From positions 62,001-126,000 of the forward strand of contig CASZWJ010000001.1 in assembly GCA_949493535.1 (NCBI GenBank): 64,000 nucleotides of DNA. The letters are read 5' to 3'. The position numbers and the translations under genes are program-made. The notes under the pieces are model-generated. The model was not told the origin of the DNA, did not search any database, and was given only the letters and a program-made list of their open reading frames with translations. Below are positions 1 through 64,000 of the stretch, one piece after another. Source of the DNA: an uncultured Alphaproteobacteria bacterium (GTDB lineage: Bacteria > Pseudomonadota > Alphaproteobacteria > RF32 > CAG-239). Positions within the stretch are counted from its first letter, which is position 1. Every line of letters starts with the position of its first letter.

Positions 1-161
1 ATCTCGGAATATTTTATACTTCTCAGGCGGTGACGGGGTGGAAGAGATTCTTCATTCGAACCCGCAAGTTCGGTTCACTCACTAACTCGCGCTGAAATTC
101 AGAAAGACAATAAAATAAGGCTTCTTACAATGATGGCAAAAAGGCGGTTGGAATACCGTAT

Positions 162-1235
162 TTATTTTTTTTCTTCTTTTTTGGATTTCAACTGACCGCA
201 GGCAGCCAAAATATCTTGTCCGCGGGCAACCCTGATCGGCGCGGCGAATCCAAACTTTTGCAGTTCTTTGGAAAAAGCAAAAGCCCGATTGCGCGAAGAC
301 GGCCGGTAATCGCACCCCGGCCAAGGGTTAAACGGTATCAAATTAAACTTGGCGTCAATCTTGTAACTTTTCATCAGATTAACCAGTTCTCTCGCCGCTT
401 CCAGAGAATCATTCAAACCGTCAAGCAGCAAATATTCAAAGGTGATGTATCTGCTGTGCGCCGCCCTTTTTTGAAACTCCTGACAAGCTTTCAACACATC
501 TTCAAGCGGATATTTTTTATTAATCGGCATAATTCTGCTGCGAGTTTCGTTATTTGACGCATGCAGGCTGATTGCCAGACGGCAGCCGACCTTATCGGCA
601 ACATCAGGAATATGCGGCACAATACCAGAGGTCGACAATGTAATTTTTCGTTTGGAAATAGCCACGCCGTCGCCGTCCGACAAGATATTCAGCGCCTTGA
701 AAGTATTGTCCATATTATGCAGCGGCTCACCCATGCCCATAACCACGATATTTGACAGATAGCGGATTTCATCGGTCGGGGTCGGCCATTCTTGATAAGC
801 GTCGCGCGCAACCAGAAACTGAGAAACAATCTCGCCGGCAGTCAGATTGCGGGTGATTTTTTGCGAACCGGTATGGCAAAATGTGCAGCCGACCGCACAG
901 CCCACCTGAGTTGAAATGCAAACCGTGCCGCGGTCTTCTTCGGGAATGTAAACCGTTTCAATCCTTTGGCCGTCGGCAAATTCCAGCAACCATTTATGGG
1001 TTTTGTCGGCAGAAACCTGTTCCGCAACAATTTTAGGACGGGTGATTGTGAACTTTTCAGCCAGTTTGGCGCGCAAATCTTTGCTCAGATTGCTCATCTG
1101 TTCAAAAGACGTTGCCCCCTGATGATACAGCCAGTGCCACAGCTGTTTGGCGCGAAAAGGCTTTTCGCCGATTGCCGCAAAGGCTTCGTTTAATTCTTCT
1201 TTGGAAAGGCCGATAAGTTCAATTTTATCACTCAT
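162..1235 (-). CDS. rlmN: 23S rRNA / tRNA adenine-C2 methyltransferase RlmN
   Basis: Radical-SAM enzyme that methylates C2 of A2503 in 23S rRNA and A37 of some tRNAs, in the cytoplasm. The radical-SAM cluster motif CAVGCTFC gives Cys113, Cys117 and Cys120, and the methyl-carrying/resolving cysteine lies near the end in DILAACGQL (about Cys346). The protein is full length at 357 residues. An upstream in-frame ATG at 1253 exists, but it would overlap the preceding gene. The ATG at 1235 follows an AAGAAGAAA ribosome site and leaves 2 bases after the stop of the IalB-like gene, so the two genes look cotranscribed. A short CGGT/ACCG hairpin with a T-run follows the stop (about 130-161) and may be a weak terminator. 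Confidence 0.96.
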   Translation of the reverse strand: MSDKIELIGLSKEELNEAFAAIGEKPFRAKQLWHWLYHQGATSFEQMSNLSKDLRAKLAEKFTITRPKIVAEQVSADKTHKWLLEFADGQRIETVYIPEEDRGTVCISTQVGCAVGCTFCHTGSQKITRNLTAGEIVSQFLVARDAYQEWPTPTDEIRYLSNIVVMGMGEPLHNMDNTFKALNILSDGDGVAISKRKITLSTSGIVPHIPDVADKVGCRLAISLHASNNETRSRIMPINKKYPLEDVLKACQEFQKRAAHSRYITFEYLLLDGLNDSLEAARELVNLMKSYKIDAKFNLIPFNPWPGCDYRPSSRNRAFAFSKELQKFGFAAPIRVARGQDILAACGQLKSKKEEKK

Positions 1236-1237
1236 GA

Positions 1238-1753
1238 TTATTTCTTCTTGCACTTGTTGCTGATTGCTTTATAAGCCTGCGAAAAACCGGCCAGAGAATA
1301 AGTATCTTTGGTCTGCGTCCCTTTTGACGATGTACCGTGAACAATCATGCGCGTGCCGCGTTTCATGGCCGCAACGATTTCTTTATCAGTCTTGTCGCTG
1401 GTTGCCCAAGCTTTGTCGCCGCTGACAAAAAGCTTATCAAAAGTATCATTGCCGATTTTGATAACGACATTTGATTCCGGCTTGTAGGTATAACCGGCAT
1501 TAATATTGACCACGTCATAGCTTTTGTCGGCCGGACGGTGGGTAATAACCGTATAAATATCGCCGCGTTTGGTATATTTGCCCTCGTCTTTTTTGGGCGT
1601 GGAAGCCATATAGCAGGTCAATCCCGAGGCATCCTGATAATAATATGCCGCCCAGTCGTCATATTCTCCGAGAAGTTTCGGAACCAGCGAAGAAGCTGCC
1701 TGAGCTTCCCCTGCTAAAAATAATCCCAACAGCAAAACAGATAAGTTTTTCAT
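1238..1753 (-). CDS. IalB-like (invasion-associated locus B) secreted protein
   Basis: A 171-residue protein starting MKNLSVLLLGLFLAGEAQA, a clear signal peptide with probable cleavage after Ala19. The mature part has short aromatic and Lys/Asp-rich strands (DDWAAYYY near the start; a GDKAWATSD stretch in the middle) and a cysteine near each end, as in the IalB/DUF1176-like periplasmic beta proteins common in Alphaproteobacteria. The exact role of the family is unknown; in Bartonella a member is linked to erythrocyte invasion, which need not apply here. The start at 1753 is preferred over 1777 because a GGAAAGTGAGAA ribosome site precedes it and the signal peptide then begins normally. It is divergent from cca and precedes rlmN. 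Confidence 0.72.
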   Translation of the reverse strand: MKNLSVLLLGLFLAGEAQAASSLVPKLLGEYDDWAAYYYQDASGLTCYMASTPKKDEGKYTKRGDIYTVITHRPADKSYDVVNINAGYTYKPESNVVIKIGNDTFDKLFVSGDKAWATSDKTDKEIVAAMKRGTRMIVHGTSSKGTQTKDTYSLAGFSQAYKAISNKCKKK

Positions 1754-1852
1754 GGTTACATTCTCACTTTCCAACATTAAAAGTTATTTTTGATAATAGT
1801 ATTTGAAAAATATATAAAAACTGTTAATTTCTAAAAAAAACGGAATCGGAAA

Positions 1853-3091
1853 ATGATTAGAGATAACTATCTGGATATCAATAAGATTATTCAAAACAAA
1901 AAATTTTTGAAGCTGTTTCGCGCCGTGGAAGAACACGGCGGCGCGCTGCGTTTTGTCGGCGGCGCGGTTCGCGATGCCCTGCGCGGCATTAAAAGTTTGG
2001 ATTTGGACTTGGCAACGGACCTCAGCCCTGAAGAATTGGTTGAGGCTTGCGACGAGCATAATCTGAAAACCGTACCTATCGGAATAAAATTCGGCACCGT
2101 CGGCGTGGTTATCGACAATCAGGTTTTGGAAGTTACATCTTTGCGCAAAGATGTCAAAACCGACGGGCGGCATGCCGAGGTTGAGTTTACGACCGACTGG
2201 GAAATTGACGCCGGACGCCGCGATTTGACAATCAATGCCGTTTACGCCGATGAAAAAGGCAATGTTTTTGACTATTACAACGGAATTGACGATTTGGAAA
2301 AAGGCGTGGTGCGTTTTATCGGCTCTCCGGCCCAGCGCATTAAGGAAGATTATTTGCGAATCCTGCGTTTTTTCCGTTTTTATTCGCTTTTTGCCAAAAC
2401 GCCCGTTGATAAAAAGGCTTTGCAGGCTTGCAATGAAAACAAAGACGGCCTGAAAAATCTGTCCATGGAACGAATCCGCGATGAATTTTTCAAAATTCTG
2501 CTGACGCCGCGTGCCGGACAAACCATTAAGATTATGGCGGAAAATGATATTCTCGGCTATGTTCTGCCCACACCGAAAGATGAAAACATTGCCCAGTTGG
2601 AATTTTTCATTAACGAGGTTAATACCGGTATTTTGCCGCCGGATCCGGTCAGGAGAATGTTTATCCTTTACACGCCGCAAGAAAATCTGGCTGAAAATAT
2701 GGCAACAAGGCTGAAATTCAGCAAAAAACAAAAACAGGATTTTATAGATTGGGCCAGAATCAGCGTTTCTCTTGACGATTTTATCATCCCGCAAGAACTC
2801 AAAAAGATGATTTATCTGCACGGCAAAGATTTTGCCAAGAACAAGCTTTTGATTGAACAGGCTTTGCAGAACAGAATTATTCCGTCGACAGCCGACATTA
2901 TTAAAAATATTGACGAAACGGAAGTTCCGGTCTTTCCGTTGCGCGGCAAAGATATTATTGAAACAGGCATTGCCGACAACAGGCAAATCGGAACCGTATT
3001 GGATAATCTGGAGCAAATCTGGGTTGACAACAATTTCGAATTAAGCAAAGAACAATTGCTTTCCCGCCTGCCGGAGCTTAAAACAGCATAG
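1853..3091 (+). CDS. cca: CCA tRNA nucleotidyltransferase
   Basis: Adds or repairs the 3' CCA end of tRNAs, or acts as the poly(A) polymerase-type paralogue. It is a class II nucleotidyltransferase: the GG-x-VRD motif is at residues 36-41 (FVGGAVRD), the catalytic Asp pair in LDLDLATD is at about 50-52, and the head domain is followed by an EDYLRILRFFRFY neck typical of the family. The length of 412 residues is usual for alphaproteobacterial CCA enzymes. A GGAATCGGAAA ribosome site lies just before the ATG. Its last 14 bases overlap the convergent yraN gene. A 410-residue open frame on the opposite strand (1784-3016) is only a shadow of this gene. Confidence 0.93.
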   Translation: MIRDNYLDINKIIQNKKFLKLFRAVEEHGGALRFVGGAVRDALRGIKSLDLDLATDLSPEELVEACDEHNLKTVPIGIKFGTVGVVIDNQVLEVTSLRKDVKTDGRHAEVEFTTDWEIDAGRRDLTINAVYADEKGNVFDYYNGIDDLEKGVVRFIGSPAQRIKEDYLRILRFFRFYSLFAKTPVDKKALQACNENKDGLKNLSMERIRDEFFKILLTPRAGQTIKIMAENDILGYVLPTPKDENIAQLEFFINEVNTGILPPDPVRRMFILYTPQENLAENMATRLKFSKKQKQDFIDWARISVSLDDFIIPQELKKMIYLHGKDFAKNKLLIEQALQNRIIPSTADIIKNIDETEVPVFPLRGKDIIETGIADNRQIGTVLDNLEQIWVDNNFELSKEQLLSRLPELKTA

Positions 3092-3455
3092 TTGAAATCC
3101 ATGCGTGGGTCAAATGGCGGATATGCCACGGAAACTCAACCAAGACAGCATCAAAGCGAATATCAAAAGCGTCATATTTTTTGTGTTTTTTCAAAAAAGC
3201 TTCCGCACCGCGGACAATGCGTTGTTTCTGGCGTTCGGAAATAGCATAGGCCGCTTTTTCCAGATTTTGGCGTTTTTTAACTTCTACAAAGACCAGCAGC
3301 TTGCCGCGGCGGACGATTAAATCGACCTCTCCGGCGCGGGTACCTTTTCCGGTAACAACATTTTTGGCAACCGGAAAATAGCCTTTGAATAAAAGATATA
3401 TCAGCGCAATCCATTCGGCCAAACGGCCGCCGGCATAAGAATTATTTTTGCCCAT
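3078..3455 (-). CDS. YraN/UPF0102 family nuclease-like protein
   Basis: A 125-residue member of UPF0102, a restriction-endonuclease-like fold whose cellular role is not established. The conserved N-terminal G(R)xAE helix and the putative catalytic GEVDLI...VFVEVK motif (D in GEVDL, E-x-K in VEVK) are present. It overlaps the end of rsmI by 14 bases and is cotranscribed with it, an association seen across Proteobacteria. Its own end overlaps convergent cca. No sign of degeneration. Confidence 0.9.
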   Translation of the reverse strand: MGKNNSYAGGRLAEWIALIYLLFKGYFPVAKNVVTGKGTRAGEVDLIVRRGKLLVFVEVKKRQNLEKAAYAISERQKQRIVRGAEAFLKKHKKYDAFDIRFDAVLVEFPWHIRHLTHAWISTMLF

Positions 3456-4278
3456 TTTTCACCTTTAACGCCAATTCATAAACTTCGTTTTTATTCAGAC
3501 CGTATGTTTCCACAAGCTCTTTCACCGCCGTTTTAAGGCTGGCGGCTGCAAGTTTTTCTTTCAACAATGTTTCAACATCAATTTCCGGCAGGGTTTCTTC
3601 TTCCGCGGGCGCAACCATGAAGACCATTTCCCCTTTGGGTTCGTTTGTATTAAAATGTGCAAGCAGTTCTTCTGCCGTACCGGACAGGCATTCTTCATAT
3701 ACCTTGCTGATTTCTCTGGCGACTGCCATTTCGCGAGTGCCGAAAATTTCGGCTGCGGCCGTCAAGGTTTTGACAATTCGAGGCGCCGTTTCATAAAAAA
3801 TCAGGGTCGAATCGAGTTTTTGATATTTTTTGAACAAATCAGCGCGCCCCTTGTCTTTGTTCGGAATAAAACCGACAAACATAAACCGGTTGGTCGGCAG
3901 CCCCGAAAGCTGCAAGGCGGAAATCAGCGCGCAACAGCCGGGCAATGTGGTTATATAAACACCGGCCTCGCGGCAGCTTTTAATCAATTTGTACCCGGGG
4001 TCGGAAATCAGCGGCGATCCGGCATCGCTGACCTGCGCCACGGATTTTCCGGATTGAATTAAATCGATAATCTTTTGCGCCTGTTCGTTTTCATTGTGGT
4101 CATGCAGGACGATAAACGTTTTTTGCAGGCTGATTCCGAGCAGAGAAAACAGTTTTTTGGTTACGCGCGAATCTTCGCAGGCTATAACATCCGCAGCTTT
4201 CAGCGTTTCAACCGCGCGGGGGGAAATATCGCTCAAATTGCCGATCGGCGTTGCCACAATATATAAACCGTTTTTCAT
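3442..4278 (-). CDS. rsmI: 16S rRNA (cytidine1402-2'-O)-methyltransferase RsmI
   Basis: SAM-dependent tetrapyrrole-methylase-fold enzyme that 2'-O-methylates C1402 of 16S rRNA in the ribosomal decoding centre. The N-terminus YIVATPIGNLSDIS (residues 5-18) and ACEDSR are family hallmarks. VSDAGSPLISDPG and GCCALISALQLSGLP form the SAM and substrate pocket. At 278 residues it is full length. A GAGAGATA ribosome site precedes the ATG. First gene of an rsmI-yraN pair, divergent from the LppC-like lipoprotein gene, the usual neighbour in Alphaproteobacteria. Confidence 0.95.
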   Translation of the reverse strand: MKNGLYIVATPIGNLSDISPRAVETLKAADVIACEDSRVTKKLFSLLGISLQKTFIVLHDHNENEQAQKIIDLIQSGKSVAQVSDAGSPLISDPGYKLIKSCREAGVYITTLPGCCALISALQLSGLPTNRFMFVGFIPNKDKGRADLFKKYQKLDSTLIFYETAPRIVKTLTAAAEIFGTREMAVAREISKVYEECLSGTAEELLAHFNTNEPKGEMVFMVAPAEEETLPEIDVETLLKEKLAAASLKTAVKELVETYGLNKNEVYELALKVKNGQK

Positions 4279-4359
4279 TATCTCTCTCTTTACATTAGGG
4301 GAATTTTAAACTACATTTTATATCACTTACAGCAAAGAATATTTTGGGATAAAAAGCAA

Positions 4360-5832
4360 GTGTTAAAAAAATTTTCTCTTCTGATGATGGCTTTGAGCCT
4401 GATCGGCTGCTCAACGACTTCCGTTTCCACCCAAAGCGGCGCCGAAACATCTTCAACCGATATTTCGGAAATTAATTTCGGAGGCAGTTCAAATTTCAGG
4501 GTCGGCGTATTGCTGCCGTTAAGCGGCGATGCCGCGCGTTACGGGCAGGGTTTGAAAAACGCCACAATGCTTGCGTTGGAAGATACAAAGAATCCAAATT
4601 TGATTTTACAGTATTATGATACAAAAAGCACTCCTGAAGGCGCGCGCACAGCCATAACCAACGCGTTGAACCAAAAAGCGCAGATGATTATCGGCCCTCT
4701 GAAAAGCACGTCTTTACGCGCCATTTCAGACGAAGCCGTTTCCCGTCAGGTACCGGTTATCGCCTTTTCAACCTCTGAAGAGGTTTTGCAGCCCAATATA
4801 TATACTTTAGGCCTTTTGGTTGACGAACAAGTCAACCGGATTATCTCTTATGCTGCCGGAAAAGGGCGTTCGCGTCTGGCTTTGCTGCTGCCTGACAACG
4901 CGACCGGCATTGCCGTTGCCAAAGCCGCAGTCAAATCAGCCCAACAAAATCAGGTCAGAATTACCAGAATCGGCTTTTATCAGCCTAATACGACCGACTT
5001 TTCTGACATTTTGAAAAAAATGACCGATTTTAACATGCGGAGCGGACGCATGGATCAAATGAAAAAAACGTTGCAGGCTCAGGCAGAACAAGGCGATGAG
5101 AACTCGCAAAAAGCTTTGAGGCGGGTTTCTACCCATGACACGCTCGGCGAAGTTGATTTTGATATGGTTTTAATTCCCGAAACCGGTGCAAAATTAAAAT
5201 CGGCTATTTCAATGTTCGGTTATTATGACGTGTTTTCTCCCGACGTTAAATTTTTGGGAACTTCTATTTGGGAAAATACAAGGCTGAATAACGAATCAAC
5301 GATTATCGGCAGCTGGTATCCGGCGCTGTCCCGCAATCACAGCAACTATTTTGCCAATAAATATGCTTTTGTTTTCGGAGAAAAACCGCAGACATTATAT
5401 TCACTGGCTTATGATGCCGTTGCCTTGTCAAATGCCCTCGCCCGCCAAAACGGCAGCGATTTGACCGGCATTATTACCAATCCTGACGGTTATGTCGGCA
5501 TTAACGGCATGTTCCGCCTGTTTGAAAACGGTTATAATCAGCACAGTATGGATATTATAGAAGTCCGCAAAACCGGAGATGTTGTTATTGATGAGGCTCC
5601 TAAACGCTTTTCCGACGAAGATTACGGCTCTAAGCTGAATGATGTTTACATTACCAATGATTATCAGGCGCCGCTGATTTTCGGAAAAGACGCAACTGTC
5701 GCCCAAACGTTGATTTACGGCCAGCCTCTGTCTTATGAAAACCAGCCCAACATTTACTTTTCCGGAGAAGAAGAACAGGCAAGCATTCGCAAAAGCCTGC
5801 AAAAAATGAATGTTGAAGTTACGGCAAATTAA
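4360..5832 (+). CDS. LppC/LpoA-type lipoprotein with periplasmic-binding-protein fold
   Basis: A 490-residue lipoprotein with a lipobox ending LSLIGC (lipidation at Cys17), followed by a domain resembling leucine-type periplasmic binding proteins (FRVGVLLPLSGDAARYGQ at about residue 47). In gammaproteobacteria the homologue LpoA activates penicillin-binding protein 1A from the outer membrane; the same role here is inferred from family and from the divergent position next to rsmI-yraN. Translation starts at GTG (4360); no in-frame ATG would keep the signal peptide intact. There is no evident terminator between this gene and the SRP RNA 60 bases downstream, but that RNA has its own promoter-like sequence. 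Confidence 0.85.
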   Translation: MLKKFSLLMMALSLIGCSTTSVSTQSGAETSSTDISEINFGGSSNFRVGVLLPLSGDAARYGQGLKNATMLALEDTKNPNLILQYYDTKSTPEGARTAITNALNQKAQMIIGPLKSTSLRAISDEAVSRQVPVIAFSTSEEVLQPNIYTLGLLVDEQVNRIISYAAGKGRSRLALLLPDNATGIAVAKAAVKSAQQNQVRITRIGFYQPNTTDFSDILKKMTDFNMRSGRMDQMKKTLQAQAEQGDENSQKALRRVSTHDTLGEVDFDMVLIPETGAKLKSAISMFGYYDVFSPDVKFLGTSIWENTRLNNESTIIGSWYPALSRNHSNYFANKYAFVFGEKPQTLYSLAYDAVALSNALARQNGSDLTGIITNPDGYVGINGMFRLFENGYNQHSMDIIEVRKTGDVVIDEAPKRFSDEDYGSKLNDVYITNDYQAPLIFGKDATVAQTLIYGQPLSYENQPNIYFSGEEEQASIRKSLQKMNVEVTAN

Positions 5833-5858
5833 AATTATTTAATAATCACAAATATTGC

Positions 5859-5887
5859 TTGAAAAATAACGTATTTTCGGCGATATT
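5859..5887 (+). promoter_or_regulatory. Probable promoter of the SRP RNA
   Basis: TTGAAA at 5859-5864, a 17-base spacer and GATATT at 5882-5887 (4 of 6 matches to TATAAT). Transcription would begin at about 5893-5895, exactly where the 5' strand of the SRP RNA closing stem begins. Confidence 0.5.
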
Positions 5888-5892
5888 AACCC

Positions 5893-5984
5893 ACGGAGGG
5901 TTTTGGGTTGGCCAATCGCCAATCTGGTCAGGTCCGGAAGGAAGCAGCCATAACGATTTTGGCCAAGGCCATATGCCCTCCACC
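5893..5984 (+). ncRNA. ffs: Signal recognition particle 4.5S RNA
   Basis: Small bacterial SRP RNA, which pairs with Ffh for cotranslational membrane targeting. The conserved apical domain GGTCAGGTCCGGAAGGAAGC lies at 5927-5946, including the GGAAG loop. The closing stem is formed by GGAGGG (5895-5900) with CCCTCC (5976-5981), and TTGGCC (5908-5913) pairs with GGCCAA (5961-5966). It ends 30 bases before dnaX, the standard alphaproteobacterial arrangement. End points are estimated from pairing. Confidence 0.95.
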
Positions 5985-6013
5985 AGTTTTATTTATGCAG
6001 ACAGAAAAAATTA

Positions 6014-7729
6014 ATGGCCGAAGAAAACAAAGATAACCAATACGTGGTTTTAGCCCGCAAATACCGCCCGCAGAGTTTTGAAGACCTGCTGGGACAGGAT
6101 GCTTTGGTACAAACCCTGACAAACGCCATTAAAAATAACCGCCTGCACCATGCGTATATTTTAACAGGTATCCGCGGCGTCGGCAAGACGACAACGGCGC
6201 GCATTATTGCCAAGGCCCTAAACTGCATCGGCAAGGACGGACACGGCGGCCCGACAATCAAACCCTGCGGCTTGTGCGAAAATTGCAAAGCCATTTCCGA
6301 AGGCCGGCATATTGACATTTTAGAACTCGACGCGGCATCGCGCACCGGCGTTGACGATATTCGCGAGATTTTAGACGGCGTACGCTATAAACCAACGAAT
6401 GCCCGCTATAAAGTTTATATCATCGACGAAGTGCACATGCTCTCCAAAAATGCATTCAATGCTTTGTTGAAAACACTGGAAGAGCCGCCTTCGCATGTTA
6501 AATTTATTTTTGCAACAACAGAAATCCGCAAAGTTCCGGTTACCGTTTTATCACGTTGCCAACGCTTTGATTTGCAACGCCTGACGATTGACACTTTGTT
6601 TAACCATTTCAAAAACATTATCGGCAAAGAAGGCTTGCAGGCCGAAGACGAAGCATTGCAGATTATTGCAAAAGCGGCTGATGGTTCCTGCCGCGACGGA
6701 TTATCTTTGTTAGACCAAGCCATTTCTTTAAGTTCGGGCACGGTTTCTACCGAAATTGTCAAAAACATGATTGGCCTTGCAGACAGGAACCAGACTTTTG
6801 AATTGTTTGAAGCTTTGGTTGCCGGCAAAGTTGACGAGGTTTTGACCAATGTCAAGGAACAATACAAAAACGGCGCGAATCCTACGACTTTGATTCAGGA
6901 TTTGATTAACATTACACATATGGTTGCCAAGGCGAAAATCGTTCCGTCTTCCGTTGACGGCGACAGCCTTGCCGAAAGCGAAAAAGAGCTTTGCAAACGC
7001 TTGTCCGGCAACATATCTATCGCCATTCTTTCAAAAATCTGGCAGATGTTGATTAAAGGTATCAGCGAGCTGGCGATTGCGCCGGTGCAAATTGACGCCC
7101 TTGAGATGATTCTCATCCGCATTGCTTATTCCGCTTCCCTGCCAACGCCTTTCGAAATTTTGAACGACGTAAAAAAAAACTCTAATTTAAGCCTTTCTAC
7201 GCCGCAAAACGCTCAAAATGGGGCTTCTGCTCCCATAATAAGCCATGCGGCTGCCCTTGCCGAGCAACAAAATTCAGCTTTGGCAAACAAAGGGAACGGT
7301 GCTGTTTTTAACACGCCGGAAGAAATGGCCGCTTATTTTGAAGCCAACAGAAAACTGTTGCTTTCTTATGCGATTAAGAATGACATTGCCATATCAGAAT
7401 TCAGCGACGGCTTCATTAAAATGACGCTTTCAGACAAAGTGTCTAACGATTTTATGCTCAACCTGCAAAAAGAACTCTTGGCGGCAACCGGCAAAAACTG
7501 GAAAATAGAGACCGTCCGCGGACAACTTGGGCAAACTCTGGCAGCCAAAGAGCATGCCGAAGAAGAAGAAAACAAGCGGAGCATTTCCGAATATCCGCTG
7601 GTTAAAGCGATTTTAGCCGAATTTAAGGGTTCAAAAATAGAAACCCTGACAAGGCTTAAACAACTTGAGGAAGAAGAAGGCGGTTTGTCTTCTGACGACA
7701 GCGAAACATTTTTTGACGAGGAATTATAA
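6014..7729 (+). CDS. dnaX: DNA polymerase III subunit gamma/tau
   Basis: Clamp-loader ATPase that loads the beta clamp and, through tau, links polymerase cores and helicase. Residues 52-60 carry Walker A (GIRGVGKTT), followed by a four-cysteine zinc module (CIG...CGLCENC, about 70-91), the DEVHML Walker B and an SRC sensor motif. The C-terminal half (about 370-571) is the poorly conserved tau region with an acidic tail. At 571 residues it is a usual length. It is the first gene of dnaX-ybaB-recR, with 2 bases between dnaX and ybaB. No clear programmed-frameshift slip site was identified. Confidence 0.97.
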   Translation: MAEENKDNQYVVLARKYRPQSFEDLLGQDALVQTLTNAIKNNRLHHAYILTGIRGVGKTTTARIIAKALNCIGKDGHGGPTIKPCGLCENCKAISEGRHIDILELDAASRTGVDDIREILDGVRYKPTNARYKVYIIDEVHMLSKNAFNALLKTLEEPPSHVKFIFATTEIRKVPVTVLSRCQRFDLQRLTIDTLFNHFKNIIGKEGLQAEDEALQIIAKAADGSCRDGLSLLDQAISLSSGTVSTEIVKNMIGLADRNQTFELFEALVAGKVDEVLTNVKEQYKNGANPTTLIQDLINITHMVAKAKIVPSSVDGDSLAESEKELCKRLSGNISIAILSKIWQMLIKGISELAIAPVQIDALEMILIRIAYSASLPTPFEILNDVKKNSNLSLSTPQNAQNGASAPIISHAAALAEQQNSALANKGNGAVFNTPEEMAAYFEANRKLLLSYAIKNDIAISEFSDGFIKMTLSDKVSNDFMLNLQKELLAATGKNWKIETVRGQLGQTLAAKEHAEEEENKRSISEYPLVKAILAEFKGSKIETLTRLKQLEEEEGGLSSDDSETFFDEEL

Positions 7730-7731
7730 TC

Positions 7732-8052
7732 ATGATGAACATCCAAGGAATTATGAAACAAGCGCAAATGATGCAAAAGAAAATGGAAGAAGCGCAGGAA
7801 AAGGCTGCCGCAGAGGAAGTCAGCGGCACAAGCGGCGGCGGAATGGTTACCGTTACGCTGAACGGCAAATTTGAAATGAAAAAAATCACGCTCGACAAAT
7901 CTTTAGTTAATGCCGATGAAGCCGACATTCTCGAAGACTTGATTATGGCTGCTTATAATGACGCCAAAACCAAAGTCGATGCCAATCTCAGCAGCGCAAT
8001 TTCCAGCGCAACCGGCGGTTTGAACATCCCAGGGCTGAAACTGCCTTTCTAA
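7732..8052 (+). CDS. YbaB/EbfC nucleoid-associated protein
   Basis: A 106-residue DNA-binding protein of the YbaB/EbfC family, forming a tweezer-like dimer that coats DNA. The N-terminal helix MNIQGIMKQAQMMQKKMEE and the central GGGMVTVTLNGKFEMKKI beta hairpin are typical, as is the glycine-rich tail ending PGLKLPF. Lies between dnaX and recR in the conserved replication/repair operon. Two adjacent ATG codons (7732, 7735) make the first residue uncertain by one. Confidence 0.95.
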   Translation: MMNIQGIMKQAQMMQKKMEEAQEKAAAEEVSGTSGGGMVTVTLNGKFEMKKITLDKSLVNADEADILEDLIMAAYNDAKTKVDANLSSAISSATGGLNIPGLKLPF

Positions 8053-8066
8053 CCGGATTTTTGGAT

Positions 8067-8660
8067 ATGGCCGGACAAGATATTGAAAAATTAATCAAAC
8101 TGGTTGCCAAACTGCCGTCGCTGGGCACCCGCTCGGCGCGGCGGATTGTTTTGCAGCTTTTGAAGAAAAAAGAATCGCTGTTGCTACCGCTGATTGCGTC
8201 AATGCAACAAGTTGCCGAAAATATTAAAACCTGTGAAATCTGCGGCAATTATGATACGTCATCCCCTTGCTCCATTTGCGCTTCGGCCGTTCGCGAGCCG
8301 CAGCAGCTGTGTGTGGTGCAAGACGTTGCCGACTTATGGGCAATGGAGCGCGTTTCATTTTTTAAGGGGCGCTATCACGTTTTGGGCGGGGTGCTTTCAG
8401 CCTTGGACGGGATTGCTCCGGAAGACTTAAATATTGACTCTCTGGCAGAACGAATCGCCAAAGAAGGGATTACAGAGGTTATTTTAGCCCTGCCGGCAAC
8501 AGTAGACGGCCAGATTACATCTCATTACCTCGTTTCCAGACTTAAGGACTCAGGCGCCAAAATAACCACCTTAGCGCAGGGTATTCCGATGGGAGCCGAG
8601 CTTGACTATATGGATGAGGGCACAATCCAGCTCGCGCTGAATTCCCGAAAGCTCCTTTAG
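8067..8660 (+). CDS. recR: Recombination protein RecR
   Basis: Works with RecF and RecO to load RecA at single-strand gaps. It has the N-terminal helix-hairpin-helix (KLPSLGTRSARRI), a C4 zinc finger (CEICGNYDTSSPCSIC, about residues 53-68) and a Toprim domain starting LCVVQDVADLWAME, then VLGGVLSALDGI. The ATG at 8067 is preferred to an in-frame TTG at 8061 because family members begin immediately before the GQDIEKLI helix. Third gene of dnaX-ybaB-recR, followed by a hairpin terminator. Confidence 0.95.
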   Translation: MAGQDIEKLIKLVAKLPSLGTRSARRIVLQLLKKKESLLLPLIASMQQVAENIKTCEICGNYDTSSPCSICASAVREPQQLCVVQDVADLWAMERVSFFKGRYHVLGGVLSALDGIAPEDLNIDSLAERIAKEGITEVILALPATVDGQITSHYLVSRLKDSGAKITTLAQGIPMGAELDYMDEGTIQLALNSRKLL

Positions 8661-8676
8661 ACAGTCTTATAATGCC

Positions 8677-8703
8677 TTAAGCCGCCGTTAAAAAGCGGCT
8701 TAA
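8677..8703 (+). terminator. Hairpin after recR
   Basis: Perfect 9-bp stem TTAAGCCGC (8677-8685) with GCGGCTTAA (8695-8703) and an A-rich loop, 16 bases after the recR stop. Only a weak T-run follows (AATTTAATT), so termination may be partial or aided by Rho. Confidence 0.6.
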
Positions 8704-8706
8704 AAT

Positions 8707-8741
8707 TTAATTGCATATTAAACAATCTCCTTTAATATAAT
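8707..8741 (+). promoter_or_regulatory. CtrA box overlapping a TATAAT promoter
   Basis: TTAA-TTGCATA-TTAA at 8707-8721 is a perfect match to the CtrA consensus TTAA-N7-TTAA. A perfect TATAAT -10 element lies at 8736-8741, 14 bases after the box, and the N7 contains TTGCAT, which can serve as a -35 (19-base spacing). This layout, with the box over the -35 region, is that of CtrA-activated promoters in Caulobacter. The predicted start at about 8748 is the first strand of the structured RNA that follows. Confidence 0.6.
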
Positions 8742-8746
8742 TGTCG

Positions 8747-8980
8747 CAGGTTGGAGACAGCCTGCGGAGTGTCGAAGCTCCTAGTAGAAAAAAGAACAAC
8801 TCCTTTATGGGGAGCTGGAGAGATAAGTATGCCTGCATAACGAATAATCCAGACTGTTCTACTACAGTTTCGAACTCCCCGCCTTAGGATTTCCCTTGGG
8901 CGGTTTTGTTTTAAGAACAAAAAGGGCAACAGACATAAAACCGTGCCCTATGCCTCAGGCGCCGCCTGCGGTTTTGTTTT
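8747..8980 (+). ncRNA. Candidate structured non-coding RNA, unknown family
   Basis: A 230-base transcript unit bounded by a TATAAT promoter and an intrinsic terminator, with no plausible reading frame. Local stems are visible along its whole length: CGCAGG/CCTGCG (8745-8770); GGGGAG/CTCCCC closing a three-way junction that holds CTGG/CCAG with TATGC/GCATA and ACTGT/ACAGT; CCGCC/GGCGG; TTTTGTT/AACAAAA; AGGGCA/TGCCCT. An alternative long rod (GGAGT-TCGAA with TTCGA-ACTCC, TAGTAGAA with TTCTACTA) competes with some of these. It does not show RNase P, tmRNA or known riboswitch signatures. A distant 6S RNA cannot be excluded. A 14-base direct repeat CGGTTTTGTTTTAA occurs at 8901 and 8969. It could also be a leader controlling the HTH gene that starts 27 bases on. 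Confidence 0.55.
8956..8980 (+). terminator. Intrinsic terminator of the candidate ncRNA
   Basis: Stem CAGGC (8956-8960) / GCCTG (8964-8968) with a 3-base loop, followed by CGG and the T-rich tail TTTTGTTTT. Ends just upstream of the HTH gene's ribosome site, so it ends the RNA or attenuates the downstream gene. Confidence 0.65.
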
Positions 8981-9006
8981 AACGATAAACAAACTGGAGT
9001 TGGAAG

Positions 9007-9234
9007 ATGATTGTCAGCAAAATAGATGTCCGGCCGTTAAGAAAAGCGCTCGGACACGAACTTTTAAACATCAGGCAGCAAAATAATCTGACGATTGCCG
9101 AACTTTCGCGTTTGAGCGGCATATCGGCAAAGATGATTGAACATTCGGAACTCGGGCGTTTTGTTCCCGTATATCTGCTTGCCAAACTGATTATATTTCA
9201 CCAAAAGAAAATCAAAATCGAACTGGTGGATTAA
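9007..9234 (+). CDS. Small XRE-type helix-turn-helix protein
   Basis: A 75-residue protein that is almost entirely one Cro/C1-type HTH domain: GHELLNIRQQNNLTIAELSR forms helices 1-2 and LSGISAKMIEHSELGR the recognition part, where the usual Ile-Glu-x-Gly turn is replaced by Ile-Glu-His-Ser. GGAG and GGAAG ribosome signals precede the ATG. It lies alone between the candidate ncRNA and a strong bidirectional terminator. Target and regulator role are unknown; no toxin-like partner is adjacent. Confidence 0.8.
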   Translation: MIVSKIDVRPLRKALGHELLNIRQQNNLTIAELSRLSGISAKMIEHSELGRFVPVYLLAKLIIFHQKKIKIELVD

Positions 9235-9258
9235 ACTGCGTTGATTCAACCAATATAA

Positions 9259-9290
9259 AAAGCCCCTCAAAAAGAGGGGCTTTTTTTTAA
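9259..9290. terminator. Bidirectional terminator between HTH gene and cvpA
   Basis: Perfect stem AAGCCCCTC / GAGGGGCTT with loop AAAAA, T8 on the plus side and T5 on the minus side. The cvpA stop codon lies inside the plus-strand T-run, so the hairpin serves both genes. Confidence 0.93.
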
Positions 9291-10063
9291 TCTACGGCAT
9301 TCTCAATCAGCCGGTCTAAATTGCCGCGCTCATGGGCATTATAGCTTTTTTCGGCATCTTTGGCTTCTGCCGCTTTTTCAGCGGCTCTTCTTTTCTCAAG
9401 CGCTTCGTTTGCCTTATCGTTATTAATGACCAAAATCGGTTCTTTCTTTTTGGCGACTTTCGGCTGAGCCAGCATTTCAAACAAAACGTCTATATCCGTT
9501 TTGGGCTTATTGTCCTCATCTTCATCGTCATCTTCAATTTTGCCGCTTACGGCTTTGGTCTTTTCGCGGATCTTAGCCAAAGTCTGCTCAGGAATCAACT
9601 CTTCAATCGGTTTTGCAAAAGAGCCGGCAATATTAAAATATTTTGACTTGGTTAAAACATCAGCCTGATTTTCTTTCGGAACCATCCAATTTATCAAAAT
9701 ATAACACAATACAACCAACAAAAAAGCGCGGGCAATGCCGAAAAACAGTCCCAGCACCCGATCTAACCCGCTCAATTTGCTTTTGCGGACTTTGCCGATC
9801 AATTTGCCGGTCAGCAAAATCCAGATGATGAAAAAGACTATCATAATCAGCGTGGCGGAAATGACGGCTGCGAATCCCGCGCTGTCAATATGCTGTTCGG
9901 CAAAAGGCGTTACCAGCGGCAGCAGATAAATAACGCAGAATGTCGCCAAAACCCAGCCGATAATAGACAAGACTTCTTTGATTAAACCGCGGCTCAGAGC
10001 TATCAAAGCCGAAATGCCGACGACAATGAGAATAACGATATCTAAGTTGTTTAACGACTGCAT
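9287..10063 (-). CDS. cvpA: CvpA family inner-membrane protein
   Basis: A 258-residue membrane protein with about four N-terminal membrane segments in the first 150 residues (IVILIVVGISALIAL, IIGWVLATFCVIYLLPL, VISATLIMIVFFIIWILL, FFGIARAFLLVVLCYILI), the ALSRGLIKEVLSIIGW signature of CvpA, and a charged cytoplasmic C-terminus with an acidic run DDDEDED. The family is needed for colicin V export and envelope homeostasis in E. coli; its biochemical role is not settled. It ends at a bidirectional terminator and follows radA by 11 bases, so the mla genes, radA and cvpA look like one transcription unit. Confidence 0.88.
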   Translation of the reverse strand: MQSLNNLDIVILIVVGISALIALSRGLIKEVLSIIGWVLATFCVIYLLPLVTPFAEQHIDSAGFAAVISATLIMIVFFIIWILLTGKLIGKVRKSKLSGLDRVLGLFFGIARAFLLVVLCYILINWMVPKENQADVLTKSKYFNIAGSFAKPIEELIPEQTLAKIREKTKAVSGKIEDDDEDEDNKPKTDIDVLFEMLAQPKVAKKKEPILVINNDKANEALEKRRAAEKAAEAKDAEKSYNAHERGNLDRLIENAVD

Positions 10064-10074
10064 AAGAAAATCCT

Positions 10075-11445
10075 TTAATTAAACCAATTAATCAAACGCT
10101 GGACATTGCCTATTTCAAAAACGCTCATTTCCGAATTATTGGGCTTTTTGTCCTTATTGTGGGTCGGCGGAATAATACAGCTGGCAAAGCCTAATTTTTT
10201 TGCCTCCTTTAACCGAGCTGTCGGCTGAGAAACCGCGCGGATTTCACCAGACAAACCGATTTCGCCGAAAATTACCATGTCATGCGGCAAAGGTTTGTTG
10301 GTTAGAGAAGAAATAACCGCCATTGCCACGGCCAAATCAGCTGCCGGTTCGCTAATGCGCAAACCGCCGGCAATGTTCAGATAAACGTCCTGAGAGCTGA
10401 AGTTCATACCGCAGCGGGCTTCCAAAACCGCCAAAACCATCGCCAGGCGATTGGAATCCCACCCGACAACCGCCCTTTTGGGGCTTGAATAGCCGGTCGG
10501 CGATACCAAAGCCTGAATTTCTACCAAAACCGGACGCGATCCCTCAACACCGGCAAAAACGCAAGACCCCGAAATATTCCCCTGCCTTTCGGCCAAGAAC
10601 AGCGCCGAGGGATTTTCAACTTCTGCCAAACCCTGATCCTGCATTTCAAAAACGCCGATTTCGTCCGTTGCGCCGTAACGGTTTTTAACCGCGCGCAAAA
10701 TGCGGAAATGGTGTCCGCGTTCGCCTTCAAAATAAAGCACGGTATCGACCATATGCTCTAACACTCTCGGACCGGCAATTGAACCCTGCTTGGTTACATG
10801 TCCGACCAAAAACAGCGTAAACCCTTTGCGTTTGGCCAGCTTAATCAATTCATAAGAACAGGCTCTGACCTGCGCGACACTGCCCGGCGTCGATTCAACG
10901 TCTTCAAGATACATCGTTTGAATAGAATCGATAATGACAACATTGGCATTTGATTTTTCAAGCGTGGCAATTATGTCGCGGACATCGGTCGCACTTGCCA
11001 GCTTGACCGGCGCTTGTTCCAATTTCAGCCTTTTGGCGCGAATCCGAACCTGATCTATCGCTTCTTCGCCCGAAATATAAAATACTTCGGGTTGTATGGG
11101 CAATTCCGCAACTTTGGCACAAGCTTGCAGCAACAAAGTTGATTTGCCGATACCGGGATCGCCGCCAACCAAAATAACCGAACCGGGAACCAATCCGCCG
11201 CCGCAGACGCGGTCTAATTCTTTAATGCCGGTCGTTAAGCGCTCCAAATTCTGTTCCGCACCGGTTAAGGGTACAAAATCTATAATCTTGCCCTTATGTT
11301 TCGGCGCAAGGTTTGAGAAGCCCTCGCCGCCGCATTTTTCTTCGACTATGGTATTCCATTCGTTGCAAGAATCGCATTTGCCCTGCCATTTGGGATAGAC
11401 AGCGCCGCAATTCTGACAAACAAAATCAATACTTTTTTTAGCCAA
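10075..11445 (-). CDS. radA: DNA repair protein RadA
   Basis: RecA-related branch-migration helicase for recombination intermediates. The N-terminal zinc finger is C10-x2-C13...C24-x2-C27, Walker A is GDPGIGKST at about residue 94, the KNRYG motif is present and the C-terminal Lon-protease-like domain (GYSSPKRAVVGWDSNRLAM onward) is complete. Translation starts at TTG (11445): a GGAGG site sits inside the last codons of mlaF at the right spacing and there is no ATG in position. At 456 residues it is full length. Confidence 0.96.
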   Translation of the reverse strand: MAKKSIDFVCQNCGAVYPKWQGKCDSCNEWNTIVEEKCGGEGFSNLAPKHKGKIIDFVPLTGAEQNLERLTTGIKELDRVCGGGLVPGSVILVGGDPGIGKSTLLLQACAKVAELPIQPEVFYISGEEAIDQVRIRAKRLKLEQAPVKLASATDVRDIIATLEKSNANVVIIDSIQTMYLEDVESTPGSVAQVRACSYELIKLAKRKGFTLFLVGHVTKQGSIAGPRVLEHMVDTVLYFEGERGHHFRILRAVKNRYGATDEIGVFEMQDQGLAEVENPSALFLAERQGNISGSCVFAGVEGSRPVLVEIQALVSPTGYSSPKRAVVGWDSNRLAMVLAVLEARCGMNFSSQDVYLNIAGGLRISEPAADLAVAMAVISSLTNKPLPHDMVIFGEIGLSGEIRAVSQPTARLKEAKKLGFASCIIPPTHNKDKKPNNSEMSVFEIGNVQRLINWFN

Positions 11446-11448
11446 AGC

Positions 11449-12213
11449 CTAAACCTCCACTTTAATCGGGCCTTGAGAAGAACCGTTGATAAACTGCCGG
11501 ACATATTCGTTAGTGGTCTTGTCCATTTCTTTAACCGTTCCCTGCCAGATGATTTTGCCTTTATAAAGCATGGCAATCCTGTCTGCAATTTTGCGGGCGG
11601 AAGCCATATCATGGGTAATGGTTAATGCCGTTGCGCCAAGCCCTTTGACGGATTCAATTATCAGTTCGTTAATCACGTCTGACATAATCGGGTCAAGTCC
11701 GGTTGTCGGCTCATCAAAGAAAATGATTTCCGGACGGGTGGCAATGGCGCGAGCTAAACCGACGCGTTTCTGCATGCCGCCGGAAAGCTCCGAAGGAGAC
11801 AAATCCGCAACATCCGGTGCCAGACCCACTTGGCGCAAAACGCGGATTGCTTCCATTTTTGCGGCTTTCCTATCCATTTTTTGATTTTCTATCAAACCGA
11901 AAGCAACATTTTCCCAAACGCTCAGGCTGTCAAACAGAGCGCCGCCCTGAAACAGCATGCCCATTTTGGAATGCAAAAGCTCTTTTTCTTTTTCGGAAAC
12001 GCCGACAACTTCTTGGTCGTCAACTAAAATAGAACCTTCATCCGGCGTTAAAATTCCCTGAATACATTTAATCAATACAGATTTTCCGGTTCCGGATCCG
12101 CCGATGACAACCAGAGATTCCCCTTCTTTTATTTCCAAATCGATACCGTCCAAAACGACTTTGCGGCCGAAAGCTTTGTGAAGATTGGTGAGTTTTATTT
12201 TTGTATTTGCCAT
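11449..12213 (-). CDS. mlaF: Phospholipid-transport ABC ATPase MlaF
   Basis: ATPase of the Mla system that moves phospholipids between the inner and outer membranes. Walker A is GGSGTGKS, the signature is LSGGMQKR and Walker B is IIFFDEPTTGLDP; the close fit around GILTPDEGSILVDDQEV is typical of MlaF/Ttg2A. A GTG at 12228 in frame would place the GGAG ribosome site inside the gene, so the ATG at 12213 is preferred. mlaE lies directly upstream; the substrate-binding mlaD and mlaB/C genes are not adjacent and must lie elsewhere if present. Confidence 0.93.
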   Translation of the reverse strand: MANTKIKLTNLHKAFGRKVVLDGIDLEIKEGESLVVIGGSGTGKSVLIKCIQGILTPDEGSILVDDQEVVGVSEKEKELLHSKMGMLFQGGALFDSLSVWENVAFGLIENQKMDRKAAKMEAIRVLRQVGLAPDVADLSPSELSGGMQKRVGLARAIATRPEIIFFDEPTTGLDPIMSDVINELIIESVKGLGATALTITHDMASARKIADRIAMLYKGKIIWQGTVKEMDKTTNEYVRQFINGSSQGPIKVEV

Positions 12214-12234
12214 TTTATTATTCTCCACTTTTGC

Positions 12235-13026
12235 TTATTTGGAAAAGAACATACCGGTAATGATATAGTTGAAAATCAGAATCAGGATTGAAGAAGAAAC
12301 GACCGAATTTGTTGTCGCTTCGCCAACGCCCTGCGCGCCGCCGCGGGATTTGTAACCGTTATAGCAGCCCATAATCGCAATGATAAAACCAAAAACGGCA
12401 GCTTTTACCAAACCGGTTGTAATATCCAAAGCCTGAAGATTGTCTATTGTTGATTTGATATAATTGGCCGGATTAAAACCCAACTGGTAAACGCCGACAA
12501 CATAGCCGCCGAAAATGCCGATAATATCGCCAATCATAACCAAAATCGGCAAAACGATGACGCTGGCGATTACGCGCGGGGCAATCAGATATTTAAACGG
12601 ATTGGTCGACAAGGTTGTCAAAGCGTCTATTTGTTCGGTTACGCGCATGGTTCCTATTTCGGCAGCCATGGCAGCGCCGATACGACCGGCAACCATTAAA
12701 GCAGACAAAGCCGGTGCCAATTCTCGGGTTACGGAAATAAGCACAACGGATGCAACGGCACTCTCCGCACCAAAACGCGAAAAACCCGTATAACTTTGCA
12801 AAGCAATAACCATACCGGCAAAAATTGTTGTCAAAGCAACAACCGGCAAAGAATAAAAGCCGATGTCAACCAACTGACGGCCAATGTTTTTCATATAAAA
12901 CGGAGGCGTGAAGCAGTTATAAACAGAACGGGCTATAAACAAAGACAATTCGCCTAATCTGGAAAAGAAAGTTACCAGCGGCAAACCAAGCTTGCGTAAA
13001 AAATTTTGAATCGGGCGGATTAACAT
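12235..13026 (-). CDS. mlaE: Phospholipid-transport permease MlaE
   Basis: A 263-residue integral membrane permease with five or six hydrophobic segments and the family motifs YTGFSRFGAESAVA, TRELAPALSALMVAGRIGAAMAAEIGTM (split here by the membrane) and GYKSRGGAQGVGEATT. It pairs with MlaF to form the inner-membrane transporter of the lipid-asymmetry pathway, which supports an LPS-bearing outer membrane together with lptD/lptG in this window. A 100-base gap before hprK contains nothing recognisable. Confidence 0.93.
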   Translation of the reverse strand: MLIRPIQNFLRKLGLPLVTFFSRLGELSLFIARSVYNCFTPPFYMKNIGRQLVDIGFYSLPVVALTTIFAGMVIALQSYTGFSRFGAESAVASVVLISVTRELAPALSALMVAGRIGAAMAAEIGTMRVTEQIDALTTLSTNPFKYLIAPRVIASVIVLPILVMIGDIIGIFGGYVVGVYQLGFNPANYIKSTIDNLQALDITTGLVKAAVFGFIIAIMGCYNGYKSRGGAQGVGEATTNSVVSSSILILIFNYIITGMFFSK

Positions 13027-13126
13027 GTTAATTATCTCTCATAAAATTATAATTTGACGTTATATTATGACGTTGCAACCGATAAATCAATAACCTTATC
13101 AAACTCATCACAAGAAACTGACTGTC

Positions 13127-13543
13127 TTAAAGCTGAGATAAAGCTAAAATTATTTTATCCGGCGCGGAAGCTTCAAAAGCGCAGATTTTTATTTTTCGCA
13201 CTTTGACTCCTTCATATTCAAAATATTCGGAATCCGGCAGGCGTTCAATTGAAGATGATGATTTGACCAGTTCTACGGCAAGTTTGACTGTCGCAGATTT
13301 CTGTGCCGCAAATTTTACCAGACCAACTCCCCTCACCTCAAGCATATTAGCAATTGTCGCGACGCTTTTGGCCTTTAAGGATGCGCCTTTGGCATAGATA
13401 TCTATCCGGTCATCTCCAACCAAATTGCAGCCTTTGTCCATTATTAAACGCAGACATAAATCTGATTTGCCGAGACCGGATTTGCCATAAATCAATATGC
13501 CTTTCTTAAAATAGGCAACACAAGAAGCATGAATATTTTTCAT
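13127..13543 (-). CDS. hprK: Short-form HPr kinase/phosphorylase
   Basis: A 138-residue protein containing only the C-terminal kinase domain, the usual alphaproteobacterial form. Walker A GKSGLGKSDLC is at about residues 20-30 and the VGDDRIDIY catalytic Asp region follows; VRGVGLVKF matches the family signature. In Alphaproteobacteria it phosphorylates HPr-like protein (NPr) of the nitrogen PTS instead of controlling sugar repression. Neighbouring ptsN/PTS or two-component genes are absent here. It starts 1 base after the tsaE stop, so translation is probably coupled. Confidence 0.88.
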   Translation of the reverse strand: MKNIHASCVAYFKKGILIYGKSGLGKSDLCLRLIMDKGCNLVGDDRIDIYAKGASLKAKSVATIANMLEVRGVGLVKFAAQKSATVKLAVELVKSSSSIERLPDSEYFEYEGVKVRKIKICAFEASAPDKIILALSQL

Positions 13544-13544
13544 A

Positions 13545-14009
13545 TTATTTTCCGTTTATTGAAGATAATCTTGCGGCACAAGCGGAATCTGCCGTAAAAA
13601 ATTCAAACAAGCGCCCTTCTTCCTGAGGGGTTATTTTGACCGTTATTGCGCGTTTGGGCAGATATCCCCCCATTTTCTCCGGCCATTCTATCAGACAGAC
13701 GCCGTTATACATGGCCTCTTCCATACCCAATTCAAATATTTCCTCAGGATCTTTAAGGCGGTACAAGTCAAAATGATAAATTTCGTAATCCGGCGCTTCA
13801 TAAGTCTGCAACAGAGTAAAAGTCGGGCTGGGAACATCAACATTGCCGAGAAAATGCTGAATAAATGCGCGGGAAAAGACGCTTTTTCCCATTCCTAATG
13901 TTCCATACAAGGCAAAAATATCGCCTTTTTTGGCAGACGCGGCCAAAAGCTGCCCCAAACGTATTGTTTCCGCCTCAGATTGTGACAAATAACTTAATGC
14001 TGCCGTCAT
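13545..14009 (-). CDS. tsaE: tRNA threonylcarbamoyladenosine biosynthesis ATPase TsaE
   Basis: ATPase that works with TsaB and TsaD to make t6A37 in ANN-decoding tRNAs. Walker A LYGTLGMGKSVF is normal except Met for the usual Ala; VPSPTFTLLQTYE and the IYHFDLYRL and CLIEWPEK motifs are typical. The ATG at 14009 follows AGGGGAA and is preferred to the longer frame from 14030, which overlaps the thermonuclease gene. tsaD is 20 kb away at 33.8 kb. Confidence 0.93.
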   Translation of the reverse strand: MTAALSYLSQSEAETIRLGQLLAASAKKGDIFALYGTLGMGKSVFSRAFIQHFLGNVDVPSPTFTLLQTYEAPDYEIYHFDLYRLKDPEEIFELGMEEAMYNGVCLIEWPEKMGGYLPKRAITVKITPQEEGRLFEFFTADSACAARLSSINGK

Positions 14010-14017
14010 GTGTTCCC

Positions 14018-15019
14018 CTAAAAATTCCACATACTTTTACGTTTTTGCGGACGGGTTACTTTAATCTTCGGCTTTTTGGCTTTTATCGCGCGCCAGTCCG
14101 CAGGCATATAAAATTTACCCTGCCACAGCCCGTCACGGCGCTTCATGGCTTCTTGCTGATAAGGCACATAAATATCCGTATATTTTGTATAAGCAACTGC
14201 CCAGCCGGCATTTACCAAAGCCGCGCCGATATCATATTGCCCGAGAGAGCAAGTGCCGACCATATTGCCGTTTTTGTCCTGTTGCATAATCCGGCATTCA
14301 ACCTGATTATCCATCAGCCAATCACGCAGCCAAGTTGCCGCTACGCGCCCGCAATGATATGAGCGGCCGGTCCGGTTGGCACAGGTTTGATCAGGTTCCG
14401 GCCCGTCTATACCATACAGGCGGATATAATAGCCGTTCATCATTAACGTATCGGCATTTACAACGCGGACAGAACCGGTAATTGCCGGCAAATTCTGAGG
14501 ATTCAGCGCTTTTGGCTGTTCCTGTTTTTGACCGCCGAAGCTTCCCATAAGTTTTTGGAAGGTCCCCTGATCCTGAGCCGGCTGCGACTGAGGTTCGGTT
14601 TGGCGCAATGCCGGCGTGTCAATCCCTTCGCCGCCAAAGTCTTCGCCGATATCATTAATTTCAAACTCTTCGGCATCTACCATTGCCGGCATGCCGTTGC
14701 TGCCGGCAGTGTTCGCCTGAACCGTCTGCTGCCCCAAAAAGCTTTTCAAAGTCGGAATTACGCCGCTAATGCCGTTATTAAAACCGCCGATCGCATAAAC
14801 CACAAAGCTGACAATTCCGCCGATGATTAAAATCGCAGGCAGGCAGCCCATGGCTCGCCAAGCCATTTTTACAAAAATGTATAACACCACCAAACCGGCA
14901 ATCAAACCAAGAAAACCGCTGCCTTGCAAAATAGTGCTGTTTGACTGTGTTCCGGCACCGCCCCAGAGAATTAAGAAAAAAGCGCCAAGCCCCATCATTG
15001 TTTTTTTCAGAAAAGCCAT
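14018..15019 (-). CDS. Membrane-anchored thermonuclease (SNase-like) protein
   Basis: A 333-residue protein with three N-terminal hydrophobic segments (MMGLGAFFLILWGG; FLGLIAGLVVLYIFVKMAW; AILIIGGIVSFVVYAI), a low-complexity Gln/Glu-rich linker (about 110-170), and a C-terminal SNase domain. The SNase part has VVNADTLMMNGYYIRLYGIDGPE, the metal Asp and Arg of the family, and ALVNAGWAVAY. It probably degrades nucleic acid at the periplasmic face; orientation is inferred. A GGGAAA ribosome site precedes the ATG. It shares an 'aliphatic helix plus KxAWR' element with the 97-residue protein directly upstream. Confidence 0.8.
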   Translation of the reverse strand: MAFLKKTMMGLGAFFLILWGGAGTQSNSTILQGSGFLGLIAGLVVLYIFVKMAWRAMGCLPAILIIGGIVSFVVYAIGGFNNGISGVIPTLKSFLGQQTVQANTAGSNGMPAMVDAEEFEINDIGEDFGGEGIDTPALRQTEPQSQPAQDQGTFQKLMGSFGGQKQEQPKALNPQNLPAITGSVRVVNADTLMMNGYYIRLYGIDGPEPDQTCANRTGRSYHCGRVAATWLRDWLMDNQVECRIMQQDKNGNMVGTCSLGQYDIGAALVNAGWAVAYTKYTDIYVPYQQEAMKRRDGLWQGKFYMPADWRAIKAKKPKIKVTRPQKRKSMWNF

Positions 15020-15118
15020 TGTTTGTTTCCCATTTGGTGATTGTATGCATTCAGTTTAACCCAAAATATGAATCTGACAATAATATATTTTGGTAAAAAT
15101 ATGGTTACCCAAAAAAAT

Positions 15119-15147
15119 AAAACCCCGAAAATTTTCGGGGTTTTATT
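15119..15147. terminator. Bidirectional terminator before the thermonuclease gene
   Basis: Perfect palindrome AACCCCGAAAATTTTCGGGGTT at about 15121-15142 with A/T runs on both sides. It ends the 97-residue protein's transcript (minus) and separates it from the thermonuclease gene. Confidence 0.88.
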
Positions 15148-15149
15148 TA

Positions 15150-15443
15150 TTATGCATTTGAACCGGATTTTATATTAAACATGCTTTTCACGATTTCGCT
15201 GAAACTTGGCAGCGTGATTACGTCAAAATAAACTAACGCGACAAAAATAAGCAAAGCAAAGATTATAAACAGCAAAATGCGCCATGCTATTTTCAAAACG
15301 ATATTCAAAAGCAGCAAAGCGACGATTGCCGCAAGAATGTAACCGCCTTTATGCATCCAGTCATCGGCATCAAGCCCTAAAGCTATTGTTGCTATAATGG
15401 CAATGACAACAATGCTTAACAAAAATTTTTTTATAAATCCCAT
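15150..15443 (-). CDS. Small membrane protein of unknown function
   Basis: A 97-residue protein with three hydrophobic segments (FLLSIVVIAIIATIALGL; YILAAIVALLLLNIVLKIAW; LLFIIFALLIFVALVYF) and a short polar tail. Not recognised as a named family. The middle segment and following Arg resemble the membrane anchor of the adjacent thermonuclease protein (VLKIAWR here, IFVKMAWR there), so it may be a stand-alone paralogue of that anchor. GGGATAA lies upstream of the ATG as a ribosome site. Confidence 0.6.
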   Translation of the reverse strand: MGFIKKFLLSIVVIAIIATIALGLDADDWMHKGGYILAAIVALLLLNIVLKIAWRILLFIIFALLIFVALVYFDVITLPSFSEIVKSMFNIKSGSNA

Positions 15444-15460
15444 TTTATTTTATCCCAAAT

Positions 15461-15700
15461 TTATTCTGCCGCCGGCAATTTGCAATAACAACGGCAATGG
15501 CAAACACCGTCGCGTTCGATATCCTGCCTGCAGGTTTCGGATATGCAGAAACGGTTTTCATTATGTCCGTCACAAGGGCAGCGCTTCCAATCTTTTTCGC
15601 CAAACATCATATTTTTGGCTTTAGCTATTTTCTCGGCATTGTCGGTTGTCGTATAGCCGGCTTCCGCGCAATGTTTTAGCATATTCTCTAAAATTGTCAT
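15461..15700 (-). CDS. Ferredoxin:thioredoxin-reductase catalytic-subunit-like Fe-S protein
   Basis: A 79-residue protein rich in cysteine. RCPCDGH (Cys41, Cys43), CISETC (Cys52, Cys57) and CHCRCYC (Cys67-73) follow a helical N-terminus that ends in a KAKNMMFGEKDW stretch. The pattern CPC...C...C...CHC resembles the catalytic beta subunit of ferredoxin-thioredoxin reductase, which holds a [4Fe-4S] cluster beside a redox disulfide; here the middle CPC is replaced by C-x4-C. A partner and substrate are not evident. In an anaerobe with ferredoxin-coupled hydrogenase a thiol-redox role is plausible, but this is inference. AAAGGAATGAA is a good ribosome site. Confidence 0.6.
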   Translation of the reverse strand: MTILENMLKHCAEAGYTTTDNAEKIAKAKNMMFGEKDWKRCPCDGHNENRFCISETCRQDIERDGVCHCRCYCKLPAAE

Positions 15701-15712
15701 TTCATTCCTTTA

Positions 15713-16690
15713 TTAATCGATAATTTTAATTGAAAATTTTTCATTGGAAACCGCCTCATCATTTTTAAATACAGCGTTCGAAGCAGGCATAGATTCAGTT
15801 TTGCGCTTTTGTTCCAAAATGTCGAGAATCATATCAAGCTCAGCAACAGAGGCATATTGCAAAACGACTTTGCCACCGCCCTGCTTGCTCGGGCTGATTT
15901 TAATACGCAAGCCCAATTCGCGGTTTAAGTCTTTTTCAATCGTTTCCAAATCTTCATCTTTAACTTTTGCAGCCTTTTCTTTTTTTGGCTCTTTTTGTTT
16001 TGCCACTAATTCTTCAACCTGACGAACGCTCATATCTTTTGCAATTATATTTTGTGCCAGACTGCAGGCGTTTTCCAAACCGACCAAAGCTCTTGCGTGG
16101 CCGGCTGAAATTTTCCCTTCTTTTACCAAATGCTTAACTTCATCAGGGAGACTCAGCAGACGAAGCATATTGGCAATATGGCTGCGTGATTTTCCGACAA
16201 TTTGGGACAAGGCTTCCTGCGTGTGAGAGAACTCATCTATTAATCGCTGAAATCCTTCCGCCTCTTCAATAGCCGACAAATTTTCACGCAACAGATTTTC
16301 GACCAAAGCAACTTCTAAGACTTCTTTGTCATTAAGCTCTTTTACAATAACGGGAACTTCTTTCAGTCCGGCAATTTTAGATGCGCGCCAACGCCTTTCG
16401 CCGGCAATCAGTTCATATTTGTTTCCCTGACGGCGAACCAGAAGCGGCTGTAAAACCCCTTTTTCCTTAATTGAGGCAACAAGCGCATCTAAGGCTTCTT
16501 TATCAAATTCCGTACGCGGTTGATATTTGCTCGGTTCAATATCTTCTATGGCAATCAAATCAGAATTTTTAGCCGGCTTATTGTCAGAAGCTAAGTCTTT
16601 TATATCATCTAACCCCAAATCAAAATCATCGTCGCCGAGCAAGGCTCCAAGACCGCGCCCTAAACTTTTCTTTTTATTATCTTCTAACAT
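15713..16690 (-). CDS. parB: Chromosome partitioning protein ParB
   Basis: CTP-dependent DNA clamp that loads at parS and spreads. It has the LGRGLGALLG N-terminus that stimulates ParA, the IAGERRWRASK (box II, CTP-binding) motif and a helix-turn-helix LSQIVGKSRSHIANMLRLL that reads parS; the C-terminal dimer domain is present. The longer frame from 16759 would overlap parA by 76 bases; the ATG at 16690 follows AAGGAA and overlaps the parA end by 7 bases. Cognate parS sites lie at 18045 and 22585. Confidence 0.96.
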   Translation of the reverse strand: MLEDNKKKSLGRGLGALLGDDDFDLGLDDIKDLASDNKPAKNSDLIAIEDIEPSKYQPRTEFDKEALDALVASIKEKGVLQPLLVRRQGNKYELIAGERRWRASKIAGLKEVPVIVKELNDKEVLEVALVENLLRENLSAIEEAEGFQRLIDEFSHTQEALSQIVGKSRSHIANMLRLLSLPDEVKHLVKEGKISAGHARALVGLENACSLAQNIIAKDMSVRQVEELVAKQKEPKKEKAAKVKDEDLETIEKDLNRELGLRIKISPSKQGGGKVVLQYASVAELDMILDILEQKRKTESMPASNAVFKNDEAVSNEKFSIKIID

Positions 16691-17463
16691 GCGAGTAATT
16701 CCTTTTCTCTTTTCAAAACTTCGCCGGCAAGGCTGATATATGCCTGAGAGCCGGAACACTTAAAATCATAAATCAAAACCGGCTTGCCGTGCGACGGCGC
16801 CTCGGAAACTTTTACGTTTCTGGGTATAACCGTTTGGTAAACTTTTTTGCCGAAAAAGTTTCTGACGTCTTCTTCAACCATTTGCGTTAAATTATTGCGT
16901 TTGTCATACATTGTTAAAACAACGCCTTGAAGCTCCAAATCAGGATTAAATTTGCGTTTGATTTGGTTAATATTGCGAATCAAATCCGTTATGCCTTCGA
17001 GCGCCAAAAATTCGCATTGCAAAGGCACAATAACCGCATTCGCCGCAACTAACGCATTAATTGTTACCAAACTCAAAGACGGCGGACAATCGATTAAAAC
17101 ATAATCATAATTGACGGCTTCGCTTTTTAATGCGTTTTTCAACGCAAATTCGCGCTGTTCTACATCAACCAGTTCGATCTCTGCACCGGCCAAATCAGGA
17201 GAAGAGGGAATAATTGAAAAGTTTGGAATCTCAGTCCATACAATCGCCTCGGACAATTTTGCCTGCCCGATTAAAACCTCATACGACGATGCCATGCGGC
17301 CGCGCTTGTTAACCCCCATAGATGTTGAAGCATTACCCTGCGGATCAAGGTCGACAACCAAAACTTTTTTTCCGGCAGCCGCCATGGCAGTTGCAACGTT
17401 TACCGTGGTTGTCGTTTTTCCGACTCCGCCTTTGCGGTTGGCGATGGCTAACACTCTTGGCAT
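16684..17463 (-). CDS. parA: Chromosome partitioning ATPase ParA (Soj)
   Basis: Deviant-Walker ATPase that moves ParB-parS complexes over the nucleoid. The KGGVGKTTTTVN Walker A starts at residue 11, Walker B region is YDVLIDCPP-like (YVLIDCPPSL), and MGVNKRGRMASSYE is typical of chromosomal Soj. It starts on the last base of the rsmG stop region (17463 is shared), and overlaps parB at its end, forming the compact rsmG-parA-parB unit. Confidence 0.97.
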   Translation of the reverse strand: MPRVLAIANRKGGVGKTTTTVNVATAMAAAGKKVLVVDLDPQGNASTSMGVNKRGRMASSYEVLIGQAKLSEAIVWTEIPNFSIIPSSPDLAGAEIELVDVEQREFALKNALKSEAVNYDYVLIDCPPSLSLVTINALVAANAVIVPLQCEFLALEGITDLIRNINQIKRKFNPDLELQGVVLTMYDKRNNLTQMVEEDVRNFFGKKVYQTVIPRNVKVSEAPSHGKPVLIYDFKCSGSQAYISLAGEVLKREKELLAC

Positions 17464-18086
17464 TATTTATCTCCTTTGCGTTTTAATTTTCTTATAATTA
17501 AAATTTTTCCTTCATTGCTGGTTTTGCTGTCGCAGATTTCACAATCAAAGCGCCAGTTTTTTTCAGCTTCAATTAATTCGTCCTTATATTTTTGCCCTTT
17601 GGGGAAAATACAAACTGTTTCAGGCTTTACAAAACGGTAAGTATAATTCAGCAACTCATTTAACGACGCCATTGCGCGCGATGTGATTACATCTGCTTTT
17701 TGAGGCGGCAATTTTTCTATCCGGTCATTGATAATTTCCACGTTTGCACCCGAGAGTTTTGCAACCTCGTTTAAATACAGTGTCTTTTTACCAATGCTTT
17801 CAATCAATTTAAATTTTAAATACGGTGTTTTTTCTTTCGCCATTATAGCCAGCACCATTGCCGGAAAACCAGCTCCAGAGCCAAAATCAAGCAAAACCCG
17901 AGCATCCTGCGGAATATATTGAAACAACTGAGCCGAGTCTACGAAATGACGTACCCAGCCATCCGCCAGAGATGAATTGCTTACCAAATTGAACTTTTTT
18001 TGCCATTCAGCTAAAGAGCTTTCATAGACTTTCAAGAGTTCAAATGTTTCACGTGAAACATCAAATGTGTCCATAAATTTTTTCAT
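17463..18086 (-). CDS. rsmG: 16S rRNA (guanine527-N7)-methyltransferase RsmG (GidB)
   Basis: Methylates N7 of G527 in 16S rRNA. The SAM-binding motif VLLDFGSGAGFPAMVLAI and the VSRETFELL N-terminus are typical. The codons for VSRET carry a perfect 16-bp parS site. Two ATGs (18086, 18074) are possible, neither with a strong ribosome site. Upstream is a 118-base AT-rich gap; the usual upstream neighbour mnmG is displaced by five inserted genes. Confidence 0.93.
   Translation of the reverse strand: MKKFMDTFDVSRETFELLKVYESSLAEWQKKFNLVSNSSLADGWVRHFVDSAQLFQYIPQDARVLLDFGSGAGFPAMVLAIMAKEKTPYLKFKLIESIGKKTLYLNEVAKLSGANVEIINDRIEKLPPQKADVITSRAMASLNELLNYTYRFVKPETVCIFPKGQKYKDELIEAEKNWRFDCEICDSKTSNEGKILIIRKLKRKGDK
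18045..18060. promoter_or_regulatory. parS: parS centromere site 1
   Basis: TGTTTCACGTGAAACA, a perfect 16-bp palindrome identical to the consensus ParB-binding parS. It lies within the start of rsmG, about 1.4 kb from parB and about 10 kb from the proposed origin. Confidence 0.95.
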
Positions 18087-18204
18087 AAATTATTTATATT
18101 ATTTTTATAAATTATTTAAAATATAAAAAAGACACTTATAAACACTATTTTACAAATTTAAAAAAAGATTCTAAATTCAGACAACTAGACAATGTTTATT
18201 GAAT

Positions 18205-19029
18205 CTATTTATTAAGAGAATCCATATTCCAACGATTATGACAACCGGATTCTTTCAACAGTTGCTCAGCTTTTTCAAAATGCTGTCCGATTTGAGAGGT
18301 GTGATGAGAATCATCGCTTAATAACGTCGGAACATTACGTTTGCAAAGCTCCTTTAACATCCATGTAGTCGGATGCTGGATACCAATCAGGTTAAATCCT
18401 TTGGTATTCACTTCAAAAGGAAATTTATACTTATCTAAAGTCTCTATTATTTGCCAACGATAGTCATTAAATTCCGGAATATCAGGGATTTTTACAACAC
18501 AGTAATCAGGGTGAGCCAAAAAATTATAATATCCGCTCTCAATCGAAGCGACAATATTTTGCCAATGCTGACGTACCATTCCTTTAAAATCTTCCGGTTT
18601 TAAATCTAACGGCAATTCGTGCAAATGATAAATATTGCACATCAATTTTTCATCGGCTGTGCGAATAAAATGCGTTGTGGCAATCAAATAATCATAATCA
18701 ATCTTTGTTATTAATTTTTCAAAGCCGTCACGCCATTGCGCTGAAGGGAAAAAATCGGCTTCAGCACCAAACAAAACTTTAATTTTTGACTTTGAAGCAG
18801 CTTCCTGAACCTCATCTTTAATCCTTAATTGAGCTTCGAAGGTTTTATTCCAATCATTAAAAAACATCGGGCTTGGACCGCTTACATTCGGATGCCAGAT
18901 TAAATGATTTGAGATACCGATTGTTTCAAATCCCATTTCTTCAGCGCGTTTAATCATTTCTTCGGCTGTACTTTTGCCGTCAAAACAGCCTAAGGCATTT
19001 GTGTGGCAATGTAGCGTAAATTTCTGCAT
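18205..19029 (-). CDS. PHP-domain phosphoesterase (HisJ-like)
   Basis: A 274-residue polymerase-and-histidinol-phosphatase (PHP) fold protein. The metal-binding motif 1 is FTLHCHTN; further conserved His/Asp residues are in ISNHLIWH, GAEADFF, NFLAHPDYC and LSDDSHHTSQIG. The family includes histidinol phosphatase and other phosphoesterases; the substrate is unknown. Alternative start at 19080 would overlap the preceding gene; the ATG at 19029 lies 1 base after that stop, so the two are coupled. Last gene of the accessory group inserted between mnmG and rsmG. Confidence 0.8.
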   Translation of the reverse strand: MQKFTLHCHTNALGCFDGKSTAEEMIKRAEEMGFETIGISNHLIWHPNVSGPSPMFFNDWNKTFEAQLRIKDEVQEAASKSKIKVLFGAEADFFPSAQWRDGFEKLITKIDYDYLIATTHFIRTADEKLMCNIYHLHELPLDLKPEDFKGMVRQHWQNIVASIESGYYNFLAHPDYCVVKIPDIPEFNDYRWQIIETLDKYKFPFEVNTKGFNLIGIQHPTTWMLKELCKRNVPTLLSDDSHHTSQIGQHFEKAEQLLKESGCHNRWNMDSLNK

Positions 19030-19030
19030 C

Positions 19031-20449
19031 TCAAATCTCGGGCAGGGCAGGGATTGAATTTCCCGCAGAGGAAGCTTCAATTTCTATTCCCAGATTAAAG
19101 AAATTTTCCAGAAGATTGGGATATCCGCGCAAAGCAAAGCTCGGATTATCTATTTTGCTCGTTCCGTTTATAGCCGCTGCAATAAGGAGCAATGCCATAG
19201 TTCCGCGCAAATCAGTTCCGGACGCCTGAGCAGCATTAAAAGCGGAAGGATGAATGTTAATAAACAGGTTTTTAACTGTAGCCTGTTGTCCGCTTACAAT
19301 ATCAAATTGGTGAAAATCGCTATTAAGCCCGAATTTTGCCATTTCTGCCAAATGAGCCGAACGGCCGGGCCAAATTAAATCGGAAATAATTGACGGCGTT
19401 TGTGCCAAAGCCATTACCGGCGTCCATATTTGCTGCAAATCCGTTTCAAAGCCGGGGAAGGGCGTAACTTGCATAATAAAACCGTTATAAGAATTATGGT
19501 TTCTGAAATCTAAATTCAATTTGGTTAAATCCGGCGAAAAATATATGCCTTTATCAAACATACGGGTTAATTGTCCAAGCCATGGGCTGCAATGCTCAAA
19601 ATTAATTCCTTCTATTTGCAGTTCACCTTTTGTCATTAATGCCAGCAAAGCATAAGTTGCGGCTTCCAGACGGTCCGGTATAACCTCAAAATCAACGCCT
19701 TTCAGCAAATTACGATTTGTGCCGTCATAAATAATGCCGGTACGCTCGCTTCCGGTTAATCCCAAACCCATTTTTTGCAACATATCAATCAGGTTTGACA
19801 CTTCAGGCTCTAATGATGAGTTATACATCATTTTAATATTGTCTGACCCCGCAACGGACAAAAGCCAGTGGAATGTTGCGCCGTGTGAGGATTTGAATGT
19901 TGTATAAATAGGGCATAAATCTTCAGGTTCTGTTTGCGGCAGCCGGAATGACAAATATGAATATTTTTCATTTTCTCTGGTTTCAACAGAAATATCTGCA
20001 CCGAAAACCGTTTTTATTAACTCTTCATGAAAATCTGTCGGGCGTTTGCCGCCAAAAGAACAGCCTCCGGGCATGCAGACTTTTAAATTGTCAAATTCTT
20101 TCGTGCGGCGGAAACGTGCCAACAAAGATCCCCAAAGGTAATAACTTGCTCTGAAATTAGCGGCTTTATGAGATATTTCATTTTTAATAATTTTTGCCGC
20201 ATGCAATCTTAAAATTCGGTCTTTCGGATTAAAACGGACATCTACGCCGATATCGCGCATAATATGGCCTAATTCCAAAACATCCGTAATATTTGGCACA
20301 TTGCGCAGAGTAACAACTTCGTCAGTCAGCAAAGATGCACACATTAATCCCAAAATCGAATTTTTTGCACCGCTGATTTTAATCGTTCCCTGAACCGGAT
20401 TTCCACCACGGACTGTTAATTGTTCAGGAATAAAAAAATTATCTGTCAA
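19031..20449 (-). CDS. Divergent MurA-like enolpyruvyltransferase
   Basis: A 472-residue protein of the EPSP-synthase/MurA fold. ISGAKNSILGLMCASLL carries the substrate Lys-Asn pair, MPGGCSFGGKRPTDFH contains the active-site-loop cysteine in the place of MurA Cys115, and DLRGTMALLLIAAA and LRGYPNLLENFFNLGIEIE match the C-terminal MurA motifs. It differs from housekeeping MurA in length (about 50 residues more) and in many positions, so it may be a paralogue acting on another nucleotide sugar. Start: TTG at 20449 with a perfect GGAGGTG site; the frame continues upstream to 20515 without a better signal. Confidence 0.72.
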   Translation of the reverse strand: MTDNFFIPEQLTVRGGNPVQGTIKISGAKNSILGLMCASLLTDEVVTLRNVPNITDVLELGHIMRDIGVDVRFNPKDRILRLHAAKIIKNEISHKAANFRASYYLWGSLLARFRRTKEFDNLKVCMPGGCSFGGKRPTDFHEELIKTVFGADISVETRENEKYSYLSFRLPQTEPEDLCPIYTTFKSSHGATFHWLLSVAGSDNIKMMYNSSLEPEVSNLIDMLQKMGLGLTGSERTGIIYDGTNRNLLKGVDFEVIPDRLEAATYALLALMTKGELQIEGINFEHCSPWLGQLTRMFDKGIYFSPDLTKLNLDFRNHNSYNGFIMQVTPFPGFETDLQQIWTPVMALAQTPSIISDLIWPGRSAHLAEMAKFGLNSDFHQFDIVSGQQATVKNLFINIHPSAFNAAQASGTDLRGTMALLLIAAAINGTSKIDNPSFALRGYPNLLENFFNLGIEIEASSAGNSIPALPEI

Positions 20450-20496
20450 AGCTACACCTCCGTTAATTATTATCCTAAAAGTATAAGCTATGGTCT

Positions 20497-20990
20497 TTAA
20501 TTTTTGGTAAACCAATCCTGACGATAACGAATGACATTTAAATTTTCGCTTTCTTCAACCGGCTGGTATTGGTTGGAAAATTTATTAAAACAATTTTCAT
20601 CAATACATAATGCTTTAATATCATTCTTATTTCTCTTCAATACGCGCTGTTTTGCCGTTTGCATATTACAAATCAATTCATGAAAATAACATTCGGACAA
20701 ACAGATTTTGCTTTGCCATTTGCCAGATACCGCGTTTTCTTAGACCAGAAGCCATAATCAATAATAACGTTGCAATCACAAAGAATGATTTTTTTTGCCA
20801 GATTCCAAAGCATATTATCTATAACATCATATTTTTCTCTAAATTCCTTTTCCGGAAGATTTCTGCCATATAAATCCGTCATAAATTCATCGTGGCTCAG
20901 GCACACGGCCGGAAGCTCTTTTTCTAAATGTTTGGCCAAAGTCGTTTTGCCAAACCCCATGAAACCAACCATTAAATGAATTGCCGCCAT
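20497..20990 (-). pseudogene. P-loop kinase (AAA_33/Zeta-like) interrupted by a frameshift
   Basis: Two overlapping frames together give a normal small ATP-binding kinase. The first (20990-20673, 105 residues) has Walker A GFMGFGKTTLAKHLE, SHDEFMTDLYG and VIIDYGFWSK. The second (up to 20497) continues with FHELICNMQTAKQRVLKRN and IDENCFNKFSNQYQPVEE, the expected C-terminal half. The frames join at a TTTT run near 20688; one extra T would restore a single protein of about 165 residues. Either a recent pseudogene, a sequencing error, or (less likely) programmed slippage. It sits in the accessory group between the HD genes and the MurA-like gene. Confidence 0.75.
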
Positions 20991-20992
20991 TT

Positions 20993-21622
20993 TTATTTCT
21001 TTAAGCCAAATAATTTATAAACATTGCAGCCGCATAATTTATCAAAATATTTTTTATTATTGTTCAGCAAATTTATTTCATCTGAAAATTTTTCATAAGG
21101 CACATGATAGCGTTCTGAAAGGCTTAGACAACGCTGTTCAAAAGTACAATTTTCTCCCAGATTATTCATATTATCTGCCAATTGAATCAAACGGTCATAA
21201 TCATCATATTCAATCTTATTCAAATAGTCTTGGCAAAATAGCATATCCTTACGCGGATGAGGCATGAAATCCAAATCTATCTGCTTGTTAACGAAACTAT
21301 GAGTAATACAAATTCTGGCTTGTTTTGCATAGCCCAGTTCATTCATCAAATTAAAACCGACAATGCCATGATACTCTTGCAAAGCATATTCATCTTTAAT
21401 ACGACCGCAGTCATGAAGCAGCCCCATAACATAAGCTTGGTTTGAATCCAAAATATTCGATTTTCCAGCAATGGTTTCGGCTATTGACGCGACAGAGAGG
21501 CAATGGGCGCGAAAAGTTTTTTCCATATCGCCACGAAAAGGATACGGGCTTTTATTACGCTCGGAAATAATCCATTCAAACAATTCTTCCGCTTGTTTTC
21601 TGTCCGGTAAAGCAACAGTCAT
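20993..21622 (-). CDS. HD-domain phosphohydrolase, copy 2
   Basis: A 209-residue HD-superfamily protein: FRAHCLSVA gives the first His, GLLHDCGRIKDEY the HD pair, YHGIVG a further His and CITHSFVNK the next metal ligand. It is a paralogue of the gene directly upstream (21663-22283): both share ELGYxxxARIClTH, a YDDYD(R/K)LIQL(A/S)D block and a C-terminus of the form YFDK-x-C-x-C-(N/D)-(V/I)-YKL-(F/L)-G. The ATG at 21622 follows TGGAGATATTA and is preferred to 21712. The likely activity is removal of phosphate from a nucleotide, unproven. Confidence 0.78.
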   Translation of the reverse strand: MTVALPDRKQAEELFEWIISERNKSPYPFRGDMEKTFRAHCLSVASIAETIAGKSNILDSNQAYVMGLLHDCGRIKDEYALQEYHGIVGFNLMNELGYAKQARICITHSFVNKQIDLDFMPHPRKDMLFCQDYLNKIEYDDYDRLIQLADNMNNLGENCTFEQRCLSLSERYHVPYEKFSDEINLLNNNKKYFDKLCGCNVYKLFGLKK

Positions 21623-21662
21623 TAATATCTCCAGAAAAAGGCGCTTAAAAAGCGCCTGAAAT

Positions 21663-22283
21663 TTATATAACCCCCAATAACTTGTATATATCGCATTTGC
21701 ACCGTTTATCAAAATATTCTTTTAATTTCAAAACCTGACGATATTTTTTCTTAACAGTCAAGCAGCAAAGCTGATATTTATTTTGGATAAATCTCATTCT
21801 TTCTTTTAAGGTTTTGAAACCGACAACACTGACCATCATATCGCTTAACTGAATAAGCTTGTCATAATCATCATAATCCAGATCTTTAAGAAGTTTTTTG
21901 CATTCGGTCAAATCAGATTTTGGATAAGGCGCATAATCTTCATATTTGAAATTTTTATCAATAAAAGTGTGTGTCAGGCAGATGCGGGCCACATCATCAT
22001 ATCCCAGTTCTTTCATAATCTTATAACCGGAAAGCCCGTGAAAGAGTTTGTGCTGTTTTTCATTAACAACCTTGCCGTAATCATGAAGCAAACCCAATGC
22101 ATAAGCTTTTTTACTGTCCATTTCAGGAATTTTTGTTGCCAGAATTTCTGCACAGGTCGCAACCAAAAGACTGTGCTGGCGCAACAGGCTCGGCGCAACA
22201 GAATCTTCTTCAAACTGCTTTGAATAACCGTCAATTAATATGTTTAATAAGCTGAAAGCTTCCGATACTTTTGGATAAGACAT
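21663..22283 (-). CDS. HD-domain phosphohydrolase, copy 1
   Basis: A 206-residue HD-superfamily protein with RQHSLLVA, GLLHDYGKVVNEKQ, FHGLSGYKIMKELGY and CLTHTFIDK metal-ligand regions. Its ribosome site GAGGTGA overlaps the mnmG stop codon, so it is translationally coupled to mnmG and heads the inserted gene group. Tandem with a paralogue of about the same length. No regulatory or nucleotide-binding partner domain is attached. Confidence 0.78.
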   Translation of the reverse strand: MSYPKVSEAFSLLNILIDGYSKQFEEDSVAPSLLRQHSLLVATCAEILATKIPEMDSKKAYALGLLHDYGKVVNEKQHKLFHGLSGYKIMKELGYDDVARICLTHTFIDKNFKYEDYAPYPKSDLTECKKLLKDLDYDDYDKLIQLSDMMVSVVGFKTLKERMRFIQNKYQLCCLTVKKKYRQVLKLKEYFDKRCKCDIYKLLGVI

Positions 22284-22287
22284 ATTA

Positions 22288-24135
22288 TCACCTCTTTACA
22301 AAACCAAGGATTGCTGTGATTGCTGCCGGCGTTACTCCCGGAATGCGCGATGCTTCGCCGATTGTGGACGGTTTGACTTTACTCAGTTTGGCGACCATTT
22401 CGCGAGACAAACCGCCTATTTTAGAATAATCAATATCGTCTCTTAATTTTAAGTTTTCATCTTTTTTGAAAACTTCAATATCTGCCATTTGCCTTTTTAT
22501 GTATCCCGAATAACGTGCTTCTATTTCCAAGGCTTCATAAACAACATTCGGCATATCGGATAATTCTGGCCAGAGTTTATTAATTGTTTCACGTGAAACT
22601 TCATCATAAGACATCACATTTAACGGTGTTCTTTTGGTTCCGTCATTCTTGACCTTTATGCCAAGGTTATCTAATTCTTTGGCTGTTGTTTGCAAAGTTT
22701 CGCATAATTGGCGATAGTGCTCAATTTGAGCTTTTTTAGCTTTAAATACAGTGTATCTTTCATTAGAAACACATCCTGTTTCATAACCTTTTTCCGTTAA
22801 ACGCTGGTCGGCATTGTCTGCACGCAAGAAGAGGCGGTATTCGGAACGCGACGTAAACATTCTATAAGGTTCATCAACACCTTTTGTTATCAAATCGTCT
22901 ATCATAACCCCGATATAGGCTTCACTACGGTCGATAACAAATTCTTTGCCGTCATTCAAAGCGGAATGCGCTGCATTTACGCCGGCGACCAAACCTTGCG
23001 CGGCAGCTTCTTCATAACCGGTCGTTCCGTTAATCTGTCCGGCCAAAAATAATCCGGAAACTTTTTTAACGGACAAACGGTTGTCTAATTCCTGCGGATC
23101 AACATAATCATATTCTATCGCATAGGCAAATTTCAAGATTTCAACATCTTCCAAGCCTTCCATGGTGTGAATAAACGCATCCTGAACATCTGCCGGCAAA
23201 GAGGTAGATATGCCGTTCGGATAGACAACATCTGTCGTTAAGCCTTCCGGCTCCAAAAATATCTGATGACTGGTTCTGTCGGCAAATTTAACCAGTTTAT
23301 CTTCAATACTCGGACAATAACGCGGTCCGATACCGGTAATCAATCCAGAGAAAAGCGCGCATTTATCAAAATTGTCGCGAATAATTTTATGCGTCTTTTC
23401 GTTTGTATGCGTCACATAACATTTAATTTGCGGATTTGTAATTTTATCGGTCAGATAAGAAAACGGCAGCGGCGGATTATCACCTTCCTGTTCCGCCAAT
23501 TTTTCCCAATGGATTGTTTTGCCGTTTAAGCGGGCAGGGGTGCCGGTCTTTAAACGCCCAACTTTAAGCCCCAAAGACTTTAAATACGGTGTTATTCCCG
23601 TACAACTGACATCATCTATTCTTCCGCCGACTGTTGCTTCATGACCAACAAACATAATGCCGTTTAAAAAAGTTCCCGAAGTTAAAATAACGGCCTTGGC
23701 AACTATTTCTGTTCCGTCTGCCAGAATAATTCCTTTGACCGTATTGTCATCAATAATCAAACCTTCTGCGGCAGCTTCAATAATTTCGAGATTATCCTGT
23801 TTTTGGAGTGCTTCCAACATATGTTTTTTATATAATTCGCGGTCTGCCTGAGCACGCGGGCCTCTGACAGCAGGCCCTTTTGACGCGTTTAACATTCGAA
23901 ACTGGATGCCGGCCTTATCAATTACGCGTCCCATCAGGCCGTCCAACGCATCAATTTCGCGTACCAAATGCCCTTTGCCAAGCCCGCCGATTGCCGGATT
24001 ACAAGACATAGCGCCGATAGTGTCTATATGATGTGTTATCAGAGCCGTATCAGCTCCGGTTCGGGCTGCAGCGGCACAGGCTTCGCAGCCGGCATGTCCG
24101 CCGCCGATAACGATGACATCATAACTTTTCTTCAT
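22288..24135 (-). CDS. mnmG: tRNA uridine 5-carboxymethylaminomethyl modification enzyme MnmG (GidA)
   Basis: FAD-dependent partner of MnmE that installs cmnm5 at wobble U34 of tRNAs. The dinucleotide motif [12 protein letters not shown] is at the N-terminus, [23 protein letters not shown] is complete, and the C-terminal [18 protein letters not shown] helix bundle binds MnmE. At 615 residues it is full length. The coding region includes a near-perfect parS at 22585-22600 (codons for VSRET, as in rsmG). mnmE lies upstream but is separated by a terminator, so mnmG appears to have its own promoter in the 24136-24228 gap. Confidence 0.97.
22585..22600. promoter_or_regulatory. parS: parS centromere site 2
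   Basis: TGTTTCACGTGAAACT: the 14-bp core GTTTCACGTGAAAC is perfect and only the outermost base pair departs from the palindrome. It lies inside mnmG, 4.5 kb closer to the proposed origin than site 1. Confidence 0.88.
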
Positions 24136-24228
24136 TTTTATTATTACCTTATAAAGTTATATTTTTAAGGCATTTTATACTCAAAAAGTTAGCAATCCTT
24201 TAATAACGTTTCTTATCGGAATATTAAA

Positions 24229-24260
24229 AACACCGCAGAATCATTATATTCAGCGGTGTT
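24229..24260. terminator. Terminator after mnmE
   Basis: Stem AACACCGC (24229-24236) / GCGGTGTT (24253-24260), with TTTTT on the minus side. It lies 21 bases after the mnmE stop in the minus direction and separates mnmE from mnmG. Confidence 0.85.
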
Positions 24261-24281
24261 TTATAAAGTTCTTAAATAAAA

Positions 24282-25625
24282 TTATTTACCTATACAGAAA
24301 TCTCCGAAAATTTTATCAAGGATATCATCCACTTCTATACGTCCGGTAATTTTCCCCAAAGCACGGGCGGCCAAACGCACATCTTCAGCAGTCAATTCTA
24401 TTTCCTTGTTAAACCCGAATGCCTGCAAATTATCTGAAACATCTTTAAGTGCTTCCCGATACCGGCGTCTTGTAATTAATAAATTTGAATTGGAAGTAAA
24501 ACGCTCTTTAATTTGTTTTCCAATCTCATTTAATAGTTTATCAACGCCCTCTTTTTCTTTGGCTGAAATAATTAAACAGCCCGACTTTTCAATATTTGAA
24601 CATTGTTCTTTAGTTAATTTGTCTTTTTTGTTGGCAACAAACAATGATTTATTTTTTATAGATTTTCTAATTTTATCAAAGATTTGAACAGAGTCCACAG
24701 AAGCATCAAACAAACAAATAACCAAATCGGCATCATCTATTTTTGAATAAGCAATATCAATGCCTAATTTTTCTATTTCTTCTTCGGTTTCTCTTAAACC
24801 GGCCGTATCCGTAAACATTACAGGATAACCATTTAAATCCAAATGGACATCTACTGCGTCACGCGTTGTTCCGGCTATATCTGAAACGATTGCGGCATTA
24901 CGGTTAACAATGGCGTTTAACAAACTGGATTTGCCAGCATTAGGCGCGCCGACAATAACTACACGGAAACCTTCTCGCAGCCTTTCACCTATTGAATCAC
25001 CGTTCAAATGGCTTTCAACCTCATTTTCAAGTTTAAATACGGTGTTTTTCATATCAGACATAACAGATGAAGGTATATCCTCATCCGGAAAATCTATAAA
25101 GGCCTCTAAATGAGCCAAAACTTTAATCAAATCCTGACGCCAGCCTTCATATAAGTTTTTTAATCCGCCTTCCATTTGCCGCATGGCATATTTCTGCTGT
25201 TCAGAAGTTTCAGAATCAATCAAATCGGCCAGCCCTTCGGCTTCAGTCAAATCCATTTTGCCGTTATAAAAAGCGCGTTTTGAGTATTCTCCGGGTTCAG
25301 CCAAACGGAACCCCTCAATTTTACCAAGATTATCCATGACGCTGGCTATTACCGCTTTTGAACCGTGAGTTTGAAACTCAACAATATCTTCACCGGTAAA
25401 AGAAAAAGGGGCTTTAAAATAAAGAACCAAGCTGTTATCTAAATTCTGCGTATTATTTATATCATGCAAAGCCGAAAAATAAGCATAGCGAGGTTGAATC
25501 TTGTCTATATTGATGTTCGTCATTAATTTAACGGCATCTAACGCCTGCGGTCCGGATATGCGTATTACGGCAACACCTGATTTTCCGAAAACGGTCGACA
25601 ATGCATAAATAGTATTTTCAGACAT
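24282..25625 (-). CDS. mnmE: tRNA modification GTPase MnmE (TrmE)
   Basis: GTPase that forms the MnmE-MnmG complex for wobble-uridine modification. The N-terminal formyl-THF-binding domain begins NTIYALSTVFGKSGVAVIRISG, the G domain has VGAPNAGKSSLLNA (G1) and DIAGTTRD (G2/G3 region), NKKD (G4), and the C-terminus ends in the invariant FCIGK. The start at 25625 (ATG after GGGTAAA) removes a 25-residue leader that has no family counterpart. The C-terminal cysteine needed for catalysis is present. Confidence 0.96.
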   Translation of the reverse strand: MSENTIYALSTVFGKSGVAVIRISGPQALDAVKLMTNINIDKIQPRYAYFSALHDINNTQNLDNSLVLYFKAPFSFTGEDIVEFQTHGSKAVIASVMDNLGKIEGFRLAEPGEYSKRAFYNGKMDLTEAEGLADLIDSETSEQQKYAMRQMEGGLKNLYEGWRQDLIKVLAHLEAFIDFPDEDIPSSVMSDMKNTVFKLENEVESHLNGDSIGERLREGFRVVIVGAPNAGKSSLLNAIVNRNAAIVSDIAGTTRDAVDVHLDLNGYPVMFTDTAGLRETEEEIEKLGIDIAYSKIDDADLVICLFDASVDSVQIFDKIRKSIKNKSLFVANKKDKLTKEQCSNIEKSGCLIISAKEKEGVDKLLNEIGKQIKERFTSNSNLLITRRRYREALKDVSDNLQAFGFNKEIELTAEDVRLAARALGKITGRIEVDDILDKIFGDFCIGK

Positions 25626-25831
25626 GACTTTACCCAAATAAAAAAGATTAACACAAATTTTATATAAAATTTGCTCAAATTTATCAAGTTTTAAAAGCAA
25701 TCTAAAAAAAGGCTGATTTTTTGACTCTACAGAGCTAATTTAATTTTTGTTAAGCAATTTATCATAAAATTGTCTGAATTCGTTTGTACGGCGATTTGAC
25801 GGACTCGATTTTTTCTACCGAAAGTAGCATT

Positions 25832-26506
25832 ATGACAAAAACATATAAAAAACTTATTATTTGGGATTTTGACGGCGTTATTGCCGACACAGAACATTTA
25901 TGGTTAGAAAACCGTCGCAAGCTACTAAAAAAATATTTCAACATCGACTGGGACTTAGCTGTAACAAATAATCACATCGGCGGCATGAACTGGCGAACCA
26001 GAATTGCAACATTGCAAAAAATGGGAATCCCCGTAAATGAAAAATTTGAAGAAGAAGCTACAGCCGCTGATTATGAAATAATGAACAAAGGTTTGAGTTT
26101 AACAGAAAATGTAAAAAAAATATTCCACCATGCAGAAATAAAACAATGTATTGCAACTGGCGGATCTATGGAAAAAACAAAACAAAAATTAAAAATGTGC
26201 AATATAGAAAAAATATTTTCGGATAATAATATTTTTGTAGCAGATATGGTTAAACAAGGCAAACCTGCTCCGGATTTGTTTTTGCATGCCGCAAAAATGA
26301 TGGGAGAGAAACCGGAAGAGTGCATTGTTATAGAAGATTCACCGGCAGGCATTAAAGCGGCCCAAAATGCAAAAATGGACGTTATAGCTTATACCGGCAG
26401 CAAGATGAATAATAACGCCGCATACAAAGAAAAAATAAAAAAACTCGGCGTCACTAAAATTTTTGACAATATGTATGATATTGAAAAATTGCTTTTCCCT
26501 AAATAA
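25832..26506 (+). CDS. HAD-superfamily phosphatase (beta-phosphoglucomutase-like)
   Basis: A 224-residue HAD hydrolase with motif I DFDGVIADTE (residues 10-19), motif II around CIATGGS, Lys in motif III (QGKPAPDLF) and motif IV IEDSPAGIKAAQNA. The cap domain is of the small helical type of beta-phosphoglucomutase and related sugar-phosphate phosphatases; the substrate cannot be read. A TTG at 25784 is in frame but the ATG at 25832 begins the normal domain. It is the only plus-strand gene between 9.3 and 28.4 kb and converges on rho. Confidence 0.85.
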   Translation: MTKTYKKLIIWDFDGVIADTEHLWLENRRKLLKKYFNIDWDLAVTNNHIGGMNWRTRIATLQKMGIPVNEKFEEEATAADYEIMNKGLSLTENVKKIFHHAEIKQCIATGGSMEKTKQKLKMCNIEKIFSDNNIFVADMVKQGKPAPDLFLHAAKMMGEKPEECIVIEDSPAGIKAAQNAKMDVIAYTGSKMNNNAAYKEKIKKLGVTKIFDNMYDIEKLLFPK

Positions 26507-26532
26507 AAAAGCCCCCAAAGGGGCTTTTTTTT
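26505..26532. terminator. Bidirectional terminator between HAD gene and rho
   Basis: Stem AAAAAAGCCCC / GGGGCTTTTTT with a 4-base loop CAAA and T8. The HAD stop (TAA) and the rho stop both overlap its flanks. Confidence 0.93.
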
Positions 26533-27784
26533 AAGAATTCATTGTATTGAAGAAATCTTGGTTATCCTTGCTTTGTTTTAATTTATCAAGCAAAAATTCC
26601 ATACCGTCTGTCATGCCCATTTGCATTAAAACTCGGCGCAAGACCCACATTTTTGACAAAGTGGCTTTATCAACCAACAGTTCTTCTTTACGCGTACCCG
26701 AACGGGTAATGTCTATTGTCGGGAACAAACGTTTATCCGTTAATTTTCTATCCAAAATGATTTCCGAGTTACCGGTACCTTTAAATTCTTCAAAGATAAC
26801 TTCGTCCATACGGGAACCCGTATCAATCAAGGCTGTGGCAATAATCGTCAAAGAACCGCCTTCTTCTACGTTTCTGGCCGCACCGAGCAAACGTTTCGGA
26901 CGTTGTAAAGCATTTGCATCCACACCTCCGGTCAAAACTTTGCCTGATGAAGGGATAACCGTATTATAAGCACGTCCCAAACGGGTGATAGAGTCTAAAA
27001 GAATTATTACATCCTTCTTTGTTTCTACCAAGCGTTTAGCTTTTTCTATTACCATTTCAGCAACCTGAACGTGACGCGCAGCCGGCTCATCAAAGGTGGA
27101 AGAAATTACTTCGCCTTTAACTGAGCGGGTCATATCCGTTACTTCTTCAGGGCGTTCGTCAATCAAAAGAACCATTAAATAAGCTTCCGGATGATTGGTC
27201 GCAATAGCATGGGCAATATTCTGCAACATAACGGTTTTACCGGTACGCGGCGGCGCAACAATCAGGCCTCGCTGGCCTTTGCCTTGGGGAGCTATCAAAT
27301 CAATGACGCGGGTTGTATAATCTTTATCGCCGCAGATGATGTCAAAATCTAGTTTTTCTGTAGGATAAAGGGGCGTCAGGTTATCAAAGTTTATTCGGAG
27401 TTTGGATTGTTCTGGATCTTCAAAATTAATACGGTTGACTTTAGTTAAAGCAAAATAACGTTCGTTATCTTTGGGAGCTCTGATTTCTCCTTCAACGGTA
27501 TCGCCTGTTCTTAAACCGAATTTTTTAACCTGAGACGGAGACACATAAATATCATCAGGTCCGGCAAGATAATTTGACTGGCTGGATCTTAAAAAGCCGA
27601 AGCCGTCTTGCAAAACTTCAATGGTACCTTCGCCGTATATAGTATTGTCATCACCCGCTACTTTTTTCAAAATAGCGAACATTAAATCTTGTTTGCGCAT
27701 GGAAGAAGCATCTTCAATGCCCAGATCCTCAGCTTGAGTAAGCAACTCTTTGGGGGATTTTTGTTTTAAGTCTTTTAAATTCAT
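26531..27784 (-). CDS. rho: Transcription termination factor Rho
   Basis: Hexameric RNA-dependent ATPase that ends transcription. The N-terminal domain ([10 protein letters not shown]) is followed by the cold-shock-like RNA-binding fold ([22 protein letters not shown]), Walker [15 protein letters not shown], Walker [16 protein letters not shown] and the R-loop/Q-loop region. At 417 residues it is a usual length with no insertion. It reads away from the proposed origin, co-oriented with the leftward fork; in many Alphaproteobacteria rho (with hemE) also borders the origin. Confidence 0.97.
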
Positions 27785-28054
27785 TCTGACCTTGATTATA
27801 AGGGAAAAGTTAAACCAGTTAAATTGAAAAAAATAACATTAACTGTCATTAGGAAGGTAGTTTTTTTATATTATGTAATTATATTAATGTCAATGATGAA
27901 TCATTGGGATGAAAATCCTCTTTGCTTGTAAAAATTTTTGATACCGGTGTTCAGATTTTATTAACAGCCCCGCAGGGCTAATATATATTTTTAAAAGTTT
28001 AGTTGTTGATTGTATATTCCGGTGAATCCTGTTAATTATTTTTTATACCGTAAT

Positions 28055-28063
28055 TTATCCACA
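28055..28063 (+). promoter_or_regulatory. DnaA box 1
   Basis: TTATCCACA, a perfect consensus DnaA box, ending 2 bases before CtrA box 1. Confidence 0.85.
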
Positions 28064-28065
28064 TT

Positions 28066-28080
28066 TTAACCTTATGTTAA
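28066..28080. promoter_or_regulatory. CtrA box 1 of the origin
   Basis: TTAA-CCTTATG-TTAA, a perfect TTAA-N7-TTAA. Bound CtrA would occlude the adjacent DnaA box or the helicase-loading region, as in Caulobacter. Confidence 0.72.
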
Positions 28081-28291
28081 TAAGTTTGTGAATCAGATTC
28101 TCTCCGGATTCTTTTTTGTTAATCGTTTCAATCAGATAGTTTTGGCAATAAAAATTTTGGCTTGTTGTTGACAAATTAAGTTATCAGCATTTTTTACACC
28201 TGTTGATATAAGTTATTAACCTGTATATAACTTATATATATAAATTTGTTTTATGGTGATTAAATTGTATAACTCTTATCAGGAATGTCAG

Positions 28292-28300
28292 TTATGCACA
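28292..28300 (+). promoter_or_regulatory. DnaA box 2
   Basis: TTATGCACA, matching TTATNCACA, 5 bases before CtrA box 2. Same strand and same order as box 1 with its CtrA site. Confidence 0.78.
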
Positions 28301-28305
28301 AAAAG

Positions 28306-28320
28306 TTAATCTTCTGTTAA
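28306..28320. promoter_or_regulatory. CtrA box 2 of the origin
   Basis: TTAA-TCTTCTG-TTAA, a perfect TTAA-N7-TTAA directly after DnaA box 2. Confidence 0.72.
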
Positions 28321-28368
28321 TAACTCAGCAAGCCTTTGTAATCATTATTTAATTGCTGATTTTATAAT

Positions 28369-28383
28369 TTAAAGGCTTTTTAA
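28369..28383. promoter_or_regulatory. CtrA box 3 of the origin
   Basis: TTAA-AGGCTTT-TTAA, a perfect TTAA-N7-TTAA 25 bases before the coaE start. It could also control coaE transcription. Confidence 0.65.
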
Positions 28384-28408
28384 TAAAAAAAATTTAAGGT
28401 TTTTATCA

Positions 28409-28987
28409 ATGAAACTTATTGCAATTACCGGCTCTATCGGATGCGGCAAAACAACAATAGCCAAGGAATTGAAAAAACTCGGTTTTACTGTTTTTGATGT
28501 CGACGGCTGGGTTCGCAGGCTGTATTTTAAAAACGATTTTATTAATACAATCGTTGAAAATTTTCCCGAAACAGCGGAAAACGGCGTTTTTAATAAAAGA
28601 AAACTCAGAAATCTGGTTTTTGACGATAATAAAAAGCTCAAAATGCTTGAGGGTTTGATACATCCTTTTTTGAATAATCAGTTAAAAGAGATAATCCGGC
28701 GCAATGCCTGCTATGATGATTTGTTTTTTTTAGATGTAGCTCTGTTGTTTGAAATGGGTTGGGATAAATATTGCGATTTGGTTATGGTTGCCGATGTCGA
28801 TGCAGAAATTCAAAAACAAAGGGTTATGGCAAGAGACAATGTTTCTGCCGAGCATTTTGAAAAAATTAATAATGTTCAGATGAGTCAGGCTGACAAAAAA
28901 GCTTTATCTGATGTGATTATTGAAACAGATGTGCCGCTGAATTTATTAAAAGCTCAGCTTATCAGTGTGATTGAAGGGTTGGAATAA
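28409..28987 (+). CDS. coaE: Dephospho-CoA kinase
   Basis: Final step of coenzyme A synthesis: phosphorylation of the ribose 3'-OH of dephospho-CoA. Walker A ITGSIGCGKTTIAKEL is at residues 5-20, the DxD-like FDVDGWVRRLY follows and DVALLFEMGWDKYCD is the substrate lid region. 192 residues. Its stop overlaps the dnaQ start (TAATG), so the two are coupled; coaE-dnaQ beside the origin is widespread in Alphaproteobacteria. Confidence 0.95.
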   Translation: MKLIAITGSIGCGKTTIAKELKKLGFTVFDVDGWVRRLYFKNDFINTIVENFPETAENGVFNKRKLRNLVFDDNKKLKMLEGLIHPFLNNQLKEIIRRNACYDDLFFLDVALLFEMGWDKYCDLVMVADVDAEIQKQRVMARDNVSAEHFEKINNVQMSQADKKALSDVIIETDVPLNLLKAQLISVIEGLE

Positions 28988-29694
28988 TGGTTAGAGAGAT
29001 TGTTTTTGATACAGAAACAACGGGTTTTGATGCGGAAAAGGGCGACCGTTTGGTCGAAATCGGCGCTGTCGAGCTGATTAACCATATGCCGACCGGAAAA
29101 GTTTATCATCAATATATTAATCCGCAGCGCGAAGTTCCCGAAGATGCTTTCAGAGTTCATGGTTTATCTTATGAGTTTTTGAAAGATTTTCCAACTTTTG
29201 ACCAAGTAGTTGACGAATGGCTGGAATTTGTCGGCGATGATTCAATATTGGTTGCGCATAATGCTTCTTTTGATATTAATTTTTGCAACTATGAACAAAA
29301 ATGTTTAAATAAAATCGAATTTAAATGGGATAGGGTTATTGATACGCTGGAAATTGCGCGCAATATGTTTCCCGGTTCACGCGTTAATTTGGATGCTTTG
29401 TGTAAGCGTTTCGGCATAGACAACTCTAACCGTACCAAACACGGCGCTTTGCTCGATGCCGAATTATTGGCAGAAGTTTATTTGCAGCTTATCGGCGGAC
29501 AAGAACCAAGTATGATGTTTGATGAAAAAAAATCAGCATCGTCTTCTGTTTTTGTTGCCGAAAAAATTGATAGAAAATTCAGGGAAGCCCGTCAGTTTTC
29601 TTTGAGTGAAGAAGAAATACAGAAGCATAAAGATTTTTTGGAAAGCAAACTCAAAGGGGCTTTGTGGTATGCTGAAACCAAACCTGCCGAATAA
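28987..29694 (+). CDS. dnaQ: DNA polymerase III epsilon subunit (3'-5' proofreading exonuclease)
   Basis: DEDDh exonuclease that proofreads in the replicative polymerase. ExoI EIVFDTETTGFD (Asp and Glu ligands, residues 4-15), ExoII VAHNASFDINF and ExoIII KHGALLDAELLAEVYLQL are complete. The C-terminal tail (about 175-235) is the polymerase-binding part. It ends 7 bases before the convergent smr stop, with no hairpin between. Confidence 0.95.
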   Translation: MVREIVFDTETTGFDAEKGDRLVEIGAVELINHMPTGKVYHQYINPQREVPEDAFRVHGLSYEFLKDFPTFDQVVDEWLEFVGDDSILVAHNASFDINFCNYEQKCLNKIEFKWDRVIDTLEIARNMFPGSRVNLDALCKRFGIDNSNRTKHGALLDAELLAEVYLQLIGGQEPSMMFDEKKSASSSVFVAEKIDRKFREARQFSLSEEEIQKHKDFLESKLKGALWYAETKPAE

Positions 29695-29701
29695 GGAATA
29701 A

Positions 29702-30241
29702 TTACCTTTTTCTGCGGAGCAAAACGTAAACGGCACCTTCTCCGCCGTCTTTAATCTGTGCTTGGGCTATACTTAAAATAAGCGGTCTTAGTTGCGGGCT
29801 GTTCAGCCATTGCGGAACTCTTTCCCTTATTATGCCGTGTTTGGTGTAAATATCGTTTTCGGGGCGGGGAAGCCCTTTGCCTGTTACGATTAAGACGCAG
29901 CGTAAGCCATCAATATAAGCGTTTTTTATAAAATTATCGACAGCATCCCAAGCGGCATCTTCCGTATATCCGTGCAAATCAATCCGCCGTTCGATTTTAA
30001 ATTCCCCGCGCCGGAATTTTTGCGCCGTATTGCGATCTATGTCGGCTGTTTTTCCTATTACCAATTCATTTAATTTACAGCCTGAATAAACTTGGGTGTT
30101 GTCAATGCTGTTTCTTATCGGCGGCAATTCTACTTCCGGCTTTTCAATTTGCTGCGGTTGTTCGGTTTTGGTGATTTGTTTGGTTAATTCAGCCCAAAGC
30201 AATTCATCGTCACTATTTATTTGCGGCTGATTTTTTTTCAT
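29702..30241 (-). CDS. Smr-domain protein
   Basis: A 179-residue protein with a C-terminal Smr (MutS2-type nuclease) domain: RRIDLHGYTEDAAWDAVDNFI, then VLIVTGKG and the end VYVLLRRK. Single-domain Smr proteins have been reported as nucleases acting on RNA or branched DNA, and some rescue collided ribosomes; role here unknown. Located in the conserved coaE/dnaQ-smr-mltA-tim44-secB neighbourhood. Its start overlaps the upstream membrane-protein gene by 29 bases; the ribosome site is weak, suggesting coupled translation. Confidence 0.88.
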   Translation of the reverse strand: MKKNQPQINSDDELLWAELTKQITKTEQPQQIEKPEVELPPIRNSIDNTQVYSGCKLNELVIGKTADIDRNTAQKFRRGEFKIERRIDLHGYTEDAAWDAVDNFIKNAYIDGLRCVLIVTGKGLPRPENDIYTKHGIIRERVPQWLNSPQLRPLILSIAQAQIKDGGEGAVYVLLRRKR

Positions 30242-30707
30242 TTGGGGTTTTATCCTTAGGTTCGTCTAACATCAAATCTGAAAAATTGAGTATGACAAAT
30301 TCTTTCCAGTCACCATCGGGAGAGACGCATCCTAATTTTTTATTTTCGGCATTGACTAAAACAATGCCGCCGAATTTCCATAATTTTTCACAATTATCAT
30401 AAGAAGAAACCATATAATTTTTGGTTCTTTCAATCATAATGCGGTGTAGTTTTTTCTTGATTTTGGTTGAATAAACCATTGTCATGGCCACAATGAAAAA
30501 TAGTCCGAAAATAACGCCGACGGAAATTATTAATATCAGGCCTATCAGTATCGGAATCAGGATCGGAAGCAGACATTCCCAAGGATTATAAACAGGGGAT
30601 CCCGAACGGTTGATTTTGGCATAATCAAGGTATAAGCGCAATTTATCTTGGGCAACTGCTTTTTGCAATGCTTTGAATGTCAGGCTGTCGGCTCGGTTGC
30701 GGCTCAT
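30213..30707 (-). CDS. Membrane protein of unknown function
   Basis: A 164-residue protein with one long double-length hydrophobic region (about residues 45-80, LLPILIPILIGLILIISVGVIFGLFFIVAMTMV), probably two passes, and a soluble C-terminal half with a hydrophobic beta-like core (FGGIVLVNAENKKLG). I do not recognise a family. It sits between mltA and smr in the same orientation and abuts mltA, so an envelope role is plausible but not shown. Confidence 0.6.
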   Translation of the reverse strand: MSRNRADSLTFKALQKAVAQDKLRLYLDYAKINRSGSPVYNPWECLLPILIPILIGLILIISVGVIFGLFFIVAMTMVYSTKIKKKLHRIMIERTKNYMVSSYDNCEKLWKFGGIVLVNAENKKLGCVSPDGDWKEFVILNFSDLMLDEPKDKTPNEKKSAANK

Positions 30708-31868
30708 TTATTTTACCTCCGGATTATTGGGCAGAAGAATATAATATTGCCCTTTGGCATTCATTCTTCCCGCTTTTTCAAGGATACTGTCATCTCCGCT
30801 TCCCCAAAAATAATCTCCGCGGACAGCTCCTTTGATTGCTCCGCCAATGTCTTGAGCTACGACCAATTTGTTAATAGGCTCTTTATCCGGTCCGGTTGTT
30901 TCTAACCATAGTAATGAGCCGAGCGGGATAAAAGATTTATCTACGGCTAAAGAACGTCCTGCCGTTAACGAAACGCCTTGAGCGCCGATAGGCCCGTCAG
31001 CATTTGAAAGGCGATGAAAAACATAACGGTGGTTTTGGTTCATCGGCACCAAAGCTTCATCATAATTTTCTTTGAGCCATTTTTTTATATTGCCCATGGA
31101 CGCTTTTCCGGGCTCTATCAAGCCTTTTTCCAGCAAAATGCTGCCGATACCCTTGAAATCGCGGCCGTTATTTTCGGCATAACCTATACGGACTTTGCTG
31201 CTATCATCTAACGTTGCAACGGCAGAGCCTTGGATTTGCATGACGTATATGTCGACGTAACTGTCAGCCCATAAGATAACCGGTGCATCCAAATCTTGTT
31301 TGGTTATTTCGTCACGCGTGAAATAAGGCACAAGCTTTTTGTTTTCTATGCGCCCGACCAATCTCTTGGCAGGAAGGGAAGAGTCAAAATCCCGTAAATT
31401 GACTTCAATCAAATCATTCGGACGCCCGTAGACCGGAAAGCGGTATTTGTCACTTTTATTATAAGAAGCGTTAAGCTCCGATTCATAATATGATGTGAAT
31501 TTTCCTTCCGGAGAATTGTTGTAAGTAACCAGCCAAGGAGTGAAATTCTTTTCAAAAAAACGGCGATAATTTTTAGGGTGAACGGTGTTAATTTTTTTGC
31601 ATAGCTTTTTATAATCTTTTGTTTTTATTTTTATTTCGGCATTGCCAAGATATTCGGCAGGGCTTGATGAGATTTTTGAACAAGACTTTTTAAAAGCGGC
31701 AACGGCATTGCCCAGTTTGTCGGCATTCCACCCTTTTAAATCTTTGTAATTTGCTTTTTCGAGTTTTACGGCCGGCATTTGAGTTTCAGGCAGCGGCTGC
31801 TTATCATTTTCTTCGCAAGAAAAAAGGAAAAAGCACAGGCATAGTATTTTCAGTAGTCTGCAAGTCAT
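30708..31868 (-). CDS. mltA: Membrane-bound lytic murein transglycosylase A
   Basis: Outer-membrane lipoprotein that cleaves peptidoglycan glycan strands with 1,6-anhydro product formation. Lipobox LFFSC-type end (FLFSCEEND, Cys18), then the MltA domain (TPWLVTYNNSPEGKFTSYYE; GRPNDLIEVNLRDF) and the C-terminal 3D domain with GAQGVSLTAGRSLAVD and VAQDIGGAIKGAVRGDYFWG including the conserved Asp. 386 residues. It starts on the last base of the Tim44-like gene's stop region, as in other Alphaproteobacteria. Confidence 0.93.
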   Translation of the reverse strand: MTCRLLKILCLCFFLFSCEENDKQPLPETQMPAVKLEKANYKDLKGWNADKLGNAVAAFKKSCSKISSSPAEYLGNAEIKIKTKDYKKLCKKINTVHPKNYRRFFEKNFTPWLVTYNNSPEGKFTSYYESELNASYNKSDKYRFPVYGRPNDLIEVNLRDFDSSLPAKRLVGRIENKKLVPYFTRDEITKQDLDAPVILWADSYVDIYVMQIQGSAVATLDDSSKVRIGYAENNGRDFKGIGSILLEKGLIEPGKASMGNIKKWLKENYDEALVPMNQNHRYVFHRLSNADGPIGAQGVSLTAGRSLAVDKSFIPLGSLLWLETTGPDKEPINKLVVAQDIGGAIKGAVRGDYFWGSGDDSILEKAGRMNAKGQYYILLPNNPEVK

Positions 31869-32527
31869 TATTTTTTAGTTGATGCAAGCATCCAGTTAGG
31901 GTTGGTTGAAGTCAGGGCTTTTTCGAAAGTCCATTTGTCATTTATGGATTGGATATATTGTTCGTCGCCTTCAATGACGGTTCCGGCTTTGTCTTTTAAC
32001 AGGTTTACCTGTTGAGAGATGAAGTCCACGGTAATTTTTGCGATGTTGTTTTTGTTTATTTTAACATCAACGATTTCCGCTTTGTCAAAACCGATAAAAT
32101 CTGTTTCTGAAATAATGCCTTCAACTCTGCGTTTTTCTATAATTTCTTGAAATTTTTTCAAAATGTTTTTGTTTACCAGCATTTCAAGCGTTTCAATGTC
32201 GCCTTTGCTGAATGCTTCAACAATAATTTCAAAAGCCCTTTTGGCGCCGTTGATGAAGGTTTCTTTATCAAAGCCCGGAATTTTCTGAAGTTCTTTTTCC
32301 GTTTCCGTGAGGTTTATTTCTTTTAATTCGTTAGTTTTTGCCGCCGGCATTTTATTTTGTTTTTCCGCTTCCTGCATAATGATGTCAAGAATTTTGGCTG
32401 CGTTTTCTTCGGATATTTTTGTATTTTCTAAACCTTCGGGGCGGGTTCCCAAAAGAGATTTTAGTTTTTGGTAAATAACTATTACAACGAGCAAAAGAAC
32501 AATGATGTCAAAATATGATGTTATCAT
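31868..32527 (-). CDS. Tim44-like (TimA) inner-membrane-anchored protein
   Basis: A 219-residue protein with an N-terminal membrane anchor (FDIIVLLLVVIVIYQKL) and a C-terminal Tim44/NTF2-like domain: FINGAKRAFEIIVEAFSKGD, FQEIIEKRR, and a last strand WTFEKALTSTNPNWMLAS. Bacterial relatives of mitochondrial Tim44; function proposed in membrane-protein handling. Ends directly at mltA, divergent from secB, the classic alphaproteobacterial arrangement. Confidence 0.88.
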   Translation of the reverse strand: MITSYFDIIVLLLVVIVIYQKLKSLLGTRPEGLENTKISEENAAKILDIIMQEAEKQNKMPAAKTNELKEINLTETEKELQKIPGFDKETFINGAKRAFEIIVEAFSKGDIETLEMLVNKNILKKFQEIIEKRRVEGIISETDFIGFDKAEIVDVKINKNNIAKITVDFISQQVNLLKDKAGTVIEGDEQYIQSINDKWTFEKALTSTNPNWMLASTKK

Positions 32528-32694
32528 AGTGCCTGTTTTTCCTTAAAAAGTCTCACATGCCTTTAATATAGGGGTTAATTGCCATGTTATCAATATAAAT
32601 TATGTTTATTAAAAAACATCTAATTAATTGACCTTGATAATTTTTGAGTGTAACTCTAAATTAAAAGCAATTGTTTTTTTCACAGGAGAAAATT

Positions 32695-33159
32695 ATGGAA
32701 CAGGATAATAATCCGCAAATGGAAAATAATGAAGCCCAAGGTCCGGCTATTACGATTAACAGCCAGTATATCAAAGATTTTTCTTTAGAAATACCTCATG
32801 CTCCGGAAATATTTTTGGAGATTAAAGGAAATCCGGACGTTAATATTAATGTTGATGTCAGTGCCCGCAATTTAAAAGAAAATTTTTATAATGTCGATTT
32901 GGTTTTTGCCATTAACGGCGACGTGAGCGGCAAAAAGCTTTTCGTTATTGAGCTTACTTATGCCGGCGTTGTCCAGCTCAATATTCCGCAAGAGCATATT
33001 GAGCCGGTCTTAATGATTGAAATTCCGAGAATGCTGTTTCCTTTTGCCCGCCAGATTATCACAACATCATTGACGGAAGCAGGCTTGCCGCCGTTTATGA
33101 TTAATCCTATTGATTTTGTGCAAATGTATCAGGCCAGAAAGAATGCTGATAAAAAATAA
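32695..33159 (+). CDS. secB: Protein-export chaperone SecB
   Basis: Tetrameric chaperone that keeps preproteins unfolded and passes them to SecA. QYIKDFSLEIPHAPEIF, NVDVSARNL and LLFPFARQII-type (MLFPFARQIITTSL) plus PPFMINPIDF are family motifs. The ATG at 32695 follows CAGGAGAAAA and is preferred to 32671. The 143-base gap to the Tim44-like gene holds its promoter. Confidence 0.95.
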   Translation: MEQDNNPQMENNEAQGPAITINSQYIKDFSLEIPHAPEIFLEIKGNPDVNINVDVSARNLKENFYNVDLVFAINGDVSGKKLFVIELTYAGVVQLNIPQEHIEPVLMIEIPRMLFPFARQIITTSLTEAGLPPFMINPIDFVQMYQARKNADKK

Positions 33160-33160
33160 T

Positions 33161-33192
33161 AAAAAAGGGCTGATTAATTTCAGCCTTTTTTA
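33161..33192. terminator. Bidirectional terminator between secB and nth
   Basis: Stem AAAAAGGGCTGA / TCAGCCTTTTT with TTAATT loop (one G bulged), T-runs on both strands, between the convergent stops of secB and nth. Confidence 0.85.
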
Positions 33193-33195
33193 TTG

Positions 33196-33831
33196 TTAAA
33201 TTCTTTTGTCTTTACTGTGGCAGTAAGCGGCAATCGGACAATCGGGGCAATCAGGCTTTTGCGCTTTGCAAATATATCGTCCGAACAAGACCAGCCAGTG
33301 GTTGGCATTTTTTACATATTCTGGCGGCAAAACTTTTAATAAATCCAATTCTATTGCCAGCGGCGTTTTTCCTTCGCTGAAACCCAATCGGTGAGAAATG
33401 CGCATAACATGAGTATCCACAGCAAGTGTCGGTTTGTCAAACCAGACGTTAAGTACGACATTGGCTGTTTTTCTGCCGACGCCGGGTAATTTTTCCAAAG
33501 CTTCGCGGTTTTCCGGAACTTCGCCCAAATGTTTTTCGACCAGTTCTTTGCTTAAGGCGATGATGTTTTTGGCCTTGTTGTTATATAAGCCTATGGTTTT
33601 GATGTATTCTTTTAATTTTTCTTCGCCCAAATCAGCCATTTTTTGCGGCGTGTCGGCGATTTCAAACAAGGCTTTGGTTGCTTTATTGACGCCCTTGTCT
33701 GTGCTTTGGGCTGACAAGACGACGGCGACTAATAAGGTGAAAGCGTTTTTGTAATCCAGTTCGCAGCGCGGGTTGGGGTCTTTTGCCGCAAAAACAGACA
33801 TTATTTCCAATATTTCTTTTTTAGCCCTCAT
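33196..33831 (-). CDS. nth: Endonuclease III
   Basis: Base-excision-repair glycosylase/AP lyase for oxidised pyrimidines. HhH motif LEKLPGVGRKTANVVLN with catalytic Lys, catalytic Asp in LAVDTHVMRISHRLGF and the [4Fe-4S] loop C-x6-C-x2-C-x5-C (ICKAQKPDCPDCPIAAYC). The ATG at 33831 overlaps the tsaD stop by ATGA, indicating coupling; the longer frame to 33885 is in tsaD coding sequence. Confidence 0.95.
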   Translation of the reverse strand: MRAKKEILEIMSVFAAKDPNPRCELDYKNAFTLLVAVVLSAQSTDKGVNKATKALFEIADTPQKMADLGEEKLKEYIKTIGLYNNKAKNIIALSKELVEKHLGEVPENREALEKLPGVGRKTANVVLNVWFDKPTLAVDTHVMRISHRLGFSEGKTPLAIELDLLKVLPPEYVKNANHWLVLFGRYICKAQKPDCPDCPIAAYCHSKDKRI

Positions 33832-34907
33832 GCTTTTACGCCTCCGGCTCCGGCCGCTTTCGGGGCATTTTCGTCTAAAGGCCAACGGGGACGCGGTTTG
33901 AAATCCAAATCATTGTGCCAGCCTTTTTGAAAACGCTCCATTCCCGCCCAAGCGATCATGACGCCGTTGTCGGTGCAGAAACGTATCGGAGGCGCAGAAA
34001 AAATTAATCCTTGTTTTTCTGCCAGTTCCTGCATTCTGCTGCGCAGATAGGTATTGGCGGCAACACCGCCGGAAACGACAATGTCTTTTCCTTCAGGGTA
34101 TTTTTGTTTGAATATTTTTATTGCTTTTTCCAATTTGCCAATCAGGCAATCGGCAACGGCTTTTTGAAAACAGGCGCAGATATCGGCGATGTCCTGCTTG
34201 CGCAGAATGGCATGTTCTATAGTGCCGTTGTCGGAATAGGATTCAATGATTTTGCGTACGGCGGTTTTTAAGCCGGAAAAAGACAAATTGCAATCATCGG
34301 AATTGCTGAGCGGGCGAGGCAGGACAAAACGGTGTTCATCACCCAGTTCTGCCATTTTTTCAATAATCGGGCCGCCCGGATAACCGAGATTGAGCATTTT
34401 TGAAACTTTGTCAAAAGCTTCTCCGGCAGCGTCATCAATTGTGGTACCCAACCGTTCAAATTCGCCGACGCTTTTAACGATTAATATCTGGCAATGTCCG
34501 CCCGAAACCAAAAGCAGCAAATAAGGGTATTCGACGTCTCCTGTCAGGCGGGGAGCGAGGGCATGCCCTTCCAAGTGGTTAACGGCTATAAAAGGTTTGT
34601 TTAGGGCCAGAGCCATAGCTTTTGCTGCCATAACGCCGATAACGACGCCGCCAATCAGCCCCGGGCCGGAAGAAGCGGCGAAAGCATCTATGTCATCAGG
34701 TTTTAAACCGGCTTTTTTCAAGGTGTGCTCTATAATTTCGTCAATATGTTCCAAATGGGCACGGGCGGCAATCTCGGGAACGACACCGCCGTAAATCTTA
34801 TGGTCTTCTATTTGAGTCCATAGACATTCGCTGACGATTTCTTTTTTTTCGTTTACTATTGCTGCAGCCGTTTCATCGCAGCTGCTTTCTATTCCCATAA
34901 CCAACAT
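33828..34907 (-). CDS. tsaD: tRNA N6-adenosine threonylcarbamoyltransferase TsaD
   Basis: Transfers threonylcarbamoyl to A37 of tRNA with TsaB/TsaE. MGIESSCDETAAAIV start, the metal-binding HLEGHALAPRL motif, LVSGGHCQIL and LSFSGLKTAVRK are complete. Length 359. The first codon could be 34907 or the Met four codons on. Its cotranscribed neighbour nth is coupled through ATGA. Divergent from the mitofilin-like gene. Confidence 0.96.
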   Translation of the reverse strand: MLVMGIESSCDETAAAIVNEKKEIVSECLWTQIEDHKIYGGVVPEIAARAHLEHIDEIIEHTLKKAGLKPDDIDAFAASSGPGLIGGVVIGVMAAKAMALALNKPFIAVNHLEGHALAPRLTGDVEYPYLLLLVSGGHCQILIVKSVGEFERLGTTIDDAAGEAFDKVSKMLNLGYPGGPIIEKMAELGDEHRFVLPRPLSNSDDCNLSFSGLKTAVRKIIESYSDNGTIEHAILRKQDIADICACFQKAVADCLIGKLEKAIKIFKQKYPEGKDIVVSGGVAANTYLRSRMQELAEKQGLIFSAPPIRFCTDNGVMIAWAGMERFQKGWHNDLDFKPRPRWPLDENAPKAAGAGGVKA

Positions 34908-34995
34908 TTATTTTATATCCACTAATTCTATTGAAGTTTTTTTTTATTTATATACACTAAGAAAATAAAAATAGCAAATGAGGATTTTAGGAAAA

Positions 34996-36006
34996 ATGGC
35001 GAACGCGAAAGAAGAAAATAAAGTAGAAAAAACAGTTTCAGACAAAACAAACGTTTTGCAGAAAACGGCAAGAAACCTGATGTTTTTGATTGTTGCCGGT
35101 GCGGCCGGCTATTTTATCTGGCAGAATCCGCAGCTTGTTGACAAAGCAAAAACTTTATTCGAATCTCCTATGGTTACTGTCGAAGAAACGAACAAACCGG
35201 CTGAAATTTCCGAAACAGACCTTTTGCGTGAGGAAATAAACAGTTTGAAAATCCAAATGGGTTTGTTGGAGAAAATGCTGGCTGAGAAAAATGACAACAG
35301 TGTTTTGGAAAACCGGTTTGACAGCTTGGAACAGGCAAATAACGCAATTATCGAATCAAAAGCAGACGCCGCCGCCGTTCTCGGTTTGGTAACGCGTTTG
35401 GACAAGGCTGAACAGCAATTGGATGAGTTAAGCATGGTGACAGACAAAGGCGCCGTTATTCTTACGGCAACCATGCTGGTAAAAGACAGCGCCGAGCGCG
35501 GCGGCAGTTTTGCTTATGAAGCAGAGATTTTGCAGCAGCTGGCCGGAGATAATGCCAAATTGAAAAATCAGGTTGCCGTTATTGCAAAATATGCCGAGAA
35601 GGGAATTGAAAATAATGTCTATTTGATAAAATCTTTCAAAAAAGTTTATGCTGACCTTTTGCAAAAGCAGCGCGAAGCTTATGAAAAAACTTGGAAAGAC
35701 CGCCTGAACAACAAAATCAGCGAATATATCAAGGTTAAACGGGTTAAAGAAGAAGCTCCGGCTTTTCAGGCTAATCAGGAGTTATCAAACATTAAAAAAT
35801 CCGTAGAATCAGGAAATATTAAAAAAGCTCTCGCAGATTTGCAAAATATTAACAATAAAGAGTTATTAAATGAACCAAGCCTGAATGAATGGTTGGCCGA
35901 AGCCCGTGCCAAAGTTGAATTTAATGAGGCTGTTGCCCAGATTTCGGCTTATTATCTGGCAGCATTGAAGGTTAATTTTATTGTTAAGGAAATCAAACAT
36001 GACTAG
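34996..36006 (+). CDS. Mitofilin-like (Mic60-type) inner-membrane protein
   Basis: A 336-residue protein with an N-terminal membrane anchor (NLMFLIVAGAAGYFIW), a coiled-coil (about residues 55-150, rich in E/K/L heptads such as EEINSLKIQMGLLEKMLAE) and a C-terminal mitofilin signature-like helical region. Alphaproteobacterial homologues are relatives of mitochondrial Mic60 and occur next to hemY-like genes, where they can bend intracytoplasmic membranes. Start at 34996 (AGGA site) preferred to 34978. Overlaps the HemY-like gene by 8 bases. Confidence 0.82.
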   Translation: MANAKEENKVEKTVSDKTNVLQKTARNLMFLIVAGAAGYFIWQNPQLVDKAKTLFESPMVTVEETNKPAEISETDLLREEINSLKIQMGLLEKMLAEKNDNSVLENRFDSLEQANNAIIESKADAAAVLGLVTRLDKAEQQLDELSMVTDKGAVILTATMLVKDSAERGGSFAYEAEILQQLAGDNAKLKNQVAVIAKYAEKGIENNVYLIKSFKKVYADLLQKQREAYEKTWKDRLNNKISEYIKVKRVKEEAPAFQANQELSNIKKSVESGNIKKALADLQNINNKELLNEPSLNEWLAEARAKVEFNEAVAQISAYYLAALKVNFIVKEIKHD

Positions 36007-37432
36007 AAAAACTTCTATTTTTATTTTCATCGGTTTGATTGTCACATTTGTTTTGTGGATGTTTGACAGATCAAGTCTGGTTACGGTTAACTGGCGACAG
36101 ACCTATTCGCAGTTTTCTCTTCCGGAAGCCATGCTGTTTTTGCTGGTTTTGTTTGCCGTTATTGATTTGATTACCCGTATTGTCAGAGTCGTTATCCGCG
36201 CTCAGTTAAAAGAAGTTTACAGAACATCCGTATTCAGAAACGATACGGATGAAAATGCAACAATTGATGTTTTGGCCGGAAAAATTACCGATAAAATGAT
36301 TTTGAACCGCCGTGATTTTGATAATTCGATGCTGCTGGTTTTGAGAGCCATGACCTCGATTACTGCCGGCGATATGAAAGAAGCCCGCGTTAATCTGAAT
36401 AACCTGAAAAAAATTATCGGCGACGATCCTATTATCGATGTTTTGAAAATGAAGATTTACAAAGGCGAAAAAGATTTTGACCGTATGGAAAAACTTTCTG
36501 CCAAATTGATGAAAAACGAAAGCATTCAGTTAATAGGCATGAAAGCTGCCGTTGAAGCGCAAATGCAGAAAAAAGAATTTAAGGAAGCTTTGGCTACGGT
36601 TAACAGAGCCTATGAATTGCGTCAGGATTTGTATTGGGTTATTGAGAGCGCTTTTGAACTGCGTGCCAAAGCCAAAGACTGGGAAGGCGCAATGCAGGTT
36701 CTTGATGCCGGTTTGAAAAAGAAAATGGTCAGCCAGACAGATTACAAACGCTATAAATCTATCGTTTTATTGGAAATGGCCAGAGATTATAAAGCTAAAA
36801 AAGACGAAGTTAATTTCTTCAAGTGTGTTTCTCAGGCGTTGGAAGCAGATCCGACATTGGTTCCGGCCGCTCTTGAGCTTGCCCGTTATTATAAGAAAAC
36901 GGACAATCAATTCCGCAAAGCGGCAAAAGTTTTGACAGAAACATGGAAGCGCAATCCGGTTGATGAACTGGCTTATGAATATCTTAAACTCTTTCCGAAA
37001 GAAAGCATTTTGGATCAGATTCAACGTCTGGAAAGCTTTACGATGCTTAACAGCCTGCGTCCGTCATTAAACAATCGCCTGATTGCAGAATTGACCAGCA
37101 AAGCCGGTTTATGGACCAGAGCAAAAAGCGAAGTGGAAATGTTTTTAATCAATAATCCCTGCACAAAAGAAATTTGCGGAATAGCAGCCAAATTTGAAGA
37201 AAAATATTCTAAAGACAAAGCTGCTGCCAAAGAATGGAAAAAACGCATGGATCTTTGCGCCAATGATTCAGCCTGGGTTTGCGAAGACTGCGGGCATGCT
37301 TCCGAGGATTGGGAAGCCGTTTGCCCGAACTGCGGGTCTTTCGGACGCGAAAAATGGCATTTGTATGTTGAAGACGTTTTGGAGGCTCAGCCTGCGGAAA
37401 CTTTAACATCCAAAGAGGAAGATGACGAGTAA
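35999..37432 (+). CDS. HemY-like membrane protein with C-terminal zinc ribbon
   Basis: A 477-residue protein: two N-terminal membrane segments (FIFIGLIVTFVLWMF; AMLFLLVLFAVIDLI), a long TPR-like helical region with repeated 'A..L/..K.W' units, and a C-terminal rubredoxin-type zinc ribbon VCEDCGH...CPNCG. Matches the alphaproteobacterial HemY N-terminal family; HemY in enterobacteria has an uncertain link to haem synthesis. No heme genes are adjacent. The ATG at 35999 overlaps the mitofilin stop. Confidence 0.82.
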   Translation: MTRKTSIFIFIGLIVTFVLWMFDRSSLVTVNWRQTYSQFSLPEAMLFLLVLFAVIDLITRIVRVVIRAQLKEVYRTSVFRNDTDENATIDVLAGKITDKMILNRRDFDNSMLLVLRAMTSITAGDMKEARVNLNNLKKIIGDDPIIDVLKMKIYKGEKDFDRMEKLSAKLMKNESIQLIGMKAAVEAQMQKKEFKEALATVNRAYELRQDLYWVIESAFELRAKAKDWEGAMQVLDAGLKKKMVSQTDYKRYKSIVLLEMARDYKAKKDEVNFFKCVSQALEADPTLVPAALELARYYKKTDNQFRKAAKVLTETWKRNPVDELAYEYLKLFPKESILDQIQRLESFTMLNSLRPSLNNRLIAELTSKAGLWTRAKSEVEMFLINNPCTKEICGIAAKFEEKYSKDKAAAKEWKKRMDLCANDSAWVCEDCGHASEDWEAVCPNCGSFGREKWHLYVEDVLEAQPAETLTSKEEDDE

Positions 37433-38837
37433 AGCTATGGCAGATTTTTCTCGTTTGAAAAAAGAATGGCTGGACAAGTATAAACTTGTGCCAGCCATTT
37501 TGGCAAAAGTCAAAGATGTTAAGACAGCGGCGACGGCTTTTAATACCAATATTGACGCAGTTTTAAAAATTGATGGCGGCAAGATTGAAACATTAATAAA
37601 AAAACAGGGGCTCAGCCTGCTTGAGCTGGATAATAACAAAGAAACCAAGCTTAATTCAGGAACTGACGTTGTTCGCGGCATTTTTAAATGTTTTTGCCGC
37701 GGCATTGCCGAAGAATGGATTACCGAAGATAAAAAAGTTTATGACTGGATGTCTGAAAATTTGGGCTATGACCGTTTGCAGATGGGCGGACAAGGCGGAA
37801 TTGTCGCAAATGTTTTGGCTATTGCCGGCGTGCAAAAGGTTTACGCGCATACTAATTCCCTGCCCAAATTGCAGGCTCAGCAGTTTTTGGAATTAGACAA
37901 TTTGTTGTCTTTTGATGAAAGCGGCAGGGAAGCTCCTGCTTATAAAATCGACAGAAAGGCAGATATTCCGTTAATCCATTGGATTATTGAATTTGACAAG
38001 GGTGACAGTTTGACTATCAGCGGCAAAAAATTTGTTTGTCCGAAATCGAATCGTTTTATTGCGACATATGATCCTTTAAATCTGCATTTGGTTATGGACA
38101 AGAATTTTGTAAATTTTGCCGGCAAAGAAAAAATTGATTATATGGTGTTGTCCGGTTTCCATGCCTTAACCGAGCGTAATAACGGCGTTAAGCTTGCCGA
38201 GGAAACCCTGCCGATTATCAGAGCATGGAAAAACAATGGAACTTTGGTTCATCTAGAAATCGCTTCAACACAGGATATTGCCGTTCGCCGGGCGATAATT
38301 AAAAATATTGCGCCGATTGTTGATTCAATAGGGATTAACGAGCGCGAAGCGATAGATATTCTTGAAGTTATTGATGAACAAAAACTTGCGGAAGAATGTG
38401 AGAAAGAGACGCACAGCGTTTGTTTGTTTAGAGCTTTGCTAAGAATAAAACGGGCATTGAAAGCGCCGCGAATCCAACTGCATATGTTCGGTTTGTATAT
38501 TACCGTTCAGGATAAGGGTTTTGCCATATCTCCGGAAGCCAATCTGCGCGGCATGATGACGGCTGCTACCGTTGCTGCCGGAAAAGCCGGCACCGGCAGC
38601 GTCAATGAGGCAAAAAATCTGCTTTGGGCACAGGGCAAAGAAGTTTCCGATATCGGTCTTAAAGAGCTTGAAGATTTGGCTGCTTTTGTTAATGACGAAA
38701 AATTAACGGAAACCGGAATAGGCGGGTTTGAGGGGTATGACGTGATTGCCGTGCCGACTATTTTGGTAGAAAAGCCGGTGACTTTAGTTGGAATGGGAGA
38801 TACTATTTCGTCCATCTCTTTGATTACAGCAAGATGA
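37422..38837 (+). CDS. ADP-dependent glucokinase/phosphofructokinase family kinase
   Basis: A 471-residue sugar kinase of the ADP_PFK_GK family (ribokinase superfamily), which phosphorylates glucose or fructose-6-phosphate using ADP. TAFNTNIDAV near residue 40 is the substrate region, GGQGGIVANVLA follows, then HLEIAS, SIGINEREA and the C-terminal anion-hole/catalytic motif VGMGDTISSIS (catalytic Asp). Known mainly from Euryarchaeota and animals and rare in bacteria. Which sugar it uses cannot be read. The start overlaps the HemY-like stop by 11 bases and has a GAGGAAG site; an alternative ATG is at 37437. The gene ends inside an inverted repeat. Confidence 0.85.
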   Translation: MTSKAMADFSRLKKEWLDKYKLVPAILAKVKDVKTAATAFNTNIDAVLKIDGGKIETLIKKQGLSLLELDNNKETKLNSGTDVVRGIFKCFCRGIAEEWITEDKKVYDWMSENLGYDRLQMGGQGGIVANVLAIAGVQKVYAHTNSLPKLQAQQFLELDNLLSFDESGREAPAYKIDRKADIPLIHWIIEFDKGDSLTISGKKFVCPKSNRFIATYDPLNLHLVMDKNFVNFAGKEKIDYMVLSGFHALTERNNGVKLAEETLPIIRAWKNNGTLVHLEIASTQDIAVRRAIIKNIAPIVDSIGINEREAIDILEVIDEQKLAEECEKETHSVCLFRALLRIKRALKAPRIQLHMFGLYITVQDKGFAISPEANLRGMMTAATVAAGKAGTGSVNEAKNLLWAQGKEVSDIGLKELEDLAAFVNDEKLTETGIGGFEGYDVIAVPTILVEKPVTLVGMGDTISSISLITAR

Positions 38838-38940
38838 TTTGCAAAAAGCCGGTCATGCTTGTAATTTTTGCGCTCATGTACCTTCTGTTTTAGTACACTT
38901 CGCTTAAAAATTGCGGCGCAGTACCGGCTTTTTGCAAATC
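38836..38940. repeat. Inverted-repeat element A (post-stop repeat family)
   Basis: An 18-bp perfect inverted repeat, GATTTGCAAAAAGCCGGT at 38836-38853 and its complement at 38923-38940, starting within the stop codon of the ADP-kinase gene. The centre holds CTCATGTAC...GTACACTTCGC, a core also found in elements B (54.5 kb) and C (61.6 kb). The transcript would form a long hairpin with no T-run after it. Confidence 0.8.
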
Positions 38941-38966
38941 AAACGGGAATTGGGGATGAGGTAAGG

Positions 38967-39611
38967 ATGATAACCGTTGAACAATTGACCGTGTTGGGGG
39001 CTGATTTTTTAGCCAATAAGAGCGACGGACTGATTGATGCGGCAGATTTGTTTGAAATGGAAAATCGCGGCTCAACGGTCATTTTATCGGCTCCGCATGC
39101 AACAAATACCTTTGTAAACGGCAAAAGGAAAAAGATAGACCTTTTTACCGGTGAAATCGTTTCTGCTTTAGGTGCTGAACAAAATTTATCAACGATTGTC
39201 CGGACAAAGTTTGTGCCGGAAGAAGTCAGAATATCAGATTTTGTGATTGAAAAAGACTTAGGCGGGCATTTCTTTTTGGATATTCACGGAATGTCTGAGA
39301 GCAGGGAATTCGGTTTGGCTGTTGGTACCGGTTATTTTTCTATAGCTGATTATGCGCAAGAATTGGATTTAATTGCGCTATTGGCGGAAAAATATAAAAT
39401 TGATTTTGTGGTTAATCATCCGAACTATTGCGGCAAAATCGGTTTGACAGGGCATTATCAGAAATATTTTAATAAGCCGAATGTTTTGCAATTGGAATGG
39501 CGCAAAGATTTTCGCAATTATTATGAAGAGTCCGAAAAAGTTTTAGAACAGACAATCCCTTTTTTGAGCGAACTGGCACTTAAGTTAAATGGGGAGAAAA
39601 GCAAGAGATGA
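38967..39611 (+). CDS. N-formylglutamate-amidohydrolase-like protein
   Basis: A 214-residue protein with the pattern of the zinc-dependent N-formylglutamate amidohydrolase fold: ILSAPHATNTFVNG (His ligand), FLDIHGMSESREFGLAVGTG (Asp-x-His) and VNHPNYCGKIGLTGHY, and an LQLEW end strand. The substrate is unknown; relatives include amidohydrolases of the Hut pathway and of cell-wall amidase type. Start at 38967 (AAGG site) preferred to 38868, which would run through the inverted repeat. Overlaps the next gene by 4 bases. Confidence 0.65.
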   Translation: MITVEQLTVLGADFLANKSDGLIDAADLFEMENRGSTVILSAPHATNTFVNGKRKKIDLFTGEIVSALGAEQNLSTIVRTKFVPEEVRISDFVIEKDLGGHFFLDIHGMSESREFGLAVGTGYFSIADYAQELDLIALLAEKYKIDFVVNHPNYCGKIGLTGHYQKYFNKPNVLQLEWRKDFRNYYEESEKVLEQTIPFLSELALKLNGEKSKR

Positions 39612-40108
39612 AAAAGCTGTATACTTATGCTCCTTTGGAAAATACGGTTATGACCGAAGGTTTGCTTTCTCCGGCAAAATGCCATAACGAGTTAAAACAC
39701 TATCAACGTCGTGTGGGGTGTGAAGACAAAGCCGCTGTTTTGGAATGGCTTGAAAAAAGTTTTGAAGGACGCAGCCGTTCGGTTTCATGTTTGACCGAGC
39801 CGATACAATGGCAGGGAAATGATGAAATGCTTAGAGTAATTGCTGAGAATAATGTTTTGTTTTCTTATGATTTAGATGAACTGCTTAAAGACGGTATTGT
39901 TGAGGCGGTTTATTGCAAAGACGGTTCCGATGCCGGTGGTGCAAATGAAAACTTTGCAAAAATATCAGGTGACGAAATAGATTTTTCACCGCTGCCCTGG
40001 CATAAATGCAGTCGAGAGAAAGGGTTGCTGTATGCCGTTATCCGCCATTACCTTTTGGTGTTGAAAGAAGGGTATATTCCGGCAGAATATATCACGCAGG
40101 AATCGTAA
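39608..40108 (+). CDS. Conserved-looking hypothetical protein
   Basis: A 166-residue soluble protein beginning MKKLYTYAPLENTVMTEGLLSP, without signal peptide, membrane segment or recognised motif. It is translated from an ATGA overlap with the amidohydrolase-like gene, so the two probably act together. Convergent with corC (2-base gap). Function unknown. Confidence 0.7.
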   Translation: MKKLYTYAPLENTVMTEGLLSPAKCHNELKHYQRRVGCEDKAAVLEWLEKSFEGRSRSVSCLTEPIQWQGNDEMLRVIAENNVLFSYDLDELLKDGIVEAVYCKDGSDAGGANENFAKISGDEIDFSPLPWHKCSREKGLLYAVIRHYLLVLKEGYIPAEYITQES

Positions 40109-40110
40109 TT

Positions 40111-40941
40111 TTATTTGTTTTCAGAATTTGCCGGAGCAGTGACTTTTATTTGGCACAGCAGGTTTTTCTGCCGGCGGATAATTTCATATTCAAAACCGTC
40201 AAAATTGAATTTTTGTCCCTGCTGCGGGATAGATTGGGTCGCTTCTAACAGATAGCCGGCCAAAGTGACGGCATTTTCATCGTCAATATTCCAGTTGAAT
40301 TTTTTATTCAAGTCGCGCAAAGGCACTTGCCCGTTAATCAGCCAGCTTTGTTCGCCGACTTTACGAATTCCTAAGGTATCTAGACATTCAACGTCATATT
40401 CGTCATTAATGTCGCCGACAATTTCTTCAAGAATATCCTCTAAAGTGACAATCCCTTGCAAATCGCCGTATTCGTCGACCACAATGGCAAAATGTTCTCT
40501 TCTGGCACGAAACAGCTGCAATTGCTTGAGCAGGCTGGTGTTATCGGGAATGAACCATGGTTTTGACATCAGTTTTTCGATTTTTACCGCTTTGAGATTA
40601 TTTTTATTCTCGTAAGCGGCAATCAGCAGTTCTTTAACGCGCAGAATGCCAATAATATTATCCTGTTTGCCTTTATAAAGCGGTATTCTTGAAAAAGGGC
40701 AGTCTTTGACTTTATCTATAATTTCGGCGACAGGGGTTGCAATATCAATGGAAAACAGGTTTTTTCTGTGGTTCATAACATCATAGACTTCAACTTCGGC
40801 CAAGTCTAAAACGCTTTCCAGCATTTCTTTTTCTTCGGAGCTTTCCTGTCCTTGATAAAGGCATAAATCCTCGCGCAAATCGGCTAAATCTTTTTTTGCG
40901 GACTTGTTTTTGGAAAATATTTTTGCTAAAGGGGAAAACAT
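40111..40941 (-). CDS. CorC/HlyC-type CBS-domain protein
   Basis: A 276-residue protein with two CBS domains (VYDVMNHRKNLFSID; LMSKPWFIPDN; HFAIVVDEYGDLQGIVTLEDILEEIVG) and a C-terminal CorC_HlyC domain (WLINGQVPLRDLNKKFNW, with the ALAGYLLE-like TLAGYLLE). It lacks the membrane DUF21 domain, as E. coli CorC does. Likely role: divalent-cation efflux regulation. Sits downstream of aroK; aroB, which separates them in most Alphaproteobacteria, is absent. Confidence 0.88.
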   Translation of the reverse strand: MFSPLAKIFSKNKSAKKDLADLREDLCLYQGQESSEEKEMLESVLDLAEVEVYDVMNHRKNLFSIDIATPVAEIIDKVKDCPFSRIPLYKGKQDNIIGILRVKELLIAAYENKNNLKAVKIEKLMSKPWFIPDNTSLLKQLQLFRARREHFAIVVDEYGDLQGIVTLEDILEEIVGDINDEYDVECLDTLGIRKVGEQSWLINGQVPLRDLNKKFNWNIDDENAVTLAGYLLEATQSIPQQGQKFNFDGFEYEIIRRQKNLLCQIKVTAPANSENK

Positions 40942-40948
40942 TTATTTC

Positions 40949-41485
40949 CTATTGGTTCAGATATTTATCTATTGCCTCAATTACGCGGTTGACCGTAATG
41001 TCGACTTGTTCTTCTCTGGTTTCAACAACAATATTTGCTTCTGAATAATAAGGGTATTCATCAACAATATATTTTTCAAGTTTGCTCTTCAACTGGTTGT
41101 CACTGCCGATTAAAAACGGGCGGTGTTTGCGTCCTGCCGTGCGATTATATAAAACGTCAATATCCGCTTTCAGCCAGATTGTAATAGCATGGTCTTTTGC
41201 CAGAGCTCGGGTTTGTTCAGCAACAAAAGAACCGCCGCCCGAAGCCAAAACGCAGGGCGCGCCTTGCAAAAGCCGTTTCATAACCCGCATTTCTCCGGCG
41301 CGGAACTCTGTTTCGCCAAAGCATTTTAACAAATCTACCAAAGACAGGCCGGAGGCTTTTTCTACTTCGCAGTCTCCGTCGATAAAAGGCAGGTTGAGCT
41401 TTTTAGCCAATCTTTTGCCGACGCTGGTTTTACCGCTGCCCATAAGGCCGACCAGCAAAATTATTTTATCGATTTTTTTTATCAT
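40949..41485 (-). CDS. aroK: Shikimate kinase
   Basis: Phosphorylates shikimate in aromatic amino-acid synthesis. Walker A VGLMGSGKTSVGKRLA (residues 13-28), substrate-binding FIDGDCEVEKASG, CVLASGGGSF (glycine-rich) and the lid RKHRPFL. 178 residues. Divergent from the small membrane gene and xerD; 7 bases before corC. Confidence 0.94.
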   Translation of the reverse strand: MIKKIDKIILLVGLMGSGKTSVGKRLAKKLNLPFIDGDCEVEKASGLSLVDLLKCFGETEFRAGEMRVMKRLLQGAPCVLASGGGSFVAEQTRALAKDHAITIWLKADIDVLYNRTAGRKHRPFLIGSDNQLKSKLEKYIVDEYPYYSEANIVVETREEQVDITVNRVIEAIDKYLNQ

Positions 41486-41576
41486 TGTTATTTTTTCATT
41501 TTTCTTTCATACAAACTGTGCTAACTATATCTATAAATACAATTTATAGCCAAATAATTTATTAAAGGTATATATC

Positions 41577-41720
41577 ATGCGTCAGAAAAAATCAAAAACA
41601 TTATTTTATTTTTTGGGGTTAATTGTTGTTCTTGCTGTTGTTTTTGTCGTTACTCTTGAAGTTCCGGTCAAAATTGAGCATGTTGAACAGCCTTTGGAAA
41701 ACAGCTTTTTGAATAAATAA
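41577..41720 (+). CDS. Small membrane protein overlapping xerD
   Basis: A 47-residue frame with an AAAGG ribosome site 8-10 bases before the ATG: a basic start MRQKKSKTL, one hydrophobic segment (FYFLGLIVVLAVVFVVTL) and a polar tail ending NSFLNK. Its TAA overlaps the xerD ATG (TAATG), a coupling pattern that argues for real translation. No family recognised. Confidence 0.65.
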   Translation: MRQKKSKTLFYFLGLIVVLAVVFVVTLEVPVKIEHVEQPLENSFLNK

Positions 41721-42640
41721 TGGCTAAAGGGTCGCCGGTTGAGAATTTTTTGAGCATGATTGTTGCCGAACGCGGCGCGGCTCAAAATACCGTTGAAAAT
41801 TATGAACGCGATTTGCTGCAGTTTCTGGTTTTTTTTGCTGAAAAAGACCTGGATAAGATTTCTTCCGAGGATTTGTCTGCTTATGTTCAGAAATTGAGCA
41901 AAGATGACGGTTATGCTCCGAAAAGTATTGCTCGCAAAATTTCCGCGGTTAAAGAATTTTTTAAATTTCTGTTTTCTGAAAAAGAAATTAAAAAGAATCC
42001 TGCTACATATTTAACGGCGCCCAAGCAGGAAAAGCCGCTGCCTAAATTTTTGACAGAAGAAGAACTCGGGGCTTTAATTGGCGTTGCCCGCTCAAAACAA
42101 GACATTGATTATCGGCGGATGGCTGTTATGCTGGAGGTTATGTCAGCCTGCGGGCTGCGTGTGTCGGAACTGGTTTCCATGCCGGAAAACAGTATTAATT
42201 TTGACAAGAAAGAAGTCCTTATTCGCGGCAAAGGCAGCAAAGAGAGGTTAATACCGATTTCCGAGAGCGCGATTGAAGCTGTTTTGGATTATTTGACGTA
42301 TCGTGATGAATTTATCCGAGCCGGACGCCGCTCAATTTGGCTGTTTCCTTCAATAAGGTCTGCCAGCGGGCATATTTCGCGGCAGAAATTTTTTGAATAT
42401 CTTAAAGAAATAGCTGCGGAGGCGGGAATTAATCCTTCGCGGATTTCGCCGCATGTTTTGCGCCATACCTTTGCTACCAGATTGTTGAATCATAATGCTG
42501 ATTTGCGTTCCGTGCAAAAAATGCTCGGCCATGAAGATATTTCTACAACAGAGATTTATACGCATATAACTTCAGAAAAATTAATTGAAAAGGTGAAACA
42601 GCTTCACCCTCTGGCAAAAAAACCGTTAAAAGGTAACTAA
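41720..42640 (+). CDS. xerD: Tyrosine recombinase XerD
   Basis: Site-specific recombinase resolving chromosome dimers at dif, with XerC and FtsK (ftsK is at 56.2 kb). SAM-like N-terminal domain (NTVENYERDLLQFLVFF), then catalytic residues: Arg in ACGLRVSELV, Lys in IRGKGSKERLIPI, His-x2-Arg in PHVLRHTFATRLL, His in LGHEDISTTEIYTHI with catalytic Tyr. 306 residues; XerC versus XerD is assigned by position opposite aroK. Confidence 0.92.
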   Translation: MAKGSPVENFLSMIVAERGAAQNTVENYERDLLQFLVFFAEKDLDKISSEDLSAYVQKLSKDDGYAPKSIARKISAVKEFFKFLFSEKEIKKNPATYLTAPKQEKPLPKFLTEEELGALIGVARSKQDIDYRRMAVMLEVMSACGLRVSELVSMPENSINFDKKEVLIRGKGSKERLIPISESAIEAVLDYLTYRDEFIRAGRRSIWLFPSIRSASGHISRQKFFEYLKEIAAEAGINPSRISPHVLRHTFATRLLNHNADLRSVQKMLGHEDISTTEIYTHITSEKLIEKVKQLHPLAKKPLKGN

Positions 42641-42658
42641 TAGAGAAACTGCAACAAG

Positions 42659-43513
42659 CTAGAGTAACTTTGCCAATTGCAGATATTGCTGCGGCGTGAT
42701 TTCTTCGGCACGCATGGTCAGATTAATGCCTAAAGGTGCGGCTTTATTTTCTAAATCGGGGATTGATTTCAGGCTTTGGCGAATCATTTTGCGGCGTTGG
42801 CTGAAAGCCATAGTTGTCAATTTTTCCAGATTGATCATAGTCTTTTCATCAATTTCCAAACCTGACGGGCGAAACAAAACAACCGTAGACCAGATTTTAG
42901 GTGCGGGTACAAAGCAGTTGGGATTAATATCAAACAAGCGTTCAACTTTGCACAACAATTGTGAAAGAATTGAAATGCGTCCGTAATCTTTGCAGCGGGT
43001 CTGAGCGCAGATACGGTCGGCGACTTCTTTTTGAAACATTAAGGTCAGGCTGTCGAAAGCGGAAATTTTTTTCAGCCAGCCGACCAGCAAGGGTACAGAA
43101 ATGTTATAAGGCAAATTGCTGACAATATTTTTCGGTGTGCCTTCCATTGCGGCGAAGTCTTGTTTCATTGCGTCGCCATTGATTATCTGCAATTTATTTT
43201 CACCGACTTTTTCTTTGATTTCCTGCATAATGGCAATGCAGCGGTCGTCCATTTCGATGACGGTTAATTTTTCCGGATTTTGAGCCAGAACCGAGCGGGT
43301 CAAACCTCCGGGGCCCGGCCCTACTTCAAAGACAAATTCTCCGTTGAAATCATTTTTGTTTTGGCGTTCCAAAGAGGTGCGGATGATTTTGTCGGTAATG
43401 TTCCGGTCAAGCAAAAAGTTTTGCCCTAAAGCTTTTTTAGCCATAAGGCCATGGACTTCAACAGTTTCCCTAAGAGACGGGAGATTGTCTATTATCTGGC
43501 TTAAATCTGTCAT
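42659..43513 (-). CDS. rsmA: 16S rRNA dimethyladenosine transferase RsmA (KsgA)
   Basis: Dimethylates A1518 and A1519 of 16S rRNA. KKALGQNFLLDRNITDKII N-terminus, FEVGPGPGGLTRSVL SAM motif, NLPYNISVPLL (motif IV, catalytic Asn-Leu-Pro-Tyr) and QRRKMIRQSL are complete. 284 residues. Follows surA by 1 base; pdxA, often between them, is absent. Confidence 0.95.
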   Translation of the reverse strand: MTDLSQIIDNLPSLRETVEVHGLMAKKALGQNFLLDRNITDKIIRTSLERQNKNDFNGEFVFEVGPGPGGLTRSVLAQNPEKLTVIEMDDRCIAIMQEIKEKVGENKLQIINGDAMKQDFAAMEGTPKNIVSNLPYNISVPLLVGWLKKISAFDSLTLMFQKEVADRICAQTRCKDYGRISILSQLLCKVERLFDINPNCFVPAPKIWSTVVLFRPSGLEIDEKTMINLEKLTTMAFSQRRKMIRQSLKSIPDLENKAAPLGINLTMRAEEITPQQYLQLAKLL

Positions 43514-43514
43514 T

Positions 43515-44441
43515 TTAATTTCTTAGTTCAATAACAGCCTTTTGACGCAAATCCTGCAAATATTTTTGAGCCAAAGTTTCCATTTTCTTGTTGCTCAGAT
43601 ATGTATTGATTTCTTTTTCGGTGGGCATCACCGGTTTGTCTTTTTTCGGGTCAAAACGCTGATTTAGTTTCAGAATATAATATCCGTCGTTGAGCAAAAT
43701 TGCATTGCTTATGCCGCCGACAGACAGTTTTTTTGCCGCTTTTTCCAAGGGTGCCGGTAGTTTTCCTTCGTTAATCCAGCCGAGGTTGCCGCCGTTGGAA
43801 GCGCTGGGGCTGTCGGAAAACTGCATGGCATAGAGTTCAAAACGGTTATCATTGCGAAGATTGTCGACCAGATTTTGAATATCTTTGGCTTTTTCTTTTT
43901 TGATAAAAATTTCCGATATTTGAAATTTGGGCGTGCTTAAGTCTTTTTTGGCGTCAGCCAAAGCGGTTTCAATTTCTTTTTGCGTAATTGTTCCTTCTCC
44001 GCGCATTTTGTTTTTCAGCAGACGCAGCCATGCCAAATCAGATTTCATTTGCGAACGGAAACTGTCGGGAGAAACCTTGGCCTGTTTTAAAATGTTTTTC
44101 AGTTCGCCTTTGGGAATACGGTTGTTTTTTTCGAAATTGGCGACAGAGGCATCAATATCTTTTTCGCTGATATGAATATTATTTCTTTCAGCGGCCTGAA
44201 GTTTTATTTTTTCATCGATTGCGGCGTGAGTAACGCGTTGGACAATCATGTTGCGGGTTTGGTCATTCAGCGGAATTTTTGTGGTCATCAAAAAAGCGTT
44301 AATGCGGTTTTGAATGTCCTGATTGGAAATAATATCACCGTTGACGACGGCAACAATTTTAAAAGAATTTGCCGCCAAAGCTTGATTTAACGAAAATAAA
44401 CAAGCTACAGCAACAGTCAGACAACCAAATATTTTTTTCAT
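43515..44441 (-). CDS. surA: SurA-like periplasmic peptidyl-prolyl isomerase/chaperone
   Basis: Periplasmic chaperone for outer-membrane proteins such as LptD. Signal peptide to about residue 23 (ending LNQALAA), the SurA N-terminal helical domain starting IVAVVNGDIISNQDIQNRI, and one parvulin PPIC domain (FEL..MQFSDSPSASNGGNLGWINEG). E. coli SurA has two PPIC domains; this one has a single copy as in many Alphaproteobacteria. Placed between lptD and rsmA. Confidence 0.9.
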   Translation of the reverse strand: MKKIFGCLTVAVACLFSLNQALAANSFKIVAVVNGDIISNQDIQNRINAFLMTTKIPLNDQTRNMIVQRVTHAAIDEKIKLQAAERNNIHISEKDIDASVANFEKNNRIPKGELKNILKQAKVSPDSFRSQMKSDLAWLRLLKNKMRGEGTITQKEIETALADAKKDLSTPKFQISEIFIKKEKAKDIQNLVDNLRNDNRFELYAMQFSDSPSASNGGNLGWINEGKLPAPLEKAAKKLSVGGISNAILLNDGYYILKLNQRFDPKKDKPVMPTEKEINTYLSNKKMETLAQKYLQDLRQKAVIELRN

Positions 44442-44457
44442 TAAAGGTCTCCTTTTA

Positions 44458-46725
44458 TTATTTTCCGGTTCCGCCCAGCGTTTTTAACAGGAAGGTTGCG
44501 CCGAATTTGAAATCGCCCTCATAATCAGGGTCGCTGGAATTATCTTTACGCAAATACATAATCAATTTCAAGCATTCATCTTCATAAATCAAACTGCCGC
44601 CATGTTCCAACGAACCGCCGTTATCCGTCAAATCCTGACGATTATAGAGGCTGACCGACCAGTCTTTTGTCAGTTCGGCATTCAACGAAGTATACAGTTC
44701 TTTACGCCCGCTGCCGTTGATTAAAGAAGAATCTTTGTTGTCTTGCAGGTAAATGTATGAAATATAAGCGTTTAAAAGTTTCGGGCCGATTGTTGTCGAC
44801 AGTTCGCTGTAATTCATTTCCAAATTGTCTTTATCCATACGAAAACGGTAATTTAAGTCAAAATATTCGTTCGGAGCCGCGTAAACGCGTCCGACATAAT
44901 CGCTGAAATAGCCGTTACCGTCATCGCGGGTGCTGGCAAAGCTTTCATTCTTGTCAAAACGGTAGCTTTGGGCGAAGAAAGCGGAGGTGCGGCCGGTAAT
45001 ATCGCCGTAAGCGCTCCAGTTCAGCCCATAGCTGATGCGGCTGCCGGTATCGTTGCGATCATAGCCCGAATAACGGTCAAGGTCTAAAATGTTGGTATCG
45101 TCAAGTTCAACGTCTTGGCTGTCCTCATTAGGAATTTTATCTGTTTTGTTACTGTTGTTCGGCGCGGCGACGGCGACAATTGTCGGTTCTAAAATCTGTC
45201 GCGAGGTTTCTGTCGCGCGGATGAAAGGCAGTTTCCATTCCAAGCCCAGTTGCGGGAAAATACGGGCCACGCCGCCGTCAAAATTTTCGCCTTCGGGATT
45301 GGTGTAATTATCAACATAATAAAGGTCTGATTTGACAGAGGCAACCATGCGGTATTTTTCGCCGTAGGGACTGGTGTAAGGCAAAACCCATGAGTTAATC
45401 ATTGAAAAGCGTTGGCTGTTGGTTTCTTCTTCGCGGAAAACCGATGCAAAGTTCAAATTGGTTTTGGAATAAGCGCCATAACGTCCGACATCGCTGATGT
45501 TTTCATAATTCAACAACGGCAGAACCATGGGCTTGTCATATTCTTTCATGTCATAACTGATGAGTTGGTAATAATAGCTTTCGATTGATGCGTAATTGCG
45601 GTTATCAAAACCCTGCATTCTTAAGCTTGATGTCAACCAGGCATCGTCTTCTTTGGGAAGCGACATGTCTTTCAAATAAGTTCTGTCTGAAGAATAATTG
45701 ATATCGGCGTCTGCAAGCCAATAATCATTCATTTCATAGCGCCCTTTAACGAACAAAGCGCCGCGGTTATGATTGCTGTAATCTTTATCGCGCAGGAAAC
45801 TGCCTTCGGCATTTAAGTTTCCTCTGTAGAAAAATTTATTATATTTTCCGTCTAAGACGAGCCCTTTGTCTGTTGTAAAAATAGGCGAGAAAAGCATATC
45901 TTCATGTTCAGATATGTTCCAAAAATAGCGCGGCTGTATGGCTCCGCCCAAGTATGAACTGCTTTCGATGCTGGGCGTCAGAAATCCTGAGCGGCGTTTG
46001 ACTGTCGGATCGGGATGTGACAGGAACGGGGTGTAAAATACCGGCACGCCTTTAACTTCGAGAAAAGCATCATTGTAATAAATATCTTTCTTTTCGGCAT
46101 TGTGGCGGATTTTACGGGCTTTCAACTGCCAAAGCGGATCTTTGCCGGTGCAGACGTCACAAGGGGAGTAAACGGCATTTTCCATAAGTTTGTTGTCATT
46201 GACATAGCGTTTAACTTTTCTTGCGGCGATTTGGCTTTTGTCTTTCATGATAACTTTAATGTTATCCATTTCGCCGGCTTTCATTTTATCTGTCAGAACA
46301 ACGTAATCGGTAAAAATGACGCTGCCGTCTTCTTCCATAAGGACAACATTGCCGACAGCCGTAATGACATCGTCTTTTTGGTTGTAGATGACTTTATCTG
46401 CTTTGACTGTCAAGTTGTCGCGGATGATGTTGACATTGCCTAACGCTGTTATCGTGCTTAATTCCTGATCATTTTGCATTTCGTCAGCGCTGAAATAGAT
46501 TTCTTGCTCTTCCGCTTCTGTTTGGGGCGAAGTTATATCCATAACGCCGGTTAGGTTGTTTGACGGCTCGAGTGCGCCTGTCGGCAAAGATTTTTTTTCG
46601 GACTTGTGTATGACAGCCCCAGCGTCGCGGTTGTTATATGTAAAACCGTCAGGCGCAGCTTTTGCTGTTGCCGCAGCGGTGAGAAACAGTGTCAGGAAAA
46701 GCCCAAAAGAAGAAAGTTTATGCAT
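44458..46725 (-). CDS. lptD: LPS-assembly outer-membrane protein LptD
   Basis: Outer-membrane beta-barrel that inserts LPS with LptE. Start at 46725: signal peptide MHKLSSFGLFLTLFLTAAATAKAA, with an AAGGA site inside the lptG end (8-base overlap). OstA/LptA-like repeat domain (EIYFSADEMQNDQELSTITALGNV onward), then the barrel starting FYTPFLSHPDPTVKRRSGFLTP. A cysteine pair at SPCDVCTG is present. 755 residues. Supports an LPS-containing outer membrane. Confidence 0.95.
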   Translation of the reverse strand: MHKLSSFGLFLTLFLTAAATAKAAPDGFTYNNRDAGAVIHKSEKKSLPTGALEPSNNLTGVMDITSPQTEAEEQEIYFSADEMQNDQELSTITALGNVNIIRDNLTVKADKVIYNQKDDVITAVGNVVLMEEDGSVIFTDYVVLTDKMKAGEMDNIKVIMKDKSQIAARKVKRYVNDNKLMENAVYSPCDVCTGKDPLWQLKARKIRHNAEKKDIYYNDAFLEVKGVPVFYTPFLSHPDPTVKRRSGFLTPSIESSSYLGGAIQPRYFWNISEHEDMLFSPIFTTDKGLVLDGKYNKFFYRGNLNAEGSFLRDKDYSNHNRGALFVKGRYEMNDYWLADADINYSSDRTYLKDMSLPKEDDAWLTSSLRMQGFDNRNYASIESYYYQLISYDMKEYDKPMVLPLLNYENISDVGRYGAYSKTNLNFASVFREEETNSQRFSMINSWVLPYTSPYGEKYRMVASVKSDLYYVDNYTNPEGENFDGGVARIFPQLGLEWKLPFIRATETSRQILEPTIVAVAAPNNSNKTDKIPNEDSQDVELDDTNILDLDRYSGYDRNDTGSRISYGLNWSAYGDITGRTSAFFAQSYRFDKNESFASTRDDGNGYFSDYVGRVYAAPNEYFDLNYRFRMDKDNLEMNYSELSTTIGPKLLNAYISYIYLQDNKDSSLINGSGRKELYTSLNAELTKDWSVSLYNRQDLTDNGGSLEHGGSLIYEDECLKLIMYLRKDNSSDPDYEGDFKFGATFLLKTLGGTGK

Positions 46726-47848
46726 CGCCGAATCCTTCTTCATAATGTTTTTTGCGCCGAAACATTGCCGGATTATAAAAACGCAGCAGATAGAAGCAGG
46801 CAACAAAAGGAATGAGAAAGTTGACGTATATCAACGGCAGCAATTTTATATTTTTGACAGCCAGGTTTCCAAAAGACAAATCCAAAGCCTGAATAATAAC
46901 CATGGCCGTAATTGAACAGCATATTATTTTAGCTTGGCCGCGGCGGTTGAAATTGCCGATGAGCAGGCCGGTACAAGCCAGAAGGGCAAACAAAAGGTTG
47001 TAGAACGGGTTTAACAGGCGGCGGTTGCCTTCTACAAGAAATCTGTTGACTTCTTTTTCGCTCAATCCGGGAATGTTCCGGGCATTAAGCAGTTCTTTTA
47101 ATGTTTTTTCCCTGGCTCCCGCCGCTTTTCTCGAAGACGAACCTTTCATGCCGAAATCGACGGAGTAGCGCTCAAAAGCTACCGATGTGAACTGATTGTT
47201 TGCATTGTTGATTTCCTGACGGGCACCATTTACCATGATTATTTTCGGACCGTTATCCGTATAGACCACGCGCCCTTTTTCTGCCGATAGGGTTACTTTG
47301 GCTTTGGGATTGCGCTCATCATTAACTAAAATGCCGCTGATTGATCCGTCTTTTTCATGTGTGGAAATAAAAACGGTCAGTCCGTTTTGCAAAGAAGTAA
47401 ATTCACCTTCGCGGAACATCAGGTGCGAGACATCATTTTTGACCTGCCATTGCAGTTCGTTAAACGTTTTTTCCGCCCAGGGAATGCCCCAATTATAAAC
47501 ATAAAAGTTGAATAAAACCATGAACAGTCCGAAGTAAACGGCCGGTTTGGCGTTTTCCCACGGGCTGATGCCGGCAGCCTGCATAACAACAAGTTCACGG
47601 TCAGAAAGCATGCGGTTATAAACAAACAAAACGGCGGCAAACAGCGAGATTGGCGCTAACACCGTAAAAATTCTCGGCATGAGCAAAGATGTCAGTTCTG
47701 CAAAAATACTGACGGGAATGCCGTTATTGGTAATTAAGTCAATGAATCGCAGCGACTGTGTCAGCCAAATGATTGACATGAGCGAAAAGGTTACCAGCAA
47801 AAAGCCGACCAAAATTTGTTTCATTATGTAGCGGTTTAATTTTTTCAT
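46718..47848 (-). CDS. lptG: LPS export permease LptG/LptF
   Basis: Inner-membrane permease of the LPS exporter. YjgP/YjgQ topology: N-terminal segments MKQILVGFLLVTFSLMSIIWL and FAELTSLLMPRIFTVLAPISLFAAVLFVYNRM, a periplasmic jellyroll, then three C-terminal segments. SDRELVVMQAAGISPW is the conserved ATPase-coupling loop. Only one member is here, where Alphaproteobacteria usually have lptF-lptG in tandem; by position before lptD it is called lptG. Start taken at 47848; no strong ribosome site. Confidence 0.88.
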   Translation of the reverse strand: MKKLNRYIMKQILVGFLLVTFSLMSIIWLTQSLRFIDLITNNGIPVSIFAELTSLLMPRIFTVLAPISLFAAVLFVYNRMLSDRELVVMQAAGISPWENAKPAVYFGLFMVLFNFYVYNWGIPWAEKTFNELQWQVKNDVSHLMFREGEFTSLQNGLTVFISTHEKDGSISGILVNDERNPKAKVTLSAEKGRVVYTDNGPKIIMVNGARQEINNANNQFTSVAFERYSVDFGMKGSSSRKAAGAREKTLKELLNARNIPGLSEKEVNRFLVEGNRRLLNPFYNLLFALLACTGLLIGNFNRRGQAKIICCSITAMVIIQALDLSFGNLAVKNIKLLPLIYVNFLIPFVACFYLLRFYNPAMFRRKKHYEEGFGDA

Positions 47849-48030
47849 GCCGCTGATTATAACCAAAATATCTTATAAAAAAACAAATATTTTAATTAAA
47901 TAGGATAAATTTTTAATAAATTTGCGGTTTGGGGCGACAAAAGCCGATTTCGGTCTGTATAAGTTATTTATTCCTTGAATAAGGATTTATTTACGAATAG
48001 CATTTTATCATAGAACATATCATAACAACA

Positions 48031-48065
48031 GGCACTGCGGAGCAGCAGTGTTTGCCGCGAGTGCC
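48031..48065 (+). promoter_or_regulatory. Hairpin in the hydrogenase operon leader
   Basis: GGCACT...CGG pairs with CCG...AGTGCC, ending 8 bases before the AAGGAAGG ribosome site. An alternative stem CACTG/CAGTG uses the same bases, so the leader can switch between two folds. No known riboswitch family was recognised. Confidence 0.5.
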
Positions 48066-48088
48066 TTATAACAAGGAAGGTGACTAAG

Positions 48089-48571
48089 ATGACCGAGGAA
48101 GTATCGTTAGCCTCTCAGGTTGCGAACAAATGGCGCAAAAAAAGAGGGTCATTGATTATGGCTCTTCATGAAATCCAAGATGTGAAAGGCTATGTTCCAT
48201 GGGAAGATGCGGTTGATATTGCAAATGGCATGGGGGTTCCTCTGGCCAGAATTTATGAAGTTTTAACCTTCTATAATTTTTTCAAGTTAGATGCTCCGGG
48301 CAAAGCCGTTATTTCGGTATGCACCGGCACGGCCTGCTATCTGAAAGGCAATGACAAAGTTTTGGAAGAATTCAAAAAACAACTCGGAATCAACGAAGGA
48401 GAAAGCACGGCGGACCGAATGTTCCATTTGCAGTGTGTCCGTTGTGTCGGTTGCTGCGGCCTGGCTCCGGTCTGTGTGGTAAACGGCAAGACTTACGGCC
48501 GTATTACTCCGGCAGATGTCGGCAAGATTATCGAAGAATGGAAAAACAAACTTGACGAAGAGAAGGAGTAA
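48089..48571 (+). CDS. hydC: NADH-dependent hydrogenase small subunit (HydC/NuoE-like)
   Basis: A 160-residue thioredoxin-like [2Fe-2S] protein of the NuoE/HndA family: SVCTGTACYLKGND (two Cys) and CVRCVGCCGLAPVCVV (two Cys) bind the cluster. It carries electrons inside the NADH module of a trimeric hydrogenase. The ATG at 48089 has AAGGAAGG at ideal distance; the GTG at 48080 lies within that site. First of three tightly linked genes, 5 bases before hydB. Confidence 0.9.
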   Translation: MTEEVSLASQVANKWRKKRGSLIMALHEIQDVKGYVPWEDAVDIANGMGVPLARIYEVLTFYNFFKLDAPGKAVISVCTGTACYLKGNDKVLEEFKKQLGINEGESTADRMFHLQCVRCVGCCGLAPVCVVNGKTYGRITPADVGKIIEEWKNKLDEEKE

Positions 48572-48576
48572 GGATA

Positions 48577-50265
48577 ATGGCCGAAATTGACAAGAGATTT
48601 GACATTCACGAAATTGCAGCCAACAAAAAACAGGATTTAGACCGCTTTGTCTGCAATATTTATTGTTGCCATTCTACCGGCTGCAAATCTTCGGGCAGTG
48701 ATGAAATTATTGATTTAATCAAGGAAGCGATTGAAGACCATGATTTGGAAGACAAAGTGCGAATCGTTGCTACCGGCTGTATGGGTTTGTGTGCCCAAGG
48801 GCCTTTGGTCAGGGTTGAAATCAAAGGGCAGAAAGACGTTTTGTATAAACGTTTGGAACCGCTGGTTGCCCGCCTGATTGTTACCGAGCATGTGGTTCCT
48901 GCTTTGAAACTGGCTGAGGGCGAGGAATTTCAAGTTCCCGAATTTTTGCAAAAATATGTTTTGTCTTTGGATTTGCCTTTCTTTACCAAACAGGAAAAAG
49001 TGGTTCTGAAAGACGCCGGAAATCTGGATCCCGAAGATATACAAGAATATATTGCTCATGGCGGTTATCTGGCGCTTGAAAAAGTTTTAAAAACGATGAA
49101 GCCGTCAGAAGTTATTGAGGAAATTAAGAAGTCCGGTTTGCGCGGACGCGGCGGCGGCGGTTTTTCAACCGGCATGAAATGGGAAATTGCTTCCAGAACG
49201 CCGACCGTTGATGAGAAATTCATTATCTGCAACGGCGACGAGGGTGACCCCGGCGCTTATATGGACCGCAGTATTCTGGAAGGCAATCCGCATGCGGTGA
49301 TTGAAGGCATGATGATTGCTGCCTATGCGATTGGCGCGACGGACGGCTGGTTTTATGTCCGTGCCGAATATCCGCTGGCAGTCGAGCGTTTGGAAAAAGC
49401 CATTAAAGCTTGTAAGAAGACCCGTCTTTTGGGTAATAATATTATGGGAACGGATTTCTGTTTTAATATAGATGTCCGCCTTGGTGCCGGCGCATTTGTC
49501 TGCGGCGAAGAAACGGCGCTTATCCATTCCATTGAAGGAAATCGCGGCACGCCGCGCCCGCGTCCGCCTTATCCGACGGATAAGGGCTTGTGGGGCAAGC
49601 CTTCCTGCGTAAACAACGTTGAAACTCTGGCAAATGTTGCTTCCATTATTCTTAAAGGCGCCGATTGGTTTGCTTCTTTTGGTACCGAAACGTCAAAGGG
49701 AACCAAAGTTTTTGCTTTGACCGGTCAGGTTGAGCATTCCGGTTTGATTGAAGTGCCGATGGGCATTAGCATTAATGAAATCGTTAATGAAATCGGCGGC
49801 GGCGTTCCCGAAGGCAAGCAGCTTAAAGCAGTTCAGACAGGCGGTCCGTCCGGCGGCGTGATTCCGGCAGACAAGCTCGATTTGCCTGTTTGCTATGAAG
49901 AACTGAAAAAAGTCGGTTCAATCATGGGATCCGGCGGTATGATTGTGATGGACGACAGTTCCAATATGGTCGATATTGCCAATTTCTATCTTGATTTTAC
50001 CGTTGACGAATCCTGCGGCAAATGTGCGCCCTGCCGTATCGGCGGCAAGCAGATGCTGCTGCTTTTGGAAAAAATCAACAAAGGCAAAGGAACAAAGCAG
50101 GATATTGATGATTTGAAACGGATTGCAACAGCCATGCAAAAAGCATCGCTCTGCGGTTTGGGGCAGACGGCGCCGAATCCGGTGTTGTCTACACTGCGTT
50201 TCTTTGAAAACGAATATCTCGAAAAAGTTAATGCGCCTAAAGAAACAAAAGCAGGGGAGAAATAA
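48577..50265 (+). CDS. hydB: NADH-oxidising flavoprotein subunit of bifurcating hydrogenase (HydB/NuoF-like)
   Basis: A 562-residue protein: N-terminal thioredoxin-like [2Fe-2S] domain (Cys31, Cys36, Cys68, Cys72), then the NuoF core with FMN/NAD loop RGRGGGGFSTGMKWE and NGDEGDPGAYMDR, and a [4Fe-4S] site CGKCAPCRIGG at about residue 480. It ends near ETKAGEK without the C-terminal double ferredoxin domain that Thermotoga HydB carries, so it resembles the shorter HndC type or relies on HydA for extra clusters. It oxidises NADH and splits electrons to the hydrogenase and ferredoxin by family analogy. Confidence 0.92.
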   Translation: MAEIDKRFDIHEIAANKKQDLDRFVCNIYCCHSTGCKSSGSDEIIDLIKEAIEDHDLEDKVRIVATGCMGLCAQGPLVRVEIKGQKDVLYKRLEPLVARLIVTEHVVPALKLAEGEEFQVPEFLQKYVLSLDLPFFTKQEKVVLKDAGNLDPEDIQEYIAHGGYLALEKVLKTMKPSEVIEEIKKSGLRGRGGGGFSTGMKWEIASRTPTVDEKFIICNGDEGDPGAYMDRSILEGNPHAVIEGMMIAAYAIGATDGWFYVRAEYPLAVERLEKAIKACKKTRLLGNNIMGTDFCFNIDVRLGAGAFVCGEETALIHSIEGNRGTPRPRPPYPTDKGLWGKPSCVNNVETLANVASIILKGADWFASFGTETSKGTKVFALTGQVEHSGLIEVPMGISINEIVNEIGGGVPEGKQLKAVQTGGPSGGVIPADKLDLPVCYEELKKVGSIMGSGGMIVMDDSSNMVDIANFYLDFTVDESCGKCAPCRIGGKQMLLLLEKINKGKGTKQDIDDLKRIATAMQKASLCGLGQTAPNPVLSTLRFFENEYLEKVNAPKETKAGEK

Positions 50266-50266
50266 G

Positions 50267-52036
50267 ATGGTGAAATTAAAGATTGATAATTTTGATGTTG
50301 AAGTTCCTGCCGGCACCTCGATTTTAGATGCGGCCAGAACCGTACAGATTGATATTCCGACCCTGTGCAAGCATCCTGATGTTGACCCTTCCGCCGGCTG
50401 CGGCATGTGCATTGTTAAAGTCAACGGTCGTATTCTGCGTTCCTGCTGTACGCCGGTTGCCGAAGGCATGCAGGTTATTACTTCCGATCCGGAAATTGTT
50501 AATGTCCGCCGCACGGTCTTGGAACTGATTTTGAGCAATCACCCGAACGAATGTTTGAATTGCATTCGCTCCGGACATTGCGAATTGCAGGACTTGACTA
50601 ACAGTTTCGGCATTCGTTCTTCTCGCCTGCCGAGCCTGAACAAGAAATATGAAATTGACGATTCAACCCATTCAATTGTTCTGGATCCGTCCAAATGCGT
50701 GGTTTGCGGACGCTGTGTCGAAGTTTGCCAAAGCCAGCAGAATGTTTGGGCTTTGAGTTATCTGAATCGCGGTTTGGCAACAAAAGTTACCGCTGCCGGC
50801 GGCATTAAACTGGCAGACAGCCCGTGTATCAAATGCGGCCAATGTTCGGCGCATTGCCCGACCGGCGCGATTGTCGAGTATGATGAAACGCAAAAGGTGT
50901 GGGATATGCTGAGCAATCCCGATTTGATTACCGTTGTGCAGATTGCGCCGGCGGTTCGCGTAGCTATCGGTGAAGAATTCGGTTATGAGTTCGGAGAGAA
51001 TCTGACCGGAAAAACATATGCTGCTTTGCGTCGCCTCGGTTTCAAAAAGGTATTTGATACAAACTTCGGCGCCGATTTGACGATTGTTGAAGAAGCAACC
51101 GAGTTTGTCCGCCGCTTTACCCAAGAGCCTGAAAGCCTGCCGATGTTTACATCCTGCTGTCCGGCTTGGGTGGATATGCTGGAGAAATATCATCAGGATA
51201 TGATTCCCAACTTCTCAACCTGCAAATCGCCGCAATCAATGGTCGGGGCAATGGCCAAGACTTATTATGCCGAGAAAAACGGTATTGATCCGGCTAAAAT
51301 CCGCGTAATTTCAATTATGCCCTGCACGGCTAAAAAATGGGAAATTGTCCGCAGCGAAGATATGAGCTGTTCAGGCTTCCAAGATGTTGATGTTTCTTTG
51401 ACAACCCGTGAATTGGCGCGCATGATTAAACAAGCAGGCATTAACTTCCGCGATTTGGCGGAAGAAGAAGCCGATAATCCGCTTGGAGAGTATTCCGGCG
51501 CGGCAACGATTTTCGGAACAACCGGCGGCGTGATGACCGCGGCTTTGCGTACGGCTTATTTCTATGTGACCGGTGAAGAACTTGACAATATCGAATTTAA
51601 GGAAATCGAAGGTTTGGATGGCATTAAAGAAGCCGAGGTTGATATTAAAGGCACGAAAATCCGTATTGCTGTTGCTCATGGTGCCGGCAATGTCGAAACA
51701 GTGTTAAATCGTATCCGCGAAGCCAAAGCAAACGGCGAAGAACTGCCGTATCACTTTGTTGAAGTTATGGCTTGCCGCGGCGGTTGTGTCTCCGGCGGCG
51801 GACAACCCCGCGTTATGATGCCCGGACAGCCCAAACCGCGCGGTATTACCGACGATATTCGCAAAAAACGCGCCCAAGGTTTGTTTAAGGAGGATTTGAA
51901 CGCTAAGAATCGCCGTTCTCATCATAATGAATCTATCAAGCAGCTTTATAAAGAATATCTTGGCGAGCCGAACGGGGAAAAAGCGCATCACTTGTTGCAC
52001 ACGCATTATGTGCCGCGTTCAACTTACAAGAAGTAA
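50267..52036 (+). CDS. hydA: [FeFe]-hydrogenase catalytic subunit of electron-bifurcating type (HydA)
   Basis: A 589-residue group A hydrogenase. N-terminal [2Fe-2S] (Cys34, 45, 48, 60), His-Cys3 [4Fe-4S] (His92, Cys96, 99, 105), two [4Fe-4S] clusters (Cys144-154; Cys187-197) and the H-cluster: L1 FTSCCPAW (Cys297-298), L2 MPCTAKKWE (Cys353), L3 MACRGGCVSGGGQP. All catalytic residues are present. Start at 50267 is right after the hydB stop (1 base); an upstream frame to 50123 is only hydB antiframe. Maturation genes hydE, hydF and hydG are not in this window and must be elsewhere. Hydrogen evolution coupled to NADH and ferredoxin is inferred from domain set. Confidence 0.95.
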   Translation: MVKLKIDNFDVEVPAGTSILDAARTVQIDIPTLCKHPDVDPSAGCGMCIVKVNGRILRSCCTPVAEGMQVITSDPEIVNVRRTVLELILSNHPNECLNCIRSGHCELQDLTNSFGIRSSRLPSLNKKYEIDDSTHSIVLDPSKCVVCGRCVEVCQSQQNVWALSYLNRGLATKVTAAGGIKLADSPCIKCGQCSAHCPTGAIVEYDETQKVWDMLSNPDLITVVQIAPAVRVAIGEEFGYEFGENLTGKTYAALRRLGFKKVFDTNFGADLTIVEEATEFVRRFTQEPESLPMFTSCCPAWVDMLEKYHQDMIPNFSTCKSPQSMVGAMAKTYYAEKNGIDPAKIRVISIMPCTAKKWEIVRSEDMSCSGFQDVDVSLTTRELARMIKQAGINFRDLAEEEADNPLGEYSGAATIFGTTGGVMTAALRTAYFYVTGEELDNIEFKEIEGLDGIKEAEVDIKGTKIRIAVAHGAGNVETVLNRIREAKANGEELPYHFVEVMACRGGCVSGGGQPRVMMPGQPKPRGITDDIRKKRAQGLFKEDLNAKNRRSHHNESIKQLYKEYLGEPNGEKAHHLLHTHYVPRSTYKK

Positions 52037-52038
52037 GT

Positions 52039-52145
52039 TTGGCTTTGTTAAGGCGGCATCATGCTTGTCAGTTTTCCCAAGCCTTTCAGCTAGGGTTTTG
52101 CGTCGCCTCAAATTCAGGCGATAACATGTCCGCCTGCCAAAGCCA
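52039..52145. repeat. Imperfect inverted repeat D after hydA
   Basis: TGGCTTTG...AGGCGG on the left matches CCGCCT...CAAAGCCA on the right; a second stem TCGCCT/AGGCGA lies inside. It begins 2 bases after the hydA stop and shares TCATGCTTGT with element A. A strong terminator follows. Confidence 0.45.
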
Positions 52146-52161
52146 TTGCCAAACAATTGGA

Positions 52162-52193
52162 ACACTCCCGCTTTTTGACGGGAGTGTTTTTTT
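52162..52193 (+). terminator. Terminator of the hydrogenase operon
   Basis: Perfect 9-bp stem ACACTCCCG / CGGGAGTGT with an 8-base loop, then T7. 126 bases after the hydA stop. Confidence 0.92.
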
Positions 52194-52272
52194 GAAGAGT
52201 GTGTTGATTTTTATCTGTTTTAGTTGTATAAAGTTTTTATCACTTGGGATAAGTGTAACTATATCTTAAAAC

Positions 52273-52306
52273 AAAAACTGTATGAAGCAATCATACAGTT
52301 TTTTTT
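52273..52306. terminator. Terminator upstream of the ankyrin gene
   Basis: 13-bp stem AAAAACTGTATGA / TCATACAGTTTTT with a 5-base loop and T-run, 16 bases before the ankyrin start. It is unexplained by a preceding gene, since the hydrogenase terminator lies 80 bases upstream, so it may isolate the ankyrin gene or end a lost one. Confidence 0.75.
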
Positions 52307-52322
52307 GTTGAAAGAAGAGTAA

Positions 52323-52853
52323 ATGAAAAAGAAGATATTTTTAGGAATTATATCTTTTTGGGCAGTTGTGTTTTTGGTTGTTTGGGGCATCTTTCACAAC
52401 TTTGTTTATTTAGTGGCGGCGGTTATGGAAGAAGATAAGGAACAAGTTGCTTACCTGATTGATAATAAAGAAGTTAATCCGAATAGTTGGGGAATGAATT
52501 TAGTTAATTTATATATTTCACAAAAAGATAAAGAGGCTGATCTAGATTTTATCTCTTTTCTTTTAGATAAAGGGGTTAATCCTGATTATGGCAGAGGTGT
52601 TCCTTTATTTCATAAAGCAATCGTTTTAGAGAGAAACGATATTGTGCGACTGTTGATAGACAAAGGAGCTGATGTCAATCTTTTGATGAAAAACAAAAAT
52701 ATTCGTCCGTTGACTGTCGCATTGCTTTTAAAAAATTGCGAGGCAGCAATGATGTTAGATAAATCAGGCGCTCATATGGAGGGATATAATATGGAGTTGT
52801 TTTTGACGTTGCAGTTAAAGCGTTGTTATTTAGAATCGTTGCCCTATCGATGA
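52323..52853 (+). CDS. Membrane-anchored ankyrin-repeat protein
   Basis: A 176-residue AT-rich gene product: N-terminal membrane segment (IFLGIISFWAVVFLVVWGIF), then about three ankyrin-like repeats (FISFLLDKGVNPDYGRGVPLFHKAI; DIVRLLIDKGADVNLL; PLTVALLLKNCEAAMMLDKSGA). Probably a protein-binding protein on the inner membrane. It begins 16 bases after a terminator. Codon use is more AT-rich than its neighbours, a hint of transfer. Confidence 0.7.
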   Translation: MKKKIFLGIISFWAVVFLVVWGIFHNFVYLVAAVMEEDKEQVAYLIDNKEVNPNSWGMNLVNLYISQKDKEADLDFISFLLDKGVNPDYGRGVPLFHKAIVLERNDIVRLLIDKGADVNLLMKNKNIRPLTVALLLKNCEAAMMLDKSGAHMEGYNMELFLTLQLKRCYLESLPYR

Positions 52854-52926
52854 GTGTCGTTTCAGAGGATTATTCTTGGAATATAATTTAAGAATAACCC
52901 TATAATTATTATGCTTTTTTAGTTAG

Positions 52927-52954
52927 GCGGAGGAATGAAATCCTCCGCTTTTTT
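52927..52954. terminator. Terminator after the ankyrin gene
   Basis: Stem GCGGAGGA (52927-52934) / TCCTCCGC (52941-52948) with loop ATGAAA and T6. The same stem occurs again at 53697-53718, on the far side of the next gene. Confidence 0.85.
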
Positions 52955-52980
52955 GTTTTAAAATTTTAAGGAGAATATAT

Positions 52981-53688
52981 ATGGTTAATCCAGTAAAAAA
53001 TAATCCATGGTATATGAATATTATAGGTGTAGTTGATTACATGAATTCAGATAAAATGTCTATCGATGCTATAGATAAAGGGGAATATGTAACACAAGAA
53101 GAACTTGATTCTGCTATTAAGAAAGCTAAAAAAATTACGCCTTTTGGTGAGAAAGATAAAAGTAGCAAGGGAATAATAGACCATTTCAAAGAACTTTTTA
53201 TAAAACATGATAATCCGAATGAAGATGTTTTGTATAAAGAAAACAAAAATATTCCGCAAAGCGAGATTGACAGAGCCTCAAAATATGCGTGGTTTGAGGG
53301 CAAAGATAAAAACTTAAACAAGCGGATTTCTCGGAAAGTCGGTTCTTGGTATGATGAGGTTTTCGGTAAGGAAAATGCTGTCGGCGATGCGGTCGGCAAG
53401 CTAATCAGCCCTCAGGCAAAATATCCGTTGCCAAAAGAGATAATTCCTCTTTTGAGCAAGGACGGCAAAAAGATTTCTGACAGTTATAATACCTTGGCAT
53501 CAGTTATGGCAAAGCATGATGCAAAAAAGCCGGTTTTGTCCGGCAGTTTGAGTTTGCAACAGGCGTTAAATAAATTTCCTTATCAACCGCAGTTGAAAGA
53601 AGACGGGGTTATCGGAGTAAGAACGACGTCATGGTTAAAACAGGTTTTGGCAGAGCAGGGATTGTCTTCTTTGCTGAAATATATCTGA
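52981..53688 (+). CDS. Orphan protein with peptidoglycan-binding-like C-terminus
   Basis: A 235-residue soluble protein with AAGGAG ribosome site. Most of it (1-190, Lys/Asp-rich, no signal peptide) matches nothing I recognise. The last 45 residues, LSLQQALNKF...LKEDGVIGVRTTSWLKQVL, resemble a peptidoglycan_binding_1 unit (LQ-x-AL ... DG-x-IG-x-RT). Without an obvious signal peptide, secretion by another route or a cytoplasmic role are both possible. It is flanked by near-identical terminators and is AT-rich. Confidence 0.6.
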   Translation: MVNPVKNNPWYMNIIGVVDYMNSDKMSIDAIDKGEYVTQEELDSAIKKAKKITPFGEKDKSSKGIIDHFKELFIKHDNPNEDVLYKENKNIPQSEIDRASKYAWFEGKDKNLNKRISRKVGSWYDEVFGKENAVGDAVGKLISPQAKYPLPKEIIPLLSKDGKKISDSYNTLASVMAKHDAKKPVLSGSLSLQQALNKFPYQPQLKEDGVIGVRTTSWLKQVLAEQGLSSLLKYI

Positions 53689-53689
53689 T

Positions 53690-53732
53690 AAAAAAAGCGG
53701 AGGATTTTAGTCCTCCGCTTTAATTTTTTTTT
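53690..53732. terminator. Bidirectional terminator before fabG
   Basis: Stem GCGGAGGA (53697-53704) / TCCTCCGC (53711-53718), loop TTTTAG, A/T runs on both sides. Serves the plus-strand orphan gene and the minus-strand fabG. Confidence 0.88.
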
Positions 53733-53742
53733 GCCGCAACAA

Positions 53743-54480
53743 TTAAATCATAGCCATACCGCCGTTGATGTTAATTGTCTGGCCGGTGATGTACTGAGCT
53801 TCGTCAGAAGCCAGGAAAGCAACAACATTGGCAATATCCTGAGCTTCACCCAGTTTGCCTTCCGGAATTTTAGCTAACAAAGCCGCTTTAACGTCTTCCG
53901 GCAAAACATCTGTCATCGGGGTACGGATAAAGCCCGGAGCAATAGAGTTGACAGTAATGCCGCGAGAACCGACTTCCTGAGCCAAGCATTTGTTCATGGC
54001 AATCATACCTGCTTTGGAAGCAGAGTAGTTAGCCTGGCCGGCGTTTCCGGTAACACCGACGACGGAAGCAATACCGATGATACGGCCGAAACGGCGTTTC
54101 ATCATACCGCGAACGGCAGCCTTAGCCAATTTGAAACCGGCAGAGAGGTTAACATCGAGAACCAGCTGCCAATCTTCGTCGCTCATACGCATAAACAGGT
54201 TATCTCTGGTCAAACCGGCGTTGTTGACCAAAATGTCAATGCGGCCGAATTTTTCTTCAACATTAGCAACCAGATTTTTAACGTCTTCGGCATTTGTCAG
54301 GTTTGCAGTGAAAACTTCAACTCTGTCACCCAATTCTTCTTTGAGTTTCAGCATCGGTTCTTCGCGCATATCTGTCAGAGCCAAAGTAGCGCCCTGTTTG
54401 TGCAGAGTGCGGGCAATTTTATCGCCCAAGCCGCCGGCAGCGCCGGTGATTAAGGCTACTTTATCGTGTAATTCAAACAT
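53743..54480 (-). CDS. fabG: 3-oxoacyl-ACP reductase FabG
   Basis: NADPH-dependent reduction step of fatty acid synthesis. Short-chain dehydrogenase fold: TGAAGGLGDKIA cofactor motif (residues 13-24), NNAG (LVNNAGLT), catalytic Ser in IASVVG, Tyr-x3-Lys in YSASKAG, and the PGFIRTPM turn. 245 residues. Downstream of fabD on the same strand, with repeat element B between them; acpP is not adjacent. Confidence 0.95.
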   Translation of the reverse strand: MFELHDKVALITGAAGGLGDKIARTLHKQGATLALTDMREEPMLKLKEELGDRVEVFTANLTNAEDVKNLVANVEEKFGRIDILVNNAGLTRDNLFMRMSDEDWQLVLDVNLSAGFKLAKAAVRGMMKRRFGRIIGIASVVGVTGNAGQANYSASKAGMIAMNKCLAQEVGSRGITVNSIAPGFIRTPMTDVLPEDVKAALLAKIPEGKLGEAQDIANVVAFLASDEAQYITGQTININGGMAMI

Positions 54481-54509
54481 ATTATTTCTCCTTCAACGGT
54501 CTTGTCTGA

Positions 54510-54600
54510 TGGATAACAAAAGCTGCAAGCCGGTGCTCGCGTCCTCACGTACTTCTATGTACGCTGCGGGGCTGCGCTCCGTGTGGCAACTTTATTTCTC
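54510..54600. repeat. Inverted-repeat element B (post-stop repeat family)
   Basis: Imperfect palindrome centred on CTCACGTACTTCTATGTACGCTGCGG (read in two parts, core TCACGTAC / GTACGCTGCG). Arms AAAGCTGC-x-A-x2-CGG and CCG-x2-T-x-GCAACTTT pair. On the minus strand it lies about 32 bases downstream of the fabD stop. Same core as elements A and C. Confidence 0.65.
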
Positions 54601-54632
54601 ACATCATCCAAAACCTCTTATCGTTTTTGCTG

Positions 54633-55586
54633 TTAACTTTGTAAATTCTTTGCCAATTCTTCGATCTCAGCCGGCGTGCCGACGGAAATCGCATTAATTT
54701 CTTTATCGCATCTTTTGACCAGACCGGACAATACTTTTCCGGCGCCGAGTTCTACCACATTGGTAATGCCGTTTTCTTTCATGAAACCGACGCTTTCTCT
54801 CCAACGGACAGAACCGGTGACCTGTTCGACCAGATGTTTGATAATATCTGTTTTATTGCTGATAGCCGAGGCTAAAACATTCGCAATCAACGGAATCTCG
54901 GCATTATTTGCTTCAACTTCGTTCAAAGCTTTAGCCATAACTTCTGCGGCGGGCTGCATTAACGGGCTGTGGAACGGCGCGCTGACCGGAAGTTTCAGGC
55001 AGCGTTTGGCGCCAAATTCGGAACCGGCGATTTCAACCGCTTTGTCAATAGCGGCCATATGGCCGGAAATGACGACCTGTCCGTCAGAATTGTCGTTTGC
55101 AGTGACGCAGACATTATTTGTATCTGCGCAAGTATCTGCCAATCTTTTGACATCGGCAAAACTCAAGCCTATAACGGCTGCCATACCGCCGACGCCCAAG
55201 GGAACAGCTTTTTGCATGGCATCGCCGCGGGTTCTCAGCAACTTTGCCGTATCAGACAAAGAGAAAACGCCGGCCGCATGGGCTGCCGCATATTCGCCTA
55301 AAGAGTGTCCGGCAACAAAAGCCGCATGATTTTTGAGATTAATACCGAATTCTTGTTCGAGAACTTTGACAACAGCCGCGGAGTTGGCCATGAGAGCCGG
55401 CTGGGCGTTGCTGGTCATGGTTAAGTCGGCTTCGGAGCCTTCAACCATAATTTTGAACAGGTCTTGATGAAGAGCCTCGTTAACTTCTTCAAAAACTTGT
55501 TTAGCAGACTTGAAATTGTCAGCTAATTCTTTCCCCATTCCGACAAATTGAGAACCTTGTCCGGGGAATACGAATGCATATTTCAT
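54633..55586 (-). CDS. fabD: Malonyl-CoA-ACP transacylase FabD
   Basis: Moves malonyl from CoA to ACP. Start FPGQGSQFVGMGKELA, catalytic Ser in GHSLGEYAAAHAAG, Gln-His region and PVSAPFHSPLM motif with catalytic His. 317 residues. A perfect CtrA-type box lies 18 bases upstream of its start codon (55604-55618). Confidence 0.95.
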   Translation of the reverse strand: MKYAFVFPGQGSQFVGMGKELADNFKSAKQVFEEVNEALHQDLFKIMVEGSEADLTMTSNAQPALMANSAAVVKVLEQEFGINLKNHAAFVAGHSLGEYAAAHAAGVFSLSDTAKLLRTRGDAMQKAVPLGVGGMAAVIGLSFADVKRLADTCADTNNVCVTANDNSDGQVVISGHMAAIDKAVEIAGSEFGAKRCLKLPVSAPFHSPLMQPAAEVMAKALNEVEANNAEIPLIANVLASAISNKTDIIKHLVEQVTGSVRWRESVGFMKENGITNVVELGAGKVLSGLVKRCDKEINAISVGTPAEIEELAKNLQS

Positions 55587-55603
55587 TCATCTGTCCTATC
55601 ATG

Positions 55604-55618
55604 TTAATATCGTGTTAA
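55604..55618. promoter_or_regulatory. CtrA-type box between fabD and the HIT gene
   Basis: TTAA-TATCGTG-TTAA, a perfect TTAA-N7-TTAA in the 90-base divergent intergenic region. It could act on either gene; a good -10 is not obvious on either side. Confidence 0.5.
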
Positions 55619-55676
55619 TCAATATAGGATATTGTCGAAAAGTCAATATTTAAAACAAGTTTATGAGAGGGTAATA

Positions 55677-56135
55677 ATGTTTGAACTTGTCTCCGGTCTG
55701 GCTGCTAAGGACCATATTATTGATTTGAAACTTTGTTCGGTTTTGTTTGAAAATAACGCCCTGTATCCTTGGATTATTTTGGTTCCCCGAATCAAAAACG
55801 TTAAAAATATGACAAACCTTTGCTTGGAAGAACGTTTGCAGCTCATGCGCGAAATGGACTTGTGCGAAGAGGTTATGGTTGAAAACTTTCCCTGCGATCA
55901 GACAAATGTTGCCGCTATCGGCAATGAATGCCCGCAGTTAAGTGTGCATATCCTTTGCCGCAAAGCCGGCGATGCCGATTGGCCGTCAACGGTTTGGAAC
56001 AATCATTCCGAACCGTATGCGCCGGAAGCAAAAGAAGAAACGATTGCCAAAATCAAAAAGGCAATCATGATTAAGAAAACGGATCCCAAATATTATCAAA
56101 ATGCCTGCAAAACGGATTACAGCATTTTGGATTAG
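55677..56135 (+). CDS. HIT-family protein with an altered histidine triad
   Basis: A 152-residue protein with the HIT-fold layout (YPWIILVPRIKNVKNM; FPCDQTNVAAIGNECPQLSVHILCRK; ADWPSTVW). The family triad H-x-H-x-H reads QLSVHIL here: the first histidine is Ser and only one His of the usual pair remains, so nucleotide hydrolase activity may be changed or lost. Start at 55677 with GAGAGGG site; longer frame from 55632 rejected. Divergent from fabD and followed by ftsK after 76 bases. Confidence 0.75.
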   Translation: MFELVSGLAAKDHIIDLKLCSVLFENNALYPWIILVPRIKNVKNMTNLCLEERLQLMREMDLCEEVMVENFPCDQTNVAAIGNECPQLSVHILCRKAGDADWPSTVWNNHSEPYAPEAKEETIAKIKKAIMIKKTDPKYYQNACKTDYSILD

Positions 56136-56211
56136 CCGGCATATTAACAATATTTTGATAAATTGTACTTATAATCCCCTGTAATTGATGAAAGATATGG
56201 GTTAAAAGCTT

Positions 56212-58521
56212 ATGGCAAAAAAGAAAAGCAAAAAAAAGGAAAAAACGCTGCTGGCAAAATTCGGCTGGCGCTGTTTCGGTTTGGTTTTAGTCCTGCTGTC
56301 GGTCCTGCTGATTGTCAGTTCTTTCTTTTTCCATGCGGATGATGTTTCTTTCAACACCGCTTCAGGACAGGTGCAAAATACTTTCGGTCGGTTAGGTTCT
56401 TTGAGCGCGGATTTTGTTTTGTCTTGGTTCGGCTGGGCTTTGCCTTTGTTTTTATTGGCGCCGATTGTCTGGGGCTGCCATTTGCTGCGCCTTAAAGAGA
56501 TTGTTCATCCGTACAGCCGCCTGTTCGCTTTTGCTTTGGGAACGTTGTGCCTGTCTGTTTTGCTCAGCATTCTGCCGCAGTCTTGGGGGTTGGTTAATGC
56601 CGGCGGCGCAATCGGAATCTTTTTTGCCCGCCATTTGCTGACGCTGTTTAATTCGATTTATGTTTATGCCTATGGCAAGCATGTTTTTGCGCTTATTTTA
56701 TCGATATTGATTTTATTGTCTTTTGATTTTGCGCTGGGCATTACATATAAAAACTGGCTGTCTTGGTTTAAGGCAATTGTCAACGCAATTTCCGGATTTG
56801 CCGCCTTTATTGCCCGCGGCGGAAAAGTTATTGCCCGTTTCGGCAGCCGAGGCGAAGATGGCGAAACGTCTTCCAAACGCGTTGTTAAAGCCAAAGCGCC
56901 GAAAGAGCGCAAGGAACCGAAGCTCAAGGATGAGCCTGTCGCCAAAGAAAATACCGAAACGGTTAAAATGTCCGGGCGTATGAGCGCTGCCAAGAATAAG
57001 GAAGTTGACGACGGTTATCAAAAGCCGAGCGTGAACCTGTTGTCTATGGTTAAAGATAAAAATGCTGGACAGGTTAATGAAAAAGAGCTTGAATCCATAG
57101 CTCTTGATTTGGAAAATGTTTTGCAGGAGTTTGGCGTAAACGGCAAAATTGTCAAAGTGCGCCCCGGTCCGGTTGTTACGCTTTATGAGCTGGAACCTGC
57201 GCCCGGAACCAAAACTGCCCGCGTTATCGGCCTGGCTGATGATATTGCCCGTTCGATGTCGGTTGTTTCGGTGCGTATTGCCGTGGTGCCGGGGTCTAAT
57301 ACAATCGGTATCGAGATGCCGAATGTCAAACGTGAAACAGTCTGGCTGCGCGAACTTTTGGAAGATAATAATTTTTCGGATTCAAAGAATATTCTCAATG
57401 TGGTTTTGGGTAAAGACATCGGCGGACGCAATGTTTATGCCGATTTATCAAAAATGCCTCACCTGCTGGTTGCCGGTACGACCGGTTCGGGTAAATCCGT
57501 CGGCGTGAACTCGATGATTTTATCTTTGCTGTACCGGATGCGTCCTGATGAATGCAAGCTGATTATGATTGATCCGAAAATGCTCGAATTTTCGATGTAT
57601 AACGGTATTCCGCATTTGCTGACGCCGGTTATTACCGATCCGGCGAAGGCTGTTATCGGTTTGAAATGGGCGGTACGCGAAATGGAAGACCGTTATCGGG
57701 CAATGGCTAAGCTGAATGTGCGCAATATTGTCGGTTATAACCAGAAACTAAAAGAACTGCGTGCCAGCGGCGAAAAAGTGACCCGTACGGTTCAAACCGG
57801 CTTTGACAAAGAAACCGGACAGCCCATTTTTGAAGAACAGGACTTGGATTTGACGCCGCTGCCATATATTGTGATTGTGGTTGACGAGATGGCAGATTTG
57901 ATGTTAGTTGCCGGCAAGGAAGTGGAAGCCGCCATTCAACGTTTGGCGCAAATGGCGCGCGCGGCCGGTTTGCATTTGATTATGTCTACACAACGCCCGT
58001 CCGTCGATGTGATTACCGGTACGATTAAAGCCAACTTCCCGACCCGTATCAGTTTTCAGGTTACTTCAAAAATCGACAGCCGCACGATTTTGGGCGAACA
58101 AGGCGCCGAACAGCTGCTCGGCATGGGCGATATGCTCTATATGCCGGCCGGTCAGAGACCGCTGCGTGTTCACGGCAGCTTTGTTAAAGACAGCGAAGTT
58201 GAAAAGGTTGTCGAATTTTTGAAATCGCAGAAAGAGCCGGAATATGTTGAGGGCGTGACAGAGGGCGAGCTGAACGAAAAAGGCGGTTCTTCAGGCAGTG
58301 CCGTTTTTGACAAGACTTCAATGGGCGGCGGAGACGGCGGCGAGGAGGATTTGTATCAGCAAGCCGTTGATATTGTCCGTAATGATAAAAAGGCTTCAAC
58401 GTCTTATATTCAACGCAAACTGCGTATCGGTTATAACCGCGCCGCTTCCCTGATTGACCGAATGGAAGAGGAGGGGGTTATCTCGCCGGCGGATCATGTC
58501 GGCCGCCGCGAAGTCTTATAG
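56212..58521 (+). CDS. ftsK: DNA translocase FtsK
   Basis: Divisome-anchored hexameric motor that pumps chromosome ends through the septum and activates XerCD at dif. Four N-terminal membrane segments (about 20-190), a short Lys/Pro/Glu linker, the motor with Walker A VAGTTGSGKSVGVNS and Walker B IVIVVDEMADLM, and a C-terminal gamma winged helix (LYQQAVDIVRNDKKASTSYIQ) that reads KOPS. 769 residues, short-linker form as in Alphaproteobacteria. Confidence 0.96.
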   Translation: MAKKKSKKKEKTLLAKFGWRCFGLVLVLLSVLLIVSSFFFHADDVSFNTASGQVQNTFGRLGSLSADFVLSWFGWALPLFLLAPIVWGCHLLRLKEIVHPYSRLFAFALGTLCLSVLLSILPQSWGLVNAGGAIGIFFARHLLTLFNSIYVYAYGKHVFALILSILILLSFDFALGITYKNWLSWFKAIVNAISGFAAFIARGGKVIARFGSRGEDGETSSKRVVKAKAPKERKEPKLKDEPVAKENTETVKMSGRMSAAKNKEVDDGYQKPSVNLLSMVKDKNAGQVNEKELESIALDLENVLQEFGVNGKIVKVRPGPVVTLYELEPAPGTKTARVIGLADDIARSMSVVSVRIAVVPGSNTIGIEMPNVKRETVWLRELLEDNNFSDSKNILNVVLGKDIGGRNVYADLSKMPHLLVAGTTGSGKSVGVNSMILSLLYRMRPDECKLIMIDPKMLEFSMYNGIPHLLTPVITDPAKAVIGLKWAVREMEDRYRAMAKLNVRNIVGYNQKLKELRASGEKVTRTVQTGFDKETGQPIFEEQDLDLTPLPYIVIVVDEMADLMLVAGKEVEAAIQRLAQMARAAGLHLIMSTQRPSVDVITGTIKANFPTRISFQVTSKIDSRTILGEQGAEQLLGMGDMLYMPAGQRPLRVHGSFVKDSEVEKVVEFLKSQKEPEYVEGVTEGELNEKGGSSGSAVFDKTSMGGGDGGEEDLYQQAVDIVRNDKKASTSYIQRKLRIGYNRAASLIDRMEEEGVISPADHVGRREVL

Positions 58522-58741
58522 GGGATTTGCAAAGCAGGTATGCTATCAAATCCATAGCTATACAATTGAATTGCTTTGAATGCTACCGTTTGGACAGTAT
58601 TTTCATTATAATAATAGATATACGTATTGGAAAATATCCTAGCAATACAAGATACATACCGAATTATCAACAAACAACCTCCGAAAGAATGAATTTTCGG
58701 AGGTTGTGTTTTACATGATTTGTTATGTTTTTTTTTGAGGA
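58522..58741. other. Non-coding gap between ftsK and grpE
   Basis: 220 bases without a convincing gene. Begins GGGATTTGCAAAGCAGGTATGC, similar to the left arm of element A (possible decayed copy). A strong hairpin CAACCTCCGAAA / TTTTCGGAGGTTG lies at 58675-58706 followed by T-rich sequence, probably a terminator for ftsK. Confidence 0.55.
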
Positions 58742-59362
58742 TTATTTTCCGCCTTTGGAGACAACGACCATGGCTTCTCTTAAAATGCGGTCGTTAATCA
58801 TATAGCCGGTTTGGAGTTCGGCTATAATTGTGCCGTTCGGTTTGGAAGGATCTTCAACTTCCTGAATAACCTGATGATAATTCGGATCAAAGACCGTTCC
58901 CATAATTTCCATTTTGCTGATGCCGTGTTTGGCAAAAACTTTCATTAATTCTGCTTCGGTCATTTCAACGCCGGTCAGCAGGTCTTTGCAGTTCTCGCTG
59001 TTTCCGGCTGCGGCTTCGATGGCGCGGTGCAGATTGTCTGCCACGCTTAAAAGATTTTTGGCAAAAGAGGAAACAGCATATTTGGTGTTCTTTTCAATTT
59101 CCTGAGCGCAGCGCTTTTTGGTATTTTCGGCATCGGCGCGGGCGCGCAAATATTCGTCTTTCAAATGAGCGTTTTCAATGCGCAGGGCTTCTATATTGTC
59201 TTCGGCTGCTTCTGAATAATCGCTTGTATCGGCATCTTCGCCGCTTTGTTCGTAATCTTCGATATTTTGGTCGATTTGTTCAATTTCATCTTCCGGAATC
59301 ATGCCGTCTTCATGTTCTAAAATTTCGTCCGTTTCATTGTCCTGAAATTTATTTTTGCTCAT
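58742..59362 (-). CDS. grpE: Nucleotide exchange factor GrpE
   Basis: Co-chaperone for DnaK. Acidic, low-complexity N-terminus (about 1-60), long dimer helix (EALRIENAHLKDEYLRARADAENTKKR) and the C-terminal beta domain with VEDPSKPNGTIIAELQTGYMINDRILREAMVVVSKG. Start at 59362 with GAGGGGAAA; longer frame from 59434 lacks a site. 206 residues. hrcA, its usual neighbour, is absent, so a heat-shock repressor operon is not evident. Confidence 0.94.
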   Translation of the reverse strand: MSKNKFQDNETDEILEHEDGMIPEDEIEQIDQNIEDYEQSGEDADTSDYSEAAEDNIEALRIENAHLKDEYLRARADAENTKKRCAQEIEKNTKYAVSSFAKNLLSVADNLHRAIEAAAGNSENCKDLLTGVEMTEAELMKVFAKHGISKMEIMGTVFDPNYHQVIQEVEDPSKPNGTIIAELQTGYMINDRILREAMVVVSKGGK

Positions 59363-59471
59363 TTTCCCCTCTTTACAAATTGTCTTTGGACTTTTATATA
59401 TTAGAAATCTAGTGACTATTCTCCGACAAGTCAATAGCTCAGGGTTATATTTGTAAAAGATATACGATATT

Positions 59472-59490
59472 TTAACCGGTAACGGGTTAA
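59472..59490. promoter_or_regulatory. Candidate operator upstream of the glycogen synthase gene
   Basis: Inverted repeat TTAACC-N7-GGTTAA, 34 bases before the start codon. The spacing (TTAA-N11-TTAA) is too wide for a CtrA box; a dimeric repressor of unknown identity is possible. Confidence 0.4.
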
Positions 59491-59524
59491 TTTAGATATT
59501 ATTTATATTAGGCAGAAAGGTTTA

Positions 59525-61567
59525 ATGATGACTAAAAATATGGCAACTTCTGATTGCTCAGATGTTTATAAGCCGCTTAAAAAGGGTTTTAATAAAAACA
59601 AAAAGAAGTTTGTTATTTCATATACGGTTTGCAACAATCCCAGATTGAAGGAAATTCAAAACCAATCAAAGAACCAATGCCTGAATAAAGTTGTCTGGCC
59701 TGAGATTGACAAAGTTCATTCATGGATGATTTCTGCCGAAACGGCGACCTTTATGAAAGGCGGCGGTTTGGGCATGATTGCTTCCGAATTGCCCGAGGCT
59801 TTTAACAATTGTTTCGGCAAAGACGGGCACCGCCTGTTGGTTGTGACGCCGCTTTATATCGGGAATACCGGCAAGAAAAAAGCAGAGTTGAACGGAAATG
59901 TGTATGAAGGTTCGGAAGGGCGCCAGACCGCTTTGCAAAAAGTAAAAACGATTGAGGTTCCTTTTGTCGGCGACCGCAGTTCATTGGTCAAATATAAGGT
60001 TACGGTTTATACCGGCAGGGCGGGAAATACGGACTATATCTTTTTTGAATGCCCGCGTTTCTTTTCGATTAATCCAAGCCCCGAAAATCCGTCGGCGCAA
60101 GACGGCTGCTATGTTTTGAATGAATTTGGCATAAATGAAGCCGAGAAATTCGCATTTTTTTCAAAATGCGTTTACAAATTGCTTGAGAATATCATTAAAG
60201 GTTCTGTTAAAGACATCGCTTTGCCGAATGTTCTTTTGGCAAACGATTGGCACAGCGGCGCAATATCGGGTTTAACAAAATATTTTACCGTTATTCAGGT
60301 TGAAGCCGGACGGCTGGATGAAAAAACAGCTCGGAAAATTAAATCTATTCCCGTTATTCACATTGCGCACCATTTCGGTTATCAGGGGTGGGATTACGAA
60401 AACACCGCAAAAATTCTTAACTCGTTGTATGAGAATATGTCTACCATGGTTTTCAAAAATGCCAAAACCGTCAAAAACAGCAATCCCAGAGCCGTAAACT
60501 CCCTGATTATCTCCGATTGCTATAATCAGGCGGCCTGCAATGTTTTTTTGGCAGACAGAATTGTGACTGTTTCGCGCAACTATATGGAAGAAGTTTCCAA
60601 AGAGCTTAGTTTAGGGCTTGATTTTCGCGATGTGTTGAAAATTCGCAAAGACCACCGTAATTTTTTCGGTATAGTCAACGGTTATGACAAGCGCCTGATT
60701 GCGCCGGTTAAAAGCAAGATTGAGGCGATTAACAAATTTTTCAAAGGAACCGATTTCAAGTTTTTTGACGAAAATAATCTTGATGTAAAACTGCACAATA
60801 AAGTTGAATTTATCAAGCTGATTTCAAAAATCGCCAAAGATAAAGAATATAAGAATCAGGTTATTCCTCTGATTGATATTTATAAATTTGCCGATATAGA
60901 AAAGACGGTTAAAAATGCCGCATTGATGCCGGTTTTGTGCGCAACCAGCCGTTTGGTCGAGCAAAAAGGCTATGATATTGCCGCTAAAGCAATCTTGAAT
61001 ATTCTTGAGAACCACACTTACCGCGAATATCCGATTTTTATTCTCGGCGGTGCCGGAGATGCCGGATATTTCAAAGAACTGGAAAGGCTGCGCGATAAGG
61101 TTGCCGAGGTCAGCCCGTTGGCGGCCAAGCGCATTTATGTTTTCCGCGGCTATAAAGACGAATTTGCTTATGCTATTCAGCTTGCTTCGGATTTTTATAT
61201 TATGCCGTCGCGTTTTGAGCCCTGTGGCCTGACGCAAATGGAAGCAATGGCAAAGGGGACATTGCCGATAGCTATGTCAACCGGAGGTTTAGTGGATACA
61301 ATCGAAGACGGTGTTGACGGTTTCCGGACAGAGGTTTTCTTTGCCCAAAAGCAGCATGTTTACGGTAATAACATCACAGCCCGGCGCGTTAAAAACAATG
61401 TTAATGCATACAGCGAAACCCTGAACCACGCGTTGAATACATTTTATGAAAAGCCCGAGAAAATCCAACGGATGAAAGCTGCCGCCATGTGCAAGGATTT
61501 CAGTTGGGATGTTGAAGGCGGATCGGTTTATAAGTACTTCAACTTACTCCGCACCGGCCATTTATAA
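59525..61567 (+). CDS. glgA: Glycogen (starch) synthase, long form
   Basis: A 680-residue glycosyltransferase of the GT5 glycogen/starch-synthase type, elongating alpha-1,4-glucan from ADP-glucose. MISAETATFMKGGGLGMIASELP holds the K-x-G-G-L motif, LLANDWHSGAISGL the HxWH-like region, and PSRFEPCGLTQMEAMAKGTLPIAMSTGGLVDTIEDG the donor-binding end. It is about 200 residues longer than typical bacterial GlgA (about 480), with extra sequence around 130-200 and 420-480. ADP- versus UDP-glucose preference is uncertain. AGAAAGG precedes ATG. No other glg gene is in the window. Confidence 0.85.
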   Translation: MMTKNMATSDCSDVYKPLKKGFNKNKKKFVISYTVCNNPRLKEIQNQSKNQCLNKVVWPEIDKVHSWMISAETATFMKGGGLGMIASELPEAFNNCFGKDGHRLLVVTPLYIGNTGKKKAELNGNVYEGSEGRQTALQKVKTIEVPFVGDRSSLVKYKVTVYTGRAGNTDYIFFECPRFFSINPSPENPSAQDGCYVLNEFGINEAEKFAFFSKCVYKLLENIIKGSVKDIALPNVLLANDWHSGAISGLTKYFTVIQVEAGRLDEKTARKIKSIPVIHIAHHFGYQGWDYENTAKILNSLYENMSTMVFKNAKTVKNSNPRAVNSLIISDCYNQAACNVFLADRIVTVSRNYMEEVSKELSLGLDFRDVLKIRKDHRNFFGIVNGYDKRLIAPVKSKIEAINKFFKGTDFKFFDENNLDVKLHNKVEFIKLISKIAKDKEYKNQVIPLIDIYKFADIEKTVKNAALMPVLCATSRLVEQKGYDIAAKAILNILENHTYREYPIFILGGAGDAGYFKELERLRDKVAEVSPLAAKRIYVFRGYKDEFAYAIQLASDFYIMPSRFEPCGLTQMEAMAKGTLPIAMSTGGLVDTIEDGVDGFRTEVFFAQKQHVYGNNITARRVKNNVNAYSETLNHALNTFYEKPEKIQRMKAAAMCKDFSWDVEGGSVYKYFNLLRTGHL

Positions 61568-61690
61568 AACTCATATAATGGCCGATTAGTTCGTTGTCTG
61601 CGGTATTTGCGGTTCGTCATGTACTTTTTTGTACACTCGCTCGCCGCAAAACCTTGCCGCCTGCTACTCGGCTCATTCTCTGAGTTTTAT
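61568..61690. repeat. Inverted-repeat element C (post-stop repeat family)
   Basis: Long imperfect palindrome of about 60-base arms (outer ATAAAACTCA / TGAGTTTTAT, AATGGCCGA / TCGGCTCATT), centred on TCATGTACTTTTTTGTACACTCGC. It starts right after the glgA stop. The 61691-61836 remainder to rph shows no gene. Confidence 0.75.
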
Positions 61691-61836
61691 TATTCTTATT
61701 ATTCGGTACACATATCAAACTTTAATACTTTCCGAGTTTTATTATTTTTTGAGAGATATTTCTCCTTTTTCTCCTTGCTGAATCGGTTAAATTGCTTTAT
61801 CTTCAAAGAAGTTTTTAAGATTTGAAAGTAGAGAAA

Positions 61837-62550
61837 ATGCGTCCGTCCAATCGTCAGAACAATGAAATCCGTTCTATTGAAATAATTCCCCATTTTAACC
61901 CTTATGCCGAAGGTTCCTGCCTGATAAAATGCGGCAATACCCATGTCGTTTGTACCGCGAGCGTTGAAGACAAACTTCCCGCTTGGCTCAAGGGGCAGAA
62001 CAAAGGCTGGATTACCGCCGAATACGGTATGCTGCCGCGGTCGGCCCAGACCCGTATTCCCAGAGAAATAAAAAAAGGGCCGTCCGGCCGTTCGCAGGAA
62101 ATTCAACGCCTTATCGGCCGTGCTTTGCGAGCCGTAGTTGATTTGGAAGCAATGAAAGATATTTCCGTCTGCATAGACTGCGACGTTATTCAGGCAGACG
62201 GTGGAACGCGCACGGCTTCAATTACCGGCGGCTATGTTGCTTTGGCGCTGGCTTTGGAAAAATTGCAAAAAGAAGGCAAGCTGCCGGTTAATCCGTTAAA
62301 AGGCATGGTTGCCGCTATTTCCTGCGGAATCTGCAACGGCGAATGTGTGGTTGACGTGGATTATGAAGAAGACTCTCATGCCGAAGTGGATATGAATTTT
62401 GTTTTGACCAATGATAACAAAATTATCGAAATTCAGGGAACGGCCGAGGGCGCGCCGTTTGACGAAGCCCAGTTTAATCAGCTTTTGTCTTTGGCAAAAG
62501 CCGGTATTGCCCAATTGATTAATAAACAAAAAGAAGCGCTGGGGAGATAG
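61837..62550 (+). CDS. rph: Ribonuclease PH
   Basis: Phosphorolytic 3'-5' exoribonuclease that trims tRNA 3' ends. RPSNRQNNEIRSIEI start, VVCTASVEDKLPAWL, GWITAEYGMLPRSAQTRIPRE, SCGICNGECVVDVDYEED. 237 residues. Start at 61837; a TTG at 61822 is in frame but weak. Forms an rph-rdgB-addB run with 1-base gaps. Confidence 0.95.
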   Translation: MRPSNRQNNEIRSIEIIPHFNPYAEGSCLIKCGNTHVVCTASVEDKLPAWLKGQNKGWITAEYGMLPRSAQTRIPREIKKGPSGRSQEIQRLIGRALRAVVDLEAMKDISVCIDCDVIQADGGTRTASITGGYVALALALEKLQKEGKLPVNPLKGMVAAISCGICNGECVVDVDYEEDSHAEVDMNFVLTNDNKIIEIQGTAEGAPFDEAQFNQLLSLAKAGIAQLINKQKEALGR

Positions 62551-62551
62551 T

Positions 62552-63142
62552 ATGAAGATAGAAAAAATTGTGGTTGCCAGCCATAACCAAGGCAAAATTA
62601 ATGAAATCAAAACGATGCTTGAGCCGTTTCATATTACGGTCGTTTCAGCCCGTGAGCTGGATTTGCCTGACGTTGAGGAAACAGGAACGACTTTTGAGGA
62701 AAATTCCCGCCTGAAAGCCGAAACTTTGTCAAAGCTCAGCGGCCTGCCCTGCTTGGCGGATGATTCCGGATTATGCGTTCATGCTTTGGGCAACCGTCCG
62801 GGCGTTTATTCGGCACGCTATGCGCCTGAGCGCGATTTTGCCAAAGGAATGGAGATGCTTTTAGGCGAACTGGCTGCCAGCGGCAGTTCAGACCGGAGCG
62901 CTCATTTTTCCTGCGTTTTGGCTTTGGCTGTTCCGGAAAACGAAACAAAAATCTTTGAAGGGCGCGTTGACGGTACGATTACGACAGAACCGCAGGGAAA
63001 CGGCGGTTTCGGCTATGATCCGATTTTCAAACCTGAAGGGTATGGCGTTACTTTCGGCAATTTTGACAGCGCCGAAAAAAATAAAATTTCGCACAGAGGC
63101 AGAGCCTTTGGCAAATTTAAGGCCTTTTTAGAAGGAAAATAA
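62552..63142 (+). CDS. rdgB: XTP/dITP pyrophosphatase (RdgB/HAM1)
   Basis: Removes non-canonical purine nucleotides such as dITP and XTP from the pool. IVVASHNQGKINEIK start, FEENSRLKAETLSKLSGLPCLADDSGL (catalytic acidic residues), GFGYDPIFKPEGYG, ISHRGRAFGKF. 196 residues. GGGAG site lies in the rph tail. Confidence 0.95.
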   Translation: MKIEKIVVASHNQGKINEIKTMLEPFHITVVSARELDLPDVEETGTTFEENSRLKAETLSKLSGLPCLADDSGLCVHALGNRPGVYSARYAPERDFAKGMEMLLGELAASGSSDRSAHFSCVLALAVPENETKIFEGRVDGTITTEPQGNGGFGYDPIFKPEGYGVTFGNFDSAEKNKISHRGRAFGKFKAFLEGK

Positions 63143-63143
63143 T

Positions 63144-64000
63144 TTGTCTGAATCCCGTTGCAATTTGTATAATGTTTCTCTCTCAAACTGTTTTGCAGAT
63201 ACGGTTGCGGCGCGGCTGTTGTCAGAGTATAAGGATAATCCTTTGGAGTTGGCGGACGTATTATTGCTTTTGCCGAACCGCAGGGCTGTTCAGTCTATGG
63301 CAGAGGCTTTTGTCCGCGCGCAAGGACTGACGCCGACTTTGCTGCCCAAAATGCTGCCGCTTGGAGATGTTGAAGAAGACGAGCTTTTTTTGACCGGTTT
63401 GGACAGCGATTGCGAAGTTTTAAATCTGCCGCCGGCAATTGAGCGCAATGAACGTTTGCTTTTGTTTACAAAAATCATTATGGCAAAACCCAGCGATTTC
63501 GGTTTGGAAAAAATGCCTTTGAGCCAAGCCTGTTATTTGGCTCAAGAATTGGCTAACCTGATTGATACAGTCAATAACGAGGATTTGTCTTTTGGCAATC
63601 TGCAAAATCTGGTGCCGTCCGAATATGCGGCACATTGGCAGGAAACGCTTAAGTTTTTAGAAATTATCACCCGCTTTTGGCCGGAAATTTTGCAGGAGCG
63701 CAATTTAATCGACCCGAGCCTCAGGCGCAATTTGCTGTTGAAGGCGCAAAGTGTGCACTGGGCAGCCGTCCGGCCGGATAAAAGAATTATTATTGCCGGA
63801 ACCTCGGCGACTTATCCGGCAATGAGGGAACTGGTTAAAACCGTTATGTCTTTGCCGCGCGGGGAGGTTATTCTTTCGGGGCTGGATAAGAATCTCAGTG
63901 ACGAAGACTGGCTGTTTGTTGATGAAACTCATCCGCAATTTGAGTTTAAGCAGCTTTTAGATTATTTACAAATCGAGCGTTCTGAAGTCAAAGAACTGGC
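63144..64000 (+). CDS. addB: Double-strand break repair protein AddB (start, runs off the window)
   Basis: About 285 residues of open frame with no stop to the window end, starting at TTG 63144 right after the rdgB stop with an AAGGAAAA site. LLLLPNRRAVQSMAEAFVR and KMLPLGDVEEDE match the N-terminus of alphaproteobacterial AddB (the nuclease/helicase-like subunit of the AddAB resection complex). The ATG at 63297 is also in frame but would lose the conserved motif. Confidence 0.85.
   Translation, partial: MSESRCNLYNVSLSNCFADTVAARLLSEYKDNPLELADVLLLLPNRRAVQSMAEAFVRAQGLTPTLLPKMLPLGDVEEDELFLTGLDSDCEVLNLPPAIERNERLLLFTKIIMAKPSDFGLEKMPLSQACYLAQELANLIDTVNNEDLSFGNLQNLVPSEYAAHWQETLKFLEIITRFWPEILQERNLIDPSLRRNLLLKAQSVHWAAVRPDKRIIIAGTSATYPAMRELVKTVMSLPRGEVILSGLDKNLSDEDWLFVDETHPQFEFKQLLDYLQIERSEVKEL

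Follow-up and report, generated by a model that had tools for sequence, protein, structure and literature searches.

A candidate CtrA-gated replication origin between rho and coaE in an uncultured family of Alphaproteobacteria

The intergenic region (IGR) between rho and coaE in the window analysed here, a stretch of 64,000 nucleotides whose numbering is used throughout unless contig positions are indicated, is almost certainly a chromosomal replication origin. The explanation that best accounts for its features as a whole, to which we assign a probability of about 0.8, is an oriC at which DnaA and CtrA would compete, with CtrA holding off initiation. Caulobacter is the established case of direct control of the origin by CtrA; for Hyphomonas there is supporting evidence, for Rickettsiales there are predictions, and in Sinorhizobium such control has been reported to be missing. 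It is probable that this switch for starting replication, described above all in Caulobacter, also operates in a large family of uncultured Alphaproteobacteria with small genomes, which possesses ctrA, ccrM and gcrA as well as conserved CtrA sites at the origin; this suggests that CtrA gating is older, or has been reinvented more often, than the model organisms show. The nearly ninety comparable origins of the family represent a natural data set for tracing, at single-nucleotide resolution, how CtrA sites arise and disappear; these changes include a CtrA box that has directly taken the place of a DnaA box.

Location of the origin

The IGR is 624 bp long with an AT content of 74%. It and its neighbours, with the elements of the partition system, are as follows.

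27785..28408, no strand: oriC-bearing IGR between rho and coaE (basis: GC skew, synteny, motif clusters)
26531..27784, minus strand: rho, left neighbour (Pfam Rho domains)
28409..28987, plus strand: coaE, right neighbour (Pfam CoaE)
28987-29694: dnaQ, after coaE (Pfam RNase_T)
15713..17463, minus strand: parB and parA, separated from the origin by about 11 kb (Pfam ParB_N, HTH_ParB, AAA_31)
18045..18060, no strand: perfect parS, TGTTTCACGTGAAACA
22585-22600: copy of parS with one mismatch

Cumulative GC skew was calculated over 340 of the 347 kb of the contig that carries the window, and over contigs of two relatives from another genus. In the former the skew is negative to the left of its minimum and steadily positive on the right, and the minimum itself, at contig position 89188, lies 0.6 kb from the IGR (contig positions 89785-90408), as expected from the preliminary description of this region, which had proposed it as an origin. 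In one relative (G026) the minimum is found at 318223, within 0.5 kb of the locus (rho begins at 318175), and in the other (G013) at 189558, with the IGR about 4 kb away at 193.7-194.2 kb. On each of the three contigs scanned the rho-coaE IGR is the densest cluster of DnaA and CtrA boxes. The order of genes on the left flank is parB-parA-rsmG ... mnmG-mnmE-rho, with parAB and the perfect parS within 13 kb of the origin, and dnaA is on the same contig as the IGR, some 60 kb away. The coincidence of skew minimum, motif cluster, parABS flank and dnaA on the contig leaves little doubt that this is oriC.

Binding sites in the IGR and their chance expectation

Two DnaA boxes, three perfect CtrA boxes (TTAA-N7-TTAA) and five GANTC sites had been listed in the preliminary description, and all of them are recovered here. 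The aligned positions of 68 family loci, on which the counts below are based, also reveal the remains of further DnaA boxes.

27898 and 28024, no strand: GANTC sites, which bring the total in the IGR to five
27958..27966, plus strand: remnant of a left DnaA box, TTATTAACA, one mismatch; intact in 27/68 relatives
28030..28038, minus strand: decayed left inverted DnaA box, TGTTAATTA; intact in 26/68 relatives
28055..28063, plus strand: DnaA box 1, TTATCCACA, module 1; aligned DnaA box in 6/68 loci
28066..28080, no strand: CtrA box 1, TTAACCTTATGTTAA, module 1; the family's main central CtrA position, perfect in 30/68 loci
28090, 28096 and 28107 (28090..28111), no strand: three GANTC (CcrM-type) sites beside module 1
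28292..28300, plus strand: DnaA box 2, TTATGCACA, better conserved than any other element of the origin; same alignment column in 64/68 loci
28306..28320, no strand: CtrA box 2, TTAATCTTCTGTTAA, module 2; its right half overlaps the family's slot for an inverted DnaA box
28315..28323, minus strand: degenerate inverted DnaA box, TGTTAATAA, one mismatch, 23 bp after DnaA box 2
28369..28383, no strand: CtrA box 3, TTAAAGGCTTTTTAA, 25 bp upstream of the start codon of coaE; this species only

Both DnaA boxes are perfect matches, and the gap between DnaA box and CtrA box is 2 bp in module 1 and 5 bp in module 2. We have evaluated these counts against the genome (1.72 Mb in 21 unordered contigs, rated 100% complete) and against a harsher null of 20,000 first-order Markov copies of the IGR with the same composition. 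TTAA-N7-TTAA occurs 79 times in the genome, a rate at which 0.029 boxes are expected in 624 bp (P = 4e-6 for at least three); the Markov copies contain 0.28 on average (P = 0.003 for at least three). In the same copies the probability of at least two DnaA boxes is 0.0017 and that of at least five GANTC sites is 0.002. The repeated DnaA-then-CtrA order, which the preliminary description considered hard to explain by chance, is indeed so: none of the 20,000 copies contains two such modules, and the genome has only two instances of the pattern TTATNCACA-N(0-12)-TTAA-N7-TTAA, each inside the rho-coaE IGR. As discussed below, the pairing is not ancestral.

Conservation across the family

Loci were collected from 70 genomes of the family and then from 19 more, one of which belongs to another family of the order. 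Of the first 70, 68 have the arrangement rho, IGR, coaE, as do the 19 later ones without exception, for a total of 87, with IGR lengths of 410-624 bp; flanks of rho and coaE, in place of hemE, are shared well beyond the species in which they were first noticed. The 68 aligned IGRs contain 190 DnaA boxes versus 1.1 expected from the genome background (about 170-fold), 122 CtrA boxes versus 2.1 (58-fold) and 155 GANTC sites, while dinucleotide shuffles of the 70 IGRs contain 3.5 DnaA and 16.1 CtrA boxes. The IGR of the single genome sampled from the other family (L238) has one CtrA box, together with four DnaA boxes. Relatives keep both kinds of box at this locus, as the preliminary description had anticipated.

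The strongest evidence that the TTAA pairs are CtrA sites, and not noise in AT-rich DNA, is their spacing: when TTAA-Nk-TTAA is counted in the 68 IGRs for k = 3-12, a sharp peak is seen at k = 7 (122 occurrences, versus 29 or fewer at any other k), and this peak is absent from 1.13 Mb of genome background. That the region is just an ordinary AT-rich promoter region with chance matches to TTAA and to DnaA-like sequences, and no origin at all, is a reading invited by its 74% AT; it is refuted by the skew minimum, by the enrichment of both kinds of box and by the 7-bp optimum, and we give it practically no credence.

The case for GANTC is less clear-cut. The 70 IGRs contain 156 sites versus 47.9 in their dinucleotide shuffles (3.3-fold), but the enrichment over genome background is only 2.2-fold, similar to that of AT-only palindromes, and hence it is the shuffle comparison alone that supports it. 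The CcrM-type sites pointed out earlier are thus truly enriched, if moderately.

A strict IHF site is missing from the IGR of this species; across the family IGRs, strict IHF-like sites number 37 versus 4.9 expected. The relatives' sites align with window positions 28115, 28214 and 28330.

A scan of 10 kb around 80 rho loci of other Alphaproteobacteria did not return any cluster of DnaA and CtrA boxes of equal density; this is a weak negative, as GC-rich genomes may use laxer motifs.

The least stable 60 bp of the IGR, 28206-28265, are located between the modules and rank among the least stable 0.1% of the window in a stability scan. They are a candidate unwinding element, for which no conserved position was found in the relatives' IGRs. 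A short sequence, GGTGATTAAATTGTATAA at 28255-28272, to the immediate left of the anchor DnaA box at 28292, recurs in the form GATWA..TATAA in 36/82 loci; it is a possible promoter of coaE or may belong to the unwinding element. Elsewhere in the origin, 27966-27979 (AGCCCCGCAGGGCT) is a short hairpin-like palindrome, perhaps a terminator or a structural mark, inside a block of about 26 bases that is almost unchanged across six congeneric species.

These positions bear on whether the CtrA boxes of the oriC might act on the transcription of its two flanking genes, coaE and rho, and not on replication. The start of coaE is no more than about 100 bp from CtrA boxes 28306 and 28369, and the conserved GATTA..TATAA element just upstream of DnaA box 2 is a possible promoter. 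However, the most conserved CtrA position, 28066, is approximately 280-340 bp from either start codon, the CtrA boxes of the family cluster in the middle of the IGR, 200-290 bp from rho, and those of the two modules are 2-5 bp from DnaA boxes. On balance we consider control of transcription unlikely.

Exchange of DnaA and CtrA boxes

Among the DnaA and CtrA boxes of this IGR only DnaA box 2 at 28292 (64/68) and the central CtrA box at 28066 (30/68) are widespread; of the left DnaA boxes, the one at the column of 27958 is retained in 27 of the 68 loci and the one at 28030 in 26, and both have decayed here. At the slot of 28315..28323 relatives carry TGTGNATAA, an inverted DnaA box that is intact in 42/68 loci (alignment column) and whose start follows that of DnaA box 2 by 23-24 bp in 39 pairs among the family loci. 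In the window's genus TGTTAATAA replaces TGTGNATAA beside the anchor, and TGTTAATAA also furnishes the right half of CtrA box 2. According to the alignments, module 2 is a genus-level conversion of the inverted DnaA box into a second CtrA half-site. Since CtrA would occupy the slot of the relatives' inverted DnaA box, a repressing site should have replaced an activating one in this genus. Twelve loci with an intact inverted box also have a TTAA half-site between the two DnaA boxes, in what looks like an intermediate state.

CtrA box 2 is also present in one species of another genus (L124), while its congener L115 has a DnaA box instead. In a tree of rho, coaE and dnaQ fragments both group apart from the window's genus, so that the exchange probably occurred more than once; the pattern suggests two separate conversions of a DnaA box into a CtrA box. 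Both boxes of module 1 occur together in the species of the window and in its congeners L091 and L092; the other three congeners have lost the DnaA box of the module and retain a CtrA box nearby. We had entertained the idea that both modules are ancestral; it was dropped, as the alignments show that module 2 is genus-level and that the DnaA box of module 1 occurs in 6/68 loci. Likewise, the third CtrA box noted at 28369 is present and perfect, but in this species only.

A more general view, which we advance tentatively and at somewhat less than even odds, is that the origin of the family is a mosaic. The same nucleotides would switch between DnaA box and CtrA box, as where the change of TGTGNATAA into TGTTAATAA yields a full TTAA-N7-TTAA, the balance of activator and repressor would be tuned between species by point mutations, and CtrA would be released without RcdA-type proteolysis.

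A perfect CtrA box is missing from 16/68 IGRs, or 20/87 in the larger set, about a quarter in either case; at these loci gating may have been lost, or imperfect sites may be used. This fraction, the shifting of CtrA positions between genera and the missing parts of the CtrA clearance machinery (see below) would also fit an oriC whose CtrA sites are remnants, unbound in this lineage. Against such decay, perfect boxes are retained in the window's genus, and new ones have even formed, despite the divergence of their surroundings, and the peak at 7 bp suggests continuing selection; we find it quite improbable that the sites are relics.

Comparison with known origins

In Caulobacter parAB-rsmG-mnmG-mnmE-rho lie on one flank of the origin (Cori), as here, and in other Alphaproteobacteria rho is close to the counterpart of Cori. 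With rho so close, the present neighbourhood is related to that of Cori, and the hemE flank is a locator and not a mechanism.

Cori of Caulobacter crescentus is located between hemE and COG1806 and has five CtrA sites and one IHF site (PMC1914354). The two origins are alike in that DnaA boxes and TTAA-N7-TTAA sites are interleaved in an AT-rich intergenic origin, with some CtrA sites adjoining or overlapping DnaA boxes, and in that ctrA, ccrM and gcrA are present in both organisms. They differ in that the present origin is flanked by rho and coaE, with no hemE, has three CtrA sites and no perfect IHF site, and contains a DnaA/CtrA composite whose two kinds of box replace each other between species. 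Judged by its sites, the present origin would work like Cori.

For Rickettsia prowazekii and for Wolbachia/Ehrlichia, PMC1914354 (with Brassinga et al. 2002 cited there) gives predicted origins that are AT-rich, measure about 400 bp and contain sites for DnaA and CtrA, as here. Those of Rickettsiales differ in being flanked by hemE; they are mostly predictions, with zero to seven sites, and belong to host-bound bacteria. In Hyphomonas neptunium, CtrA binds beside the chromosomal origin in vivo according to ChIP-seq (PMC7200025); the differences are that this is a single site beside the origin, and that the organism is a stalked budding bacterium that has been studied experimentally. In Sinorhizobium meliloti, whose origin is likewise alphaproteobacterial and in a bacterium with a CtrA pathway, there are reportedly no CtrA sites near the origin (PMC11500502). 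Text searches of the open literature did not turn up a report on the origin of this lineage, which is weak evidence of novelty.

Trans-acting factors and control of initiation

The genome of this species encodes ctrA, ccrM, gcrA and dnaA, the first three of which the preliminary description had named as genes to look for. There is one clear ortholog of ctrA, 69% identical to the Caulobacter protein over 226 residues, with conserved receiver domain, phosphorylation site (D51) and DNA-binding domain. The family counts, out of 101 genomes, are 92 for CtrA, 93 for CcrM and 96 for GcrA. The ctrA promoter region (G000:C15, L001) contains TTAA repeats, which suggests autoregulation.

In the favoured reading, that of competition at oriC, DnaA would bind the family anchor at 28292 and the box at 28055 and open AT-rich DNA that probably lies between the two modules. 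The sites bound by phosphorylated CtrA would be the central one at 28066 and that at 28306; because these are only 2-5 bp from DnaA boxes, CtrA should exclude or block DnaA, and at 28306 it would take the slot of the relatives' second, inverted DnaA box. By excluding DnaA, or by stopping its spreading, phosphorylated CtrA would make initiation wait for its own inactivation. The earlier proposal of a Caulobacter-like, CtrA-gated origin stands as regards location, sites, conservation and proteins; CtrA binding, competition with DnaA, repression and the role of methylation we infer from the sites.

The release of the brake probably differs from that of Caulobacter. Caulobacter CtrA ends in an AA tag, which is absent from the C-termini of family CtrA proteins that were read, and RcdA (PF07323) was not found in any of 48 family genomes by a search that detected the Caulobacter control; in the joint absence of RcdA and the tag, clearance of the Caulobacter type is unlikely. 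Dephosphorylation or another protease route would probably take its place. A ChpT-like protein, a weak match at the family cut-off, adjoins a protein consisting of a single receiver.

Methylation of GANTC by CcrM probably marks origins that have been replicated. In several genomes of the family (for example G035:C62, G004:C14 and G074:C5) a second, shorter CcrM-like methyltransferase, about 45-50% identical over 250 residues, is encoded in addition to the full-length one.
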